Assembly: GCA_008923315.1 (NCBI GenBank)
Contig: WBSF01000004.1
Coordinates: 1 to 64,000 of the forward strand
DNA length: 64,000 nucleotides
Origin: Betaproteobacteria bacterium SCN1
GTDB lineage: Bacteria > Pseudomonadota > Gammaproteobacteria > Burkholderiales > Thiobacillaceae
Direction: 5' to 3'
Part shown: positions 1 through 64,000 of the stretch, in pieces
How positions within the stretch are numbered: the first letter of the stretch is position 1
How the letters are laid out: each line of letters starts with the position of its first letter
The notes under the pieces: model-generated
The model's input: the letters and a program-made list of their open reading frames with translations, nothing else
Told to the model about the DNA's origin: nothing
The model's database searches: none
Translations under genes and position numbers: made by a program

Positions 1-70
1 TTCACCGATGGCTTCAGATCGTAGCGGCCAACGCGGGCGTCGGCGGGGGATTTTTCAACGGCCTGTTAAA
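1..70. mobile_element. possible insertion-sequence end (edge of window)
   Basis: The plus strand at about 49-68 reads GGGGATTTTTCAACGGCCTG, which resembles the terminal inverted repeats of several transposase families whose ends carry TTTTTCAACRGCCTG. It sits exactly where the DndD-like reading frame on the minus strand stops resembling its family. The rest of any element would lie left of the window, so neither a transposase nor the second end can be seen. This is an inference from sequence feel and position, not an identification. Confidence 0.25.
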
Positions 71-100
71 GCAGGTCAGTTCCAAGTGCGAAATCCACAT
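14..100 (-). pseudogene. 5' fragment of a DndD-like ATPase gene
   Basis: A 28-codon frame starts at ATG (100-98) behind a strong GGGGAGGGG ribosome site, 20 bases after the stop of the small Dnd-associated gene. Its first residues, MWISHLELTCFN, look like the N-terminus of the SMC-like ATPases that follow dndC and the small gene in phosphorothioation islands (MWI..IELT.FK). After residue 12 the frame becomes an unrelated proline-rich tail and stops at 16-14, with no Walker A motif. I read this as a gene cut by an insertion. It could instead be a chance frame, but the ribosome site and position favour a real gene start. Confidence 0.5.
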
Positions 101-119
101 ACCCCTCCCCAGACTTTTA

Positions 120-335
120 TTATTCGATACGGCCTAGAATTTCTTCGAATCGCTGATAGATACCGTGCGCACGCTCCTGATGCTGTCGTTCTCGTTGGAC
201 CATAACAAGCTCTGATAACACATCCACCGGCACACCATGTTTCTCACATACCCGCTCCATTGCCGCCTGCGCTTCACTATCCGCCCACAACGGAAGATCG
301 CTCAAATAAGCACCATCAAACAGTTCGTCACTCAT
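120..335 (-). CDS. DNA modification system-associated small protein
   Basis: A 71-residue acidic, helical protein whose start overlaps the end of dndC by 8 bases, so the two are probably translationally coupled. Small proteins of this size are regularly found between dndC and the dndD-like ATPase gene in Dnd phosphorothioation loci, and the sequence fits that group. No catalytic motif is visible. The C-terminal half is rich in Arg/Gln/Glu and probably forms one long helix. Its molecular job is unknown; an adaptor or stabiliser for DndC or the ATPase is only a guess. Base composition is lower in GC than the core genes to the right, as for dndC. Confidence 0.7.
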   Translation of the reverse strand: MSDELFDGAYLSDLPLWADSEAQAAMERVCEKHGVPVDVLSELVMVQRERQHQERAHGIYQRFEEILGRIE

Positions 336-1578
336 CGCTCAATCCCTTTTCATTTTGCAAGTCTGTCGTCCAGTACTGGTAAATAAGGTCTAGCTCTGCC
401 TCGGTAATCAGTTGCCCCCCAAATTCTTCTTGGACGCGCAACAAGTTATCCAGAATAAGCTTGCGTGCCTGCACCGTAAAAGGCCCAGGTATGTGTTTGC
501 CTGTCGCATCAAATGCCAGACGGCCGTTACGGCGATAGGCTTGCCGCATCTCAGGGTTGTTACGAATTGATTTGAGCCAATCTCGAAACTCAACCAAGGG
601 CTTGAAGTGGTGGCTGCCTGAGTCGATGAACCCTTGCAGGCTCTTATCCTTCTCGACTACGGTACAGGTCCAGCAGCCAAACCGGCTGCTCTTGGTTCCA
701 CATCCTGGGGCCTCCGTTTGACTCAGAACCACAGGGCATTCCCCGCCCTCTGCATCGCGATAAAGTTGGAATAGATCTTGGTGATTTCCGCCCCAAGGCG
801 CATGGTACGAACCGAGGATCTCCCACACGTCATCAGTAGTTAGATCAACTATCGGCCGATATATGAATGCCCCGGTGAGGTCGCCATGCGGCGTTAGGTT
901 AGTACCGCGGTCATTCATTCGCTTGTCAATCGAGCGCTGACGGCTTTGGCTTTCATCTCGACGCACGCCTAGAACAACGATCGCAGCGCCATACTGGGAA
1001 ATGTTACGTTTGATGTAGCCGCTGGTTGGCTGAATCTTTAGGCGGTCGGTACACCAGCGCATCGTTAGATTTGGGCTTGGATAACCTTTACCGATTAGCA
1101 ATACCCAGAACGTCTTATCAGGGTCTGGCTGTGTTCGAGCAACGGTAATTGGCAGGTCCAGGTTTTCTGCTGCCTCCTTAATACGCTTTGTAACGACGTC
1201 CAAATGCGCGATCACGACGGGGCTTTCAACCATCGTATCATTTGAAACAACGTGGACCTCGCGCGTTCTTTGGGAAGGAGGAACCGAGAGCAACGCTTCG
1301 AAAACACCATGAGCAACAACTGTGCTGTCCTTGCCACCTGAAAATCCGATGACCCACGGAAAACGATGCGTGTGATCTAGATACTCATCACGAATTCCCC
1401 GGACAATATCTTGCCAGCGATCCGCTATAGAGCGAGCTACGGCGCAATCATCAATGACAGAACATGGCGCCGCCACGTGGGCCGCGAAAGTAGGGCTCAT
1501 CATTTGAAAATCGGAAGTCCCGACACGTAAGTCCAATATCACCAAAGGCTGATTGATCTTGCCAGAAAGCCTTATCAC
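328..1578 (-). CDS. dndC: DNA phosphorothioation sulfurtransferase DndC
   Basis: PAPS-reductase-like protein that helps place sulfur in the DNA backbone, taking it from a cysteine desulfurase and working with DndD/DndE. The PP-loop SGGKDS is at residues 80-85 and the family segment TMRWCTDRLKIQP near 172-184. Cys281, Cys293, Cys302 and Cys305 (CGTKSSRFGCWTC region) are candidates for the 4Fe-4S ligands. At 416 residues it is shorter than many DndC proteins. The frame opens at GTG 1578; a doublet ATG at 1503/1500 is an alternative, and neither has a convincing ribosome site. No desulfurase, dndB or dndE is visible, and the next ATPase gene is broken, so function in this strain is doubtful unless partners lie elsewhere. 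Confidence 0.85.
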   Translation of the reverse strand: MIRLSGKINQPLVILDLRVGTSDFQMMSPTFAAHVAAPCSVIDDCAVARSIADRWQDIVRGIRDEYLDHTHRFPWVIGFSGGKDSTVVAHGVFEALLSVPPSQRTREVHVVSNDTMVESPVVIAHLDVVTKRIKEAAENLDLPITVARTQPDPDKTFWVLLIGKGYPSPNLTMRWCTDRLKIQPTSGYIKRNISQYGAAIVVLGVRRDESQSRQRSIDKRMNDRGTNLTPHGDLTGAFIYRPIVDLTTDDVWEILGSYHAPWGGNHQDLFQLYRDAEGGECPVVLSQTEAPGCGTKSSRFGCWTCTVVEKDKSLQGFIDSGSHHFKPLVEFRDWLKSIRNNPEMRQAYRRNGRLAFDATGKHIPGPFTVQARKLILDNLLRVQEEFGGQLITEAELDLIYQYWTTDLQNEKGLSDE

Positions 1579-1631
1579 GGTCTATGGCGATAGACGCCGC
1601 GACTGCGCCGCACCAAGTCGGCCTCGCTCAA

Positions 1632-1646
1632 AATAGTGACACTATT
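1632..1646. promoter_or_regulatory. palindrome upstream of dndC, candidate operator
   Basis: AATAGTG-A-CACTATT is a perfect 7+1+7 inverted repeat in the 74-base gap between sohB and dndC, 54 bases upstream of the GTG start. It is AT-rich in a GC-rich setting and placed where a dndC promoter should be, so a repressor or restriction-controller type operator is likely. No regulator gene is seen next to it. Confidence 0.45.
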
Positions 1647-1652
1647 CTTGGC

Positions 1653-2654
1653 TCACCCCAACGGCCCCGGCGGCTGCCAGATCCCATCCCACGCCGCCTG
1701 CGCTTGCACCCGCACCCGCTCGGGCAGGGTGAGCCTGCGCTGGTAGCTCACCTGTAGCACCCGGCCCTGCTTACAGGCGGCGCGGATGATGTCGTCGCTG
1801 GTGGCGAGCGCGTCCACCAGGCCCAGCTCCAGCGCCTGGCTGCCGAGCCAGGCTTCGCCAGTGCCGACCTGGTCCATGTCGAGCCGGGCGCGGCGTTGCT
1901 GGACGAAGTCGCGAAAGCGCGTGTGGATTTCCTCCAGTTCTTCGCGCAGCTTGGCGCGGCCGTCGTCGGTGTTTTCGCCGAAGACGGTGACGGTGCGCTT
2001 GTACTGTCCGGCGGTGAACTGTTCCCAGTCGATGTTGCGCGCCTGCAGCCAGCGGTGAAAGTTGGGGATCTGCGCGATGACGCCGATGGAGCCGATGAGG
2101 GCAAACGGCGAGGCGACGATTTTGTCGGCGGCGGCGGCCATAAGGTAGCCGCCGCTGGCGGCCACGCTGTCGACCATTGCGGTGAGCGGCAGCCTGGCGT
2201 CGCGCAGGCGCAGCAGTTGTGCGGCAGCGAGGCCGTAGCGGTTGACCATGCCGCCGGGGCTTTCCAGCCGCAGCAGCACGGCGTCGCCGGGCTGGGCCAC
2301 CTGCAGGATGGCGGTGATTTCCTCGCGCAGCGCGGCCACGGCCGAGGCGCGGATGTCGCCCTTGAAGTCGAGCAGATAGGTGCAGGGCCGGGTCTCGGCC
2401 TGCTGCCGCGCCTTGCGCTCGGCCTTGCGCTGCTTCATCAGTTGCTTGTACGCCGGCTTGCCCAGCCGCAGCGCCTCGATGCGGTCGCCGGCCGCTTCGA
2501 ACTGGCGGTTGACGTCGGTGACGGCGATGTCGCCGGGGTGCCGGGCCTTGCGCCGCGACAGCACGACGACCACAGCGACGAGGGCGATGACGACCAGCAC
2601 GAGGGTGACGGTTTGGGCGAGAAAGAGCGCGTAGTGGGAGGCGAAACTATTCAT
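1653..2654 (-). CDS. sohB: S49-family inner-membrane protease SohB
   Basis: Membrane-anchored serine protease of the SppA/SohB family acting on the periplasmic side. A single N-terminal membrane segment at about residues 8-32 is followed by a basic linker rich in Lys/Arg. The protease core then carries the nucleophile Ser167 in SVAASGGY and the general base Lys219 in AGQYKRT, the Ser/Lys pair of family S49. I start at ATG 2654 (333 residues), which puts the hydrophobic anchor at the N-terminus as in SohB; a longer frame back to 2735 has no support. Substrates are unknown; signal-peptide or membrane-protein turnover is the family's usual role. It ends 74 bases before dndC on the same strand. 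Confidence 0.87.
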   Translation of the reverse strand: MNSFASHYALFLAQTVTLVLVVIALVAVVVVLSRRKARHPGDIAVTDVNRQFEAAGDRIEALRLGKPAYKQLMKQRKAERKARQQAETRPCTYLLDFKGDIRASAVAALREEITAILQVAQPGDAVLLRLESPGGMVNRYGLAAAQLLRLRDARLPLTAMVDSVAASGGYLMAAAADKIVASPFALIGSIGVIAQIPNFHRWLQARNIDWEQFTAGQYKRTVTVFGENTDDGRAKLREELEEIHTRFRDFVQQRRARLDMDQVGTGEAWLGSQALELGLVDALATSDDIIRAACKQGRVLQVSYQRRLTLPERVRVQAQAAWDGIWQPPGPLG

Positions 2655-2789
2655 CTGGTTCGACCCGTTGATTTGACGATACCAGTCGAGTCTAACCCAG
2701 GGCTGCAAGCGCCAGCCACAAAGGAACAGGGCCACTCCCGCGGCCCTGCTACAACTGCGCTTGTGCCGATCGGCTGCCTGGCATGCACT

Positions 2790-3215
2790 TCATGAACCCA
2801 ACTCACCAAGGAAGGCATCCGCGGTCTGTATCCGGCATTTCATCTGTCCAGCCAGGCTTAGTACATCCTGATCGCCACTGATGAGGACATCAGCCTTGCC
2901 CGCAACGGCAAGTTGCAGAAAAGGCAGATCGAAAGGATCGCGACAGTCCGGCGTGGCGGGTGGCGGGTTGGGAATGCGTACGGTGACGCACCAGGGCAGG
3001 TAGTCGGCAAGCAGTTCCTGCTGGCTGGCTTCGTCGAGCTTGAATTTGGGATACGTCAGCACGCGGATCAATTCGGCCGTGGTGGCTTTGGACACCAGCG
3101 GCACGCAACGCTGGCTTTGCCAGGCATGGCGCAGGGCGGCAAGCCGCCCGCCGGAAAACACCAGGGCCGACAGGACGAGATTGGTATCGATGACCACCCG
3201 GGGCGGGCGGCTCAT
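2790..3215 (-). CDS. PIN-domain toxin of a type II toxin-antitoxin pair
   Basis: A 141-residue PIN ribonuclease of the PIN/COG1569 toxin group. The acidic metal ligands are visible in order: Asp in VVIDTNLVLSA near residue 9, Glu in TTAELIRVL, Asp in DCRDPFDLPFL and Asp in ISGDQDVLSL. Proteins of this type cut RNA when their antitoxin is lost. The ATG at 3215 overlaps the stop of the upstream AbrB-type gene by four bases (ATGA), the standard antitoxin-toxin arrangement. The longer frame to 3248 would run into the antitoxin and is rejected. Confidence 0.85.
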   Translation of the reverse strand: MSRPPRVVIDTNLVLSALVFSGGRLAALRHAWQSQRCVPLVSKATTAELIRVLTYPKFKLDEASQQELLADYLPWCVTVRIPNPPPATPDCRDPFDLPFLQLAVAGKADVLISGDQDVLSLAGQMKCRIQTADAFLGELGS

Positions 3216-3451
3216 TTTTTGCGTTTGGCCACAGGTTGGCGTGCCCACGCGACGGCATCGGCAATGTCCTGCTCGCTCAATTCCAGCTCGGCCAGTTTGG
3301 CGCGCACGGCATCGGCGCGCTGGATGCGCACGGGGGTAAGGATGATCTGCCCGTTGCGCGTCTGCACGTCGAAATACTCGGTCTCGCCCAGGGCGCTGGT
3401 TACGCTTTTGGGCAGGGTGAGCTGGTTCTTGGAAGTGATTTTGGCAAGCAT
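3212..3451 (-). CDS. AbrB/MazE-type antitoxin
   Basis: A 79-residue protein with an N-terminal swapped-hairpin AbrB/SpoVT DNA-binding motif (LAKITSKNQLTLPKSV) and a C-terminal acidic helical tail expected to wrap the PIN toxin. It lies directly upstream of, and overlaps, the toxin gene. The start is taken at ATG 3451 because the family begins with this motif; an upstream ATG at residue 7 of the longer frame would read through the operator palindrome. It probably represses its own operon by binding the inverted repeat at 3467-3487. Confidence 0.82.
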   Translation of the reverse strand: MLAKITSKNQLTLPKSVTSALGETEYFDVQTRNGQIILTPVRIQRADAVRAKLAELELSEQDIADAVAWARQPVAKRKK

Positions 3452-3466
3452 GGCGTCCTCGCCGTA

Positions 3467-3487
3467 AGAGTAAGGATTCCTTACTCT
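3467..3487. promoter_or_regulatory. antitoxin operator palindrome
   Basis: AGAGTAAGGA-T-TCCTTACTCT is a perfect 10+1+10 inverted repeat starting 16 bases upstream of the antitoxin ATG. AbrB-type antitoxins bind such dyads to shut off their own promoter, so this is very likely the autoregulatory site. Confidence 0.7.
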
Positions 3488-3536
3488 AGCCATTGAAGTG
3501 CGATCTGGCAAGCCAACGGCGAGTGCGGCAATAAAA

Positions 3537-3558
3537 AAGGGCCGCTCACGCGGCCCTT
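3537..3558 (-). terminator. intrinsic terminator of sodB
   Basis: Stem AAGGGCCGC / GCGGCCCTT with a four-base loop, followed on the minus strand by TTTTAT. It starts 25 bases after the sodB stop and separates sodB from the toxin-antitoxin pair. Confidence 0.85.
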
Positions 3559-3583
3559 CTCTTTACCTCACCCTTGCAGTGGC

Positions 3584-4168
3584 TCAGGCGAAATTCGCTT
3601 CCGCGAATTTCCAGTTCACCAGGTTGTTGAGGAAGGTCTCGACGAACTTGGGACGCAGGTTGCGGTAGTCGATGTAGTAGGCGTGTTCCCACACGTCCAC
3701 GCACAGCAGGGCCTTGTCGGCGGTGGTCAGCGGGGTGCCGGCGGCGCCCATGTTGACGATGTCGACGGAGCCGTCGGCCTTTTTCACCAGCCAGGTCCAG
3801 CCGCTGCCGAAGTTGCCCACGGCGCTGGCCTGGAAGGCTTTCTTGAATTCGTCGAGGCTGCCCCACTTCTTGTTGATGGCGTCGGCCAGGGCGCCGCTGG
3901 GGGCGCCGCCGCCGTTGGGGGTCATGCAGTTCCAGAAGAAGGTGTGGTTGGAGACCTGGGCGGCGTTGTTGTAGATGCCGCCGGCGGGGGCGGTTTTCAC
4001 GATGTCTTCAAGCGACTTGCTCTCGAAGTCGGTGCCCTTGATGAGGTTGTTCAGGTTGGTGACGTAGGCCTGGTGGTGCTTGGCGTAGTGGTATTCGAAG
4101 GTTTCCTTGGACATGTGCGGCGCGAGCGCGTCCATGGCGTAGGGCAATGCGGGAAGGGTGTGTTCCAT
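3584..4168 (-). CDS. sodB: iron superoxide dismutase
   Basis: Converts superoxide to hydrogen peroxide and oxygen in the cytoplasm. The protein is 194 residues, the usual SodB length. Metal ligands are visible: His27 in EYHYAKHHQAY, His in NHTFFWNCM, and Asp/His in VDVWEHAYYIDY. The GGGAPSG segment and overall pattern fit the Fe type. ATG 4168 follows a GGAGAG ribosome site at a spacing of about six; the frame extends upstream only through the tRNA-Pro terminator region. The gene is monocistronic, with its own downstream terminator. Regulation cannot be read from the sequence. Confidence 0.95.
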   Translation of the reverse strand: MEHTLPALPYAMDALAPHMSKETFEYHYAKHHQAYVTNLNNLIKGTDFESKSLEDIVKTAPAGGIYNNAAQVSNHTFFWNCMTPNGGGAPSGALADAINKKWGSLDEFKKAFQASAVGNFGSGWTWLVKKADGSVDIVNMGAAGTPLTTADKALLCVDVWEHAYYIDYRNLRPKFVETFLNNLVNWKFAEANFA

Positions 4169-4281
4169 GCTTATCTCTCCATCGTTCGTTGTTGCGGACG
4201 GTCCAATGATAGCGCCTCGACCCCTGCATCCGCGTGACAGATGCCGCACTGGCATCAGGGTTTCGGCGGCACGAAAGAAAA

Positions 4282-4302
4282 AGGGCCGGCGTGACCGACC
4301 CT
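4282..4302 (-). terminator. terminator after tRNA-Pro
   Basis: On the minus strand, stem AGGGTCGG / CCGGCCCT (one G-U pair) with a five-base loop is followed by TTTTTCTTTC. It lies 17 bases beyond the tRNA-Pro CCA end and should close the long translation operon. Confidence 0.75.
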
Positions 4303-4318
4303 GTTTCCCTGTTTTTGT

Positions 4319-4395
4319 TGGTCGGGGCGAGAAGATTCGAACTTCCGACCCCCTGCACCCCATGCAGGTGCGCTACCAGGCTGCGCTACGCCCCG
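4319..4395 (-). tRNA. tRNA-Pro(GGG)
   Basis: Cloverleaf with 7-bp acceptor stem CGGGGCG/CGCCCCG, discriminator A and encoded CCA. The anticodon stem CCUGC/GCAGG encloses loop AUGGGGU with anticodon GGG, and the T arm carries GUUCGAAUC. It follows the merR-like gene on the same strand, the usual place in betaproteobacteria. Confidence 0.95.
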
Positions 4396-4442
4396 ACGAA
4401 GCCCGAGATTCTAGCAGAGGAGCGGCGTTCGACGGAAGTCCG

Positions 4443-4820
4443 TCAACCCAATATTTTCAGGATGGCGGCAATTTCGGCACGCACTTTGGCGGCGTCGAAG
4501 GCGGCAGCGGCAGTCTTGGCTTCGACTTTGGCGGCGGGTTGCGCCGGGTGCTCGGCGTCGAGTTCCAGGCGCTGGCGCGCGCCGCTGATGGTGAAGCCTT
4601 CCTCGTACAGCAGTTCGCGGATGCGGCGGATGAGCAGGACTTCGTGGTGCTGGTAGTAGCGGCGGTTGCCGCGCCGCTTCACCGGGCGCAGCTGGGTGAA
4701 TTCCTGCTCCCAGTAGCGCAGCACGTGCGGCTTGACGGCGCACAGCTCGGACACTTCACCGATGGTGAAATAGCGTTTGGCCGGAATCGGCGGAAGTTCA
4801 CTCCGCGCTGGGCGTTCCAA
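4443..4820 (-). CDS. MerR-family transcriptional regulator
   Basis: A 125-residue regulator with an N-terminal MerR winged-helix motif ([21 protein letters not shown], about residues 17-37) and RRGNRRYYQ wing. A short helical dimerisation region and an Ala/Lys-rich tail follow. It lacks a metal- or drug-binding C-terminal domain. The gene begins inside the 3' end of ihfA (23-base overlap). This is the conserved small MerR-like gene that trails pheT-ihfA in beta- and gammaproteobacteria; its targets are not known to me. The overlap suggests translational coupling to ihfA. Confidence 0.85.
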
Positions 4821-5109
4821 CCTGGGCGCCTTCGACTTGCGACTTCAGTTTCTGGCTGGCGTGGAAGGTGACCACGCGGCGAGCGGAGATGGGCATTTCT
4901 TCGCCGGTCTTGGGGTTGCGGCCGGGGCGCTGGGGCTTTTCGCGGCACTGGAAGTTGCCGAAGCCGGACAGCTTGACGATATCGCCCTTTTCCAGCGCGA
5001 GGCGGATTTCGTCGAAGAAGGATTCGACGACATCTTTCGCTTCGCGTTTGTTCAAACCCACTTTTTCGAACAGGAGTTCGGCCAGATCAGCTTTGGTCAG
5101 GGTCGGCAT
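4798..5109 (-). CDS. ihfA: integration host factor subunit alpha
   Basis: A 103-residue HU/IHF-family protein that, with IhfB, binds the DNA minor groove and bends it sharply. Visible family signatures are [20 protein letters not shown] at the start and the [20 protein letters not shown] arm with the intercalating proline region. ATG 5109 is chosen because it gives the family N-terminus; the frame open to 5193 overlaps the end of pheT. Its place after pheT is the classical proteobacterial arrangement. Expression is expected to follow the upstream translation operon. Confidence 0.95.
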
Positions 5110-5168
5110 GGTCTTGGGCGGAAGTTTCGCAGGTAATTGATCGTTATCGTGCACCGCGGGGCCGAACG

Positions 5169-7514
5169 TCATTCGCGCAGCCGGGCGTTGCATTGACGGA
5201 GTGCGGCATCGACCAGTCTGTGCACGGCGTCTTCCACTTCCTGATCCATCAATGTGCGTTCAGTATCTTGCATAACTACCCGGATTGCAAGGCTTTTTTG
5301 GTTTTCAGGTACACCTTTGCCGCGATATTCGTCGAATACGTCGATCGCACGCACGGTCGCGGCGGCCGCAGCGCGCAGCGCGGCAAGGAGTTCGCCCGCC
5401 GGCGTGTGCGCATCGAGCACAAAGGCCAGATCGCGCCGCACGAGCGGAAAACGCGACAGCCCGGCATGGCGCGGCAGGCTGCGCCACACCAGCGCGCGCG
5501 CATCGAGTTCGAACAGCAGGGGCGCGGCCGGCAGATCGAAGCTTTGCACCAGGCGCGGATGCAGCGCGCCGAAACAGCCGACCGTCCGGCCTTCCACCTG
5601 GATCCCGGCGCACTGGCCGGGGTGCAGCGCGGGATGGGTGGCCGGACGCACGTCGAGCGCCTGACCGAACAGGCGTTCGAGGTCGCCTTTCAGATCGTAG
5701 AAATCGACGCGGCGCGCGGGCGCGCCCCACTGCTCGGGTACCGCCGGGCCATGGACCAGACCGCCGAGCTTCATGGGCTGGTCGTCCAGCGCGGCATAGA
5801 CGCGGCCGAGCTCAAAAATGCGCACGCGATCCTGCTGACGGTTGAGGTTGTGACGCAGGGTCTCGATGAGGCCGCCCCACAGCGTGGTCCGCATGGCGGC
5901 CAGTTGGCTGGCGATGGGATTGGCCAGCGGCAGCGGGCGCGCAGCGGGGTCGAGTGCGGTTTCCCACGCAGGGTCGACAAAGCTGTAGGTAATGACTTCC
6001 TGGTAGTCCAGCCCCACCAGCGCGGCGCGCAGGCTGTCATCGGCCAGCCGGGTTTCGTCCTGCGGCAGCATGCGCGAGGGTGCGGCCGGCGGCTGCGCGG
6101 GAATGGCATCGTAGCCATGCAGGCGCACGGCTTCCTCGATGAGGTCTTCCTCGATGGCGAGGTCGAAACGGAAGCTGGGGGGGGTAACGACGAGGCTATC
6201 CTCACGGCGTTCGACGCCGGCGCCCAGCGCCCGGAAACCCTGCGCCACCCGCTCTGGATCGAGCGCGATGCCGGCCACGCGTGCCAGACGCGGCAAGCGC
6301 AGCACGATGGGATCGCGATGCGGCAATCCGGTTGCCGTTTCGGCGACCGGCCCGGGCTGGCCACCGCAAATGTCGATGAGCAGCCGGGTGGCACGCTCCA
6401 TCGCCTGCCGGGTGGCGTCGAAATCCACGCCCCGCTCGAAGCGGTGCGACGAATCGGTAGACAGCCCCAGCCGGCGCGCCCGCCCGGCGATGGCGGCAGG
6501 GGCGAAGAAGGCGGCTTCGAGCAGTACGTCGACAGTGAATTTTTCCACGCTGGAAAGCTGCCCGCCCATGATGCCGGCCAGCGCGGCCGGACCGTTGAGA
6601 TCGGCGACGACGAGCATGTCGGGGGTGAGTTCGGCGATCTGGCCGTTCAGTAATTCGAGTTTCTCGCCGGGCTTCGCCATGCGCACTTCGAGGCCGCCTG
6701 TCAGGCGCGACAGCGCGAAGGCATGCATGGGCTGGCCGAGTTCGAGCAGTACATAGTTGGTGATGTCCACCGGCGCCAGCAACGGGCGGATACCGCTGCG
6801 TTCGAGGCGCTCGACCATCCAGCGCGGCGTGGGCGCCTGCGCGTCGATGCCGCGCACGGTACGCGCCAGATAGCGCGGGCAGGCCTCGACGGCCGAAACG
6901 GTCACCGGCAGCGTGTCCTGGATGGTAGACGCGACCGGCTCGATCTGCGGCATGCGCACTTCGGTGCCGGTGATCGCGCCGACCTCGCGCGCGATGCCGG
7001 CGACCGACAGGCAGTCGGCGCGGTTCGGCGTGAGCTTGAGCGTCACCAGCGTGTCGTCGAGGTTGAGCCAGGCGCGGAAATCCTCTCCAACCGGGGCATC
7101 GTCGGCCAGTACCATCAGGCCGTCGGCGCTGCCTTCCAGGCCCAGTTCCCTGGTGGAACACAGCATGCCGAAGGATTCGACGCCGCGCACCTTGGCCACC
7201 TTGATCTCGATGCCGGGCAGTTTGGCGCCGGGGCGCGCGCACGGCACTTTCAGGCCGGGCGCCGCGTTCGGCGCGCCGCACACGATGGTGACCGGCGCGG
7301 CTTCGCCCACGTCGACCTGGCAGACGCGCAGGCGATCGGCGTCGGGGTGTTTTTCGCAGGTGAGGATTTCGGCGACGACGACGTTGCTGAACGCGGGCGC
7401 GGCCGGCGCCAACGCCTCGACTTCGAGTCCCGCCATCGTGAGCGCGTGGCCGAGTGCGTGCGTGTCGAGCGCGGGATTGACCAGGGTACGCAGCCAGGCT
7501 TCGGAAAATTGCAT
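5169..7514 (-). CDS. pheT: phenylalanine-tRNA ligase beta subunit
   Basis: Larger subunit of the tetrameric enzyme that charges tRNA-Phe. At 781 residues it has the full bacterial architecture: an N-terminal EMAP-like tRNA-binding domain ([18 protein letters not shown], about 46-63), B3/B4 editing domain, B5 domain, the catalytic-core-like region and a C-terminal anticodon-recognising FDX-ACB domain. It starts 16 bases after pheS and its 3' end lies upstream of ihfA. No frameshift or missing segment is seen. The subunit supplies editing of misactivated tyrosine and tRNA binding, while pheS carries the aminoacylation site. Confidence 0.97.
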
Positions 7515-7530
7515 GAAGAAGCGCTCCTAG

Positions 7531-8568
<1,038 letters not shown>

Positions 8569-8581
8569 TCATGCAAACAAA

Positions 8582-8601
8582 AAAAGGCCTTGCGGCCTTT
8601 T
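8582..8601 (-). terminator. terminator-like hairpin between rplT and pheS
   Basis: Minus-strand stem AAAAGGCC / GGCCTTTT with loop GCAA, continuing into further T residues. It starts 20 bases after the rplT stop and ends 31 bases before pheS. It probably ends a share of transcripts so that ribosomal proteins are made in excess of synthetase. Confidence 0.7.
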
Positions 8602-8620
8602 CTTGCTGTTACGGCACCGC

Positions 8621-8980
8621 TTACGCGGCGAGTTTGGCCTTGACCTGATCGACGATCTTGGCAAAGCCGTCCTTGTCGAAGATCGCGATGTCGGACAGCA
8701 CCTTGCGGTCGACGCCGATCTCGGCCCGGGACAGGCCGTTCATGAAGACGCTGTAGGTCAGGCCGTGGGTACGGGCGGCCGCGTTGATGCGGGCAATCCA
8801 CAGGGCACGGAACTGACGCTTGCGCTGGCGACGGTCGCGGTACGCATACTGGCCCGCCTTCATCACCGCTTCGTTGGCGATGCGGAAGACGTTCTTGCGA
8901 CGACCGCGATAGCCTTTGGCGGCATCGAGGATTTTCTTGTGGCTGGCGCGGGCAGTTACGCCCCGTTTCACGCGTGGCAT
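8621..8980 (-). CDS. rplT: 50S ribosomal protein L20
   Basis: A 119-residue basic protein of the large ribosomal subunit that binds 23S rRNA early in assembly. Family signatures are seen in [20 protein letters not shown] at the N-terminus, and in [18 protein letters not shown] in the globular half. It follows rpmI by 12 bases in the infC-rpmI-rplT cluster. In E. coli L20 represses this cluster at an mRNA structure; a comparable hairpin at 9290-9306 in the infC-rpmI gap could serve that role, but this is inference. Confidence 0.97.
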
Positions 8981-8992
8981 GGTCGGTCTCCT

Positions 8993-9190
8993 TTATGCGT
9001 AGGGCAGCATGCGGGCAATCGCTTTGTGATTGCTCGCGTCCACGGTTTCCATGCCGCGCAGCTGACGCTTGCGCTTGGTGCTCTTCTTGGTGAGGATGTG
9101 ACGCATGAAGGCGTGCGAGCGTTTGAATCCGCCGCCGCCCAGCGCACGGAACCGCTTGGCGGCGCCGCTCTTGCTTTTCATCTTGGGCAT
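8993..9190 (-). CDS. rpmI: 50S ribosomal protein L35
   Basis: A 65-residue, very basic ribosomal protein. The typical L35 pattern [14 protein letters not shown], followed by the [20 protein letters not shown] stretch, is present. The start has an AGGAAG ribosome site. It lies between infC and rplT with a longer than usual 124-base gap after infC, which contains a stable hairpin. No anomalies in length or composition are seen. Confidence 0.97.
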
Positions 9191-9289
9191 GATGCTTCCT
9201 TTTATGTCATGTGGTCAGGTGATCCCGCGGCGCGGAATGCTTCACCTACCCGACCCCACTTGTAAGGCGCGTTTCGTCTGTCGCCAAAC

Positions 9290-9306
9290 CGGGACGCGCC
9301 GTCCCG
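9290..9306 (-). other. hairpin in the infC-rpmI gap
   Basis: CGGGACG / CGTCCCG with a three-base loop, just after the infC stop on the mRNA. There is no U tract, so it is not a standard terminator. It may be an mRNA processing or L20-binding element; only its structure is visible. Confidence 0.4.
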
Positions 9307-9314
9307 TAAAACCG

Positions 9315-9851
9315 TCATACCTTGGCCGGTATCTTCTTCTTCGGCGCCAGCATCATCACGAGCTGGCGGCCTTCCATCTTGGGGAACTGCTCGACCACAC
9401 CGTATTCGGCAAGATCGGCCTCCACACGTTTCAACTGGGCCATGCCGATTTCCTGGTGGGCCATTTCGCGCCCCCGGAACCGCAGGGTGATCTTGGTCTT
9501 GTCGCCTTCGTTCAGAAACTTGATCAGGTTGCGCAGCTTGATCTGGTAATCGCCTTCGTCCGTACCCGGACGGAACTTGATTTCCTTGATCTGGACCTGC
9601 TTCTGCTTGAGCTTGGCTTCGTGCTGCTTTTTGCTTTCCTGATACTTGAACTTGCCGTAGTCCATGATCTTGACCACGGGCGGTTGCGCCATGGGCGCGA
9701 TTTCCACCAGGTCCAGATCCGCATCTTCCGCCTGCCGCAGGGCATCGTAGAGTTTCACGATGCCAAGCTGTTCTCCTTCCGCACCGACCAAACGCACTTC
9801 CGACGCCGTAATTTCGCCGTTGATGCGTGTCTGCTTCTTTTCCGTCGCGAT
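9315..9851 (-). CDS. infC: translation initiation factor IF-3 (AUC start)
   Basis: IF-3 binds the 30S subunit and rejects wrong start codons. Homology runs upstream of the first conventional start (GTG 9797) through [20 protein letters not shown], the conserved IF-3 N-terminus. The only start that fits is ATC at 9851-9849, eight bases after a GGAGA ribosome site (spacer ACGGCTC). This gives 178 residues, close to the 180 of E. coli IF-3. infC is known to use AUU or similar rare starts so that IF-3 represses its own translation; here the codon appears to be AUC. The N- and C-terminal domains are joined by the usual Lys-rich linker. It lies 101 bases after thrS. Confidence 0.93.
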
Positions 9852-9952
9852 GAGCCGTTCTCCAAATCACACGCCCGGCGTCAGACGCCCGGGCTAATCC
9901 GGTCAAAATAAATAAGGCGCGGGACATTGCCCAACGCCTTGTTTGACCGCCC

Positions 9953-11866
9953 TTATTGGCGCGTCCGGATATCGTTGTCCAGGCGCGCGATGAAGTCATC
10001 CAAACCCAGCTGCCCCAGGTCCTGGTTGCCGCGCGCCCGGACGGAAACCGCGTTGGCTTCCATTTCCTTGTCACCGACCACCAGCAGATAAGGCAGCTTC
10101 TGCAAGCTATGTTCCCGGATTTTATAGGTAATTTTGTTGTTGCTCAAGTCGGACACCGCCCGGATGCCCGCCTGGCGCAGCCGGGCTGTGACTTTTTCCG
10201 CAAATTCGGCCTGTTTGTCGCTGATATTGAGCACGATCGCCTGCACCGGCGCCAGCCACAGCGGGAAGTTGCCGGCGTGGTGTTCGATCAGGATGCCGAT
10301 GAAGCGCTCCATCGAGCCCAGGATGGCGCGGTGCAGCATGACCGGAATCTTGCGGCTGTTGTCCTCGGCGACGTATTCGGCGCCCAGGCGTACCGGCAGG
10401 TTGAAGTCGAGCTGGATCGTGCCGCACTGCCACAGGCGGCCGAGCGTGTCCTTGAGCGTGAACTCGATCTTGGGCCCGTAGAAGGCCCCTTCCCCGGGCT
10501 GCAGATCGAAGGCCAGGCCATTCTTCTCCAGCGCGGCGGCCAGCGCGGCTTCGGCACGGTCCCAGCTCTCGTCGGACCCGACGCGTTTCTCGGGCCGGGT
10601 CGAAAGTTTGACCAGCACGTCGTCGAACCCGAAGTCGGCGTAGACCTTCTGCAGCATGACGATGAAATCGGCCACTTCCTGCTCGACCTGCTCTTCCGTA
10701 CAGAAAATGTGGGCGTCGTCCTGGGTGAAGCCGCGCACGCGCATGATGCCGTGCAGCGCGCCCGAGGGTTCGTTGCGGTGGCAGGAGCCGAATTCGGCCA
10801 GCCGCAGCGGCAGGTCGCGATAGGAATGCAGGCCGGAATTGAAAATCTGCACGTGGCCCGGGCAGTTCATCGGCTTGACCGCGTAGTCGCGGTTTTCCGA
10901 GGCGGTGGTGAACATGTTGTCGCGGTAGTTCTCCCAGTGTCCGGATTTCTCCCACAGGCTACGGTCCATCACTGCCGGCGTGCGCACTTCCTGGTAGCCG
11001 TATTCGACGAACCTGGCGCGCATGTATTGCTCGATCTGCTGCCAGATCACCCAGCCCCTGGGATGCCAGAACACCATGCCCGGCGCCTCGTCCTGCATGT
11101 GAAGCAGGTCGAGCTGTTTGGCGAGCTTGCGGTGGTCGCGCTTCTCGGCCTCTTCCAGGCGATGCAGATAGGCGTCGAGATCTTCCTTCTTCGCCCATGC
11201 CGTGCCGTAGATGCGCTGCAGCATGGGGTTCTTCGAATCGCCGCGCCAGTAGGCGCCGGCCAGCTTCATGAGCTTGAACGCCTTGGGCAGCTTGCCGGTG
11301 GACGGCAGGTGCGGGCCGCGGCAGACGTCGAACCACTCGCCCTGGCGGTAGATGCTGAGTTCCTCGCCGGGCTGGATGATGTCGTCGATGATCTGGACCT
11401 TGTAGCTTTCGCCGAGGTCGGCGAAGACCTTCTTGGCGTCCTCGCGTTCCCAGACTTCGCGCTGGATCGGCAGGTCGCGCTTGACGATCTCGCCCATGCG
11501 CTGCTCGATCTTTTCCAGGTCTTCGGGGGTGAAGGGCGTATCGCGCGCGAAGTCGTAGTAGAAGCCGTCCTCGACTGCCGGGCCGATGGTGACCTGGGTG
11601 CCGGGGTAGAGCTCCTGTACGGCTTGCGCCATCACGTGCGCGGCGTCGTGGCGGATGAGGTCGAGCGCCTCGGCATCCCGGGCGGTGACGATGGCAAGCG
11701 CGACATCGCCCTCGATGCGGTAGCTGGTGTCGACCAGCCTGCCGTCCACCTTTCCGGCCAGCGCGGCCTTGGCCAGCCCTGCGCCGATGCTGGCGGCGAC
11801 ATCAAAAACCGTGACCGCAGCATCGAACTGGCGGACCGAACCATCGGGTAGCGTGACGTTGATCAT
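9953..11866 (-). CDS. thrS: threonine-tRNA ligase
   Basis: Charges tRNA-Thr. The 637-residue protein has an N-terminal TGS domain ([14 protein letters not shown]), an editing domain with the HxxxH motif ([11 protein letters not shown]), and the class II core with zinc-binding Cys in [10 protein letters not shown]. The core also has motif 2 around [15 protein letters not shown] and motif 3 in [14 protein letters not shown]-terminal anticodon domain closes it. ATG 11866 gives the family N-terminus; eight more in-frame codons upstream lie within the leader. The 5' leader holds a Thr-rich short frame and an intrinsic terminator (11889-11915), suggesting attenuation by threonyl-tRNA supply. Confidence 0.97.
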
Positions 11867-11888
11867 TTTTCTCGAACCCCGGAAATGC

Positions 11889-11915
11889 AAAAAGCGCGGA
11901 CCGGCCGCGCTTTTT
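11889..11915 (-). terminator. terminator/attenuator in the thrS leader
   Basis: Perfect 10-bp stem AAAAAGCGCG / CGCGCTTTTT with a seven-base loop, followed by a T run. It ends 22 bases before the thrS ATG and lies downstream of tRNA-Val, so it would stop transcription before thrS unless read through. An upstream ACCGGCGC segment (11961-11968 region) is complementary to its loop and left arm and could form an antiterminator. Confidence 0.8.
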
Positions 11916-11970
11916 GGTTACTGCTCGATGAAGCATTGCAAAACGAATGCGAACAACTGTGCGCCGGTAA

Positions 11971-12006
11971 TTATCCAGTGACAGCCAGGGTAGTTCGCGG
12001 TGACAT
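11971..12006 (-). CDS. candidate thrS leader peptide (Thr-rich)
   Basis: An 11-codon frame, MSPRTTLAVTG then TAA, starts at ATG 12006 with a perfect GGAGG ribosome site seven bases upstream. Three of eleven codons are Thr (ACT ACC, ACT), two of them adjacent. It stops 55 bases before the terminator hairpin of the thrS leader. This is the layout of peptide-controlled attenuators: slow decoding at Thr codons when charged tRNA-Thr is scarce would change folding and let polymerase enter thrS. I do not know this element as described for this group; the call rests on sequence pattern alone. Confidence 0.6.
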   Translation of the reverse strand: MSPRTTLAVTG

Positions 12007-12070
12007 TTCGCAACCTCCGCGGGCCATGCGGCCCCTTGGGTGATACCGGGTCATCCCGACCCCTAAATAT

Positions 12071-12147
12071 TGGTAGGCGCGATTGGACTCGAACCAACGA
12101 CCCCCACCATGTCAAGGTGGTGCTCTAACCAGCTGAGCTACGCGCCT
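12071..12147 (-). tRNA. tRNA-Val(GAC)
   Basis: Complete cloverleaf with acceptor AGGCGCG/CGCGCCU, discriminator A and encoded CCA. The anticodon stem CCACC/GGUGG has loop UUGACAU, anticodon GAC. It is the first gene of the transcript that runs into the thrS leader. Confidence 0.95.
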
Positions 12148-12158
12148 AAGGAGCGCGC

Positions 12159-12186
12159 ATTCTACAGGCGGGGGATGGGGTGTCAA
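12159..12186 (-). promoter_or_regulatory. sigma-70 promoter of tRNA-Val-thrS operon
   Basis: On the minus strand TTGACA (12186-12181) and TAGAAT (12164-12159) are separated by 16 bases, placing the start a few bases before the tRNA-Val 5' end. The match to consensus is near perfect, as expected for a stable-RNA promoter. Confidence 0.8.
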
Positions 12187-12340
12187 GTGCAGTGCATCCT
12201 ACGCCGCACAGGCACGTATCCGCGTATCCGTTGAAGTTTGAATGTACGCGGTCGCCGCCGCCAACGGGCCGCTCCCCAAAACACGACGGCGGCGCATCCC
12301 GCTGCTAGACTGGCAGGCACATTCGTTCCAATGGCCTGCC

Positions 12341-12865
12341 GTGGACTTCGACTACGAATCGGCCCTCGCCGCCTGTGCCCGCGGCGAGGCTTACGCGCTG
12401 GAAAACCTCTACGCACAGGAATCCCGCTGGCTGCTCGGCGTGTGTCGGCGCATTCTGCGCGATGCCGCACTTGCCGAGGATGCACTCCAGGACGCCTTCA
12501 TGCAGGTCTGGCAACAGGCCCACACCTATGACCGCAACCTGGGATCGGCACGAGGCTGGATCTACACCGTAGTACGCCATCGCGCGCTCAATCTCGCGCG
12601 TTCGCTGGGCCGTGAAATCCCGCAGGAGGATCCGCATGCCCTGCTCGACGAGCCCGGGTATTCGGACCGCCAGCGCCGGGACAGTGCGCGCGATATCGAC
12701 CGTTGCCTGGAAGACCTCGAAGAGAAGCGCCGCGAATCCATCCTGCTCGCATTTCTTGATGGCTACTCGCACGAACAGATCGCGCGGGCGCTCGCCACGC
12801 CCATCGGCACGGTCAAGTCCTGGATTCGCCGGGGACTGCTCAGTCTGAAGGATTGCCTGTCATGA
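12341..12865 (+). CDS. ECF-type RNA polymerase sigma factor
   Basis: A 174-residue sigma-70 of the extracytoplasmic-function class. Region 2 is visible in AEDALQDAFMQVWQQA and RGWIYTVVRHRALNLAR, and region 4 in ESILLAFLDGYSHEQIARAL followed by GTVKSWIRRGLLSLK. I start at GTG 12341 because region 2 begins soon after; the frame is open to 12242 but those codons encode an unlikely Arg-rich tail. The stop overlaps the anti-sigma start by ATGA. It probably directs polymerase to a small stress regulon; the sensed signal is unknown. Confidence 0.85.
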   Translation: MDFDYESALAACARGEAYALENLYAQESRWLLGVCRRILRDAALAEDALQDAFMQVWQQAHTYDRNLGSARGWIYTVVRHRALNLARSLGREIPQEDPHALLDEPGYSDRQRRDSARDIDRCLEDLEEKRRESILLAFLDGYSHEQIARALATPIGTVKSWIRRGLLSLKDCLS

Positions 12866-13545
12866 TCGACGAAGAACGTCAGGCCGACGCTGCCGAATAT
12901 GTACTCGGCACACTCGATCCCGAATCCGCCGAAGCCGTCCGGCAGGCTGCCCGTCAGGATCGTGCGCTGGCACACGAAATCTATCGCTGGCAGGACAGGC
13001 TGCTGCCGCTGGCGACCCGCGTGCCGCCCGCCGCGCCCCGAGCCGAGACCTGGGCACGCATCCGGGCCCGACTGCCGGCGCACGCGCGGCATGCGCCGCG
13101 CTGGTGGCAAGCGCTCCGTTTCTGGCAGGGACTCGCCACGGCGGCCCTCGTGCTGGCGACAGGCCTCGGCATTCAACTCGCGCGCGGGCCCGAAATCGTC
13201 CCGGTGCGCTATGTCGCCCTGCTGCAAACCCCGCAGCAGGCGATTGGCTGGGTAGTCGAGCTCGCAGACGCCGATACCGTCCGTCTGCGGCCAGTGGGGA
13301 CCCTGCCTGCCCTGCCCGCAGGTCGCGCATGGCAATTCTGGACCAAACCACAGGGGGCGGACCGGCCAACTTCGCTGGGCCTGGTGCCCGCCAGCGGGAC
13401 CATCGAGGTTCCGCGCGCAAACCTGCCAGCCCTGGAAAACCAGCAGCTCTTCGAAGTCACGCTCGAACCTGAATACGGTTCGCCCACCGGCAAGCCGACC
13501 GGCACGATTCTCGCCGTCGGACGCATGGTCGCCCTGGCCGACTGA
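12862..13545 (+). CDS. anti-sigma factor (RskA-like)
   Basis: A 227-residue inner-membrane anti-sigma factor. The N-terminal zinc-finger-like/asd region (DEERQADAAEYVLGTLDPES) binds the sigma factor. One membrane helix near residues 90-110 (GLATAALVLATGLGIQLA) follows, then a periplasmic RskA-type beta-rich domain with GWVVELADADT and WQFWTKPQG. It overlaps the sigma gene by four bases, so the pair is co-translated. In this family the periplasmic domain receives a signal and proteolysis releases the sigma factor. The AQFWTKPQ-like motif is common to RskA homologues in proteobacteria. Confidence 0.85.
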   Translation: MIDEERQADAAEYVLGTLDPESAEAVRQAARQDRALAHEIYRWQDRLLPLATRVPPAAPRAETWARIRARLPAHARHAPRWWQALRFWQGLATAALVLATGLGIQLARGPEIVPVRYVALLQTPQQAIGWVVELADADTVRLRPVGTLPALPAGRAWQFWTKPQGADRPTSLGLVPASGTIEVPRANLPALENQQLFEVTLEPEYGSPTGKPTGTILAVGRMVALAD

Positions 13546-13650
13546 AAAAAATTTCACAGGCCTGCATCCGCAGCCCTGTCTCGCGGGTAGTGCATGACAG
13601 GACAGCCTTCGCTGATCCTGATCACTCACTCCGAATGAGGACTCGATGCC

Positions 13651-14199
13651 ATGAAAACCCGTTTCAAGACCGCTTCCCTGCTTTCCTCGCTGTTTCTGGC
13701 CACAGCCAGCGCGGCACATGCCAGTCCGGGCACAGCCCCCGATGCGGTGAAAGTCCCCGACGGCAATGCCGTCATGATGAAAACTTTCGCCATGGGCCAG
13801 ATCACCTACGAATGCCTGGAGAAGAAGGACGCACCCGGCCAGTTTGCCTGGACGTTCAAAATTCCCCACGCTTACCTCTACGACACCGACAACAACCCGG
13901 TCGGGCGCTATTACGGCTCGCCCAAAGGCGCTACCTGGGAAAGCAACGATGGCTCCAGAGTGATCGGCAAACAGCTCGCGGTCACGCCCAATGCCGGCAC
14001 GCCAGGCAGCATCCCGCTTCAACTCGTGCAGCAGAACGGCTACGAAGGTAGCGGCGCCATGAACAAGGTCACGTTCATCCAGCGTCTCGCCACGGTGGGC
14101 GGCATCGCCCCTGCGGACAGGGTATGCAATGCCGCCAGCGCAGGCAGGAAAGAACTCGTGAGTTACCAGGCCGACTACATACTGTGGATGGGCAGATAA
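13651..14199 (+). CDS. secreted DUF3455 protein
   Basis: A 182-residue exported protein with a clean signal peptide (MKTRFKTASLLSSLFLA, cleavage expected after the AHA at about residue 24). The mature part matches the DUF3455 family: GQITYECLEKK near the start, FKIPHAYLYD, and the closing SYQADYILWM. Two Cys could form a disulfide outside the cytoplasm. The biochemical role is unknown. It lies 105 bases after the anti-sigma gene on the same strand, so it may belong to the ECF regulon, and a GC-rich hairpin follows it. Confidence 0.75.
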   Translation: MKTRFKTASLLSSLFLATASAAHASPGTAPDAVKVPDGNAVMMKTFAMGQITYECLEKKDAPGQFAWTFKIPHAYLYDTDNNPVGRYYGSPKGATWESNDGSRVIGKQLAVTPNAGTPGSIPLQLVQQNGYEGSGAMNKVTFIQRLATVGGIAPADRVCNAASAGRKELVSYQADYILWMGR

Positions 14200-14219
14200 A
14201 AGCGGGGCCGTCTTCGGGG

Positions 14220-14239
14220 ACGGCGGCCACGGCCGCCGT
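14220..14239 (+). terminator. hairpin after the DUF3455 gene, possible terminator
   Basis: ACGGCGGC / GCCGCCGT with a four-base loop and only a short T run (TTTCC). A second small GACGGC hairpin lies just upstream. Termination strength is uncertain. Confidence 0.45.
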
Positions 14240-14384
14240 TTCCATTCATTCGACGCCCGGTGCTCTCCAATCGCCCGACCTAGGGTGATTACCCAGTTCC
14301 TGTCCGAACCCGCAAAAACCCGCCGCGTCTCTCCTAGAATGCCCGCTGGCTGATCTTTCCGGCCCACTCAGGGAGAACAACACC

Positions 14385-14834
14385 ATGAATCGTCGTGAAT
14401 TGCTCGCCGCCATCGGTGCGGCGGCTTTGACCGCAAACGCCGCGAAGACACATGCGCATGGATTCAATCCGGACTTCATCGAGTCCCTGCGCACGGACGC
14501 CAATCCGTATGGCCTGCTGGTCACGGCAGCCGGTCACTGCATCGGCAAAGGCGAAATCTGCCTCGCCTTCTGCCTCAGCCTGATGGGCAAAGGCAACACG
14601 GAACTGGCCAGCTGTGCCCAGTCCGTGAACCAGATGCTCGCCCTCACCCGCGCCATCCAGGACATGGCCGGCCAGCAGGCGCCGCTGATTGACCAGGCCG
14701 CCGCGGTCTGCCTGGAAGCCTGCGAATCGTGCCGCAAGGCATGCGAACCCTACGCCGGGCGATATGCCAAATTCCGCGCCTGCGCCCAAGCCTGTGCCGA
14801 GTGCGCGTTCGAATGCCGGGCGCTGGTCGCCTGA
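14385..14834 (+). CDS. Csp-type copper-storage four-helix-bundle protein
   Basis: A 149-residue protein with an N-terminal export signal (MNRRELLAAIGAAALTANA, Tat-like double Arg). The mature domain is helical and has twelve Cys in CxxxC/CxxC spacings, including GHCIGKGEICLAFC, VCLEACESCRKAC and ACAQACAECAFEC. In Csp1 such Cys line the inside of a four-helix bundle and hold many Cu(I) ions. The export signal places it in the periplasm, like Csp1. It starts with a GGGAGA ribosome site. No copper efflux gene is adjacent; the ECF pair lies 0.8 kb upstream. Confidence 0.85.
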   Translation: MNRRELLAAIGAAALTANAAKTHAHGFNPDFIESLRTDANPYGLLVTAAGHCIGKGEICLAFCLSLMGKGNTELASCAQSVNQMLALTRAIQDMAGQQAPLIDQAAAVCLEACESCRKACEPYAGRYAKFRACAQACAECAFECRALVA

Positions 14835-14865
14835 AACGGATATTGCCTTTCCGCGACGGTGCGCT

Positions 14866-15408
14866 TTACATCCCGCACAACGGCCAGCGATGCAGGATTT
14901 CGTAGCGCGCGCCGGGATGCGAAGCCACCAGGCTGAAGTCGCGAACCGGCCACGCTACAGGGATGCAGGCCGGAGCCGTGTCGCCCGAAGCCTGACGCAA
15001 CAGAGTCACGTGAGGCGCGAACGGCCGCGCGTCGAATGCCACCGAAGCCGTCTCCAGCGCACCGCGCAGATCCGCGGCCAGTTTGACGAGCGCCACAGGC
15101 GTCTCTGCGGCGCCCAGCCAGCCGATGCGGTTGTGGGGCCAGAGCCCCGGTCGATCCAGCAGCAGATCGAAAGGCGCCGCCTGCAGGGCATCGATATGCG
15201 GCAACAGCGCTGAGCGCATCCGCACCGACGTTTCACCCAGAAACGCCAGGGTCAGATGCAGCGTCTCCGCGTGCATGCGGCGGCCGCCCCAGTGCTGGTG
15301 CAGCCACTTGCCGGTACGGTTGAGCGCGTCGTGCGTGGCGTCGTCCGGCCACAGCGCGAAGAAGAGGCGTTGCGTCGCCGGATGGTCCGGGCCGGCGGCG
15401 TCAGCCAC
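14866..15408 (-). CDS. thpR: RNA 2',3'-cyclic phosphodiesterase
   Basis: A 180-residue member of the 2H phosphoesterase (LigT) family that opens 2',3'-cyclic phosphates on RNA and can ligate 2'-5' bonds in reverse. Both catalytic HxTx motifs are present: HLTL near residue 50 and HVTL near residue 133. The FFALWP start is typical. The ATG overlaps the ispF stop by eight bases, so it is the last gene of ftsK-ispD-ispF-thpR. Its link with isoprenoid genes is positional, not functional, as far as is known. Confidence 0.9.
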
Positions 15409-15883
15409 GCACGATCAGGCACACCGCCTCGGCGGCGATGCCTTCGCCGCGCCCGGTGAAGCCGAGTTTCTCGGTCGTAGTGGCCTTGACGTTGACGCGG
15501 TCGAGACCGATGCCGAGGTCGTCGGCGATGTGCGCGGTCATGCGTGCGATGTGCGGCGCCATCCTGGGCGCCTGCGCGATGACGGTGGCGTCGACGTTGC
15601 CGGCGACCCAGCCGCGCTGCTTCAGCTGTTCCGCGACGCGGCGCAGCAGGATGCGGCTGTCGATGTCCTTGAATTCCGCGCTGGTGTCGGGGAAGTGGCG
15701 GCCGATGTCGCCCAGGCCCGCGGCGCCGAGCAGGGCGTCGCAGATGGCGTGCAGCAGCACGTCGGCGTCGGAATGGCCGGCCAGGCCGCGCTCATGGGGA
15801 ATGTCGACGCCGCCGACGATGAGCCTGCGCCCCTCGACCAGTGCGTGCACGTCGAAGCCGTGGCCGATGCGGATATCACTCAT
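15401..15883 (-). CDS. ispF: 2-C-methyl-D-erythritol 2,4-cyclodiphosphate synthase
   Basis: Fifth step of the MEP isoprenoid pathway: cyclises CDP-ME 2-phosphate to MEcPP with loss of CMP. The protein is 160 residues with the metal ligands in IGHGFDVH (Asp/His), the third ligand His in [14 protein letters not shown], and the C-terminal [18 protein letters not shown] loop. It overlaps ispD by eight bases and thpR by eight bases. It acts as a trimer in the cytoplasm. No irregularity is seen. Confidence 0.97.
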
Positions 15884-16577
15884 GGAGCTTCCTCAGAATC
15901 ATGCCCGCCAGCTCCAGGTCCTGCGGGTAGGTGACCTTGAGGTTGCGGCTGTCCGACTCGACCAGTCTGGGCTGCAGGCCCAGTTGTTCGATGGCCGAGG
16001 CCTCGTCGGTCATGTCGCTGCCAGCGGCGCGCAGCGCCCGGGTGAGCAGGCCATGGCGGAACATCTGCGGCGTCTGCGCCTGCCACAGGCCGGCACGCGG
16101 CACGGTGGCCTCGGCCCGTGCGCCGTCTGCCGCCCCGGCCGTGGCGCGCTTGAGAGTGTCGGCCACCGGCACGGCGAGCAGACCGCCGACCGGATCCTCC
16201 GCGACCTCGTCGAGCAGTTTCGCCAGCATATCGTCGGGCAGACAGGGGCGCGCGGCGTCGTGCACCAGCACCCAGTCGTCGGGATCGCATTGCGGCGCGA
16301 TCGCGTCGAGGCCGTTGAGCACGGTTTCGGCGCGGGTCCTGCCGCCGCAGCGCAGGACTTCGATGCGCTCTTCCCAGCCCTGCCATGCGTAGTTGTTCCA
16401 GCGCTTGTCGGTGGGCGACAGCACGACATGAATCCTTGCGATGCGCGGCGCGCGCGCCAGCACCATCATGGCGTGCGCGATCATGGGCACCGCATTCAGA
16501 TCCAGATACTGCTTCTCGATCATGCCGCCCATGCGCGTGCCGGTCCCTGCGGCGGGAATCAGGGCATGGAAGTTCAT
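15876..16577 (-). CDS. ispD: 2-C-methyl-D-erythritol 4-phosphate cytidylyltransferase
   Basis: Third MEP-pathway enzyme, joining CTP and MEP to CDP-ME. It is 233 residues with the nucleotide-binding [11 protein letters not shown] start, the lysine in [19 protein letters not shown] and the [11 protein letters not shown] end. The usual PKQY is EKQY here, a mild substitution that leaves the lysine. The ATG overlaps the ftsK stop (ATGA) and its 3' end overlaps ispF, so ftsK-ispD-ispF-thpR is tightly coupled. The reading frame is open far upstream inside ftsK, but only this segment matches the family. Confidence 0.96.
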
Positions 16578-18847
16578 GCGTCGCCGCCGGGCGCGAGCAC
16601 GTCGCGGTTGCCGTTGGACTGCATCGCCGAGACCAGTCCGGCGCGCTCCATGTCCTCGATCATGCGCGCGGCGCGGTTGTAGCCGATGCGCAGCTGGCGC
16701 TGCACAGACGAGATCGAGGCGCGGCGCGATTTCAGCACGTAGGCCACGGCCTGGTCGTAGAGCGGATCGGCTTCGGCGGCCTCGCCGTATTCGCCGCCGC
16801 CTTCGCCGCCCTCTTCCGGCGATTCGAGTACGCCTTCGATGTAGTCCGGCTCGCCCAGCGACTTCAGGTAATCGACCACGCGATGCACTTCGTTGTCCGA
16901 GACGAAGGCGCCGTGGACGCGGTTGGGCAGACCGGTGCCGGGCGGCAGGTAGAGCATGTCGCCCTGCCCCAGCAACGCCTCCGCGCCCTGCTGGTCGAGG
17001 ATGGTGCGCGAATCGATCTTGCTGGAGACCTGGAAGGCAATCCGCGTGGGGATGTTGGCCTTGATGAGGCCGGTGATCACGTCCACCGACGGCCGCTGCG
17101 TGGCGAGGATGAGATGGATGCCGGCTGCGCGTGCCTTCTGCGCCAGCCGCGCGATGAGTTCTTCCACTTTCTTGCCGACGACCATCATCAGATCGGCCAG
17201 TTCGTCGATGACGACGACGATCATCGGCATGGTTTCCAGCGGCTCGGGGGTGTCCGGCGTGAGGCTGAAGGGATGCGTGAGCGGCGTGCCGGCCTTTTTC
17301 GCGTCCCGTACCTTCTGGTTGTAGCCGGCGAGGTTGCGCACCCCCACCGCACTCATCAATTTGTAGCGCCGCTCCATTTCGGCCACGCACCAGTTCAGCG
17401 CCGACGCTGCCTGCTTCATGTCGGTGACCACCGGCGCGAGCAGGTGCGGAATGCCCTCGTAGATCGACAGTTCCAGCATCTTGGGGTCGACCATGATCAT
17501 GCGCACGGTCGACGGGTCGGCCTTGTAGACCAGCGACAGGATCATGGCGTTGACGCCGACCGACTTGCCCGAGCCGGTGGTGCCGGCCACCAGCAGGTGC
17601 GGCATCTTGCCGAGGTCCGCCACCACCGGATTGCCGGCGATGTCCTTGCCGAGCGTGACGGTGAGCGGGCTCGCGCTGTCGGCATAGGCCTGCGAACCGA
17701 GGATTTCGGACAGGCGCACGATCTGCCGCTTGGGATTGGGAATTTCCAGCCCCATGGTGTGCTTGCCGGGAATCGCCTCGACCACGCGGATGCTGATGAC
17801 CGACAGCGTACGCGCCAGGTCCTTGGCCAGATTGACGATCTGGCTGCCCTTCACCCCCGTTGCCGGCTCGATCTCGTAGCGCGTGATGACCGGGCCGGGC
17901 GAAGCCGACACCACTTTCACCTCGACGCCGAATTCGGCGAGCTTGCGCTCGATCATCAGCGAAGTGAATTCCAGCGCCTCGGGGCTCGCGGTTTCCACTG
18001 CCTCGTCGGCAGGGTCGAGCAGATGCAGCGGCGGCAGGGGCGAGTCCGGCAGATCGGAAAACAGCGGGGCCTGCTTCTCGACGACGGCACGTTCCGACTG
18101 CGGGATTTCCTTGACCACCGGCTCGATGCGGATAGGCGGGGCCTCGACCAGTTTCTTCTTCTCGATCGAAACCCTGGCTTCGCGTTTCTGCACCGCAGCC
18201 TCGCCAAGCTTGCGGTCGCGCGAAGCCTGCCAGGCCTGGATCAGCTTCCAGTAGGCACGCTCGATCCATTCTCCGGTGCGTTCCGCCATCTCGAGCCAGG
18301 ACACGCCGGTGAACAGGCTGAAGCCCACCGCCATGAGCAGCAGCAGCAGCAGGGACCCGCCGGTAAATCCCAACAGGGCGCCGGCGCCGGCGCCCACGGC
18401 CGCGCCCAGCACTCCACCCGGCGCATCCGGCAGCGCCACGGCCCAGTGCCAGCCGCGCAGCCATTCGACCCCCGTGCTCGCCAGCAACAGCAGCCCGAAT
18501 CCGCCCAGCCACAGCGCGCGCTGCCGCCCTCCGGCCAGCGGCAGGTCGTCGAGATGGCGAAAAACGCGAATCACGTAGGCAGCGGCGAGCAGCACCCACC
18601 ACCAGGCCGAAAGACCGAACACCAGCAGCAGGACATCCGAAACCTTTGCCCCCAGCGGCCCGCCCAGATTGTGGGCTTCGCCGCCGTTCCCCGTCGTGGT
18701 GAAACTGGGGTCGGCAGGGCTGTAGGTGAGCAGCGTCGCCGCCAGCAACAGGGCGGCAAACCCCACCAGGATGGCGCGTGCCTCGCGCAGCAGGCGCAGC
18801 ATGCGGGGCGACATCGGGGTGGACGTGCGGGATGCGGGACGGGCCAT
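16574..18847 (-). CDS. ftsK: DNA translocase FtsK
   Basis: Septal ATP-driven DNA pump that clears and resolves chromosomes at division. The 757-residue protein has four or five N-terminal membrane helices (to about residue 180), a shorter than usual linker, then the motor. Walker A is [12 protein letters not shown] and Walker [13 protein letters not shown]. The C-terminal gamma winged helix ([20 protein letters not shown]) reads KOPS sites. It is a compact form like many betaproteobacterial FtsK/SpoIIIE proteins. It heads the minus-strand cluster and is divergent from trxB, with a 141-base gap that should hold both promoters. Confidence 0.95.
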
Positions 18848-18982
18848 GAGACCGGAACGGTAAGCCTTGAAGCGAGCGAAAGTGTCCCGATTATAAGGGA
18901 GGCATACCCGACTGGCTGCGTGGAATTGCTGCCGCCAAGTTTGGTTAGAATCGCTGTTTCGTTTCTCACCTCACCGGACTAG

Positions 18983-19945
<963 letters not shown>

Positions 19946-19963
19946 TCCCGATGCGGTAAGCCC

Positions 19964-20623
19964 ATGAAACGCGCCCGCGGCAGTGCGCTCGCCCCCGCCT
20001 CCTTCGAGGCGCTGGCGCGCGTGCGCCGCGCGTTGCGCGAACAGGCTGTCCAGCCTGCCGTGCTACATCAGGCGCCCCACAAGCCCAAACCCCAGCCCGA
20101 CGGCGCCCTGCTGTTTCGCCGTGCCGTCGCCGATGCCATTCCGCTGCCGCCCTCCGGTCGGGCCGAACTGAAACGCCCGCGCCCCAAACCGCTGGCCCGC
20201 CAGCGTCGGGCCGACGAGCAGCAGGTGCTCGTCGACGCGCTCGCCGATCCATGGGACTGGGAAGCTGCTGCCGCCTCCGGCGAGGAACTCCATTTCGCCC
20301 GCCCTGGCGTGCCCGCCGCCGCCATGCGCAAGCTGCGGCGCGGCGGCTGGGTCATCCGCGGCGAACTCGACCTGCACGGTCTTACGGGCGACGAAGCCCG
20401 CGTCGCCCTGGCCGCATTCCTGAACCGCTGCATGCGCGAAGACCGGCGCTGCGTCCGCATCATCCACGGCAAGGGTCTGGGCTCGAAAAATCGTCTGCCC
20501 GTGCTCAAGAACAAGGTGCGTCACTGGCTCACCCAGCGCGAAGACGTGCTCGCCTTCTGCCAGGCCCGCACCGTCGACGGCGGCGCCGGTGCCGTCATCG
20601 TTTTGTTGAAATCATCGACCTGA
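19964..20623 (+). CDS. Smr-domain protein
   Basis: A 219-residue protein with a C-terminal Smr domain (about 125-215). The hallmark motifs GELDLHGLTGDEA and IIHGKGLGSKN are clear. The N-terminal half is basic and proline-rich, probably disordered. Stand-alone Smr proteins act as RNA or DNA endonucleases (SmrB cleaves mRNA at collided ribosomes), but this longer N-terminal arrangement is the usual YdaL/SmrA-like type in betaproteobacteria. It lies 18 bases after trxB and 9 before bcp. Confidence 0.88.
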   Translation: MKRARGSALAPASFEALARVRRALREQAVQPAVLHQAPHKPKPQPDGALLFRRAVADAIPLPPSGRAELKRPRPKPLARQRRADEQQVLVDALADPWDWEAAAASGEELHFARPGVPAAAMRKLRRGGWVIRGELDLHGLTGDEARVALAAFLNRCMREDRRCVRIIHGKGLGSKNRLPVLKNKVRHWLTQREDVLAFCQARTVDGGAGAVIVLLKSST

Positions 20624-20632
20624 GGATCTCCC

Positions 20633-21091
20633 ATGAGCGAACTGAACATCGCCGACTTCGCCCTGCCCGCCACCGGCAACACCACTTTCAAGCTGTCCGA
20701 ACAGCACGGCAAAAACGTCGTCGTCTACTTCTACCCCAAGGACAACACCCCCGGCTGTACCGTCGAAGGCCAGGAATTCCGCGACCTCCACCCCGATTTC
20801 GAAAAAGCGGACACCGTCGTCGTCGGCGTCTCGCGCGACAGCCTCAAATCCCACGAAGGCTTCAAATCCAAACAGGGATTTCCGTTCGAACTGCTCTCCG
20901 ACACCGAAGGCACCCTCTGCGAACGCTTCGGCGTGATGAAGCAGAAGAACATGTACGGCAAGCTCGTGCGCGGCATCGAACGCAGCACCTTCGTGTTCGA
21001 CAAGCACGGCAAATTGGTCAAGGAATGGCGCGGACTGAAAGCGCCGGGACATGCGGCGGAGGTGTTGGGGTTTGTGCAGACGCTCGGGTGA
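20633..21091 (+). CDS. bcp: thioredoxin-dependent thiol peroxidase (Bcp/PrxQ)
   Basis: Reduces hydroperoxides. The protein is 152 residues with the peroxidatic Cys in NTPGCTVEGQEFRD near residue 42. The resolving Cys found five residues later in E. coli Bcp is replaced (EGQEF), so it must work as a 1-Cys enzyme or use the distant Cys in TLCERFGV. The ribosome site GAGGATCTCCC precedes ATG. It is the last core gene before the low-GC cassette region, and codon use changes sharply after its stop. Confidence 0.93.
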   Translation: MSELNIADFALPATGNTTFKLSEQHGKNVVVYFYPKDNTPGCTVEGQEFRDLHPDFEKADTVVVGVSRDSLKSHEGFKSKQGFPFELLSDTEGTLCERFGVMKQKNMYGKLVRGIERSTFVFDKHGKLVKEWRGLKAPGHAAEVLGFVQTLG

Positions 21092-21195
21092 GCACTGCTG
21101 GCGACTGACTGGAGACGGGCTACTGTGATGTTATGGACATGACTGCTTACCCAACCATAGCGTGACACAAAACCGTCCAGTTTATTGGGCATGCC

Positions 21196-21240
21196 GATCA
21201 ACCATTACGCCGGCATTTGTCGGCTAATTAACAGTTGGAC
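21196..21240 (+). repeat. short attC-like site ending in GTTGGAC
   Basis: GATCAAC and GTTGGAC bracket 45 bases that can fold into GCCGGCA/TGTCGGC and ATTA/TAAT stems with one base left unpaired, as in integron attC sites. GTTGGAC fits the R' core GTTRRRY and lies 25 bases before the next ATG. It is shorter than known attC sites (usually 57 or more) and its R'' core has one mismatch, so it may be decayed. Confidence 0.4.
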
Positions 21241-21265
21241 CTCAAGGCAAACAAGGAAGCTATTC

Positions 21266-21640
21266 ATGATCAGAAATCTTGTTGCAGCCCTCGCTATCGT
21301 CATGCCAAGCGCAGTGCACTCAAAAGACCTCTATCGCCCGCCGTCAGCTGGTGACAGCGGAACCTATTACGTGCTGAGTACCGAAAAGCTAAAAAATGGG
21401 CAGCTCAAAGTCCTTACCAGCAGGGTCGGAAAAGGAGCCGCCTACACTGACTTCACTGAGCTCAAGGTGAACTGCAACAGCAAACAATACTTTGAGTTGG
21501 CTGGCGGCAATGAGGATGGGAAGAAGGAGAAGCCGTCGGCCCCGCTAACAGATTGGTCGGCGCGTTCAAAGTGGACATCCTTAGTCCCAGGCTCCAGCAA
21601 GTCTGACCTCGTCAACTTTGTGTGTAGCAAGCAGAAGTGA
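21266..21640 (+). CDS. small secreted protein of unknown function (gene cassette)
   Basis: A 124-residue protein with a signal peptide (MIRNLVAALAIVMPSAVHS) and a polar, lysine-rich mature part holding two Cys (LKVNCNSKQYFELAGG and NFVCSKQK), likely a disulfide. ATG 21266 has an AAGGAAG ribosome site; the frame is open to 21185 but that part spans the attC-like site. I do not recognise the family. The gene sits 25 bases after a GTTGGAC core and is followed five bases later by a canonical attC, which is the layout of an integron gene cassette. GC content and codon use are clearly lower than in the flanks. Confidence 0.72.
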   Translation: MIRNLVAALAIVMPSAVHSKDLYRPPSAGDSGTYYVLSTEKLKNGQLKVLTSRVGKGAAYTDFTELKVNCNSKQYFELAGGNEDGKKEKPSAPLTDWSARSKWTSLVPGSSKSDLVNFVCSKQK

Positions 21641-21645
21641 ATGAG

Positions 21646-21714
21646 GTCCAACCAACGGTTCCATCCGACGCAAATGCCTCGCGGCATTTGCACGGCTGAA
21701 CCTAGGCGTTAGGC
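21646..21714 (+). repeat. attC recombination site of an integron cassette
   Basis: R'' core GTCCAAC (21646) and R' core GTTAGGC (21708) match RYYYAAC and GTTRRRY. Inside lie L'' GGTTC and L' GAACC, and a perfect 9-bp terminal stem GCAAATGCC/GGCATTTGC with a CCG/CGG extension carrying an extra base. Length 69 bases is normal for attC. The next gene's ATG follows four bases after the core. Confidence 0.75.
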
Positions 21715-21717
21715 ACC

Positions 21718-22257
21718 ATGGACACGACGTATCGTGAAATCGTGGACTACTGGGCTAGACACCAAAGCGAGTGTGGCTTGTCCGTGGATTGGGCAGAAGC
21801 AGAAACACTGTGTTGGCGTTGCGCGCAGAAACGCCAGCTTCAACGCTGCCACATAGTTCCACAAACTCTTGGTGAAGATGAGAGCCCTAGCAATCTCGTG
21901 CTCTTGTGCGCGCAGTGTCATGCTGAGGCGCCAAATGTAGCTGACTCCAATTTCATGTGTATCTGGCTGCGTGCGCATGCGGTTCCTTTCTATGGAACTT
22001 ACTGGCAGGAACGTGGCTTTAGAGAATATGAGTTCATCTTTGGTGAGAAGCCATTTTCTGGGCTCACGCACAGTGATGCGCTTTTGCAAGAGGTGCGGCG
22101 TATTCTCGAAAATATCTTTCCAAGAGCAAGTACCCATTGGGGGCAGGGAAAGATCAATCCTGCAACGTGGGCGTGGGTGTTGCGGCAAGTCGACCAAAGG
22201 GCACGCAATGGTGCCGAACCCGCCGCTCCAGGGGACGCCCCTGAGCTAGCACGTTAG
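21718..22257 (+). CDS. HNH-type endonuclease-like protein (gene cassette)
   Basis: A 179-residue protein with an HNH fold: CWRC near residue 32 and CAQCH near 62 provide the zinc-holding Cys pairs, and RCHIVP near 43 has the catalytic-type His, followed by SNLVLLC. The rest is rich in Trp/Phe and unlike known nucleases. It starts four bases after an attC core and its TAG stop lies within the next attC-like site, so it is a typical cassette. HNH genes of this form may be defence or toxin nucleases, but substrate and partner are unknown. GC content is low compared with neighbours. Confidence 0.75.
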   Translation: MDTTYREIVDYWARHQSECGLSVDWAEAETLCWRCAQKRQLQRCHIVPQTLGEDESPSNLVLLCAQCHAEAPNVADSNFMCIWLRAHAVPFYGTYWQERGFREYEFIFGEKPFSGLTHSDALLQEVRRILENIFPRASTHWGQGKINPATWAWVLRQVDQRARNGAEPAAPGDAPELAR

Positions 22258-22259
22258 CT
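22213..22259 (+). repeat. short attC-like site overlapping the HNH gene end
   Basis: GCCGAAC (one mismatch to RYYYAAC) and GTTAGCT (one mismatch to GTTRRRY) enclose GCTC-C-AGGGG/CCCCT-GAGC, a hairpin with one extrahelical C. The 47-base size and near-core ends mirror the short site at 21196-21240. The HNH stop codon lies in its right core. Confidence 0.4.
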
Positions 22260-22269
22260 CACCCTTGCC

Positions 22270-22350
22270 ATGAATGATGCTTATCTCCTGCTCTTAGTCT
22301 TTACAGTCAGTTTCTCCGTAATTCGCAGGCAGCGGAGTCTTTACCAATAA
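22270..22350 (+). CDS. possible 26-residue membrane peptide
   Basis: Too short for usual gene finding. ATG 22270 follows the attC-like right core by ten bases. The peptide starts MNDAYLLLLVFTVSFSVI and ends in an Arg-rich tail, so it would form a single membrane helix. It could be the start of a third, degraded cassette gene or a real micro-peptide. No ribosome site is convincing. Between its stop and 22432 I see nothing recognisable apart from a run of lower-GC sequence. Confidence 0.3.
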   Translation: MNDAYLLLLVFTVSFSVIRRQRSLYQ

Positions 22351-22432
22351 AGCTTGAGATGGGCAGCTCACCCTGAGTGCGGCGTAGGGCCAACAATGAT
22401 CCGAGCGCGGTCTCGCTTGAATGTTGTCGAGC

Positions 22433-24394
22433 TTATTCCTCTACGGCTGCCTCCCTTGCGACCCCCTCCGCCGCAAAAAACCGCTCCACCACGGCCAGTT
22501 TCCGCGTCCGCGTCATCGGCGGTAGCGCATTCAACAACAAGCGCCCATAGGGTTTGTCTGCCAGCCGGGTGTCGCAGATCATCAGCACGCCGCGGTCGGT
22601 TTCGGTGCGGATCAGGCGCCCGGCGCCCTGCTTGAGGGTGATGGCCGCGTGCGGCAACTGGTAGTCCATGAAGGGTTTGCCGCCGTTTTTTTCGAGGTGG
22701 GCGATGCGCGCGGCGACGACGGGGTCGTCGGGCGGCTGGAACGGCAGTTTGTCGATGACGACGACGGAGAGCGCGTCGCCGGGAACGTCGACGCCTTCCC
22801 AGAAGCTCTGACTCCCCAGCAGCACGGCGTTGCCGGCTTGCTGGAAACGGGCGAGGAGTTCGTTCTTGGGGGCATCGCCCTGAACGAGCAGGGGATAGTC
22901 CCAGCCGCGGAACCTGAAAGCGTCGAACAGCAAGCTGCGCGCCCGTTCCAGCGCGCGCAGGCTGGTGAAAAGGATGAAGGCGCGGCCGCGGCTGCGTTCG
23001 AGCACCGGCAGGGCGGCTTCGACGACAGCTTCGGTGAATGCGGGCGTGTTGGGCGCGGGCAGGCCTTGCGGGACGTAGAGCACGCCCTGGCGCGGATAGT
23101 CGAAGGGACTATCGACGCACAGGGTGTCGGCCTCGTCGATGCCGAGCCGCGTCTTGAGGTGGCTGAAGTCGCCGCCGACGGAGAGCGTGGCCGAGGTGAG
23201 AATCCAGGCCTGCGCCCGTTCGGCAAGCTTGGCGCCGAACTGCGCACCGACGGAAAGCGGCGTGGCATGCAGCAGTAGTGCGCCCATCGTGGTCTCGACC
23301 CAGCGCACGCGCGGCTGTTCGGGATCGTCGTCGCGCTGCCAGTCCGCGAGGCCGGCCTGTGCGGCCTGCGCCCGCTCGAAGCCGTTTTTCAGGTCGGCAT
23401 CGCGCTCCGCCTGGGTTTCGAGCAGGCGGGCGAGTTCGCCGAGGCTGTCGGACAGGGTCGCCAGCGCATCGGGCCATTTTTCGTAGCGCCCCAGGTCGGA
23501 CAGGGTCGCCTTGAGGGGCTGCTGCGGGAAAACGAGCCGCAGGTCGCGCGCGGCCTTGCCGAAGTCCTCGGCGGCGGCGCGCAGGGCGGGAAAATCGCCG
23601 GCTTTGACCGCCGCGAGTCGCTTGACGTCGCCGGCCAGATCGAGCAACTGCGCAGTGGAGACGGTCTGGCCGAAAAACTGCGCGGCAGTCTCGGCGAGCT
23701 GATGCGCCTCGTCGAGGATGACAGTGTTGCAGGCGGGCAGGAGCTCGGCGACGCCTTCGTCCTTGAGCCACAGATCGGCGAAGAAGAGATGGTGATTGAC
23801 CACGACCACTTCGGCGTCGAGCGCGGCCTTGCGCGCCTGCATGACGAAGCATGCCTTGAAATGGGCGCAGTCGCTGCCCAGGCAGGTATCCCGGCTGGAA
23901 ACGGCGTAGTGCCAGGCGTTGGCGTCCTCGGGGATGCCTTCGGCCTCGGCGCGGTCGCCGCTGGCGGTGGTTTCGGCGAAGCGCGCGATCTTCTGCAGCC
24001 AGGCCGCGTCCTCGCGCTGACTGAAGCGGCCGTCGGCAAGATTGCGCTGCAGGTGGTGATGGCAGACGTAGTTGGCGCGGCCTTTCAGCAGGGCAAGCTT
24101 GACGGGGGATTTCAGGGCACGCCGCGCGGCCGGCAGGTCTCGGTGGAAGAGCTGGTCCTGCAGCGCCTTGGTGCCGGTGGAGATCACCACCTTGCCGCCC
24201 GACAGCAGCGCGGGCAGCAGGTAGGCCAGCGTCTTGCCCGTACCGGTGCCGGCTTCGGCCAGCAACACTCCGCGCGCCGCAATCGCCCTGTCGACGGCCT
24301 CGGCCATGGCCAGTTGTTGCGGGCGCGCCCGCCAGCCCTGCAGCACGGCGCTGCAGGGCCCGGCCCCGGAAAACAGGATTTTCAGATCGAACAT
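22433..24394 (-). CDS. DinG/YoaA-family ATP-dependent DNA helicase
   Basis: An XPD-like superfamily 2 helicase, 653 residues, moving 5' to 3' on single-stranded DNA. Visible are Q-motif GWRARPQQLAMAEAVDRA, Walker A AEAGTGTGKT near residue 47, iron-sulfur Cys in YVCHHH, DTCLGSDC and FKACF, the VVNHHLFFADL helicase motif, DEAH box, and motif VI QGAGRLIRTETDRG near the C-terminus. Length and lack of an exonuclease domain favour YoaA over DinG of E. coli. It probably removes blocked replication or R-loop structures. It follows the cassette patch and is divergent from the hydrolase gene. Confidence 0.92.
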   Translation of the reverse strand: MFDLKILFSGAGPCSAVLQGWRARPQQLAMAEAVDRAIAARGVLLAEAGTGTGKTLAYLLPALLSGGKVVISTGTKALQDQLFHRDLPAARRALKSPVKLALLKGRANYVCHHHLQRNLADGRFSQREDAAWLQKIARFAETTASGDRAEAEGIPEDANAWHYAVSSRDTCLGSDCAHFKACFVMQARKAALDAEVVVVNHHLFFADLWLKDEGVAELLPACNTVILDEAHQLAETAAQFFGQTVSTAQLLDLAGDVKRLAAVKAGDFPALRAAAEDFGKAARDLRLVFPQQPLKATLSDLGRYEKWPDALATLSDSLGELARLLETQAERDADLKNGFERAQAAQAGLADWQRDDDPEQPRVRWVETTMGALLLHATPLSVGAQFGAKLAERAQAWILTSATLSVGGDFSHLKTRLGIDEADTLCVDSPFDYPRQGVLYVPQGLPAPNTPAFTEAVVEAALPVLERSRGRAFILFTSLRALERARSLLFDAFRFRGWDYPLLVQGDAPKNELLARFQQAGNAVLLGSQSFWEGVDVPGDALSVVVIDKLPFQPPDDPVVAARIAHLEKNGGKPFMDYQLPHAAITLKQGAGRLIRTETDRGVLMICDTRLADKPYGRLLLNALPPMTRTRKLAVVERFFAAEGVAREAAVEE

Positions 24395-24490
24395 GACTTG
24401 CGATATGCTCCGGCCGAAGTTTAACAGGTGGTTTTCAAGTCGTCGGGGTTCCTGGCCGTTAAGCCATAGACTTCGTCTACGCGAGACGCC

Positions 24491-25342
24491 ATGCGCCTAC
24501 TCTTGCTCAGCCTGCTATGCCTCGTGCTGCCCGCCACGCAAGCCGCCGTCGTCACGCAAACGGCCCGGCCCGGTATCGCGGTCAGCGCGAATTATCTGCT
24601 TGGCGCGTACGACAAGCCCGCGGTCCTGCTGATCCACGGTTTTCTGCAGACACGCGAGTTCTCGACCGTTGCGACGCTGGCGGACAATCTGCACGATGCG
24701 GGCTATACCGTGCTCGCGCCGACACTGAGCCTCAATATCCCCTTGCGCAAGCAGAGCCTGCCCTGCGAAGCCATCCATCGCCACGCTCTGGAGGACGATG
24801 TCGCCGAAATCGCGCTCTGGGTAAACTGGCTCAAGGCACAGGGTCATTCCCGCATCGTTCTGTTCGGACACAGTTTCGGCAGCCTGCAATCGCTGGCCTA
24901 TCTGTCCACCCAGCCCGATCCCGCCGTGAAGGCCTATATCGGCGCTTCGCTGGTCGAGGCCCAGATCGGATCGACCGACCGGCGCGCGCTGATCGTCCAG
25001 TTGGAAGAACGGCTGCGTCGCCACCAGCGCGATCTCGTCAATCAGCCCCTGTCCTTTTGCCGCAAGTACACAAGCACGCCGGAGGGCCTGCTGTCGTATG
25101 TACGCTGGGATCAGGCGCGCACGCTGGCGGCGCTGAAGCAGGCGCCGGTCAGGACGCTGCTCATCATGGGCAATTCGGACAATGTCCTCGGGCACAATTG
25201 GCTGAAGGCCCTGCAGCACATCCAGGCACGCATCGTCGTGATCGGCGGTGCCAACCATTTCATGGACGGTGAACACGAGTTCGATCTGCTGGATCGAACC
25301 CTGGAATTCCTTGCCGCCGATACGACCCAGACCAGGCGATGA
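24491..25342 (+). CDS. secreted alpha/beta-fold hydrolase
   Basis: A 283-residue protein with an N-terminal signal peptide (MRLLLLSLLCLVLPATQAA). The fold's marks are the oxyanion HGF in LLIHGFLQT, the nucleophile Ser in FGHSFGSLQS near residue 128, and the catalytic His in GGANHFMDGE. A Cys pair in SLPCEAIH and SFCRKY may be disulfide-linked. Substrate unknown. The stop overlaps the start of a GGDEF-EAL gene (ATGA), so the hydrolase may report to, or be controlled by, the c-di-GMP protein. Confidence 0.82.
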   Translation: MRLLLLSLLCLVLPATQAAVVTQTARPGIAVSANYLLGAYDKPAVLLIHGFLQTREFSTVATLADNLHDAGYTVLAPTLSLNIPLRKQSLPCEAIHRHALEDDVAEIALWVNWLKAQGHSRIVLFGHSFGSLQSLAYLSTQPDPAVKAYIGASLVEAQIGSTDRRALIVQLEERLRRHQRDLVNQPLSFCRKYTSTPEGLLSYVRWDQARTLAALKQAPVRTLLIMGNSDNVLGHNWLKALQHIQARIVVIGGANHFMDGEHEFDLLDRTLEFLAADTTQTRR

Positions 25343-27615
25343 TGCGTATCCCTTCTCTTTCGATCAAGCAGATCGCGCTGGCGTTCGTCACCGGCCTGCT
25401 GGTCATGGTCAGCCTGATCGGCGGTTTCGCCGCCTGGCAGACGCGCAGCGTGACGCAGAATCTGGCCACCAGCAACCGCGAGGCCGCGCGCGCCGAATTC
25501 GCGGCCAGTCTCGAACGCCTGTACCGGCGCGCTGCGTCCCAGGCCGAAGGGCTGGCGCACTGGGACGAGACGCGTCAACAGCTGGCGATGTCGGAGTATT
25601 ACACCTACTGGCGCGACCAGCGCGTCTACGAGAGCGGCATGCTGCGCGGCAGCAGCACGCGCGTGGCCCTGTACGATGCGCTCGGGCATCTGCTCGCGAA
25701 CAGTCCGGCCCGGCCGCGGTTTCCCGAACGGTTGCCGGTCGCGATCACGCCTTACAATCTGGCGCCCTGGATCGCCAACGAGGAGGGACGGCTGGTTTAC
25801 TACCAGCCGTTCGTCGTCTTCAATGACGAACAGGGACGCATGCTGCTCGGCAACGGCCTGGTCCGCATCGATTTCATGGCCGAGCTGACCGAACGCGAGA
25901 CGTTCCATTTCGTCGACGTATCCACGCTGACGCTGGATCTGAAACCTGGCGAAACGCTCGATCCGGGCAAACTCTTCGCACATGTGCGCTATGCCGTTCA
26001 CGAGGATCCCAACCAGAAACGCTTCCACGCCATCATGTCGCAAACGCTGATGGCCCTGTTCGTGCTGCTGGGCGCGACGGCCCTGCTGGGATTCGTGATC
26101 TACAACCGCCTGCTGGTCCGCCCGTTACACCAGCTTTCGGAAGACATCGAGGCCATGCAGCAGGGGCGGTTCAATGCCATCTCGGGCCGTGCGCAGCCGA
26201 TTCCCGTCACCGAGCTCGACACCATCCGCCGTTCACTGCACGACTACCAGCTGCAATTGCGCGAGCTGCACGGCTCGCTCGAAAACCAGAACCGGGAATT
26301 CCGCTCGCAGGCTCGCCAGGACGCGTTGACCGGCTGCTACAACCGGCGGGGGTACGAAGAGGACTGGGCACGCTTCCTCGAGGAAATGAAGCAGACGCCG
26401 CAAGGCGTCGCTTTCCTCCTGTTCGACTGCGACCGCTTCAAGACGATCAACGACACCTACGGCCATGCCAAGGGCGACCGTGTGCTGACCATCATCGCCG
26501 ATGCGCTGGTGATGGCGTTGCGCGCCAACGACCGGCTGTACCGTCTGGGCGGCGACGAGTTCGCCACCTTCCTCGTGCGCGCCACGCCCGCCCAGGCCAA
26601 GCAGATCGCGCACCGCTGCCAGAGCCTGATCGAAGCCGCTGCCTTCGGCGATCTCGGGATCAACGAACCGGTCGGCATCAGCATCGGCATCGCCTTCTGC
26701 GCACCCGGGCAGATCGATCACATCGACGATCTGCCGAAGCAGGCCGACATCGCGATGTACACCGCCAAGCAGCCGGGCCGAAACCGCATCGCCCTGTTCG
26801 GCGAGGATACCGAACGTGCCGCACAAACCCTGGTGGCCAGCCGCGAAACCAGCGCGCTGTTCCAGGCGCTGGCCACGCCGGGCATGGTCGAGATGCACTA
26901 TCAGCCGATCCATGCCCTGCCCAGCCGCAAGGTCGACTATTACGAAGCGCTTGCCCGCATCCGCTACCACGGCGAACTCATCATGCCCGGCGCTTTCCTG
27001 CCGGTAGTCGGTACCCGCCGGCTGGAAACCGAATTCGACCTCGCCGTCATCCATCAGGTCGACGTCGACCTCTGTTCCGGCAAGCTGCCCGAAGGCGTGG
27101 GCGTTTCGATCAATCTTTCGGCGCAGACGATCTCGCGCCCGGAAGTGGTCTCCCACCTGCTCGAACTGTCGCGCCACAACGCACGCCATCCGCTGATGCT
27201 GGAGATCACCGAGACCTCGCTGATCACCCAGATGGCCGAAGTCAGCACCTATCTCGAGCTGCTGCGCACCGTGCATTTCCGCATCGCCATGGACGATTTC
27301 GGGACCGGGTACTCGCCGTTGCGCTATCTGGTCGATCTGCCGGTCGATGTGGTCAAGTTCGATATTTCATTGATCAGCAAGTTGACGCAGGACAACCGCG
27401 CGGCCCGCATCGTGGCCGACTTTGCCCGCATGATGAGCGACGCCGGCTACTCGCTGGTGGCCGAAGGCGTGGAAACGGAAACCGTGCTGGAGCGCGTCGA
27501 AGGCCTGGGCATCGAACACGTGCAGGGCTATCTGCTGGGCCGCCCTGTCACGCTGGATCAGGTGGCGCGGTCGCACGCCGTGGAAAACGACGAGACCGTC
27601 GCGCATACGGCATGA
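25339..27615 (+). CDS. membrane c-di-GMP protein with CHASE4-GGDEF-EAL
   Basis: A 758-residue dual protein. Two membrane helices (about 10-32 and 235-255) flank a periplasmic CHASE4-like sensor (GLAHWDETRQQL). A HAMP-like linker then leads to a GGDEF domain with the intact active-site GGDEF at 404-408, and an EAL domain with EAL at 536-538. EITET, DDFGTGYS and KFD catalytic residues are all kept in the EAL domain. Both synthesis and breakdown of c-di-GMP are therefore possible. ATG 25339 overlaps the hydrolase stop; ATG 25342 is an alternative. Confidence 0.9.
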   Translation: MMRIPSLSIKQIALAFVTGLLVMVSLIGGFAAWQTRSVTQNLATSNREAARAEFAASLERLYRRAASQAEGLAHWDETRQQLAMSEYYTYWRDQRVYESGMLRGSSTRVALYDALGHLLANSPARPRFPERLPVAITPYNLAPWIANEEGRLVYYQPFVVFNDEQGRMLLGNGLVRIDFMAELTERETFHFVDVSTLTLDLKPGETLDPGKLFAHVRYAVHEDPNQKRFHAIMSQTLMALFVLLGATALLGFVIYNRLLVRPLHQLSEDIEAMQQGRFNAISGRAQPIPVTELDTIRRSLHDYQLQLRELHGSLENQNREFRSQARQDALTGCYNRRGYEEDWARFLEEMKQTPQGVAFLLFDCDRFKTINDTYGHAKGDRVLTIIADALVMALRANDRLYRLGGDEFATFLVRATPAQAKQIAHRCQSLIEAAAFGDLGINEPVGISIGIAFCAPGQIDHIDDLPKQADIAMYTAKQPGRNRIALFGEDTERAAQTLVASRETSALFQALATPGMVEMHYQPIHALPSRKVDYYEALARIRYHGELIMPGAFLPVVGTRRLETEFDLAVIHQVDVDLCSGKLPEGVGVSINLSAQTISRPEVVSHLLELSRHNARHPLMLEITETSLITQMAEVSTYLELLRTVHFRIAMDDFGTGYSPLRYLVDLPVDVVKFDISLISKLTQDNRAARIVADFARMMSDAGYSLVAEGVETETVLERVEGLGIEHVQGYLLGRPVTLDQVARSHAVENDETVAHTA

Positions 27616-29295
27616 TCAGTGCTTTCCCGATCGCCAGATCGAGAAAATGATCCACAGGCTGTTGAAAAACGCGATCAGAAAACCGAGCAGGCCGAACAGC
27701 GGCAGACCGAAGAGCTGGGGACCGCCCTGCACGGTCATGATGATGCTGGAACCGACGACCAGCGAGGCGGTGAGTATGCCCATGGTGAGGCGGTTGCTGG
27801 CGCGGTCGAGCTGATGGCCGAAATGGTCGAGCCGCTTCAGGTCGAGATCCACCCGAACCCGCCCGCGCCGGGCATCGCGCAGCAGATGACGCAGATCGCG
27901 CGGCAGGTCGGCCAGCACCTCGAAGGCTTCCCGCACGCTCTTGCGGCCGCGTGCCAGGAGCGCACCCGGCGTATAGCGCTGCTGGATGACGTCCTCAACG
28001 AAAGGCGTCACGTGATCGACCATGTGGAAGCTGGGATCGAGTTGCTGCCCCAGTCCTTCCAGCGTGATCAGCGTTTTGAACAGCAACGTCAAATCGGCCG
28101 GCAGTACCAGATGATTGTCGCGCATGACCGCCGTCACATCGTTGAGCAGCGCACCGATCTTCACATCCTTGAGCTGTAGATCGTCGTAGCTTTGCAGCAG
28201 TTCGGCGACATCGAAGGCGAGGCGGTCCTCGTCCTGCACGCTGTCGCCGCTCCAGTCGAGCAGAACCTGCAACAGCCCCTGTTCGTCCTTTCGCGTCAGC
28301 GCATGGAGCAAGTCGACGATCTGGTTGCGGCGCGTGTCGGTGAGCATGCCCACCATGCCGAAATCGATCATGCCGATACGGTTGTCCGGCAGGAAAAGCA
28401 TATTGCCCGGATGCGGATCGGCATGAAAGAAGCCATGCACGAGCACCATGCGCAATACCGCATCCGCGCCGCGTGCCGCCAGCAGGCGCGGATCGAGGCC
28501 GGCCTCGACGAGCCGGGCCGGCGAAACGCCGGCCACGCCGACGATTTCCTCCTGAACGATCACATGATCGTTGCTCAGCGCCCAGAACACCCGCGGAATC
28601 TTGACCAGCGGATCGTCGGCGAAGTGACGCGCGAATTGGTCGATGTTGCGCGCTTCCTTGGCGAAATCGAGCTCACGCTGCAGCGAGCGGCGAAACTGGG
28701 ACACGATCTGCACCGGGTCGTAACGGCGCGCATCCGGCATCTCGCTGTCCAGCAGTCTGGCCGCATGGTCGAGTATGCGCAGATCCGCACGGATCACGGC
28801 CTCGATGCCGGGGCGGCGGACTTTCACCACGACCGGCGTACCGTCCTGCAGCCGGGCCCGGTACACCTGCGCGATGGAGGCTGCCGCGATGGGGACACGA
28901 TCGAAGCGCGCAAACACCGCTTCCGGCTCGCCGCCGACGGCCGCAACCAGGTCGGCATGCAATGCTTCGTAGCTTACTGCCGGTACATGACTGTGCAGCT
29001 TCTCGAATTCGCCGATCCAGTTCGGCGGAAACACATCCACCCGCGTCGCCAGCAACTGGCCGAGTTTCACGAAGGTCGGCCCCAGTTCCTCCAGCGCGCG
29101 GCGGATACGCACCGGCGGGTCGAGCTGCGCGATTTCGTTGGCGCTCTGCCAGTGCAGCACCCGCCCGGCGCGTTCCAGCGCACCGCTTATGCCCAGCATG
29201 CGCACCAGATCGCCCCAGCCGTAGCGGATCATGACCGAAGCGATTTCGTGCAGTCGAGGCAGATCGCGCACGACCGAGAGCGTTTCCCAGAGCAT
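27616..29295 (-). CDS. ABC1/AarF-family kinase-like protein
   Basis: A 559-residue UbiB-like atypical kinase. The family signature KxGQ is seen in GPTFVKLGQLLATR; the Ala-rich loop AAASIAQVYRARL and the metal-binding DPHPGN in FHADPHPGNMLF are present. Two C-terminal membrane helices (ILTASLVVGSSIIM and LLGFLIAFFNSLWIIF) anchor it. The N-terminus (IASVMIRYGWGDLVRMLG) resembles the AarF group outside the ubi cluster, so I do not name it ubiB. Such proteins support ubiquinone or lipid metabolism. It converges with the GGDEF-EAL gene, with stops adjacent. Confidence 0.87.
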   Translation of the reverse strand: MLWETLSVVRDLPRLHEIASVMIRYGWGDLVRMLGISGALERAGRVLHWQSANEIAQLDPPVRIRRALEELGPTFVKLGQLLATRVDVFPPNWIGEFEKLHSHVPAVSYEALHADLVAAVGGEPEAVFARFDRVPIAAASIAQVYRARLQDGTPVVVKVRRPGIEAVIRADLRILDHAARLLDSEMPDARRYDPVQIVSQFRRSLQRELDFAKEARNIDQFARHFADDPLVKIPRVFWALSNDHVIVQEEIVGVAGVSPARLVEAGLDPRLLAARGADAVLRMVLVHGFFHADPHPGNMLFLPDNRIGMIDFGMVGMLTDTRRNQIVDLLHALTRKDEQGLLQVLLDWSGDSVQDEDRLAFDVAELLQSYDDLQLKDVKIGALLNDVTAVMRDNHLVLPADLTLLFKTLITLEGLGQQLDPSFHMVDHVTPFVEDVIQQRYTPGALLARGRKSVREAFEVLADLPRDLRHLLRDARRGRVRVDLDLKRLDHFGHQLDRASNRLTMGILTASLVVGSSIIMTVQGGPQLFGLPLFGLLGFLIAFFNSLWIIFSIWRSGKH

Positions 29296-29405
29296 GGTTC
29301 GTATTATGGCTGGATCGGATTGTGTGGAAGCCGGACGCCGGAGAGTTTAGCGCCAAGCGGCGGCAGCGCGGGCACGCCGCCGTAAAAGCCGGGCCGGCCG
29401 GTGTC

Positions 29406-30089
29406 TCAGGAACGCATGCGCTCGCTTTGCCGCTTGAGCGAATCGGACAGGGCCTCCAGCACCCCGCTGGCTACCTGCGCCAGCCGTTCGCCCGCCGCAT
29501 TGGCCGACTCGCTCAGGCCGGCGCGGCCCGCGCTGCCGCTGCGCTTGAGGCCTGCGGCGAACTGGCCGAGCGATTCGCGCGCCTGCTCGCCGGTGCGTGT
29601 GCCCGCGATCTTCAGATGATCGCCAAGATGTTCGAGTTCTTCCTTCAGTTTGCCGCCCGACTGTTTCGCCGTTGTCTTCAGCGCATCGACCAGTTGGGAT
29701 TCCAGATCGCGCAACTGCTCCAGGCTGGCTTTCAGTTCATTGTCCTTGAACGCCCGGCCCTGATCGACCGCTTCGCCGATGGCATAGGAGGTTGCCTGCG
29801 CCGCGCTGCTGACGGCATCGTCCAATCCGGCGACAGCCTCTTTCAGGCCCTGCTTCATTTCTCCGCCACGCGCCGCAAGACCGCTGCCCACGCCTTCGGC
29901 GATCGCGCCCGCGATCGCGCGCACGTCTGCCAGTGCCATGCGCCGTTCGTGCAGCGCGCGGCTTGCCAGTTCGCGCACGCGTTCCCGCAGGTCCGGCTCG
30001 ACGGCGGCCCGGGCCGCTTCCTCGCGCAATTGCGCAAGCTGGGGGTTTTGAGGAATACTCGATTCGGCGTGGGAGGGGGCGTCGCTCAT
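29406..30089 (-). CDS. helical protein of the DUF6781 type
   Basis: A 227-residue, alanine-rich protein, almost wholly predicted helical with heptad-like repeats (LREEAARAAVEPDLRERVRE; LKEELEHLGDHLKIAG). It lacks a signal peptide and membrane segments. It resembles proteins annotated DUF6781, whose role is not known; apolipoprotein- or phasin-like packing is suggested by composition only. ATG 30089 has an AAGGA ribosome site nine bases upstream, better supported than the frame start at 30197. It diverges from the NlpC gene 84 bases away. Confidence 0.65.
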   Translation of the reverse strand: MSDAPSHAESSIPQNPQLAQLREEAARAAVEPDLRERVRELASRALHERRMALADVRAIAGAIAEGVGSGLAARGGEMKQGLKEAVAGLDDAVSSAAQATSYAIGEAVDQGRAFKDNELKASLEQLRDLESQLVDALKTTAKQSGGKLKEELEHLGDHLKIAGTRTGEQARESLGQFAAGLKRSGSAGRAGLSESANAAGERLAQVASGVLEALSDSLKRQSERMRS

Positions 30090-30172
30090 GTGTGTATCCT
30101 TTCCGTTCAAGCCCGGCCGGCTGCGGCCGTTGTACTGTATCAATATAGACCAGGGCCTGCCGAACCGTTCCG

Positions 30173-30637
30173 ATGAAAACCGTCGCCGTTCTCGCACTGC
30201 TTGCCGGCTTCGCCCTGCCCGCCCGGGCCGAGCCCCCGGATGATGTTTCCATCTACGCGGTCAGTCTGGTCGGCAGCCCCTATCGCCTCGGCGGCAGCAC
30301 GCCCGAAACCGGCCTTGACTGCAGCGGCTTCGTCGGGCATGTCTTCCACACCATGGCGGGCGTTCAGCTGCCGCGCGACAGCCGGGCCATCTTCGAGGCG
30401 ACCGCGCCCCTGCCGGGCGACGCACTGCAGGCGGGCGACCTGGTCTTCTTCAATACGCTCAATCGCGCCTATTCCCATGTCGGCATCTACCTCGGCGAAA
30501 ACCGGTTCGTCCATGCGTCCAGCAGCCGTACGGGAGGCGTCATGGTTTCCAATCTGGACGACCGCTACTGGCGCGAACGCTACGAAGGCGCGCGCCGGGT
30601 CGTACGCTCCGATGCGACAGCCGCAGCAACCCCCTGA
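30173..30637 (+). CDS. secreted NlpC/P60 peptidoglycan hydrolase
   Basis: A 154-residue exported Cys peptidase that cuts the peptide stem of the cell wall. After the signal peptide (MKTVAVLALLAGFALPARA) comes a bare NlpC/P60 domain with catalytic Cys in GLDCSGFVGH, His in YSHVGIYLG and the third residue in NRFVHASSS. No SH3 or LysM targeting domain is present. The start of a second secreted gene lies inside its 3' end. Autolysin or remodelling roles are typical for the family. Confidence 0.9.
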   Translation: MKTVAVLALLAGFALPARAEPPDDVSIYAVSLVGSPYRLGGSTPETGLDCSGFVGHVFHTMAGVQLPRDSRAIFEATAPLPGDALQAGDLVFFNTLNRAYSHVGIYLGENRFVHASSSRTGGVMVSNLDDRYWRERYEGARRVVRSDATAAATP

Positions 30638-31277
30638 ATCCGCGGTGCGCATCCTGGCCGGCCTGCTGGCCTGCGCACTGTACGCAGGCACATCGCAGGC
30701 CAGCGACCTGCTCTTCCAGAGCGCCGACACCGTCAACGAAGGGCCGCTGCATCTGCTGGAGACCCGTCCCGCCAAACCCGTCCACCACCATCAGAACCGC
30801 ATCCGGATCGATGCGGACAGCCTCGCGGACGGCTGGGTCGCACTCGAGCAGTGTCATGACAACCTCGACGCCGTGCCGCGCGCGCAGATCACGTTCCGCG
30901 AGGGCTATATCCGCGATCTCAAAGTGGAACAGTCCCGGGGCATCGAGCAGGCCTGGGTCGAGGACGCGAGCGTGCAGTTGCAGCAGATCGCGCCGGGCTC
31001 GCGTCTGTGCCTGTCGGCCCGCATGCGCGCGCTGCGCGACGCCGGCAGCGGCTTTTACAACCTCGTGGGCGGCCCCTACATGCGCAAATTTCTCGACGGC
31101 TATTACCCGATGCAGGTCACGCTCGATATCGACTATCCCCAGACAATGCTCCGCGTGGTCGACGTCAGCCCTCAGCCGGCGCCGGGACTCGCCTTGCAGG
31201 AAACCCCCGGCCACATCCATATCGAGGCGCTGTTCGAGGGCGAGCTGTTCACACTCGTGCAGTTCGTCCGCCCCTGA
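30612..31277 (+). CDS. secreted protein of unknown function
   Basis: A 221-residue frame overlapping the NlpC gene end by 26 bases. From residue 12 on there is a convincing signal peptide (VRILAGLLACALYAGTSQA), so GTG 30645 is an alternative start that would leave the signal at the very N-terminus and remove the overlap; neither start has a good ribosome site. The mature protein is a beta-rich single domain with Cys pairs (LEQCHDNLD, SRLCLSARM). I do not recognise a family with certainty. Coupling to NlpC suggests an envelope role. Confidence 0.65.
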   Translation: MRQPQQPPESAVRILAGLLACALYAGTSQASDLLFQSADTVNEGPLHLLETRPAKPVHHHQNRIRIDADSLADGWVALEQCHDNLDAVPRAQITFREGYIRDLKVEQSRGIEQAWVEDASVQLQQIAPGSRLCLSARMRALRDAGSGFYNLVGGPYMRKFLDGYYPMQVTLDIDYPQTMLRVVDVSPQPAPGLALQETPGHIHIEALFEGELFTLVQFVRP

Positions 31278-31344
31278 CGTCCCGGGCCCACTCCCGCGCA
31301 CCCCGCTTCTTGACGTTTTATTGACATACATTAATAAATTATAT

Positions 31345-31359
31345 TGATAACGTTTCTCA
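31345..31359 (+). promoter_or_regulatory. Fur-box-like site
   Basis: TGATAACGTTTCTCA matches most positions of the 15-base Fur consensus (TGATAATNATTATCA) and lies 43 bases before the start of the iron-transport operon, downstream of a TTGACA at 31321. AT-rich spacing supports a promoter here. Iron repression by Fur is the simple reading. Confidence 0.5.
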
Positions 31360-31401
31360 TTTTGAGTACGATTCTGCCATCCCAGTTCGCCGGAATTCGT
31401 G

Positions 31402-32415
31402 ATGAGAACCGCTTGCCTCCATACATTCGCCGCCCTCGCGCTGAGCCTGTCGGCGCTGCCCACCCTCGCTGAAGAGGTCACCGTCTACTCGGCCCGCAAC
31501 GAACAGCTCATCAAACCGCTGTTCGACGCCTACACCAGGGAAACCGGGGTGCAGGTCAAATTCATCACCGACAAGGAAGGCCCGCTGATGGCGCGCCTCA
31601 AGGCCGAAGGCAGGAACACGCCGGCCGACATGCTGCTGACCGTGGATGCCGGCAACCTCTGGCAGGCCGGCGACGAGGGCCTGCTGCGCCCGATCACGTC
31701 CAAAGTGCTCGACGCCAATGTGCCCGCCCATCTGCGCGACCCGGGCGGCGAGTGGTATGGCCTCTCGGTACGCGCCCGCACGCTGGTCTACAACACGAAC
31801 AGGGTCAAGCCGGCCGATCTGTCTACCTACGAGGATCTGGCCGCGCCCAAATGGAAGCAGCGCCTCTGCCTGCGCACCTCGAAAAAGGTCTACAACCAGA
31901 GCCTGGTGGCAATGATGATCACCGAGTACGGCGAGGGCAAGACCGAAGACATGGTCACCGGCTGGGTGAAGAATCTGGCCACCGCGCCCTTCCCCGACGA
32001 CACCAAGGCCATGGAAGCCGTGGCCGCCGGGCAATGCGACGTCACCATCGTCAACACCTACTATTTCGGCCGCCTCATGGACAAGAGCCCGAATCTGCCG
32101 CTGGCGATCTTCTGGCCCAACCAGACCCTGACCAGCAAGGCCGCCGGGGTGCACGTCAACGTGTCCGGCGCGGGCGTGACGAAATACGCGAAAAACCCCG
32201 CCGGCGCACAGAAACTGATCGAGTGGCTGTCGTCTGACAAGGCGCAGAACCTCTTCGCCGACGTCAATATGGAATACCCGGTCAACCCCCAGGTGAAACC
32301 CGACGCGAAAGTCGCGGCCTGGGGCAGCTTCAGGCAGAACCTGATCAACGTGAAGGACGCGGGCAGTCTGCAGGCGCGCGCGGTCAAACTGATGGATCGC
32401 GCCGGCTACAAGTAA
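31402..32415 (+). CDS. iron(III) ABC transporter substrate-binding protein
   Basis: Periplasmic ferric-ion-binding protein of the FbpA/FutA/AfuA family, 337 residues. After a signal peptide (MRTACLHTFAALALSLSALP) the mature chain starts EEVTVYSARNEQLIKPL, the family opening. The paired metal-binding tyrosines appear in NTYYFGRLMD, and GVSGAG-like hinge residues follow. ATG 31402 is preferred over GTG 31399. It heads the binding-protein/permease/ATPase operon and is followed by an intrinsic terminator that should raise the amount of binding protein over the membrane parts. Confidence 0.92.
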   Translation: MRTACLHTFAALALSLSALPTLAEEVTVYSARNEQLIKPLFDAYTRETGVQVKFITDKEGPLMARLKAEGRNTPADMLLTVDAGNLWQAGDEGLLRPITSKVLDANVPAHLRDPGGEWYGLSVRARTLVYNTNRVKPADLSTYEDLAAPKWKQRLCLRTSKKVYNQSLVAMMITEYGEGKTEDMVTGWVKNLATAPFPDDTKAMEAVAAGQCDVTIVNTYYFGRLMDKSPNLPLAIFWPNQTLTSKAAGVHVNVSGAGVTKYAKNPAGAQKLIEWLSSDKAQNLFADVNMEYPVNPQVKPDAKVAAWGSFRQNLINVKDAGSLQARAVKLMDRAGYK

Positions 32416-32425
32416 GCCGCCGCCC

Positions 32426-34102
32426 TTGGCCCACCCCCCGGTCGTTCCCGCAAAAACGCCCGCTCCGGGCGTTTTTGTTTGGCCTCGAATCCGCATCCCG
32501 CTCTCGGGCTGGACGCTGTTCGCGCTCGCCGTCGCCACCCTGGTCATGGTGCCGGTGGGCGTCACCTTTTCCGCCTTCGCCCACATCGAGGGCGACATCC
32601 TCGCGCACCTGACCGAATTCGTCCTGCCCGAGCTGATGGCCAACACGCTATGGCTGGTACTGGGCGTCGGCATCGGCGTATCGGTGCTCGGCGTATCGCT
32701 TGCCTGGCTGGTGGCCATCTATGACTTCCCGGGCCGCCGCCTGTTCGACTGGGCACTGTTGCTGCCGCTCGCGCTACCGGCCTACGTCACCGCCTTCGTC
32801 GCGATCGGTCTGCTGGATTTCACCGGCCCGCTCCAGACCTGGCTGCGCGAGGGCTGGGGCATTACCGGCCTGCCCGAGATCCGCTCGCGCGGCGGCGTCA
32901 TCCTGGTGATGTCTCTGGCGCTCTATCCTTACGTCTACCTGATCGCCCGAAACGCCTTCGCCACCCAGGGCGCCATCGCCCTCGAAGCCGCGCAGTCGCT
33001 CGGGCTGTCGCGCAGGCAGGGGTTTTTCCGCGTAGCGCTGCCAATGGCGCGCCCCTGGATCGCGGCCGGCCTGATGCTGGCGCTGATGGAAACGCTGGCC
33101 GATTTCGGCACCGTGGCGATCTTCAATTACGACACCTTCACCACCGCCATCTACAAGGCCTGGTACAGCCTCTTCTCCCTGCCGGCCGCGGCGCAGCTCG
33201 CCTCCATTCTGATCCTCTTCGTTCTCGTTGCCGTGGTCTTCGAACAGCGTTCGCGCATGCGGATGCGCTACGGCGGCATCGGCCGCGGCGCCGCTTCGCG
33301 CCGGCTGCGCCTGCCACCCGGCCGGGCACTGGCTGCCACGCTCTACTGCGGCGCGGTATTCACGGTCGCCTTCGCCGTGCCGATCGTGCAACTGGCGCTA
33401 TGGGCGCGCGATACCTTCGCCACCGACCTGGACGCGCGCTACTGGGGCTTCGTCTGGCGCTCGCTGCTGCTGTCCGGCATGGGCGCGCTGCTGGTCGTCG
33501 CCGTGGCCCTGCTGCTTGCCTACGCGGGCCGGCAGCGGCCCGGCCCGATGATGATGTGGACCCAGCGTCTCGCCACCCTCGGCTACGCCTTCCCGGGCGC
33601 AGTGCTGGCGGTGGGCCTGTTCATTCCGGTTGCCGCGCTGGACAACGCACTGATCGACGCCGGTCGCGCCTGGTTCGGACTGGAGCGCACCGCATGGCTC
33701 AAGGGCACGCTGCTGGTGGTGATGCTCGCCTATCTGGTGCGCTTCCTCGCCGTCGGATTCGGCCCCATCGACAGCGGCCTGCACCGGATCACGCGCAACA
33801 TCGACGAAGCGGCACGCAATCTGGGACTCGGCGCGGCCGGCCTGCTGACGCGCGTGCATCTGCCCATGCTGCGCGCCAGCCTGTTCACCGCCGCGTCGCT
33901 GGCCTTCGTCGACATCATGAAGGAAATGCCGATCACGCTGATGACCCGCCCGTTCGGCTGGGACACGCTGGCGGTGCGCGTGTTCGAGATGACTTCGGAA
34001 GGCGAATGGGAACGCGCGGCGCTGCCGTCGCTCGCCATCGTCGTTGCCGGTATCATTCCCATCGTTCTTCTCTCCTGGCGCGGCGCACACACGCACGACT
34101 GA
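32426..34102 (+). CDS. iron(III) ABC transporter permease (FbpB-like)
   Basis: A 558-residue fused permease with two six-helix halves. Each half has the EAA-type loop: ALEAAQSLGLSRRQGF in the first and IDEAARNLGLGAAGLL in the second. The N-terminal membrane helix begins at about residue 30. The start is unsure: TTG 32426 gives the longest frame but has no ribosome site, and an intrinsic terminator (32451-32477) lies inside these first codons; a start just beyond the hairpin is possible. ATPase follows by four bases. Confidence 0.88.
   Translation: MAHPPVVPAKTPAPGVFVWPRIRIPLSGWTLFALAVATLVMVPVGVTFSAFAHIEGDILAHLTEFVLPELMANTLWLVLGVGIGVSVLGVSLAWLVAIYDFPGRRLFDWALLLPLALPAYVTAFVAIGLLDFTGPLQTWLREGWGITGLPEIRSRGGVILVMSLALYPYVYLIARNAFATQGAIALEAAQSLGLSRRQGFFRVALPMARPWIAAGLMLALMETLADFGTVAIFNYDTFTTAIYKAWYSLFSLPAAAQLASILILFVLVAVVFEQRSRMRMRYGGIGRGAASRRLRLPPGRALAATLYCGAVFTVAFAVPIVQLALWARDTFATDLDARYWGFVWRSLLLSGMGALLVVAVALLLAYAGRQRPGPMMMWTQRLATLGYAFPGAVLAVGLFIPVAALDNALIDAGRAWFGLERTAWLKGTLLVVMLAYLVRFLAVGFGPIDSGLHRITRNIDEAARNLGLGAAGLLTRVHLPMLRASLFTAASLAFVDIMKEMPITLMTRPFGWDTLAVRVFEMTSEGEWERAALPSLAIVVAGIIPIVLLSWRGAHTHD
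32451..32477 (+). terminator. terminator between binding-protein and permease genes
   Basis: CAAAAACGCCCG / CGGGCGTTTTTG, a perfect 12-bp stem with a three-base loop, ending in a T-rich run. It overlaps the first codons of the assigned permease frame. Confidence 0.8.
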
Positions 34103-34106
34103 CTTC

Positions 34107-35168
34107 ATGGCCGAGCTTGTCCTCGATTCGGTGTCCCAGTCCTACGGCGGGCGGGCGATCATCGACCGTCTGTCCTTTACCCTGCCGCAAGGCGCAATCG
34201 GCTGCCTGCTCGGCCCTTCCGGCTGCGGCAAAACCACCGCGCTGCGCTGCATTTCCGGCTTCGAGCCCATCCGCGAGGGCACAATACGCATCGACGGCGA
34301 AACCGTCAGCCGTCCCGGCTGGATGCTGGCCGCCGAGAAGCGGCGGGTCGGCATGGTGTTTCAGGACTATGCCCTGTTCCCGCATCTGACCGTGGCCGGC
34401 AACGTCGGCTTCGGCCTGCGCGGCCAGTCCCCGGCAGATGTCCATGCCCGGGTCGAAGCCCTGCTCGATCTGGTTGGACTGTCCGGCCATGCGGATCAGC
34501 ATCCCCATCAGCTGTCGGGCGGACAGCAGCAGCGCGTCGCACTGGCGCGCGCACTGGCGCCACGGCCGCGTCTCATCCTGATGGACGAACCGTTTTCCAA
34601 TCTCGATGTGGAACTGCGCGAGCGGCTTTCGCTGGAAGTGCGCGACATTCTCAAGCGCGAGGCCATGACCGCCCTCATCGTGACCCACGATCAGAACGAA
34701 GCCTTTGCGCTTGCCGACTGGATCGGCGTCATGCACGAAGGCCGTATTCAGCAATGGGCCAGCCCCTACGACCTCTACCACGAACCGGCCAACCGCTTCG
34801 TCGCCGACTTCGTCGGACAGGGTGCCCTGCTGGTGGGCGAAGTTCTCGACGAACGGCAGATCAGGATCGAGCTGGGCGTACTGAACGGCCGTCTGCCGGC
34901 CGCACACGACGGTGACGACGCCTACGCATGCGGCCGGCAGGTGGACGTGCTGTTGCGCCCCGACGACATCGTCCACGACGACGACAGCCCCTTGCAGGCC
35001 GAGGTCGAAAACAAGGCTTTCCGCGGCGCCGAATTCCTCTACACCTTGAGACTGCCAAGCGGTCAGCGTGCGCTGTCGCTGGTGCCTTCGCACCACAACC
35101 ACGCCATCGGCGAGAAGATCGGCATCAAGCTCGCGGTCGATCACGTCGTCGCCTTCCGCCGGCCCTGA
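34107..35168 (+). CDS. iron(III) ABC transporter ATP-binding protein (FbpC-like)
   Basis: A 353-residue transport ATPase. Walker A LLGPSGCGKTTALR near residue 36, Q-loop VFQDYALFPHLT, signature QLSGGQQQRVALARAL and Walker B LILMDEPFSNLD followed by the switch His in IVTHDQ are all intact. A C-terminal TOBE-like regulatory domain covers about 240-353, with RPDDIVHDDDSPL. ATG 34107 gives the family N-terminus. It completes the three-gene iron operon; the histidine kinase starts ten bases after its stop. Confidence 0.92.
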   Translation: MAELVLDSVSQSYGGRAIIDRLSFTLPQGAIGCLLGPSGCGKTTALRCISGFEPIREGTIRIDGETVSRPGWMLAAEKRRVGMVFQDYALFPHLTVAGNVGFGLRGQSPADVHARVEALLDLVGLSGHADQHPHQLSGGQQQRVALARALAPRPRLILMDEPFSNLDVELRERLSLEVRDILKREAMTALIVTHDQNEAFALADWIGVMHEGRIQQWASPYDLYHEPANRFVADFVGQGALLVGEVLDERQIRIELGVLNGRLPAAHDGDDAYACGRQVDVLLRPDDIVHDDDSPLQAEVENKAFRGAEFLYTLRLPSGQRALSLVPSHHNHAIGEKIGIKLAVDHVVAFRRP

Positions 35169-35177
35169 TCGCCCATC

Positions 35178-37682
35178 ATGCTGCTCTCCCCCCTGCGCGG
35201 CCTGATTTTCAAAGTCGCTCTCGGCTTTTCCATCGCGCTGGCGATGATGCTGGCGGTGATCGGGCTCGGCGTCGCCCAGATGGCCGACATCAACGGCCAG
35301 CTGGCGCATGTGGTGGATATCAACAACGTGAAGACCCGCATCGCGTCGCGCATGCGGGACACCCTGCGTGATCGCGCCGTACTCATGCACAACATCGTGG
35401 TCACGGACGACCCATGGGAAAAGGATGCCCAGTTCCAGGCCTTCCTCGAATTTGGCGAACGCTATGCCAAGGACCGCAGCCAGCTCACGCCCATGCTCGA
35501 ATCCGGCGAGGAACGCCTGCTGATGGGCAAAATCAACGAAGTCACCTTCAGGAACCAGCCGGTAATGTTCCAGGTGGTCGATCTCGCGCTCAGCGGCCAC
35601 AACCTCGAAGCCCTGCAACTGCTCCAGGACGAGGCCATCCCGCTGCAGAACCTGCTGGTCGAGGCGCTCGACAACATGACGCATCTGCAGCGCGAGGCGA
35701 ACGAGGCTGCCTTGAGCCACACCTACAACGCCTATCTCGCAACCCGCAAGCTGATGCTGCTGCTCGCCATTGCCGCCGCGCTGCTGGCCACGGTCGTCGC
35801 CGTTCTGGTCGGCCGCCACCTGCTGACGCAGACACGTCAGCTCGAAACCGAGAAAAAGAAATACCAGACCCTTTTCGAGACCAATTCCGATGCCGTCGTG
35901 ATCCTCGACGAGAGCGGCTTCACCGATTGCAACCCCGCCACGCTGACCCTGTTCGGCATGAAAACGGTCGGCGAATTCCTGCAGACCCCGATCACCCAGC
36001 TCGGCACGTCCATTCAACCGAACGGACAGCTTGCCATCGACCACGCCCGCGCATCGATCCGCCAGGCGCGCGAAACCGGTCACGCCCACATGGACTGGCG
36101 GGCGCGGCGACTGGACGGATCGACCTTCGAATCCGAGATCGCCCTGCACGCGATGCGGCTCGAGGACAAGCCCGTCATCCAGGCGATCATGCGCGACGTG
36201 TCCGAACGGCGTGCCGCCGAGGCCGCCAAGGAAGCGGCGCGGGAGGCGGCCGTCCAGATGGCCCGCGCCAAGTCCGAATTCGTCGCCAACGTCAGCCACG
36301 AGATCCGTACCCCGATGCACGGCATCCTCGGCATGAGCAGCCTGCTGCTCAAGACCCCGCTGAACGGGCAACAGCGCGAATACGTCGCCACACTGAAAAG
36401 CTCGGCTGAAAGCCTGCTCGTGATCATCAACGACATCCTCGACTTCTCCAAGATCGAGGCCGGCAAGCTCGCGATCGAACGCATTGCTTTCTCGCCCGTC
36501 GAACTGGTGCGCGGCGTGGTGGCATTGTTCCAGGCACGCGCACTGGAGAAAAACCTCCGCCTGGACCTGATCCTGCCCGACGACCCGCCGCCCGCACTGC
36601 TCGGCGACCCGACCCGCATTCGCCAGATCCTGCTCAATCTGGTCGACAATGCGATCAAGTTCACCCACAGCGGCGAGGTCGAACTGTGCGCAACCTTCGA
36701 GCCCGTACACCAGGAGATCGGCTGCCGATTCAGCGTGCGCGACACCGGCATCGGCATCCGGCCCGAAGCGCAGAACCGCCTGTTCCAGGCTTTTTCGCAA
36801 GCCGATTCCTCGACTACGCGCCGCTACGGCGGAACCGGTCTCGGCCTGGCGGTCAGCAGCCAGCTTGCCGAATTGATGGGTGGGCGGATCGCGGTGGACA
36901 GCATGCCCGGAAACGGAAGCTGCTTCACGCTCATGCTGCTGCTGCCGCCCACCACGCTGCCGCTGTCGGATATTCCCGCCACCGAGTCGGTTCGCCTGGG
37001 AGGGCACGTCCTGATGGTGGAAGACCATCCGGTGAACCAGAAACTGCTTGCGCATCAACTCGGCGAAATGGGCCTCGACTACACGGTCGCGGCCAGCGGC
37101 ACGGAAGCCCTCGCCTGTCTGGCAAACCAGCGTTTCGATCTCATCCTGATGGACTGGCAGATGCCGGAAATGGACGGTCTCGAGGCCACTCGCCATATCC
37201 GGCGACTGCCGGGCGAAACCGGCCGCCTGCCGATCATCGCACTGACCGCCAATGCCAATGCCGACTTCCGGGCCACCTGTCTGGCAGCCGGCGCAACCGA
37301 CTATCTGTCCAAACCCTACAGCGAATCGGCGCTCGCCGCCCTGCTCGCGCAATGGCTGCCCGCCCGGCTGCCCACCCTGTTCGACCGCAATGCCCTGCTG
37401 GCCCGCTATCCCGGCAACCCGGCGCTGGTCGACGAGCTCTCGGCCGTTTTCGTTCGCACCACGGAAACCAGCCTCGCTGCGCTCAGGCAGGCAATCGACG
37501 CCGGCGACGCCACAATGCTCGGCAGGGAAGCCCATGCCTTGCGCGGGGCAGCGGCCAGCGTTCGCGCGGAAACCATCCAGGCCGATGCGGCGCGCGTCGA
37601 ATCCTGTGCCGAAACAGGGGATTTCATGGCGGCCAGGCAGGCGCTGGCCGCGCTCGAGACGCACTTCCGCAATGGAGCATGA
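35178..37682 (+). CDS. hybrid histidine kinase with PAS, receiver and HPt domains
   Basis: An 834-residue membrane sensor. Two helices (about 10-35 and 190-215) enclose a periplasmic four-helix-type domain; a PAS domain (about 225-345), the dimerisation/kinase core with His374 in [10 protein letters not shown], and ATP-binding DTGIGI and [10 protein letters not shown] follow. A receiver with Asp659 in [11 protein letters not shown] and a C-terminal HPt with His786 in [11 protein letters not shown] complete a BarA-like phosphorelay. No response regulator is adjacent, so the final partner lies elsewhere. It starts ten bases after the iron ATPase and could be read from the same transcript. Confidence 0.9.
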
Positions 37683-37752
37683 CCGCTCATTGACGCGCGC
37701 CCGATCGCGCGTAGGATGAAAAGCGATGCCCGAACAAACGAGGAGACCCACG

Positions 37753-38460
37753 ATGCGCATCGCCCTGCTTGCTCTGGCCTGGCTGGCGTGCCAGCCGGTC
37801 GCGGCGGCCGACACGCCCGCCGCGACCGCACACGAAGCCGCGCCGGCCGGCGGCTGGATCGGCGCCACGCCGACGCCCTACGGCCCCCTTCTCATCCAGC
37901 AGGGCGCACCGCCTCCCTACCGGGACTACCAGATGAACCGCGTGCTTACGCCCGAGGAACGACAACGCTGGCTGCGGATGGCCATGCCCGCAATGGGCAA
38001 CCTGATGCAGATGGACGCACGCGAAGCGGCGAATTACTTCGCCATCAAATACAAGGCCAAGCCCGGCATCAGCTTCGACGAAGTTGTCGAATCCATGATG
38101 CTGCGCGCCAACAAGGTCAATCTCAAATTCGTCGGCAGCAACCTGATGTGGAAGGATTTCCAGGCGGTACTGGGGGACAGCACCGCGCCGCGCGTCGAGG
38201 TCTTCAGCTTCTGCGACATCGCGGTCGCCCGCGATCTGCTGCGCATCATTCCCGAAATGGTCGTTTTCCTGCCCTGCCGTATCGCCGTGATGGAAGACGG
38301 AGACAGGAACATCTGGGTGATGACGCTGGACTGGGACATCACCTGGCTCGACCTCGCAGGCAAGCAGATGGGTATCACGCCCGAATTGCGCAAAGGCGCA
38401 CAGGCGATCCGCGACAAGCTCGACGATGTCATGCGTGCCGGCGCGAACGGCGAACTCTGA
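37753..38460 (+). CDS. secreted DUF302 protein
   Basis: A 235-residue exported protein: signal peptide MRIALLALAWLACQPVAA, a Pro/Ala-rich linker, then a domain of the DUF302 kind (VEVFSFCDIAVARDLLRI, then VVFLPCRIAVMEDGDRNIW). Two Cys in the domain may pair. The first half (LTPEERQRWLRMAMPAMGNL) is a helical region. ATG 37753 has an AGGAG ribosome site; an ATG at 37726 is less likely. DUF302 proteins occur widely in sulfur-oxidising bacteria, and the function is unknown. Confidence 0.75.
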   Translation: MRIALLALAWLACQPVAAADTPAATAHEAAPAGGWIGATPTPYGPLLIQQGAPPPYRDYQMNRVLTPEERQRWLRMAMPAMGNLMQMDAREAANYFAIKYKAKPGISFDEVVESMMLRANKVNLKFVGSNLMWKDFQAVLGDSTAPRVEVFSFCDIAVARDLLRIIPEMVVFLPCRIAVMEDGDRNIWVMTLDWDITWLDLAGKQMGITPELRKGAQAIRDKLDDVMRAGANGEL

Positions 38461-38556
38461 ATCTGCCCGGCGGCATGCAACGCGACCGGCCCCGTCCGGT
38501 GCAAATGGACGCCTGCTTGCTATAGTCGCGGGCGATCCCTGACCCCGCCCGTCCGC

Positions 38557-39582
38557 ATGTCCACGCCGCTCGCCTCCTCCGCCACGCTCCAACAGACCTT
38601 TGCCGACGGCCTCGCTGCGATGCTCGCATCGCAGCGCAGCCTGGGCGTCCATATCCTCGTACTCGCCAACGCCGCCTACGACCCTGCGCTGTGGGTCCGG
38701 CTCGCATCCGCGCTCGAAGCCCGCCATGCCGAACTCGCCGAACGGACCGCAGATGCGCTCCGCTGCGGCGATGCCCTCGATGCCCCGGACGACGACGCGA
38801 TGGTCTTTCTCAAACTGATGGCCATCGGCTTCGAGCGACTTGGCCGGACGGAAAGCCGACGGGACGGCCCCTGGCGAGCCGCTTTCAATCCGCTGCGCGC
38901 ACTCCGGCCGCCACGCGCCAGCACCCAGCGCTTCGAGCGTCTGTGCCGCCCCTTCGATCCGGACGGTTTTCATTTCAACAAGCCGTTTCTGGCGAAAGAG
39001 ATTCTGTGGGCCGGCGAACTCGAAGGACAGCCCGCACGCCTGCTCTACAACAAATTTCCCTTCGCGCGCCTGCACGGCTTGCTGGTACCCGAGCCCGAAC
39101 GCCGGCTTCCACAGTACCTGACACCCGAACTGCACTGCTGGGCCTGGGCACTGTGCGCCCGGACCGGCGTGCCCGGTCTCTGCCTCGGCTACAACAGCGC
39201 CGGCGCGGGTGCGTCGGTGAATCACCTGCATTTCCAGAGCTTCGTCGGGGACAATGAGATACCGGTGCACGACCCGCGATTCGAACACAATGGCGGCAAG
39301 CTGGCGTATCCCCTGCCCTGCCTGCGCTTCGAAGACGCCGCGGCGGCATGGCGGCAAATCGAGGATATGCACCGGGGCGAACGGCCCTATAACCTGATCT
39401 ACAGCCGGGGAGCCCTGCACTGCATCGCACGCGTGCCGCAGGACGACCCGCGGCTCGACGCGCGCAGCCGCGGCTACGGCTGGAGCGAAATGGCTGGTGC
39501 GGTGACCGTGTTCAACCGCGCCGACTACGCGGCCTGGACCGGCACGGATTTCGCCGCGACCCTTGCGCGCTTCGCGCCCTGA
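38557..39582 (+). CDS. HIT-like nucleotide phosphorylase/transferase
   Basis: A 341-residue protein with a HIT/GalT-type active site, GASVNHLHFQSF, near residue 226, and YNKFPFARLHGLLVPEPE before it. This pattern resembles the DUF4922/ATP-adenylyltransferase and GDP-sugar phosphorylase families, which cleave nucleotide-sugar or dinucleotide phosphates through a His-nucleotide intermediate. The N-terminal 100 residues are a separate helical region. It stands alone on the plus strand and converges with the phosphodiesterase gene; stops are one base apart. Substrate cannot be told from sequence. Confidence 0.7.
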   Translation: MSTPLASSATLQQTFADGLAAMLASQRSLGVHILVLANAAYDPALWVRLASALEARHAELAERTADALRCGDALDAPDDDAMVFLKLMAIGFERLGRTESRRDGPWRAAFNPLRALRPPRASTQRFERLCRPFDPDGFHFNKPFLAKEILWAGELEGQPARLLYNKFPFARLHGLLVPEPERRLPQYLTPELHCWAWALCARTGVPGLCLGYNSAGAGASVNHLHFQSFVGDNEIPVHDPRFEHNGGKLAYPLPCLRFEDAAAAWRQIEDMHRGERPYNLIYSRGALHCIARVPQDDPRLDARSRGYGWSEMAGAVTVFNRADYAAWTGTDFAATLARFAP

Positions 39583-39583
39583 A

Positions 39584-40360
39584 TCACCAGACGATCGTCT
39601 GTCCCTGGATCAGGGCTTCCAGCTCCCGGCCGGGCACGGCAGCGCGCAACTCGTGCATGATCGCCGCCTCGTTGCCGGGTTTCAGATGCGTGATCCAGAC
39701 CTGGGGCGCAATCTTCAGCGCGTCGAGTTCCGCCGCCAGCGACTCGGGCCAGTGGTGTCTGGAAGCCCGTGCGATATCGGATAGCGCGTTTTCGAACGAG
39801 GTTTCGATGACAAGATGCCGCAAATCCGCCATGGCATTCACGGTCTCGACGAAGGCCGGACAGTGTGTGGTATCGCCGCTGAAAACCAGGCTGCCGCCCG
39901 ACGCGGCGATCCGGTAGCCGCAGGCGGGCACGACGTGATGCGCCGGCAGCGGCTGGAAACGCCGCGCGCCGATGGTCCGTGTCTCGCCGCGGGCGAGCGC
40001 CTCGAAACGCAGCCATGGCGCCCCCTTGTCCGGGATCTCGCGAAAATCCGGCCACAGCTTCCAGTTGAATAGATGCGCAGACAGCACGTCGAGTACCTCG
40101 GGCAACGCATGCACGGTCACCGGCGCAGTACGCTGGTCGCCCACGCTGTCGAGCAGGAGCGGCAGACCGAGTACATGGTCGAGATGCGCATGCGTGAGGA
40201 AAACATGATCGATCTTCAGCAGCTGCCCGAAATCGAGCGTGGTGACACCCGTGCCGACGTCGATCAGCACGTCGTCGTCGATCATGAGGCAGGTGGTATG
40301 GCGGCCGCTGCCGATGCCGCCGCTGCACCCCAGAACCGTCAGTCGCGTGGTCCGTTCCAT
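39584..40360 (-). CDS. class II 3',5'-cyclic-nucleotide phosphodiesterase
   Basis: A 258-residue metallo-beta-lactamase-fold enzyme of the PDEase_II kind. Zinc ligands are in THAHLDHVLGLP near residue 57, His in LPAHHVVP, Asp in VFSGDTTHC and His in WITHLKPGNE. It would hydrolyse cAMP (or cGMP) to the 5'-monophosphate. It lies 75 bases downstream of a class III adenylate cyclase on the same strand, so the same transcript may encode maker and breaker of the messenger. Confidence 0.85.
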   Translation of the reverse strand: MERTTRLTVLGCSGGIGSGRHTTCLMIDDDVLIDVGTGVTTLDFGQLLKIDHVFLTHAHLDHVLGLPLLLDSVGDQRTAPVTVHALPEVLDVLSAHLFNWKLWPDFREIPDKGAPWLRFEALARGETRTIGARRFQPLPAHHVVPACGYRIAASGGSLVFSGDTTHCPAFVETVNAMADLRHLVIETSFENALSDIARASRHHWPESLAAELDALKIAPQVWITHLKPGNEAAIMHELRAAVPGRELEALIQGQTIVW

Positions 40361-40435
40361 TTGTCCGGCCGGGCCATCGCCCGGATGATAGTGGTTTGCG
40401 GGCCGGAAGGCCGGCCCTGTCCCCGCATGCCTCGC

Positions 40436-42649
40436 CTACTTGGTCGTGTAGACGAATACGCCGTCCCAGTCTGCGGGCGGCGGCGCCTCGCGAAAATGCG
40501 CAATGCGTTCCAGGTAGATATCGTACAGCGCCTGCGGCGAACGGGCTTTGAGCCCGGTCAGCGCAGCCTCGGCACCGGCCCAGTCCTGCTTTTGATAGCA
40601 CGCGTAGGCCGCTTCGAATTCGGCGGCGGCGCGGCGCATCCCGTCCGGCAACCCGGCTTTGTCGCCCAGCGGCGTGTAAATGGCGACGGGCTTTTCCTTG
40701 CCCTTGACGCGCACATCGTCGATCTTCATGTACGCATGCCCCGAATCCGCCTCGACCGTGGCCTGCGTCGCCAGGATGCCCACGCCGTACTGCTTGGTGA
40801 TGCCCTCCAGCCGCGAGCCCAGATTCACCGCGTCGCCCATCACGGTATAGCTCATGCGGAATTCCGAGCCCATGTTACCCACGCTCATGCGGCCCGTGTT
40901 CACGCCCACGCCGATCTTCACTTCCGGCCAGCCGCGCGCGGCGAAATCCCGGTTCAGGTCGGGCAGGGCCGCCTGCATGGCCAGCGCAGTGCGCACGGCG
41001 CGCGTCGCGTGATCGGGCAGATCGACCGGCGCGTTCCAGAAAGCCATGATCGCGTCGCCGATGTATTTGTCGATGGTGCCACGCTGTTCCTGCACGATGC
41101 GTGTCATGGTCGACAGATAGGCATTCAGCACCTCGGCCAGTTCGGCCGGCGGCAGTTTCTCCGAAAAATCGGTGAAACCGCGGATGTCCGAGAACAGCAC
41201 CGTCATGTCGCGGGACTGGCCCTCCATCGTGTAATGCGCCGGGTCACGGCTCATTTCCGTGGCCAGCTCGGGCGGCACGTACTGGCCGAACAGGCGCGTG
41301 ATCTGCCGTTTGCTGCGCGATTCGGCAAAGAACCCATAGGCCGTGTTGAGGGCATACAGCCCGAAAACCGTCAGCATCGGCGCGGCCAGCGGCACGACCC
41401 AATAGCGGTTCCAGGCGGCGGCGTAAGCCGCCAGCAAGGCGCCCAGCAGCGTCAGCGTCGCCGCGAGGCCAGCCACCGGCCCGAAACGCAGCAGCACGGC
41501 CGTCAGCACGGCCCCCAGCACCAGCACCGCGAGCAGCCGCGCATCTTGCGACCAGGGCGGTGTGCTGCGGGTGACGCCGTCCAGCATGCCTGCGATCAGG
41601 TGGGCGTGGATTTCGACACCGGGAAAAGCGCCCGAGAACGGCGTGACGCGCAGGTCCGCCAGCCCCGGCGCGGTCGATCCGACCAGCACGATGCGGTTCT
41701 CCAGCTGCGCCACCGGTGCCCGGCCGGCCAGCACTTCGGCCGCTGACACGTAGGGGAACGGCGCGCCGGCGCGGTAGGGCACGTATACGCTGCCGTCTGT
41801 GGACAACGGTACGCGCAGGCCGCCCACCTCGATCCAGGGGGCACGGTAGTCGCGGCCCCCCCCGTGCAGCCCGTCCGCACCCGCAAGCGGCGCATCGCCG
41901 CCGAAGGCAATGCCGAGCGTGGAGGCGGACAAAGACAGGTAGTAGCCGTCGCCGTAGGGCGCGACGAGCTGCATGCGGCGCGCGGTACCATCCGTATCGG
42001 CCCGCATATTGAAGAAGCCGGCAGCCGGCGCGGCAGCCTGGAACCGTTCGAGGTTGGCGCCGTAGCCGGCGGCAGGCTCGCCCGGTGCGAGCGGAGCGAA
42101 TGCATGCGCCGCCAGGGCAGGCGGCGGCAGGCGGCCGGTCTTCGCATCGCCAAACCCGGCGGGAATGAAGTAATAACCGAGCGAAACCGGCTTCTCGGCC
42201 AGCGCCTGCGCAAAGCGCGCATCGTAATCGAGCGCCGGCGCGAGACGTGCGACCTCGGCCCGAAAGGCGCGGTTGTTCGCGAGATCGCTTTGCGCCAGCC
42301 GTTCCAGGTTCGCCAGGCCGGAACTGGTGTCGGGTTCGGCGAAGACCACGTCGAAACCGACCGCCGCCACGCCGTAGCGGTCGAACAGCTGCCCGACCAG
42401 GCGGGTCATGACGTCGCGGTTCCACGGCCAGCGGCCCACCGCTTTCAGGCTGGCTTCGTCAATGTCGAGAATGGCGATGCGGTCGTCCGGGCCGGCGGGC
42501 GCAGTGCGTTTGAGCCACGCGTCGTACAGCCAGGCTTCGGCCCGCTCGACGGGCGGAATGGTCAGCATGCCTGCGACATGCGCCGCCATCAGCAGGACGA
42601 CCAGCGCGGACAGCGCAGCCTGGGCCAGCCGGGATGCGGCGCGCTTCAC
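40436..42649 (-). CDS. CHASE2-domain class III adenylate cyclase
   Basis: A 737-residue membrane cyclase. After one N-terminal helix comes a large periplasmic CHASE2 sensor (about 40-340), then three membrane helices, and a class III cyclase domain. Metal Asp488 is in LFSDIRGFTDF, the second Asp in KYIGDAIMAFW, with the substrate Lys in GTIDKYIGD and the adenine-selecting Asp in TVMGDAVNLGSRLE; the full set predicts cAMP. A C-terminal tail after the cyclase holds a short TPR-like helix. The start overlaps the M48 protease stop (ATGA). Confidence 0.92.
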   Translation of the reverse strand: MKRAASRLAQAALSALVVLLMAAHVAGMLTIPPVERAEAWLYDAWLKRTAPAGPDDRIAILDIDEASLKAVGRWPWNRDVMTRLVGQLFDRYGVAAVGFDVVFAEPDTSSGLANLERLAQSDLANNRAFRAEVARLAPALDYDARFAQALAEKPVSLGYYFIPAGFGDAKTGRLPPPALAAHAFAPLAPGEPAAGYGANLERFQAAAPAAGFFNMRADTDGTARRMQLVAPYGDGYYLSLSASTLGIAFGGDAPLAGADGLHGGGRDYRAPWIEVGGLRVPLSTDGSVYVPYRAGAPFPYVSAAEVLAGRAPVAQLENRIVLVGSTAPGLADLRVTPFSGAFPGVEIHAHLIAGMLDGVTRSTPPWSQDARLLAVLVLGAVLTAVLLRFGPVAGLAATLTLLGALLAAYAAAWNRYWVVPLAAPMLTVFGLYALNTAYGFFAESRSKRQITRLFGQYVPPELATEMSRDPAHYTMEGQSRDMTVLFSDIRGFTDFSEKLPPAELAEVLNAYLSTMTRIVQEQRGTIDKYIGDAIMAFWNAPVDLPDHATRAVRTALAMQAALPDLNRDFAARGWPEVKIGVGVNTGRMSVGNMGSEFRMSYTVMGDAVNLGSRLEGITKQYGVGILATQATVEADSGHAYMKIDDVRVKGKEKPVAIYTPLGDKAGLPDGMRRAAAEFEAAYACYQKQDWAGAEAALTGLKARSPQALYDIYLERIAHFREAPPPADWDGVFVYTTK

Positions 42650-43596
42650 TTGATGCGGTAGAAGCGGTCGGGCAGATCCTTGCCGCGCACGTTGTCCATG
42701 CGTCCGCCAACCGCCTCGCCCAGCGCCGCCAGCCGGTCCGCCGGATGCGGATGGGTCTTGTAGAGCAGGCTGGTACGCTCATCCTTGGCAGGCAGTCCCG
42801 CCATGTCCTGCAACACGGTCGGCAGCCCCCAGGGATCGTAGCCCGCCCGCGCAGCAAACACCATGCCGATGCGGTCGGCCTCGAACTCGGCCTCCTTGTC
42901 GAGGCCGCGCGCCATGATCTCGGCACCATTGCCGATCAGGTTCTGCACGATCTGGTCGCTGCCCTGCGCCTTGTTGCTGGCTGCCTGCCCCAGTGCGCCG
43001 ATCAACGTCGATTGCTTGAGCACCTTGAGGTGATGCTTCTGGGTCACGTGCGCAATTTCGTGCCCCAATACGCCGGCCAGTTCGGCTTCGTTATCGAGCA
43101 GACGGTACAGCCCCTTGGTGACAAAGACGTAGCCGCCGGGCGCCGCAAAGGCGTTGATGTCTTCCGTATCGAGCACACCGAAGCGCCAGGTCACATCGCT
43201 GCGCCCGCTCTGCAGGGCAACCCAGTTGCCGACCAGATTGACGTAGCGCTGCAGCGCGTCGTCACGCACCAGCGACACCGCGCCGAGCAGGTTGCCGGCG
43301 ATCTGGTGACCGATGCGGTTTTCGTCTTCCAGCGAATAGTCGCCGAACAGCGCGAACCCCAGCTGCCGGGCATCGATCTTCTGCTTGGCAGGCGGCGGGT
43401 TCGCCGCGGCATTCTGCGTGGTGGCCGGCTGCTGCGCCGGCGCGGTCTGCGCAGGCTGCTGGGGCTGCTTCGACTTGTCCTTCTTGTCCAGTTCCTTGTT
43501 GATCCGTTCTTCCAGAATCTTGCCCAGATCGAACGCGTTCGCCTGCGTGCTCGCCGCGGTGAGCGCAAGCGCGATGACCAGCCAGCGCGCTTTCAT
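42646..43596 (-). CDS. secreted M48-family metalloprotease
   Basis: A 316-residue exported zinc peptidase: signal peptide MKARWLVIALALTAASTQANA, a low-complexity Lys/Gln/Pro/Ala linker (about 35-75), then the peptidase with LGHEIAHVTQKH (HExxH) near residue 183 and the third ligand in EFEADRIGMVFAARAGY. It resembles LoiP/YcaL/BepA-like envelope proteases without the TPR domain. It begins one base inside the SH3 gene stop and overlaps the cyclase start by four, so the three form a coupled operon. Confidence 0.88.
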   Translation of the reverse strand: MKARWLVIALALTAASTQANAFDLGKILEERINKELDKKDKSKQPQQPAQTAPAQQPATTQNAAANPPPAKQKIDARQLGFALFGDYSLEDENRIGHQIAGNLLGAVSLVRDDALQRYVNLVGNWVALQSGRSDVTWRFGVLDTEDINAFAAPGGYVFVTKGLYRLLDNEAELAGVLGHEIAHVTQKHHLKVLKQSTLIGALGQAASNKAQGSDQIVQNLIGNGAEIMARGLDKEAEFEADRIGMVFAARAGYDPWGLPTVLQDMAGLPAKDERTSLLYKTHPHPADRLAALGEAVGGRMDNVRGKDLPDRFYRIK

Positions 43597-44126
43597 CAGT
43601 TGTTCCCCCACGACGAAGACGACTGCTTGGGTTCGGGGCCTGGCAGCGCCGGCACGCTGGCGGCCGCCAGACCGCCCTGCGACGCAAAACTGCGGGCCTG
43701 CGCACCGGATACGCCCTGCGCTTCCAGCCGCGCCATTTCCTCCGGATTGAATTTCGCCGTTTTCAGTTCCTCGTCGTTGAGGCCGCGCAGGCCGGCCACT
43801 GCAACGACGCGGCTGGGGTCGGATTTGGTGGTGGCGGCACCGACCACGTCGCCGATGCCCGCACCGCCCAGCCCGCCCGCCCCGACCCGCACCGAAAGCA
43901 GGCGTATCCAGCCGGTGGTCCTGCCTGCCGTGACGCGCAGCCAGCCGCCCTGTTTGGACAGAACTTCGACATTTGCACCTTTGGCGACGCTGCCCGCGAC
44001 GGTCGCGGCAGCGCTCGGCTGGGCGTACAGCTTGTCGTTGCGCAGGACGGTGCCGGGCGCGGCCCAGGCTGTCGATACCGCCAGACATGCCGCCAGCGCG
44101 GCGAACGGAATGCGAAATCGTTTCAT
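43596..44126 (-). CDS. secreted SH3-domain protein
   Basis: A 176-residue exported protein with a signal peptide (MKRFRIPFAALAACLAVSTA) followed by a bacterial SH3 domain (LYAQPSAAATVAGSVAKGA to TGWIRLLSVRV). A Gly-rich stretch and a helical C-terminal tail ending in SSSSWGNN come next. Bacterial SH3 domains usually bind cell wall peptides. GGAGAACCC provides the ribosome site for ATG 44126. It is the first gene of the SH3-M48-cyclase operon and is divergent from the mlaE-like gene 121 bases away. Confidence 0.83.
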   Translation of the reverse strand: MKRFRIPFAALAACLAVSTAWAAPGTVLRNDKLYAQPSAAATVAGSVAKGANVEVLSKQGGWLRVTAGRTTGWIRLLSVRVGAGGLGGAGIGDVVGAATTKSDPSRVVAVAGLRGLNDEELKTAKFNPEEMARLEAQGVSGAQARSFASQGGLAAASVPALPGPEPKQSSSSWGNN

Positions 44127-44247
44127 CGTTCGGGTTCTCCTCTGCTTGCAAGACTGTAGGGGCTGGCCTGCAATGGCGCAAGCCTTGACGACGCCGTGCA
44201 CGCGACGGCCCGGACCGCAATGCTCCGGGGCCTGATAAGATGCCGCG

Positions 44248-45042
44248 ATGCGTTTTCTCGAGGCTTCCATCGAATCGCTCGGCGCCAAGATCACCGGCTG
44301 GTTCGCCGTCGGCTACGGCACTTTCGCCTTTCTCGGCCGCGCCCTGCTGCTGCTGCTGGACCGCACCACATGGAACCGTGCGACTTTCGATGTGGTGGTC
44401 AAGCAGGTGTACTTCACCGCCGTGCAGATCCTCCATGTTTTTCTCGGCTATGCGCTCATCATTTCGTGGCTGATCGTCACCATCATTCTCTCCACCGCGC
44501 GCGAATTCGGCCTGACCGAATTCGCCATGGAGATGACCATCCGCGTACTCGTGCTCGAACTGCTGCCTTTCCTCACCGCGCTGTTCGTCGCACTGCGTTC
44601 GGGCAGCGCGATCAATACCGAGATTGCGCTGATGCGCGTGAACAACGAATTGGATGCGCTTGCGCATTGCAAGGTTCCGCCGATGCAGTTCGAGTTTCTG
44701 CCGCGCCTGATCGGCGGCGTGGTATCGGTCGTTGCGCTGGCAAGCCTCGCCGGACTGCTCGCGCTGCTGCTCGCTTATCTGTCGATCTACGGCCTGAGCA
44801 TGGCCGGCTTCGAGGCCTTTACACGTACCGTCGCCAGGATCTTTGATTTCCGCATCGTCGCCGGTCTGGCCGTCAAATGCGCGCTGTTCGGCCTGGCCGT
44901 GACGCTGATCCCGGTGACGGCGGGCCTCGAAACGCCGAAAAAACTGTTCATGGTGCCCGTCTCCGTGCTGCGCGGCATGATGCGGGTGTTCTTCGCCATC
45001 GTCGCAATCGAGGTGCTGTCATTGGCGCTCAAGTACATCTGA
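44248..45042 (+). CDS. MlaE-family ABC transporter permease
   Basis: A 264-residue membrane protein of the MlaE type (lipid or solvent-tolerance transporters). The MlaE signature is visible in LVLELLPFLTALFVALRSGSAI and AINTEIALMRVNNELDALA, with five or six membrane helices. It should pair with an ATPase and an MlaD subunit to move phospholipid between membranes. It opens a four-gene operon whose other junctions are four-base overlaps. The expected Walker-containing ATPase gene is absent in place; only a remnant follows. Confidence 0.88.
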   Translation: MRFLEASIESLGAKITGWFAVGYGTFAFLGRALLLLLDRTTWNRATFDVVVKQVYFTAVQILHVFLGYALIISWLIVTIILSTAREFGLTEFAMEMTIRVLVLELLPFLTALFVALRSGSAINTEIALMRVNNELDALAHCKVPPMQFEFLPRLIGGVVSVVALASLAGLLALLLAYLSIYGLSMAGFEAFTRTVARIFDFRIVAGLAVKCALFGLAVTLIPVTAGLETPKKLFMVPVSVLRGMMRVFFAIVAIEVLSLALKYI

Positions 45043-45476
45043 CCGCGTTCGCCGACCGCGCCGCGCTGGAGGCGGCCGTGACCGCGCTGGGCGACGACGT
45101 GGCCCGCGTGGCGCCCGACCTGCCGCTGCGCGCCAATCTGTCCGCGCTCGACAACATCGCGCTGATCCCGCTCTATCAGCGGCATTACGATGCGGCCGAC
45201 TCGGCCCGTCAGGCGCTGGCCATGCTGGATGCACTCGGCCACGCGACGATCGCGCCACTGCGCGATCCGGACATGACGCCCGCGCAGCGTTTCGTCACGC
45301 AGCTCGCGCGCGCGCTGATGCTGCGGCGTCCACGGCTGGTCATCGACCGGCCCGGCGCCATGCTTTACGATGTGCCCTACCCCGATTTCATCCGCCGGCT
45401 CGCCGCGCAGCCTGCGATGAGCGGCACGTGGGACATCTACGATTTCAGCTGGAACCAGGTGCTCTATCCACGATGA
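45039..45476 (+). CDS. degenerate MlaF-like ATPase remnant without Walker A
   Basis: A 145-residue frame fits the second half of an ABC ATPase: LRANLSALDNIALIPLYQRH corresponds to the Q-loop/helical region, TPAQRFVTQLARALMLRRP to the signature and following helix (the LSGGQ core is gone), and RLVIDRPGAMLYD to Walker B, where the usual Asp-Glu is Asp-Arg. No Walker A exists. No ATG is available; CTG 45039, overlapping the mlaE TGA as CTGA, matches the style of the other junctions, while GTG 45078 or 45099 are alternatives. The open frame over 400 bases and strict coupling to mlaD argue against simple decay. Confidence 0.6.
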   Translation: MTAFADRAALEAAVTALGDDVARVAPDLPLRANLSALDNIALIPLYQRHYDAADSARQALAMLDALGHATIAPLRDPDMTPAQRFVTQLARALMLRRPRLVIDRPGAMLYDVPYPDFIRRLAAQPAMSGTWDIYDFSWNQVLYPR

Positions 45477-46432
45477 ACGCAACCTCCAATCCGTTCCATT
45501 TCAAGGTCGGCCTGTTCGCGGCCGGCACCCTGCTGCTGGTCGGCGTGTTCCTCGTCTACCTGTTGCACGCGCGCGGCGTGTTCGAGCCCACCTACCGGCT
45601 GAACCTCGCCGCGACCAGCGCCGATGGCGTGGCACCCGGCGTACCGCTGGTGTTTTCGGGGATCGAGATCGGCAGCGTCGCCTCGCTCGGCCTGAACGAC
45701 GACGGCGGGATCGTAATCCGCATCGAACTCCTGCAGCGCAACGCGAAATGGCTGCGTCAGACCAGCAGCTTCACACTCGACAAGCCGCTGGTCGGCGGTG
45801 CCAAGATTCGTGTCGATTCGCCCGATCTGAAAGCCGAGCCGCTGCCGGACGGTTCGACGATGCTGCTGGTCACGTCCGACGTCAGCAAGGAAATCCCGGC
45901 CCTGGTCGAACGCGTGAAAGCCATTCTGGCCAACGTCGAGCATCTCACCCGCCAGGACGGCGAAATCAACGCCACGCTGGCCAACGTGAAGACCGTCACC
46001 GACCGCATGACCGGTGACTACGGCGTGCTCGAAGGCATCCTCGGTAGCCCGGAAAAAGCGCGCGCCGTGACCGATTCGCTGGAAAAGACCCGCGCGCTCG
46101 TCGCCAAACTCGACAGCCTCGCCCTGAGAATGGACGGCATGGCTGCCAAAACCGACAGCTGGCTGTTCGATCCGAACGGTGTGGCCGAACACACGCGCGA
46201 ATCGCTGGTCCAGGTGCGCCACATGCTGGACGACGCGCAGTCCAGCCTGAAGAAGGCCGATGCGCTGATGGCCAACGCGGTCGACATTTCGGCCAACGTC
46301 AAGGACGGCACGCAGGACATCGCAAAGCTGCGCGCCGAGATCGACGACGCCGTGCGCAAGGCCAACGCCCTGGTCAACGAGATCAACAAAAAATGGCCGT
46401 TCGCGCGTGACCCCGAGGTGAAATTGCCATGA
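45473..46432 (+). CDS. MlaD-family (MCE) lipid transport protein
   Basis: A 319-residue protein with one N-terminal membrane helix (KVGLFAAGTLLLVGVFLVYL) and an MCE domain (about 40-125: DGVAPGVPLVFSGIEIGSV, FTLDKPLVGGAKI). A long helical C-terminal tail (about 140-310) suggests a coiled needle or tunnel as in PqiB/LetB relatives. MCE proteins form hexameric rings that carry lipids across the periplasm. It starts as ATGA over the ATPase remnant stop and ends as ATGA into a lipoprotein gene. All parts needed for periplasmic transport except an active ATPase are encoded. Confidence 0.88.
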   Translation: MNATSNPFHFKVGLFAAGTLLLVGVFLVYLLHARGVFEPTYRLNLAATSADGVAPGVPLVFSGIEIGSVASLGLNDDGGIVIRIELLQRNAKWLRQTSSFTLDKPLVGGAKIRVDSPDLKAEPLPDGSTMLLVTSDVSKEIPALVERVKAILANVEHLTRQDGEINATLANVKTVTDRMTGDYGVLEGILGSPEKARAVTDSLEKTRALVAKLDSLALRMDGMAAKTDSWLFDPNGVAEHTRESLVQVRHMLDDAQSSLKKADALMANAVDISANVKDGTQDIAKLRAEIDDAVRKANALVNEINKKWPFARDPEVKLP

Positions 46433-47097
46433 GACGCCTGCTTGCACTCGCCGCGCTGACGCTGCTCGCCGCCTGCGGCAGCAGTGGCCCGCCGCCACCT
46501 GACTGGAAAACCGATGCGGCCGACCTGATCGAACGCTATGCGAAACATGCATTGCGCGGCGAGAACACGCTCGCCGAACGTTATTTCCAGCAGGCGGTTG
46601 CCGCCACCGGCGGCGCGGGACGCGTAGCCGAAACCGCTCGCCTGTGGCTGGCCCGTTGCGCGGTGCGCCGTGCCATGCTGATCGACGACGCCTGCGCCGA
46701 ATACGCCGATCTTGCCACTGTCGAGACCACCCCTGCGGATCGTGCCTATTTCCGTTTCATCACCCTGGACTGGAACGGGATCGACCCCGCGCTGCTGCCC
46801 GCCCAGCACCGCGACCTGGCGGCAGCGCTCCCCGACAGGCGCCGCGACGTGCCCGCGCGCGTCACCGATCCGCTTGCCCGTCTGCTCGAAGCGAGCCTGC
46901 TCGTGATGCGCCGCGAGCACGATGCATCCATACTGGAACTGGCCACCGAAACGGCTTCGGCGCAGGGTTGGCGTCAACCTTTGCTGACTTATCTGACGCT
47001 GCGGCGCCAACAGGCCGAAACTGCCGGCCAGCAGGAGCTGGCCGACCGGTTGACGCGCCGGATACGCCTCGTCGAAACCAGTCTCGGCCCCCCCTGA
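46429..47097 (+). CDS. outer-membrane-type lipoprotein of the Mla-like operon
   Basis: A 222-residue lipoprotein: signal peptide with lipobox LLAAC (Cys at about residue 16), then a Pro stretch and an all-helical domain resembling TPR-like repeats (RYAKHALRGENTLAERYFQQ). Position +2 Gly after the Cys favours outer-membrane sorting. It is translationally coupled to the MlaD gene, so it may act as the outer-membrane end of the lipid path, where other systems use a PqiC-like protein. No direct family match is clear to me. Confidence 0.72.
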   Translation: MRRLLALAALTLLAACGSSGPPPPDWKTDAADLIERYAKHALRGENTLAERYFQQAVAATGGAGRVAETARLWLARCAVRRAMLIDDACAEYADLATVETTPADRAYFRFITLDWNGIDPALLPAQHRDLAAALPDRRRDVPARVTDPLARLLEASLLVMRREHDASILELATETASAQGWRQPLLTYLTLRRQQAETAGQQELADRLTRRIRLVETSLGPP

Positions 47098-47115
47098 TGC
47101 CACATTGCGGCGTAC

Positions 47116-47170
47116 ATATATAAGAAATTTATAACTTAATAATATTAATAATCTTGCATATATATTCCCT
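47116..47170 (+). promoter_or_regulatory. AT-rich promoter region with TTAATA-A-TATTAA dyad
   Basis: The 55 bases are overwhelmingly A/T in a GC-rich genome and contain the perfect dyad TTAATAATATTAA at 47136-47148, flanked by ATATATAAG and CTTGCATATATAT near-inverted segments. It lies just upstream of the YeeE genes and fits an ArsR-type (BigR/SqrR-like) sulfur-responsive operator, but the regulator is unidentified. Confidence 0.45.
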
Positions 47171-47214
47171 GCGCCCCTAGCATGCGTCCTTTTCGTCACA
47201 AGGACACGCGCCCC

Positions 47215-47778
47215 ATGCTGGATTGGCTCTATGCACCCTGGCCCTGGTACGTGACCGGCCCGTTGATCGGTCTCATGGTCCCGCTCATGCTCTGGATCGG
47301 CAACCGCTCGTTCGGCATTTCATCGAACTTGCGCCACATGTGCGCCATGGCCCAGCCCAAAGGCATCGGCGTCGATTTTTTCCAGTACAACTGGCGTGAG
47401 CACAACTGGAGCCTGGTTTTCGCACTGGGCACCGTGCTTGGCGGCCTATTGGCCGGCGTCGTATTCGCCAACCCCGATCCGGTCGATCTCTCGGTCGCCG
47501 CACTGACCATGTTTTCGAACTGGAACGTACCCATCGCGGGCGGTTTTCTGCCGCCCGTGCTGTTCGATCTGACCTGGCTCTCGGTGTTCGTCATGTTCAC
47601 CGGCGGCGTACTGGTCGGCTTCGGCACGCGCTATGCCAGCGGCTGCACTTCGGGGCACGCGATCACCGGCCTGTCGACCCTGCAACGGCAATCCCTGCTG
47701 GCCGTGCTCGGCATCTTCGCCGGCGGCCTGTTTTCGGCGCATTTCATCACGCCCCACCTGTTTTCGCTTTTCTGGTGA
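47215..47778 (+). CDS. YeeE/YedE-type sulfur transporter, first half
   Basis: A 187-residue membrane protein with four or five helices. The key motif of the family, [14 protein letters not shown], sits near residue 145; the central Cys binds thiosulfate in TsuA. A second Cys lies in [12 protein letters not shown]. The ATG at 47215 follows an AAGGA; a longer start at 47182 is possible. It overlaps the second-half gene by four bases. Together they make the split form of YeeE found in many sulfur bacteria, probably importing thiosulfate or related sulfur compounds. Confidence 0.87.
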
Positions 47779-48200
47779 ACCACATGCGCTTCCTGCCCTA
47801 TCTGCTCGCCGGCCTGGCCTTCGGCTTCGTACTCGTCAAATCCGAAGCGGCTTCCTGGTACCGGATCATGGAAATGTTCCATTTCCAGTCCTTCCATATG
47901 TTCGGCATCATGGCCACGGCCATCGCGACCGGCCTCGCAGGAATCCGCCTCCTCAAACGCCGCGACCGCCTGCACACCCTCGAAGGCGAGGTCATCGCGA
48001 TTCCGGAAAAACCGCCCGGCCACCTCAACTATGTCCTCGGCGGCATCATTTTCGGGCTCGGATGGGGTGTCATCGGCCTTTGTCCGGGTCCGATATTCGC
48101 CCTGGTCGGCATGGGTTCGATCGGCGCGCTCGCCGCGCTGGCGGGGGCCCTCCACGGCACCTGGCTCTACGGCTACCTCAAGAACCGGCTGCCGCATTGA
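47775..48200 (+). CDS. YeeE/YedE-type sulfur transporter, second half
   Basis: A 141-residue membrane protein with four helices; the motif GVIGLCPGPIFALVGMG near residue 100 holds the Cys of this half (normally GxCPGP). GTG 47775 overlaps the previous stop (GTGA); ATG 47784 is the alternative. It must pair with the first-half protein. An SCP2-like secreted protein follows after 91 bases with its own strong ribosome site. Confidence 0.87.
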   Translation: MNHMRFLPYLLAGLAFGFVLVKSEAASWYRIMEMFHFQSFHMFGIMATAIATGLAGIRLLKRRDRLHTLEGEVIAIPEKPPGHLNYVLGGIIFGLGWGVIGLCPGPIFALVGMGSIGALAALAGALHGTWLYGYLKNRLPH

Positions 48201-48291
48201 CAGCGTGGCAGCGCATCGCTACCGTGCCGCTACGGAGAGCATTCTTCGTATACCACCACAAGTTGTAACCCTATTGCAGGAGGAGAAAACC

Positions 48292-48801
48292 ATGAAACAC
48301 GCAGCACTCGTTGCGGCCTTGCTGACCGCGTTCGCCGGCACCGCATATGCCGCGGCGCCGATGATGTCCCCGGAATGGACCGCCCAGGCCTGCGATGCCT
48401 GGAACAAGGACGCCGACCTGACCACCGGCCTGGCCGACAAGTGGATCAAGAACGACAAGGGCCGCGGCTACAAGATCATCCATCTGTACCGCACCGACTG
48501 CGGCGAGGCGACGGCGACCGAACTGAAGATCGTGGCCAAGGACGGCAAGGCGATGTGCGTGTACGGCGGCGCCGTGCAGAACGCCCAGCTGGACGACTCG
48601 GTCGACTACGTCATGCATGCCGAAACCAAACGCTGGGAGGAGATGGGCGCGGGCGAATACGGTCCCATGAAGGCGATGACCTTCCGCCGCCTGAAATTTA
48701 CCGGCCCCATGATGGAGGCCATGGGTGTGATGGGCCCGTTCGAAGCCTTCCTCAAGCTGCCGGGCAAGATTCCGGGCGACAAGGCCTGCCCCGCCAAATA
48801 A
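48292..48801 (+). CDS. secreted SCP2-like domain protein
   Basis: A 169-residue exported protein with signal peptide MKHAALVAALLTAFAGTAYA and a strong AGGAGGAG ribosome site. The mature part has a helical start with a Cys (WTAQACDAWNKD), another at YRTDCGEATATEL and CVYGGAVQNAQL, then a Met-rich middle (MKAMTFRRLKFTGPMMEAM) and closes with DKACPAK. It resembles SCP2-fold proteins seen next to YeeE genes in sulfur oxidisers; a carrier for a hydrophobic or sulfur ligand is possible. A bidirectional terminator follows. Confidence 0.65.
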   Translation: MKHAALVAALLTAFAGTAYAAAPMMSPEWTAQACDAWNKDADLTTGLADKWIKNDKGRGYKIIHLYRTDCGEATATELKIVAKDGKAMCVYGGAVQNAQLDDSVDYVMHAETKRWEEMGAGEYGPMKAMTFRRLKFTGPMMEAMGVMGPFEAFLKLPGKIPGDKACPAK

Positions 48802-48818
48802 GGTCTGCGTCATGCAAC

Positions 48819-48846
48819 AAAAAAGCCGGGGTGACCCGGCTTTTTT
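48819..48846. terminator. bidirectional terminator
   Basis: AAAAAAGCCGGG / CCCGGCTTTTTT, a perfect 12-bp stem with GTGA loop. T runs on both strands end the SCP2-like gene and the convergent slyD gene. Confidence 0.9.
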
Positions 48847-48863
48847 GTTTTACCAAGGGAATC

Positions 48864-49352
48864 TCAGTGCACCTGCGTACCGGTCGGCACGTCGAGCGGC
48901 CGGCCGTTGCGGATTTCCTCCGGCGTCGCGTCGCGAATGTCCACCACGTTGACGAGGCAGGTGACGCTCTGCCCGGCCAGCGAGGGATTGCCGTCCAGGG
49001 TAAGCTTGCCGTCCTCGATCGCGGTCACGTAGAACGCCTTGGTATCGCCCGCCTCGTTCTGGAAAAGGACCTCGGCGCCGACCCGGCGAAACTCGGGCGG
49101 CACATTGTCGACGGCTTCGACGTAGACCAGGCTCTCGTCGCGTTCGCCATATCCTTCTTCAGGCGAAAGCGCGATCTCGACACGCTCACCGACCGCGCGG
49201 CCATTCACGGCCTGCTCGATCGCGGGCAGGATGCCGCTGTTGGCGCCGTGCACGTAGCCGACGGGAATATCGTGCTGCTCGACGACCATGCCGCGCGCGT
49301 CGAGGATGGAATAGGTGATGAAAACCAGCTTGTTGCGTGTCACGGTAGCCAT
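48864..49352 (-). CDS. slyD: SlyD-like FKBP peptidyl-prolyl isomerase
   Basis: A 162-residue cytoplasmic cis-trans prolyl isomerase with SlyD architecture: split FKBP domain (VTRNKLVFITYSILDARG at the start, LSPEEGYGERDES, then DGNPSLAGQ) with an inserted IF chaperone domain (about 70-130). The long His-rich nickel tail of E. coli SlyD is missing; the end is VPTGTQVH. It therefore serves folding more than metal transfer. ATG 49352 gives the family start MATVTRNKLV. It converges with the SCP2-like gene and diverges from pgi. Confidence 0.92.
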   Translation of the reverse strand: MATVTRNKLVFITYSILDARGMVVEQHDIPVGYVHGANSGILPAIEQAVNGRAVGERVEIALSPEEGYGERDESLVYVEAVDNVPPEFRRVGAEVLFQNEAGDTKAFYVTAIEDGKLTLDGNPSLAGQSVTCLVNVVDIRDATPEEIRNGRPLDVPTGTQVH

Positions 49353-49437
49353 GATGGGGACTCTAAACTGTCGGGAGCGAATGCCGCTATGAAGCCCGTA
49401 TGATACCTTCCGGGGCTGACCCGCACATCGTCCGACC

Positions 49438-51090
49438 ATGAAACCGCTCAAACATCTGCCGGCATGGAAAGCGCTGGAGGCGCATTTCAAGGCCATGCGC
49501 GACTTCGACATGCGCACCGCATTCCGCGAGGACGCCCAGCGCTTCGACCGCCTCTCCCTGCGTTGCGGCAATCTACTGCTCGACTACTCCAAAAACCGCG
49601 TCACGGACGAGACGCTGGCGCTGCTGGCCAGGCTGGCGCGGGAATCCGGCCTCGAAGGCCTGCGCGACGACATGTTCAGCGGCAAGCGCATCAACTTCAC
49701 CGAGGATCGCGCCGTGCTGCACACGGCCCTGCGCGCGCCGGCACGGCCGCCCCTCCTCGTCGAAGGTATCGAAATCGAAGCCGAGGTTGCCCGCGTGCTC
49801 GGGCGCATGCAGCATTTCGTCGAATCGGTGCACAACGGCAGCTGGCGCGGCCACACCGGCAAGCCGATCCGCGACGTGGTGAATATCGGCATCGGCGGGT
49901 CCGACCTCGGCCCGGCGATGGTGTGCCACGCGCTCGACCACTACGCGGTGGAAAGCGTGCGCGTACACTTCGTCTCCAACCTCGACCCGGCCCATCTGGC
50001 GACCACGCTCAAAACGCTTGATCCCGAGACCACGCTCTTCATCGTGGCCTCCAAGACCTTCACCACGCTGGAAACGCTGGCCAACGCCAACTCGGCCAAG
50101 GCCTGGCTGCTCGCCGCACTGCGCGCGCCGGCGGCGGTGGCGCGCCATTTCGTCGCGCTGTCGACCAACGCCCAGGCGGTCGAAGGCTTCGGCATCGATC
50201 CCGAGAACATGTTCATCTTCTGGGACTGGGTCGGCGGCCGCTATTCGCTGTGGTCGGCCATCGGGCTCTCGATCGCGCTGCAGATCGGCTGGGGCAATTT
50301 CCAGGCCCTGCTGGCCGGCGCGCACGCCATGGACCTCCATTTCCGCGAAGCGCCGCTGGACGCCAACATGCCCGCGATTCTCGGCCTGCTCGGCATCTGG
50401 TACGCCAATTTCTGGGGCACCGACACCTACGGCATCTTTCCCTACGATCAGCGTTTGCGCCTGCTCGTGCCCTTCCTGCAGCAGCTCGACATGGAATCGA
50501 ACGGCAAGAACGTCAATCGCGCCAACAAGCGGGTGAACTACAACACCGGCCCCATCGTATGGGGCGCGCCCGGGACCAACGGCCAGCACGCCTTCTTCGA
50601 GCTGGTGCATCAGGGCACGCGGCTGATTCCCACCGACTTTCTGGTCGCAGCGGTCAACCACACGCCGCTCGCCGATCAGCACGAATGGCTGCTCGCCAAC
50701 TGCCTGGCGCAGACCGAAGCGCTGCTCAAGGGCAAATCGCGCGCGGTCATCGAGGCCGAACTGATCGCCCAGGGCATGAGCCGAGAAGAAGCGCGCGCGC
50801 TGGCGCCCCACAAAGTCTTCCCCGGCAACCGGCCGAGCAATACGCTGCTCTACCAGAAGCTCGATCCGCACACGCTGGGCATGCTGATCGCGCTCTACGA
50901 GCACAAGGTTTTCGTGCAGGGGGCGATCTGGCAGATCAACAGCTTCGACCAGTGGGGCGTGGAACTGGGCAAGCAGCTTGCGCCGCCGATCCGCGCCGCG
51001 CTGAGTTCGGTGCGCGTGATCGGCGAGCACGACGGCTCGACCCTGGGCCTCATTGCCGACATCCGCCGGCGGCGCGGGCTCAGTACCTGA
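49438..51090 (+). CDS. pgi: glucose-6-phosphate isomerase
   Basis: Interconverts glucose 6-phosphate and fructose 6-phosphate. The 550-residue protein matches the long bacterial/eukaryal form. Visible are NIGIGGSDLGPAMVCHAL, the VASKTFTTLETLAN phosphate site, the family signature GGRYSLWSAIGLSIALQIG, the catalytic Glu in GTNGQHAFFELVHQG and the late signature VFVQGAIWQINSFDQWGVELG. Its 3' end overlaps the end of the DUF4139 gene by 11 bases on the other strand. No irregularities are seen. Confidence 0.97.
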   Translation: MKPLKHLPAWKALEAHFKAMRDFDMRTAFREDAQRFDRLSLRCGNLLLDYSKNRVTDETLALLARLARESGLEGLRDDMFSGKRINFTEDRAVLHTALRAPARPPLLVEGIEIEAEVARVLGRMQHFVESVHNGSWRGHTGKPIRDVVNIGIGGSDLGPAMVCHALDHYAVESVRVHFVSNLDPAHLATTLKTLDPETTLFIVASKTFTTLETLANANSAKAWLLAALRAPAAVARHFVALSTNAQAVEGFGIDPENMFIFWDWVGGRYSLWSAIGLSIALQIGWGNFQALLAGAHAMDLHFREAPLDANMPAILGLLGIWYANFWGTDTYGIFPYDQRLRLLVPFLQQLDMESNGKNVNRANKRVNYNTGPIVWGAPGTNGQHAFFELVHQGTRLIPTDFLVAAVNHTPLADQHEWLLANCLAQTEALLKGKSRAVIEAELIAQGMSREEARALAPHKVFPGNRPSNTLLYQKLDPHTLGMLIALYEHKVFVQGAIWQINSFDQWGVELGKQLAPPIRAALSSVRVIGEHDGSTLGLIADIRRRRGLST

Positions 51091-52519
51091 CGCGCACGCG
51101 GTAGGTCAGCGTCGCCTGCCCTTCGGCAGGCACCTTCACCTTCCACTCCGCCGTGCCCGAGGCAGCCTGCGTGTGCGGCAGCGATTCGCTCACCATGGTC
51201 CAGTCGCCCGGCATCGGCTCGCGCACGGTCACGGTCACGGGTTCCGGTTTGGCGTTCTTCAGCACGATCTCGTAGGCCGATTCGAACACGTAGTTGTAGC
51301 GCCCGCTGCCGGCCAGCTTCTGGAAGGCGGTCTGCTTCTTGTCGGCGGTCACGTCGAAGGCGTCGCCAAGCTTCAGGCGCACGGTCTCGTTCTTCGGCGT
51401 GTGGTCGATACGGTCCTCGCCGACGAACTGCGCATTGCCCTGGCTGTCCTGCTTGTAGACGCGGATCACGCCCTTGGGTAGCGGAATGCCCAGGCCCTCG
51501 CCCTTGTTCGCGAAGTCGACGAAAACGCCGACCTTCATCTTCTGCCCCAGCTCGCCGTACTGGCCGGAGTAGTAATAGTTCGCGCCTTCGAGCAGGAATT
51601 CCTTCTTCACCGGCACCCGCGTGGCCGACATCAGCGCCACCTGCTTGGTCTGGTTCTCCGCCAGCGTAGTAGGCCGCTGCATGGTATAGAGGTGGTATTC
51701 GAACAGCGATTCCTGCTGCATCTCGGCCGCATCGGCCACCTTGGCGGCCATCGCCATCATCGCGCGCGGCGACGGCTGCGCCTCGCGCACACGGTTGAGG
51801 TCGCCCGCGACCAGCTGCAGTTTCGCGTTGGGGTAAGCCGCGCCGCTCTGGTTGGTAAGCGTCACCCAGCCGTTCAGATCGAGCGCGCTGTCGTCGGCAT
51901 TGAGCTCGGCGACGTAGTCCGCACGCCATGACAGGCCGCCGGTGAGATAGGACAGCTCGAGATGCTGCATGCCCGCGGCCGGATTCAGCAGCGAAATCAC
52001 CAGCGTGGGTTTGTCGCGCAGCGTATCCGGCACGCCCGGGAACGCGATGCGGCCGGGCGCACCGGTCTCGATGCGGTCGGCGAACTTCAGTACGACCCCG
52101 TTGTTGGTCGACAGCACCGTGGCGGTTTCGCGCGTTTCCGCGCCAGTGGCCGGATTGGTGCGGACGACCGTGATTTCACGGCCCACATATTTATCGAGCA
52201 GTTTGGCGGGCGTGAGCAGATCGAAGTCGAAGTTCTGCTCCAGCAGGCGAAAGCCGTCCGGCCGTGCGGCATTGCGGAGTTGTGCAGTCTCCGGCCGCAT
52301 CTGCGCCGAGACTTCGCGCCAGGCCAGACGATTCAGGTCGCGGTCGAGCCGGACCTGGCGCGCATCCTTCACCAGCGCCAGGTTGTCGTTGTAGATCGTG
52401 ACGGCGACGCTTTTCTGATCGGCCGCTGCGGACACGATCTCGTCGCGCGGGGCGGCATGCAGGGACGTGGCGGCGAACGCGCCCGCGATCAGGGTGGACA
52501 GGACGGGGGTGGAATGCAT
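51080..52519 (-). CDS. secreted DUF4139 protein
   Basis: A 479-residue exported protein with signal peptide MHSTPVLSTLIAGAFAATSL. It has an N-terminal barrel-like part (SVAVTIYNDNLALVKDARQV, common in DUF4140/4139 proteins) and a C-terminal DUF4139 domain with repeated beta strands (LSYLTGGLSWRADYVAELN and EFLLEGANYYYSGQYGEL). The family has no proven function; the architecture hints at an envelope adhesion or scaffold protein. ATG 52519 is followed by the signal peptide at once; the frame to 53014 is out of keeping. Tail-to-tail overlap with pgi. Confidence 0.85.
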   Translation of the reverse strand: MHSTPVLSTLIAGAFAATSLHAAPRDEIVSAAADQKSVAVTIYNDNLALVKDARQVRLDRDLNRLAWREVSAQMRPETAQLRNAARPDGFRLLEQNFDFDLLTPAKLLDKYVGREITVVRTNPATGAETRETATVLSTNNGVVLKFADRIETGAPGRIAFPGVPDTLRDKPTLVISLLNPAAGMQHLELSYLTGGLSWRADYVAELNADDSALDLNGWVTLTNQSGAAYPNAKLQLVAGDLNRVREAQPSPRAMMAMAAKVADAAEMQQESLFEYHLYTMQRPTTLAENQTKQVALMSATRVPVKKEFLLEGANYYYSGQYGELGQKMKVGVFVDFANKGEGLGIPLPKGVIRVYKQDSQGNAQFVGEDRIDHTPKNETVRLKLGDAFDVTADKKQTAFQKLAGSGRYNYVFESAYEIVLKNAKPEPVTVTVREPMPGDWTMVSESLPHTQAASGTAEWKVKVPAEGQATLTYRVRVRY

Positions 52520-52636
52520 GACTGTGGTCTCCTCGTTTGGATGGACAGGCGCAGTTGCGCACCCGCATCTTGACCGATTCGCACCAGATTGGGTTCGCGG
52601 CGCTAGAATGCGCTTACAAAAATTTTCAGCCTTGCC

Positions 52637-53926
52637 ATGATCTCGGACGATTCCCAACCCTCGCGCATCGTCGGCGGCGGCATCAACACCGGCGAATCCG
52701 AACAGTCCGTCGCCGTTACCCAGATGCTCGGGGCGGGAAGCGACGCGCCCACCCGCGAAGCGGACCTGCGCGCACGCTTTCTGTCCTTCGAACCGATCTT
52801 CGACAGTGCGTCCGAACTCGTCGCGCACCAACTGGTCCTGCGCGGGCAGATCGCGCCGCCGGATGCGGCCCCCGAATTGCAGCGCATGGACGAGGACATG
52901 TTGCTGACCGGCCTGTTTTCGCTGGTGCAGGACGGACTGACAGGTTCCCTGCCCCTCATGGTTCAGATCAGCGCCGAAATCCTGTTCAGCGACGTCCTGC
53001 ACGAAATCCGCCATCCCGCCCTGGTCTGGCGCGTAAACGTCGACGACACGCAGCAGCTTGCCCGCGTGCTCGCGCTACAGGACGAGGGCATGCGTTTCTG
53101 CCCAGCCCTGAACCCCGGCAATGCTGTCGTCCTCGACAGTCTGCAGGCCTGGCAGTTTCTCGCCTGCCGGGCCGACTGCGCCGCGCCGCCCACGGGTGCC
53201 CGCCTGATCGTCGAGGGCGTCGCCGGCACGGCCCGGCAGCAATGGCCGGCCGGCACCTGGTTCAAGAGCGGCGCATTGCCGGACGACACCCTGCCAGGCA
53301 GGGATGCGCAGGATGCGACCATGCAGGTCGATCTGCTCGCCATCGCGCTCGGCCATTCGGTCGAAACGCTGATTTCCTTCGTCAGGCTGAATCCCAAGCT
53401 GGGGCCGCGCCTGCTGGCCATCGCCAACTCGCAGGCAGGCGGTCTCAGCCGACCGGCCGAATCAGCCGCGCACGCCCTGGTCATGCTGGGGCCGCAGCGG
53501 GCCGGCCGCGTCGCCGCCCTGCTTGCGCTGGCCGGCACCCACCCGACCGAAACCACCCGCCAGCACGCGGTAAGCGCACTCACCCGCGCATTGTTCATGG
53601 GCAAGATCACCCGGCTGGGCGCACCTGCCGAGAACGCCGCCGCCGCATTCGAGATCGGCCTGCTCTCGGTTGCGCCGCATGCCCTGAATCTGCCGGTGGA
53701 CGCACTAACGCGCCGGCTGGGCCTGCCCCCGGCAATGGCGCGGGCGCTCTCGGCCGAACCCTCACCCGAAGGCGCGATGCTGCGTCTGGCGCACGCCTGC
53801 GAAACCAATAACGCCGATGCGCTTACGGTCTACGCAAACGCAACCGACATCCCTCTGCACCAGATTTCCGTCGCCTACCTCGACGCCCTGATCGCCGCCT
53901 CGGCGCTGGACGCCGCTCTGATCTGA
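52637..53926 (+). CDS. degenerate EAL plus HDOD signalling protein
   Basis: A 429-residue cytoplasmic protein of the YuxH kind. The N-terminal half (about 45-215) starts like an EAL domain (FLSFEPIFDSASELVAHQLV) but the EAL signature and metal-binding acids are lost, so c-di-GMP cleavage is not expected. The C-terminal half is a HDOD domain (LIALGHSVETLISFVRLN to ALIAASALDA). Such proteins act as regulators in motility or type IV pilus control. It stands alone, divergent from the DUF4139 gene; the promoter lies in the 117-base gap. Confidence 0.78.
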   Translation: MISDDSQPSRIVGGGINTGESEQSVAVTQMLGAGSDAPTREADLRARFLSFEPIFDSASELVAHQLVLRGQIAPPDAAPELQRMDEDMLLTGLFSLVQDGLTGSLPLMVQISAEILFSDVLHEIRHPALVWRVNVDDTQQLARVLALQDEGMRFCPALNPGNAVVLDSLQAWQFLACRADCAAPPTGARLIVEGVAGTARQQWPAGTWFKSGALPDDTLPGRDAQDATMQVDLLAIALGHSVETLISFVRLNPKLGPRLLAIANSQAGGLSRPAESAAHALVMLGPQRAGRVAALLALAGTHPTETTRQHAVSALTRALFMGKITRLGAPAENAAAAFEIGLLSVAPHALNLPVDALTRRLGLPPAMARALSAEPSPEGAMLRLAHACETNNADALTVYANATDIPLHQISVAYLDALIAASALDAALI

Positions 53927-53975
53927 CCGGGCTGGGCCGGAGCGGTAGAATGCGGGTTTTGCCCGCGCTTACGCC

Positions 53976-54773
53976 ATGTCTCCCACCCTGGTTTTCGATA
54001 TCGAAACGATTCCCGATATCCCCGGCTTTGCCGCCGTCAACGGCATCGACACGCAGGGCCTGCCCGCCGCGGAACTCACCGAAATGGCACTGCTCGCCCG
54101 CCGCCAGAAGACCGGCAGCGACTTCATGCCGCTGCACCTGCACCGCGTCGTCGCGATTTCCTGCGTGCTGCGCCACACCGACAAAACCGGCGGCGACCAG
54201 CTCAAGATCTGGTCGCTCGGCGAACGCGACAGCAGCGAAGCCGAACTGATCCAGCGCTTCTACGACGGCATCGAGCGCTATACGCCGCAACTGGTGTCCT
54301 GGAACGGCGGCGGCTTCGACCTGCCGGTGCTGCACTACCGCGGCCTGATCCACGGCGTCGCCGCGCCCCGCTACTGGGACTGGGGCGACGACGACAAGGA
54401 ATTCAAATGGAACAGCTACCTCGGGCGCTACCACACCCGCCATCTCGACCTGATGGACGTGCTGGCCATGTACCAGCCGCGCGCCAACGCGCCGCTCGAC
54501 GACATGGCCAAGCTGTGCGGCTTCCCCGGCAAGCTGGGCATGGACGGTTCGAAAGTGCTGGAGGCATATCAGGCCGGCGAAATCGACGCCATCCGCAACT
54601 ACTGCGAGACCGACGTGATGAACACCTGGCTGGTCTATCTGCGCTTCCAGAAGATGCGCGGCACGCTCAACGAAGCGGCCTACGCCGGTGAAATCGCACT
54701 GGCACGCCATACGGTGGAATCGACCCCCGCACCGCACTGGCAGGAATTCCTGACCGCCTGGACAACATCCTAG
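53976..54773 (+). CDS. PolB-type predicted 3'-5' exonuclease
   Basis: A 265-residue DnaQ-like exonuclease of the type found beside DNA polymerase B. The first metal pair is in FDIETIP (DIE), the second Asp in SWNGGGFDLPVL and the third in RNYCETDVMNTWLVY near residue 214. Such enzymes degrade single-stranded DNA or act in repair. Its TAG stop is supplied by the first bases of the inverted-repeat element beginning at 54769, so the native C-terminus may have been changed by a few residues. Confidence 0.83.
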   Translation: MSPTLVFDIETIPDIPGFAAVNGIDTQGLPAAELTEMALLARRQKTGSDFMPLHLHRVVAISCVLRHTDKTGGDQLKIWSLGERDSSEAELIQRFYDGIERYTPQLVSWNGGGFDLPVLHYRGLIHGVAAPRYWDWGDDDKEFKWNSYLGRYHTRHLDLMDVLAMYQPRANAPLDDMAKLCGFPGKLGMDGSKVLEAYQAGEIDAIRNYCETDVMNTWLVYLRFQKMRGTLNEAAYAGEIALARHTVESTPAPHWQEFLTAWTTS

Positions 54774-55000
54774 AAACCGCAGTTGACCGCTTATCGCTAT
54801 ATACAAAAGCCGTATGAATACTGAATTTCCCGCCTTCGACCGTATTCACCCGAAATGTGGGAACGCTACGCATCCGATGACACGCCTGCTCGTGCGCCTG
54901 TCTTTGTACCCGCAAGGGGCAGGCCGGATTCGTAAAGCCGCTGGTGCGGCAGCCACCCGATCAGACGCACCCCCGGGTGCGTCCAGCTACGGTTTCTAGG
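54769..55000. mobile_element. 232-bp inverted-repeat mini-element (MITE-like)
   Basis: CCTAGAAACCGCAGTTG at the left and CAGCTACGGTTTCTAGG at the right are inverted copies (15 of 17, first 11 perfect). The dinucleotide AT flanks both ends and could be a target duplication. Inside are an AT-rich patch, and a perfect 9+2+9 palindrome at 54964-54983 (GACGCACCC/GGGTGCGTC), but no transposase. The left end provides the exonuclease stop codon; the right end abuts the rlmD ATG. A non-autonomous element is the likely reading. Confidence 0.6.
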
Positions 55001-56299
55001 ATGAGCCCCGTCGTCGACATCCTTTCCCTCGACCACGAGGGCCACGGCGTTGCGCGCATCGACGGCAAGGTTACCTTCGTCGACGGCGCGCTGGCAGGCG
55101 AACGCGCCGAAATCGCCGTCTACCGCAAGCACGCCAAGTACAACTCCGCCAATGCGGTCGGCATCCTCAAGGCCAGCGCGCAACGGGCCGACCCGCAGTG
55201 CCGGTATTTCGGCCGCTGCGGCGGCTGCTCGATGCAGCATCTGGAAGCCGGTGCCCAGGTCGCCGCCAAGCAGCGCGTGCTGGAGGAAAACCTCGCGCGC
55301 ATCGGCAAGGTGACGCCCGAACTGATCCTGCGCGCGCTGCACGGCCCCGCCTGGCACTACCGCCACCGTGCGCGCCTGTCGGTACGGCGCGTGGACAAGA
55401 AAGGCGGCATCCTGGTCGGCTTCCACGAAAAGCGCTCCAGCTTCATCGCCGACATGGACGGCTGCGAGGTGCTCACGCCCGACGTCTCGGCGCTGATCCG
55501 GCCGTTGCGCGACCTGATTCTGGGCTTGTCGAACTCGGACCGCATTCCGCAGATCGAGATCGCGGCCGGCGAGCGCATCACCGTTCTGGTGTTCCGCCTG
55601 CTCGAACCCTGGACCGACGAAGACGCCGTCCGGATACGGACCTTTGCGGAACGGCACGGCATCCAGATATGGGAGCAGCGCAAGGGCCCCGAGACCGCGC
55701 GGCCGTTCTGGCCGCTCGATGCGCCCGAACTCGGCTACAGCCTGCCCGAATTCGACCTGGTCATGCCGTTCCGGCCGACCGAGTTCACCCAGGTCAATAC
55801 CGCGATCAACCGCGCCCTGGTCAGCCGCGCCCTGCGCCTGCTCGCCCCGCGGCCGGGCGAGCGCATCGTCGACCTGTTCTGCGGGCTGGGCAATTTCACC
55901 CTGCCGATCGCGCGCAGCGGCGCCGCAGTGCACGGCATCGAAGGCAGCGGGGAACTCGTCGCCCGGGCGCGCGAAAACGCCCTGCGCAACCGCCTGCCGA
56001 ACGCAACGTTCGCAGTGGACAACCTGTTCGAAATGACGCCCGAGAAATTCGCCGCGCTGGGCCCGATCGACAAGCTGCTGATCGACCCGCCCCGTTCCGG
56101 CGCCATCGAGGTCGTGAAGGCCCTGCCGGACACGGGTGGGCCGCACCGCCTCGTCTACGTCTCCTGCGACCCTGCCACCCTGGCCCGCGACGCCGAGGTG
56201 CTGGTGCATGTGAAGGGCTACCGTCTCAAGGCCGCAGGCGTTGCCAACATGTTCCCGCACACGGCACACGTCGAATCGATCGCGCTTTTCGAGCGCTGA
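55001..56299 (+). CDS. rlmD: 23S rRNA (uracil-1939 C5) methyltransferase RlmD
   Basis: Iron-sulfur RNA methyltransferase, 432 residues, acting on 23S U1939. A TRAM domain (about 1-60) comes first. The cluster Cys are in [10 protein letters not shown] (Cys67, 73, 76) with a fourth likely in MDGCEVL. The SAM site is [15 protein letters not shown] and the catalytic Cys lies in [17 protein letters not shown] 55001 directly follows the inverted-repeat element, leaving no normal ribosome site; the family N-terminus nevertheless begins here. Expression may depend on readthrough or on element sequences. Confidence 0.95.
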
Positions 56300-56357
56300 T
56301 CCCTTAAAATCGCTGCTTTACTTCCACAACCGACATTTCCAGCCCGCAGCTCTCAAA

Positions 56358-57584
56358 ATGGCCCTCATCGTACAGAAATACGGCGGCACCTCGGTCGCCA
56401 ACGTCGAGCGTATCCGCGCCGTCGCGGAACGCGTCGCCAAGTTCAAAATGCTCGGCCACCAGGTTGTCGTCGTGCTCTCCGCCATGTCCGGCGAGACCAA
56501 TCGCCTGATCGCGCTGGCCCGGGAGATCCAGGCCGTGCCCGATCCACGCGAGCTCGACATGCTGGTGTCCACCGGCGAGCAGGTCACCATCGCGTTGCTG
56601 GCGATGGCCCTGAAGGACCTGGGCCTCAAGGCGAAAAGCTATACCGGCGGCCAGGTGAAGATCCTTACCGACAACGCCCACACCAAGGCCCGCATCCTCA
56701 GCATCGACGAGGCCAACATGCGGCGCGACCTCGATGCCGGCCACGTGGTCGTGGTCGCAGGCTTTCAGGGCGTGGACGACGGCGGCAACATCACCACCCT
56801 GGGCCGCGGCGGCTCCGATACCACCGGCGTGGCGCTGGCAGCGGCCCTCAAGGCCGACGAATGCCAGATATACACTGATGTCGACGGCGTCTACACCACC
56901 GACCCGCGCATCGTCCCCGATGCGCGTCGCCTGAAGACCGTCACCTTCGAGGAAATGCTCGAAATGGCGAGCCTCGGCTCCAAGGTGCTGCAGATCCGCT
57001 CGGTCGAGTTTGCCGGCAAGTACAAGGTCAAACTGCGTGTGCTGTCGAGCTTTCAGGACGAAGGCGACGGCACGCTCATCACATTCGAGGAAAACGACAG
57101 CATGGAACAACCCGTCATCTCCGGCATCGCCTTCAACCGCGACGAAGCGAAGATCACCGTCGTCGGCGTGCCCGATCATCCCGGCATCGCCTACAAGATC
57201 CTCGGCCCGGTCGCCGACGCCAACATAGACGTCGACATGATCGTGCAGAACGTGGGCCATGCGAACACGACCGATTTCACCTTCACCGTGCACCGCAACG
57301 ATTTCAACAAGGCGATCGGCATCGTCAGGGTGACCGCCTCCGCCATCGGCGCCCGCGAAGTCACCGGCGACGACAAGATCGCCAAGGTCTCCATCGTCGG
57401 CGTCGGCATGCGTTCGCACGTCGGTGTCGCACGCACCATGTTCGAGACCCTGTCCAAGGAAAACATCAACCTGCAGATGATCTCGACATCCGAAATCAAG
57501 ATTTCGGTCGTTGTCGAAGACAAGTACACGGAGCTCGCCGTACGCGCACTCCATCAGGCCTTCGAACTCGACAAGGCAAACTGA
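56358..57584 (+). CDS. lysC: aspartate kinase
   Basis: First step of Lys/Thr/Met synthesis, phosphorylating aspartate. The 408-residue protein has the kinase start VQKYGGTSVANVERIRAVA, the LGRGGSDTTGVALAAAL ATP/aspartate site, TDVDGVYTTDPRIVP and two C-terminal ACT domains (KITVVGVPDHPGIAYKI; VSIVGVGMRSHVGVA), typical of the alpha-beta LysC with feedback control by lysine and threonine. Second in-frame start for a beta subunit is possible but not needed. ATG 56358 gives the standard N-terminus. Confidence 0.97.
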   Translation: MALIVQKYGGTSVANVERIRAVAERVAKFKMLGHQVVVVLSAMSGETNRLIALAREIQAVPDPRELDMLVSTGEQVTIALLAMALKDLGLKAKSYTGGQVKILTDNAHTKARILSIDEANMRRDLDAGHVVVVAGFQGVDDGGNITTLGRGGSDTTGVALAAALKADECQIYTDVDGVYTTDPRIVPDARRLKTVTFEEMLEMASLGSKVLQIRSVEFAGKYKVKLRVLSSFQDEGDGTLITFEENDSMEQPVISGIAFNRDEAKITVVGVPDHPGIAYKILGPVADANIDVDMIVQNVGHANTTDFTFTVHRNDFNKAIGIVRVTASAIGAREVTGDDKIAKVSIVGVGMRSHVGVARTMFETLSKENINLQMISTSEIKISVVVEDKYTELAVRALHQAFELDKAN

Positions 57585-57621
57585 GCCGGGCCGCACGGGC
57601 GGCGTCCAGGCAAGGCACGGC

Positions 57622-57987
57622 ATGCGACATTTCTACTTCGTGCTCGCATGGGTTTTTTTCGGTCTTGGCGCGATAGGCGCCGTGCTGCCCGGCCTGCCCA
57701 CCGTCCCGTTCATGCTGCTTGCCCTGTGGGCGTTCTCGAAATCCTCGAAGCGTTTCCACGCCTGGCTCGAATCGCATCGCGTGTTCGGCCCGCCTTTGCG
57801 AGCCTGGCATCTGCACCGTGTGATCCCGCTCAAAGCCAAGATCGTCTCCATCACGAGCATGGCCCTCAGCATGGCCTACATGGTCCGCTACACGCACATG
57901 CCGACCTGGCTATTGCTGCTCGTCGCCAGCCTCATGCTGTACGGCGCGTGGTTCGTTCTGCGCCATCCCTCCGTGCCGAAAAGCTGA
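57622..57987 (+). CDS. YbaN-family inner-membrane protein (DUF454)
   Basis: A 121-residue membrane protein with three or four helices. The DUF454 signature GAIGAVLPGLPTVPFMLLAL near residue 17, and FSKSSKRFHAWLESH, are typical. Function unknown; family members are found near respiratory or iron genes. ATG 57622 puts the first helix at the N-terminus. It lies 37 bases after lysC, and the tRNA-Ser gene follows 47 bases after its stop. Confidence 0.88.
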   Translation: MRHFYFVLAWVFFGLGAIGAVLPGLPTVPFMLLALWAFSKSSKRFHAWLESHRVFGPPLRAWHLHRVIPLKAKIVSITSMALSMAYMVRYTHMPTWLLLLVASLMLYGAWFVLRHPSVPKS

Positions 57988-58034
57988 TCCGTAGTGGCGC
58001 CGAGGTCCGGCTTCCGCTACAATGCGCGCGGTTC

Positions 58035-58128
58035 GGAGACGTGGCCGAGTGGTTGAAGGTACTCCCCTGCTAAGGGAGCATGCGGGCTTAAACCTGCATC
58101 GAGGGTTCGAATCCCTCCGTCTCCGCCA
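58035..58128 (+). tRNA. tRNA-Ser(GCU)
   Basis: Acceptor GGAGACG/CGUCUCC, discriminator G and encoded CCA; anticodon stem CUCCC/GGGAG with loop CUGCUAA, anticodon GCU. It has the long class II variable arm (GCGGGCUUAAACCUGC). A TACAAT box at 58018-58023 may be its -10. Confidence 0.96.
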
Positions 58129-58141
58129 AACCAGAATATGG

Positions 58142-58170
58142 GTGTCAGACGCGGGAAAACCGCGTATAAT
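58142..58170 (+). promoter_or_regulatory. likely tRNA-Arg promoter
   Basis: A perfect TATAAT at 58165-58170 with GTGTCA at 58142-58147 (17-base spacer) lies just upstream of tRNA-Arg. It would allow independent transcription of this tRNA. Confidence 0.5.
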
Positions 58171-58184
58171 GCGCATCCTTCAAC

Positions 58185-58261
58185 GCGCCCGTAGCTCAGC
58201 TGGATAGAGTACTTGGCTACGAACCAAGGGGTCAGGAGTTCGAATCTCTTCGGGCGCGCCA
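58185..58261 (+). tRNA. tRNA-Arg(ACG)
   Basis: Acceptor GCGCCCG/CGGGCGC, discriminator G and encoded CCA; anticodon stem CUUGG/CCAAG with loop CUACGAA, anticodon ACG (read as ICG after editing). It is closed by a strong terminator at 58268-58295. Confidence 0.96.
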
Positions 58262-58267
58262 TATTCC

Positions 58268-58295
58268 AGAGGCTTCCAGACGGAAGCCTCTTTTC
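58268..58295 (+). terminator. terminator after tRNA-Arg
   Basis: AGAGGCTTCC / GGAAGCCTCT, a perfect 10-bp stem with AGAC loop, followed by TTTCGTTT. It begins seven bases after the tRNA-Arg CCA end. Confidence 0.85.
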
Positions 58296-58355
58296 GTTTG
58301 TTCATCACGCCCGGCGGCTGCGTCGTCGGACGGCGTGCCGTCATTCTGGCTTCCC

Positions 58356-58454
58356 CAACCCGGTTGGCCTCAATCCTGCGGCCCGTTGGCCGTAAATTCC
58401 CCTGTACGCCGCCCATCAGCGCGCACCGTCCCGATGCACCAACAACCCGGTTGG
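58356..58454. promoter_or_regulatory. pair of CAACCCGGTTGG dyads upstream of an HTH gene
   Basis: The 12-base near-palindrome CAACCCGGTTGG occurs at 58356-58367 and 58443-58454, 87 bases apart (about eight helical turns). The second lies 62 bases before the HTH gene start and is extended by CACCAAC/GTTGGTG. Both fit a self-regulating operator pair. Confidence 0.5.
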
Positions 58455-58516
58455 TGGTCCGGCCAGTGCGGCGTTTGCTAGGCTGCGATCGCGCAATCCG
58501 CATTCAGGGAGTTCAT

Positions 58517-59353
58517 ATGGCTTACTTGCAGAACAAATGGAGCGAGCATGCCCGGCAGGCCAGTCCCGCCCGACGCTATGCTTCGCAACGCGAATTCGAG
58601 GCCGACTGGATCTACAGCCTGCGCCGCCGCTATCGCGTTTCCCAGGAGGCGCTCGCGGTGATGGCCAACGTCTCGGTCACCACGGTGCAGAACTGGGAGA
58701 ACCCGCGCAGCGCCAAAGCCATCGCGGAACACAACCAGGCACGGTTGCGCGACATCGAGCGCGACCTGTGGATCAAGGCCCATGTCACGCTGCTCGACCC
58801 CTGCCCTCCCTACATTCAGGCGCTTTACGATCTGATGAGCGCCAGCAAGGACGATAGCGCACGCGCGCTGGCCGACTATCTGGTCGCCTCCCTGCCCGCG
58901 GACGATGCCGGGCGGGCGCGCCTGCTGCACTGGGCCAGCCTCACCCACAGTATCGGCGAACCCGGCTCGGCGCGGGCACGCAGCCTATCCGAAGCCGCGC
59001 TGGACGCGCTGACCGGCGCCGATACGCAACTCTCGGCAGCCATCGAAAACGAAATTCTCGGTAGCCAGTTCGAGGATCTGCTGCAATTGCCCGCAGGGGA
59101 ATCCCGCACGCGCCAGGGCGCCAGTCTGATGCGCGCCTGCGAACGCCTGTTTCAGCGCGACGCACAGCCTGCGTATCTATGGAACGCGCTGGAGGTCGCC
59201 TGCCGCGCGCCGCTCGAGTCGCGCGACGTGTTCCGGCTGGTACAGGTGCTGGTCGACGTTCAAGGCGTGGCCCATGTGAGTCACCGCATCCGCAACGAAG
59301 CCCGCTTCGAGGCCGCCCGTCAGGTGCTCGAAAGCAGTGCGACGCGCAACTGA
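58517..59353 (+). CDS. XRE-like HTH regulator
   Basis: A 278-residue protein with an N-terminal helix-turn-helix (about 30-65: YRVSQEALAVMANVSVTTVQ, NWENPRSAKA) and a long all-helical C-terminal region rich in Ala/Leu without a recognised ligand domain. The N-terminal part looks like XRE or phage-repressor DNA-binding modules. ATG 58517 has an AGGGAG ribosome site. It probably binds the CAACCCGGTTGG dyads upstream. The gene for a small secreted protein follows 11 bases later, suggesting a two-gene unit. Confidence 0.72.
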   Translation: MAYLQNKWSEHARQASPARRYASQREFEADWIYSLRRRYRVSQEALAVMANVSVTTVQNWENPRSAKAIAEHNQARLRDIERDLWIKAHVTLLDPCPPYIQALYDLMSASKDDSARALADYLVASLPADDAGRARLLHWASLTHSIGEPGSARARSLSEAALDALTGADTQLSAAIENEILGSQFEDLLQLPAGESRTRQGASLMRACERLFQRDAQPAYLWNALEVACRAPLESRDVFRLVQVLVDVQGVAHVSHRIRNEARFEAARQVLESSATRN

Positions 59354-59364
59354 GGAGGCGCGCC

Positions 59365-59544
59365 ATGAAACGCACACTGCTTCTTCCGTTGAATATGGCG
59401 ACGATGCTGCTTCTGTTGCAATTCGCCGTGCCCGCACATGCCGCGAAAGCGCCGACGCCACCTGCGGCGCCGGCTGTCGAAACTGCGGTCGTTGCCCCAC
59501 AGCCCATACTCATCGCCTGGGACAGGGTCGGCGCAACCGCGTGA
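59365..59544 (+). CDS. 59-residue secreted small protein
   Basis: Starts at ATG 59365 with a clear GGAGG ribosome site. It has a signal peptide (MKRTLLLPLNMATMLLLLQF to about AHA at 26) and a Pro/Ala/Val-rich mature tail of about 33 residues (APTPPAAPAVETAVVAPQ) ending in WDRVGATA. No family recognised. Its short distance to the HTH gene suggests co-expression. The stop is followed by 77 bases before prfC with nothing else evident. Confidence 0.6.
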   Translation: MKRTLLLPLNMATMLLLLQFAVPAHAAKAPTPPAAPAVETAVVAPQPILIAWDRVGATA

Positions 59545-59621
59545 CCGACAGGCGGAGCCTCTTCGGCCCCGGGGAAATCGCTTAGAATGGCGGCCTGCCG
59601 CAATTCGACCCGCATTTCCCC

Positions 59622-61262
59622 ATGGATACCCCGCAGACCGCGCCGGCTTCGTCCGGCGCTGCCGCCCTGGCGCGCGACGTGAAGAAACGCCGCACCTTCG
59701 CCATCATCTCGCACCCCGACGCCGGTAAAACCACGCTCACCGAAAAGCTCCTGCTGTTCGGCGGCGCCATCCAGATGGCCGGCACGGTCAAGGCCAAGAA
59801 GAGCGGCAAATTCGCCACCTCCGACTGGATGGCTGTCGAACAGGAGCGCGGCATTTCGGTGGCCTCGTCGGTGATGCAGTTTTCCTACGGCGACTGCGTC
59901 TTCAACCTGCTCGACACCCCCGGCCACAAGGACTTCTCCGAAGACACCTATCGCGTGCTCACGGCCGTGGATGCCGCGATCATGGTCGTCGACGCCGCCA
60001 AGGGCGTCGAGGAACAGACGATCAAACTGCTGGAAGTGTGCCGGATGCGCAATACGCCCATCATCACCTTCATCAACAAGCTCGACCGAGAAGTGCGCGA
60101 ACCGCTCGAACTGCTGGACGAGATCGAATCCATCCTGAAAATCCACTGCGCGCCGGTCACCTGGCCCATCGGCATGGGCAAGCGCTTCCAGGGCGTCTAT
60201 CACCTCATCCACGACGAGTTCCTGCGCTTCAAGGCCGGCGAGGAAAATGCCGGCCAGCAGTTCGAATCGCTGCAGGGCCTGGGCGAAGCCCGGTTACGCG
60301 AACTGTTCCCGCTCGAAGCCGACACCCTGCTCGGCGAGATCGAGCTGGTGCGCGGCGCCGGCGCCGCCTTCAGCCTCGACGACTTTCTCAGTGGCAAGCA
60401 GACCCCGGTGTTCTTCGGCTCCGGGATCAACAACTTCGGCGTGCGCGAAGTGCTGCGCGCCCTGTCGGACTGGGCGCCCTCGCCGCTGCCGCGCGAAGCG
60501 GTCGAGCGCACGGTCGAGCCCACCGAACCCAAGTTCACCGGTTTCGTATTCAAGATCCAGGCCAACATGGACCCGAACCACCGTGACCGCATCGCCTTCT
60601 TCCGCGTCTGCTCGGGTCGCTACTCGCCCGGGATGAAGGCACGCCACCGTCGCACCGGCAAGGACATGAAGATCGCCAACGCGGTCGTCTTCATGGCCAA
60701 CGAACGCCAGCGCTCGGAGGATGCCGTCGCGGGCGACATCATCGGTATCCACAATCACGGCCAGCTGCAGATCGGCGACACCCTCACCGAAGGCGAGGCC
60801 TTGCAGTTCAAGGGCATCCCCTACTTCGCGCCGGAATTGTTTTCCAAACCGCGTCTGCGCGACCCCCTGCGCGCCAAGCAGCTCAACAAGGGTTTGCTGG
60901 AACTCGGCGAGGAAGGCGCGGTGCAGGTGTTCGAGCCTTTTGCCGACAACACGCTCCTGATCGGCGCCGTCGGCCCGCTGCAGTTCGAAATCGTCGCGCA
61001 TCGCCTGAAGACCGAATACGGCGTCGACGCCACGTTCGAGAACGCCGGCATCCACACCGCGCGCTGGGTCACCTGCCCCGACGCGCAACACCTCGCCGAA
61101 TTCACCAGGGCGAATTCGTTGCGGCTGGCGAAGGACGTCGACGGCAATCTGGTCTATCTGGCAGACACGCGGGTGAACCTGCAGCTGGCGCAGGAGCGCT
61201 GGCCCAAGGTCGCGTTCCACGACACGCGGGAGCATGGGCAGCTGCTCGGCCAGGCAGCATGA
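59622..61262 (+). CDS. prfC: peptide chain release factor 3
   Basis: GTPase that removes RF1/RF2 from the ribosome after termination and takes part in quality control. The 546-residue protein has the G1 motif [16 protein letters not shown]2 region [14 protein letters not shown]3 [13 protein letters not shown]4 INKLDRE and the family's C-terminal domains ([17 protein letters not shown]). ATG 59622 gives the expected N-terminus, about ten residues longer than E. coli RF3. A 24-base perfect palindrome without a U tract follows the stop at 61288. Confidence 0.97.
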
Positions 61263-61287
61263 GTCCGACCCGTTCTCACGACTGATC

Positions 61288-61311
61288 GCCCCGGGCTTGC
61301 AAGCCCGGGGC
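61288..61311. repeat. perfect 24-base palindrome after prfC
   Basis: GCCCCGGGCTTGCAAGCCCGGGGC is fully self-complementary. It has no T run, so it is more like a REP/transcript-stabilising element than a standard terminator. The rest of the 217-base gap to the next gene shows nothing further. Confidence 0.6.
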
Positions 61312-61479
61312 ATGTAGGCTCCGGCCGACAACGGCCTTCCTGAATACTGCGCCGGACGTAGGATTCGTCTGATTGCGGCGCCCCGCGCCGCCCCCTATCT
61401 TGGCGACATGCGTTCATGGGCCGGCCGAAAACCGGGCGCCACGGGCACACCTACGAAAACCGCAAGAGAGGAATCAAAC

Positions 61480-62019
61480 ATGGACAAATCGATGATTGTC
61501 GGCATCGCAGTCGGCGCCGTTGCCGCGACCGCCATCGCAGGGGTCGCTGGTTATCGTGCACTCAATGGGGCCAGCGATTACGCGGAAGTGGTCCATTCCG
61601 AACCTGTCATGAAAACGGTCAAGACCCCGCGTGAAGTATGCAATGACGTGGCCGTGACCGAACCTGCGCCGGTACGCGATCAGAACCGAATTGCAGGAAC
61701 GGCGATTGGCGCGGTCGTCGGCGGGGTATTGGGCAACCAGATCGGCGGCGGCGACGGCAAGAAACTGGCGACCGTCGGCGGCGCCGTGGCCGGCGGCTAC
61801 GCCGGCAACCAGATCCAGCGGAACATGCAGGACAACAACACGCACACCACACGGGAAACGCGCTGCCGGACGGTCTACGACTCGCACGAAGCGATCTCCG
61901 GCTACAAGGTGACCTACCGCATCGGCGATACCCAGGGCGTGGTCCATATGGACAGGGATCCGGGGGCACGCATCCCGCTCCGAGACGGCCAGCTCGATCT
62001 CGGCAGCCAACCGGGCTGA
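61480..62019 (+). CDS. glycine-zipper (2TM) membrane protein
   Basis: A 179-residue protein with an N-terminal hydrophobic segment (MIVGIAVGAVAATAIAGVAG) and a glycine-zipper domain (about 85-115: GTAIGAVVGGVLGNQIGGG, GAVAGGYAGNQIQ), as in SlyB/Rick_17kDa-type envelope proteins. Two Cys (REVCNDVAV, ETRCRTVYD) flank the zipper. The C-terminal part (GYKVTYRIGDTQGVVHMD) is a beta-rich domain. It is probably in the inner or outer membrane, perhaps a stress protein. ATG 61480 has a GAGAGGAAT ribosome site. It converges with radA. Confidence 0.8.
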   Translation: MDKSMIVGIAVGAVAATAIAGVAGYRALNGASDYAEVVHSEPVMKTVKTPREVCNDVAVTEPAPVRDQNRIAGTAIGAVVGGVLGNQIGGGDGKKLATVGGAVAGGYAGNQIQRNMQDNNTHTTRETRCRTVYDSHEAISGYKVTYRIGDTQGVVHMDRDPGARIPLRDGQLDLGSQPG

Positions 62020-62033
62020 GGCTCTCCCCCATC

Positions 62034-62055
62034 GGGACGGCCGATCAGCCGTCCC
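62034..62055. terminator. hairpin at the convergent gene ends
   Basis: GGGACGGC / GCCGTCCC with a six-base loop lies across the radA stop and 14 bases beyond the glycine-zipper gene. No T run follows on either strand, so termination is uncertain. Confidence 0.35.
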
Positions 62056-63400
62056 GGAAGAAACCGATCGCTTCGTCCAGCCGCTGCACCGCATGCACCG
62101 TCATGCCCGCGATCTTTTGCTTGGGCTGGTTGGCGGCAGGCACGATGGCCCGGGTAAAGCCGAGCTTGGCCGCCTCCTTGAGCCGTTCCTGGCCACGCTG
62201 CACCGGGCGGATTTCGCCGGCCAGCCCCACTTCGCCGAATATCACCAGCTTGTCGGGCAAGGGCTGGCTGCGCAACGACGACACAATGGCGGCGAGCACG
62301 GCGAGGTCGGCAGCAGGCTCGCTGATTTTCACCCCGCCCACGGCATTGACGAACACGTCCTGGTCGAAACAGGCGATACCGGCGTGGCGGTGCAGCACCG
62401 CGAGGAGCATGGCAAGACGATTCTGCTCCAGCCCCACGCTCAATCGCCGCGGACTCGGGGCATGACTGGAATCGACCAGTGCCTGGATTTCAACCAGCAG
62501 CGGCCGCGTGCCCTCCTGCGTCACCAGCACGCAGGAGCCGGGGACGGGTTCGCCGTGACGCGAAAGGAAAATGGCCGAGGGGTTCGACACGCCTTTCAGC
62601 CCCTTCTCGGTCATCGCGAACACGCCGATTTCGTTGACTGCGCCAAAGCGGTTCTTGAACGCACGAACGAGTCTGAATGACGAACCGGTGTCGCCCTCGA
62701 AATACAGAACGGTATCGACGATGTGTTCGAGCACGCGCGGACCGGCGATGGCGCCTTCCTTGGTAACGTGACCGACGAGAATGATCGCGCAACCGTGCAG
62801 CTTGGCGTAACGCGTGAGCTGCGCGGCACACTCGCGTACCTGCGCCACCGAACCGGGCGCAGAGGTCAGTGCCTCGGCATACACGGTCTGGATCGAATCG
62901 ACGACCGCAAGCGCGGGCTTCATCGCATCCAGCTGCACCAGGATGGCCTCCAGCCGGATTTCCGGTAGCACGGGCAGGCTCGTTTCGGGCAATGCCAATC
63001 GTCGCGCACGCAACGCGACCTGGCGTGCGGATTCCTCGCCGCTGACATACAGGGTTTTAAGCGCCCCGGACAGTCCCGCCAGCGCCTGCAACAGCAGCGT
63101 GGATTTGCCGATGCCCGGATCGCCGCCGATCAGCACGACACCGCCCGGTACCAGGCCGCCCCCGAGCACCCGGTCGAGCTCGCCAATGCCCGTGGCGATG
63201 CGGCTTTCTTCCGAAGCTTCGACGTCGTGCAGCAACTGCACCTGACTCGTCGCCGCGAGCGAGGCGAAGCGCGGCTTCGCGCTCTCGGCAACGGTTTCGA
63301 CGAGCGTGTTCCAGGCATTGCAGTGCGGGCACTGGCCCTGCCACTTGGGCAGTTGGCCGCCGCATTCGGTGCAGGTGTATACGGTCTTCGCCTTGGCCAA
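62045..63400 (-). CDS. radA: DNA repair protein RadA
   Basis: A 451-residue DnaB-like/RecA-like helicase that extends recombination joints. The N-terminal zinc finger has Cys10, 13, 24 and 27 (CTECGGQLPKWQGQCPHC). Walker A is GGDPGIGKSTLLLQ, Walker B region LAVVDSIQTVY, and the RadA-specific KNRFG motif appears in RAFKNRFGAVNEIG. The C-terminal Lon-like domain covers about 290-451. Length and order are normal. It starts six bases after the cysM stop on the same strand, so both may share a transcript. Confidence 0.96.
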   Translation of the reverse strand: MAKAKTVYTCTECGGQLPKWQGQCPHCNAWNTLVETVAESAKPRFASLAATSQVQLLHDVEASEESRIATGIGELDRVLGGGLVPGGVVLIGGDPGIGKSTLLLQALAGLSGALKTLYVSGEESARQVALRARRLALPETSLPVLPEIRLEAILVQLDAMKPALAVVDSIQTVYAEALTSAPGSVAQVRECAAQLTRYAKLHGCAIILVGHVTKEGAIAGPRVLEHIVDTVLYFEGDTGSSFRLVRAFKNRFGAVNEIGVFAMTEKGLKGVSNPSAIFLSRHGEPVPGSCVLVTQEGTRPLLVEIQALVDSSHAPSPRRLSVGLEQNRLAMLLAVLHRHAGIACFDQDVFVNAVGGVKISEPAADLAVLAAIVSSLRSQPLPDKLVIFGEVGLAGEIRPVQRGQERLKEAAKLGFTRAIVPAANQPKQKIAGMTVHAVQRLDEAIGFFRDG

Positions 63401-63406
63401 GGCGAT

Positions 63407-64000
63407 TCAGGCCGGGAAGACGCCGGTGGACAGGTAGCGGTCGCCGCGATCGCAGACGATGGACACGATGACGGCGTTCTCGATCTCCTTCGACAGCAGC
63501 AGCGCGGACCACAGCGCCCCCCCTGACGAAATGCCCGCGAAAATGCCTTCCTCGCGCGCAAGCCGCCGGGTGGTCTCCTCGGCATCGTACTGGGTAACGT
63601 AGATCATGCGGTCGACACGATCGTAGTCGCAGATGTCCGGCACGTATTCTTCCGGCCACTTTCGGATGCCGGGAATCTGCGCGCCTTCCATCGGCTGTAC
63701 GCCGACGATCTGGATGGCGGGATTGCGCTCCTTGAGGAAACGCGAACACCCCATGATGGTGCCCGTGGTCCCCATGCTGGAGACGAAGTGGGTGATCCTG
63801 CCCTGGGTGTCGCGCCAGATTTCCGGACCGGTGGTGCGATAGTGGGCTTCCGGATTGTCCGGGTTGGCGAACTGATCGAGAATTTTGCCAATGCCCTGTT
63901 TTTCCATGGCGATGGCCAGATCGCGCGCGCCTTCCATGCCAGCCTCCCTGCTGACGAGCTGCAGCTCGGCACCGAAGGCCCGCATGGTTTGCTGGCGTTC
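63407..64000 (-). CDS. cysM: cysteine synthase B (partial)
   Basis: C-terminal 197 residues of an O-acetylserine sulfhydrylase; the N-terminus lies beyond the right edge. Visible are ERQQTMRAFGAEL at the start, the cofactor-binding phosphate loop in SSMGTTGTIMGCSRFL and the C-terminal SSGGALWSALLLSKE and RGDRYLSTGVFPA. The region EDLAIAMEKQGIGKILDQF is like CysM rather than CysK. It makes cysteine from O-acetylserine and sulfide or thiosulfate, fitting a sulfur-oxidising host. The pyridoxal lysine lies outside the window. Confidence 0.93.
   Translation of the reverse strand, partial: ERQQTMRAFGAELQLVSREAGMEGARDLAIAMEKQGIGKILDQFANPDNPEAHYRTTGPEIWRDTQGRITHFVSSMGTTGTIMGCSRFLKERNPAIQIVGVQPMEGAQIPGIRKWPEEYVPDICDYDRVDRMIYVTQYDAEETTRRLAREEGIFAGISSGGALWSALLLSKEIENAVIVSIVCDRGDRYLSTGVFPA

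Follow-up and report, generated by a model that had tools for sequence, protein, structure and literature searches.

Within the 64,000-nucleotide stretch of DNA analysed here (the window), the minus strand of contig WBSF01000004.1 carries, in 5'-to-3' order, a promoter-like site, a tRNA-Val(gac) gene, a short leader frame, a terminator hairpin and thrS, the gene for threonyl-tRNA synthetase (ThrRS). The gene is presumably thrS given its family context and the operon order thrS-infC-rplT-pheS; the closest named ThrRS record is 88% identical over residues 57-637, and the host lies near Thiobacillus. The features are as follows:

12159..12186, minus strand: TTGACA-16-TAGAAT, a promoter-like site ahead of tRNA-Val (matches the consensus at 11 of 12 positions; putative function)
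12071..12147, minus strand: tRNA-Val (gac) gene (tRNA gene search)
12014..12018, minus strand: leader Shine-Dalgarno sequence GGAGG, 7 nt before the leader ATG (sequence)
11971..12006, minus strand: leader frame MSPRTTLAVTG, stop included, conserved in the genus and present in other families (sequence)
11993..11998, minus strand: region 1, GCGAAC, pairing with GUUCGC at 11954-11949 to form the 1:2 hairpin (fold, genus alignment)
11992..11997, minus strand: CGA-ACT (Arg4-Thr5), a rare Arg codon followed by the invariant, putative control Thr codon (codon tables)
11989..11991, minus strand: ACC (Thr6), second Thr codon, found only in this genome among the 44 genus leaders tabulated
11961..11968, minus strand: region 2, ACCGGCGC, the candidate antiterminator strand (fold, ribosome-position model, genus alignment)
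11949..11954, minus strand: GUUCGC, 3' strand of the 1:2 hairpin (fold, genus alignment)
11900..11910, minus strand: region 3, GCGCGGCCGGU, left arm and loop of the terminator and partner of region 2 (duplex, model, alignment)
11889..11915, minus strand: intrinsic terminator hairpin, RNA AAAAAGCGCGG-CCGGU-CCGCGCUUUUU (sequence, fold, genus alignment)
9956..11866, minus strand: thrS, the gene proposed to be controlled

The 204-nt gap between tRNA-Val and thrS comprises 64 nt up to the frame (holding the GGAGG), the frame itself, a 55-nt spacer, the hairpin and a further 22 nt before the thrS ATG at 11866-11864; the boundary at 11864 given in the original prediction is part of this start codon. 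The small frame with a ribosome site and three Thr codons that had been claimed there is read directly in the sequence as 11 codons and a stop (ATG TCA CCG CGA ACT ACC CTG GCT GTC ACT GGA TAA, with the ATG at 12006-12004). The terminator claimed at 22 nt before thrS was recovered by our own terminator finder and by folding at 11915-11889 (AAAAAGCGCGG-CCGGT-CCGCGCTTTTT as minus-strand DNA), though a consensus terminator scan over 11600-12500 listed none, probably because the A/U flanks of the hairpin pair into its stem. The antiterminator segment lies where it had been placed, at 11968-11961, with ACCGGCGC forming 8 pairs and one bulged G with GCGCGGCCGGT at 11910-11900; within the 1:2 hairpin the CCGG of region 2 instead pairs with CUGG at 11978-11975.

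A consensus promoter scan of 901 bases found a single promoter-like match, against 0.2 expected in shuffles, and TTGACA-16-TAGAAT is likely the promoter of a tRNA-Val/leader/thrS transcript. Since the scan found no promoter-like site between tRNA-Val and the leader, the latter is probably read from the tRNA-Val promoter, and one transcript starting there is the simplest reading. Downstream of thrS, in the gap before infC, a hairpin and the T-rich stretch after it (AAGGCG...CGCCTTATTTATTTT, 9940-9905, minus strand) form a possible terminator or processing site. The apparent start of infC itself (9851-9849, minus strand) is the rare codon ATC after GGAGAACGGCTC; other bacteria are known to start infC at non-standard codons.

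Chance alone seldom yields such a leader: when the 204-nt gap was shuffled 5000 times with its dinucleotides preserved, 21 of the shuffles held a Shine-Dalgarno-led frame of 7-24 amino acids with at least three Thr. The fold of the whole leader is moderately better than that of shuffled sequences (z -1.91; 9 of 200 shuffles as good). To see whether the leader recurs in the genome, we searched for GG-N8-ATG-N5-GCGAACT, one mismatch allowed, and obtained 10 matches against 6 for the reversed control; only the match at thrS was taken as a leader, and the idea of a repeated element was dropped.

To survey its wider distribution, we searched 260 genomes of the order, found thrS in 258, and assembled 109 thrS upstream regions over 41 families: that of the window, 28 from the search and 80 chosen to spread over families, the sample leaving out families f19, f40, f41, f43, f45, f46 and f47. 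Shuffles of these regions give 25.4 Shine-Dalgarno-led frames of 7-24 amino acids and their reverse strands 14, against 56 observed, and Thr makes up 17.1% of the residues in these frames against 4.9% after shuffling, a 3.5-fold enrichment. Thr is the only residue clearly enriched upstream of thrS, the next being Met at 1.4-fold. Frames with at least three Thr occur at 21 of the 109 loci, where 0.9 are expected and 3 was the maximum in 40 shuffle sets. By reading, and among the matches listed, a leader is present at 45 of the 109 loci and in 19 of the 41 families, with no recognised leader at the other 64; this list of 45 is our judgement, and the shuffle counts for Thr enrichment are independent of it. 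Examples from the sample are MFRTRTTTQSC, MSFRTTTTGTLYLG, MKHWRTTTTRHSHAS, MTPRTTTTICERR and MTPRTCTTTTSHYHRVNP; outside it, leaders were read in Vogesella alkaliphila (MFKRTTTTRISR), Burkholderia sp. BCC1644 (MTPRTLTETTSERR) and Paraburkholderia tagetis (MTPRTFTEITSERR).

Among 56 genomes of the same genus, 50 gave a thrS match, with usable upstream DNA at 48 loci. At 46 of the 48, a frame that starts with ATG and contains Arg-Thr precedes a terminator. Its length is 11 codons in 45 of these 46 and 16 codons in L084; at L127 the finder gave a shorter frame, the actual one having 11 codons with a second ATG inside. The codon table, covering 44 leaders with L084 and L127 set aside, has CGA at Arg4, ACT at Thr5 and TAA at the stop in 44/44 each. 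Position 10 is Thr in 35 of the 44, whereas position 6 is Thr only in the window and otherwise Ser (34), Cys (8) or Arg (1). The three Thr codons on which the original prediction rested thus resolve into an invariant one (Thr5), a frequent one (Thr10) and a private substitution (Thr6). Genus leaders contain one (9 loci), two (30) or three (7) Thr codons (n=46), which is few for a sensor.

That prediction had named loss of the frame or its Thr codons with retention of the terminator as the observation that would count against it. This pattern is absent from 46 of the 48 genus loci, an outcome largely in favour of the prediction. It is seen in L117 and L123, in which the leader frame is shifted while CGAACT, GCGAAC and the terminator are kept; in these two the leader system may be decaying. 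The tRNA-Val upstream of L117 also looks degenerate. Frame-keeping length changes were dropped as coding evidence: L084 (+15) keeps the frame, and L117 and L123 shift it. As to the hairpin covariation that the original prediction proposed to check, one antiterminator pair is C-G in 40 of 46 genus sequences and U-A in the other 6. In the 1:2 hairpin (GCGAAC:GUUCGC), each pair is kept in 36-45 of the 46 and the changes break pairs, none being compensatory. The six U-A sequences are near relatives (ThrRS 82% identical to that of the window), so they probably record one event. Seven of the 8 antiterminator pairs are kept in at least 40 of the 46 sequences, the outermost in only 8, and the six GC-core pairs of the terminator are invariant in 46/46.

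Simple duplex energies gave weak evidence for the antiterminator (mean z -0.63 over 92 distinct peptides; native duplexes ahead of swapped ones at 29 of 42 loci, p 0.005) and were replaced as proof by a ribosome-position model. Here the RNA is folded up to the terminator loop with a ribosome footprint at each codon, and P(2:3) is the probability that region 3 pairs with RNA near the leader stop or downstream of it. The duplex, model, shuffle, setting and genus-table/tRNA analyses draw on 109 of 121 loci, leaving out ten with a frame overlapping or preceding a tRNA gene or its remnant (L138, L143, L147, L151, L159, L161, L167, L189, L200 and L210) and two with a doubtful frame (L117 and L152); three of the 45 leader loci (L216, L222 and L263) are likewise absent from the duplex and model analyses. 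In the window, P(2:3) is 0.24 with no ribosome, 0.77 with the ribosome at Arg4, 0.80 at Thr5 and Thr6, 0.78-0.80 at codons 7-9, 0.27 at Thr10 and 0.24 at the stop. A ribosome at Thr10 therefore does not free the antiterminator in the model, where this third Thr codon comes too late to act.

Of the 92 distinct peptides, 66 have a higher mean P at their Thr codons than at the stop, and 9 have a lower one. For 42 loci of the order sample, mean P with no ribosome, at the first Thr and at the stop is 0.157/0.416/0.089, against 0.265/0.324/0.253 in shuffled sequences, and the mean switch is 0.241 against -0.011 (sd 0.026, 25 sets), a difference of about ten standard deviations. The switch is above 0.3 at 19 of these 42 loci, against 2.7 when shuffled, and at or below 0.3 at the other 23; that of the window was reached by 0 of 25 shuffles, and L187, from the same genus, shows none. 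The mean switch also exceeded each of 8 shuffle sets under six other flank and footprint settings. Individual loci depend on the flank: the window signal vanishes when the folded flank ahead of the ATG is shortened to 20 or 25 nt, which cuts an upstream hairpin in half, whereas L024 behaves in the opposite way, with 0.64-0.68 at Thr5, 7 and 8 and 0.37 at Thr6 under a 25-nt flank, and 0.06-0.07 under a 70-nt flank. In full-length folds the probability of the terminator is near 1 at every ribosome position, so the model requires the antiterminator to form first.

Together, the Thr-rich leaders and terminators in 19 of 41 families and exclusive folding that beats shuffles lend support to the peptide attenuator originally suggested, and we consider it very probable that this is a ribosome-mediated transcription attenuator which makes thrS, an essential gene, respond to charged tRNA-Thr. 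The sequences themselves show the frame and its conservation, an enrichment in Thr and the terminator, and computation yields the exclusive folds and their dependence on ribosome position; leader translation, stalling, read-through and the response to threonine are predictions from them. In the proposed mechanism, the RNA would start at the tRNA-Val promoter, pass through the tRNA and enter the leader. With ample Thr-tRNA, the ribosome would reach the stop and either cover region 2 or let the 1:2 hairpin form; the terminator would then fold and RNA polymerase halt before thrS. With scarce Thr-tRNA, the ribosome would wait at Thr5 (in the window also at Thr6), covering region 1, and, with region 4 still to be transcribed, the freed region 2 could pair with region 3 and let transcription enter thrS.

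The strongest competing explanation, which we nevertheless regard as improbable, is that the hairpin is a plain tRNA-Val terminator, with thrS on constant read-through and the small frame incidental. Indeed, tRNA-Val stands upstream, 17 to 133 nt before the frame, at 94 of 109 leader loci, and among the 64 order loci without a recognised leader it lies within 110 nt of thrS at 29, 15 of them with a terminator hairpin by our own finder; a plain tRNA terminator before thrS thus does exist in the order. It leaves unexplained, however, the Thr enrichment, the conservation of the frame and the ribosome-dependent fold. Moreover, 15 leader loci lack tRNA-Val, and once L092 (a contig end) and L176 (a tRNA remnant) are set aside, 13 keep both leader and terminator at places where an ARAGORN search of the 304-483 nt preceding the frame detects no tRNA gene. 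Because the tRNA-Val/thrS arrangement also occurs without a leader, the leader may plausibly have been gained or lost within that arrangement. The leaderless loci with tRNA-Val within 110 nt of thrS include L189, L191, L244-L247, L285, L287 and L288; at such loci thrS may depend on read-through of the tRNA terminator.

The least expected part of the finding, and an unexplained extra to the attenuator reading, is the fixed codon before the sensor. The Arg preceding the first Thr is CGA in all 39 order-level leaders with Arg there, compared with 9 of the 42 other Arg codons of the same leaders, 44 of 1899 (2.3%) across 44 thrS genes, most of which belong to the window's own family, and 2 of 189 in eight window genes; the first Thr is ACT in 38 of 44 leaders, as against 25 of 73 later Thr codons. 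These counts derive from 44 peptides chosen in part for an Arg-Thr, Pro-Thr, Leu-Thr or Lys-Thr pair; such a choice fixes residues and not codons, and as the kinship of the sequences is ignored they are not independent. Retention of CGAACU only for pairing with the downstream spacer was considered and set aside as at most a partial explanation (z below -1 in 16 of 39, mean -0.50), and pairing with the T-loop of the upstream tRNA is not needed as an explanation because leaders without a tRNA keep CGAACU.

We tentatively suggest that the rare CGA might be held by third-base selection before the first Thr, in most leader-bearing families sampled, as a codon brake that holds the ribosome and tunes thrS, although we would not presume it to be so. 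A slow CGA, read by anticodon inosine, could hold the ribosome at region 1 and match its pace to that of RNA polymerase, setting the basal level of thrS and sharpening the response to scarce Thr-tRNA. Excerpts of a study of the his leader describe CGA codons as read slowly and causing strong de-attenuation (PMC4046918). A separate rival account treats the whole element as a translation-coupled pause with no amino-acid specificity: basal read-through would be set by translation of the leader and its slow CGA, with a secondary role for the Thr codons. The invariance of CGA before the first Thr in spite of its rarity in the window genes, the P(2:3) already reached with the ribosome at Arg4, and the single-Thr leaders (3 of 45) all favour such a pause; yet several families have Thr runs (RTTTT, RTRTTT), and five loci retain Thr while lacking the neighbouring Arg (MRPPTT at 3 loci, MTPLTYT and MLKTDTTT), which makes this account very unlikely beside a Thr-specific attenuator.

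T-box leaders, which often act on a terminator, let aminoacyl-tRNA synthetase genes respond to uncharged tRNA; the thrS leader has no T-box covariance-model match, and sensing would here be by translation. Rfam searches of the window (E up to 1) gave no T-box or other cis-element on the leader strand and, besides tRNA, just one sub-threshold match, to HPnc0260, which lies over tRNA-Val but on the plus strand; in 20 related loci, at the gathering threshold, tRNA was the only family matched. Control by a T-box or by ThrRS binding to the leader can hence be all but dismissed, even though the E. coli translational operator, as described in excerpts of PMC11088916, controls the same gene by autoregulation: there ThrRS binds tRNA-like hairpins and blocks the ribosome, which is not attenuation, while the 22 nt between terminator and ATG hold, by eye, no tRNA-Thr anticodon-like hairpin near the thrS ribosome-binding site, unlike many gammaproteobacterial loci. 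As a separate observation, many gammaproteobacterial loci among L025-L083 seem by eye to carry a tRNA-Thr anticodon-like hairpin loop, resembling that operator, in the last 70 nt before thrS; a loose motif for it gave matches at 36 of the 79 named loci, of which at least the one at L018 (Burkholderia) is probably fortuitous.

Leader-peptide attenuators are known for the amino-acid operons trp, his, thr, ilv and leu. The thrS leader shares their four sequence-level hallmarks and is predicted to work like them: a short translatable frame led by a Shine-Dalgarno sequence upstream of the gene; enrichment of that frame in cognate codons, which holds order-wide whereas in the genus only Thr5 is invariant; an intrinsic terminator between leader and gene, even if the consensus scan missed it; and 1:2, 2:3 and 3:4 alternatives with an exclusive antiterminator that depends on ribosome position, as computed by the model and weakly by duplex energy. 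It differs from them in its target, thrS, in having one invariant and one frequent sensor codon in the genus, in the fixed CGA before the sensor and in its usual position downstream of tRNA-Val. Among aminoacyl-tRNA synthetase genes, attenuators are mentioned in excerpts of PMC1262725 for pheST in gammaproteobacteria and for trpS and leuS in Streptomyces. One precedent is thrL, proposed before thrS in Streptomyces lividans TK24 (PMC8079986), also a small Thr-containing frame (MKRVRPFLETTPGFVPAR) upstream of thrS; according to the excerpts of that paper, however, it belongs to another phylum, has a dissimilar peptide, lies on a transcript without a 5' leader, and its authors found no U-rich stretch after the hairpin. 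The original prediction did not know such a layout as described in this group, and indeed the titles, abstract openings and excerpts of the literature searched, including excerpts of PMC2330054, PMC3737546 and PMC11805395, contain no betaproteobacterial thrS leader and no description of thrS control in betaproteobacteria; those of PMC2965389 name threonyl-tRNA synthetase once, for E. coli. If our reading is true, E. coli regulates thrS through binding of the enzyme, and many betaproteobacterial relatives regulate it through a peptide attenuator that usually sits on the transcript of an unrelated tRNA gene. The thrS leader would then be useful for comparison as an attenuator that works with very few sensor codons, and it would serve as a natural test of whether attenuation is tuned by a slow codon at a fixed place.
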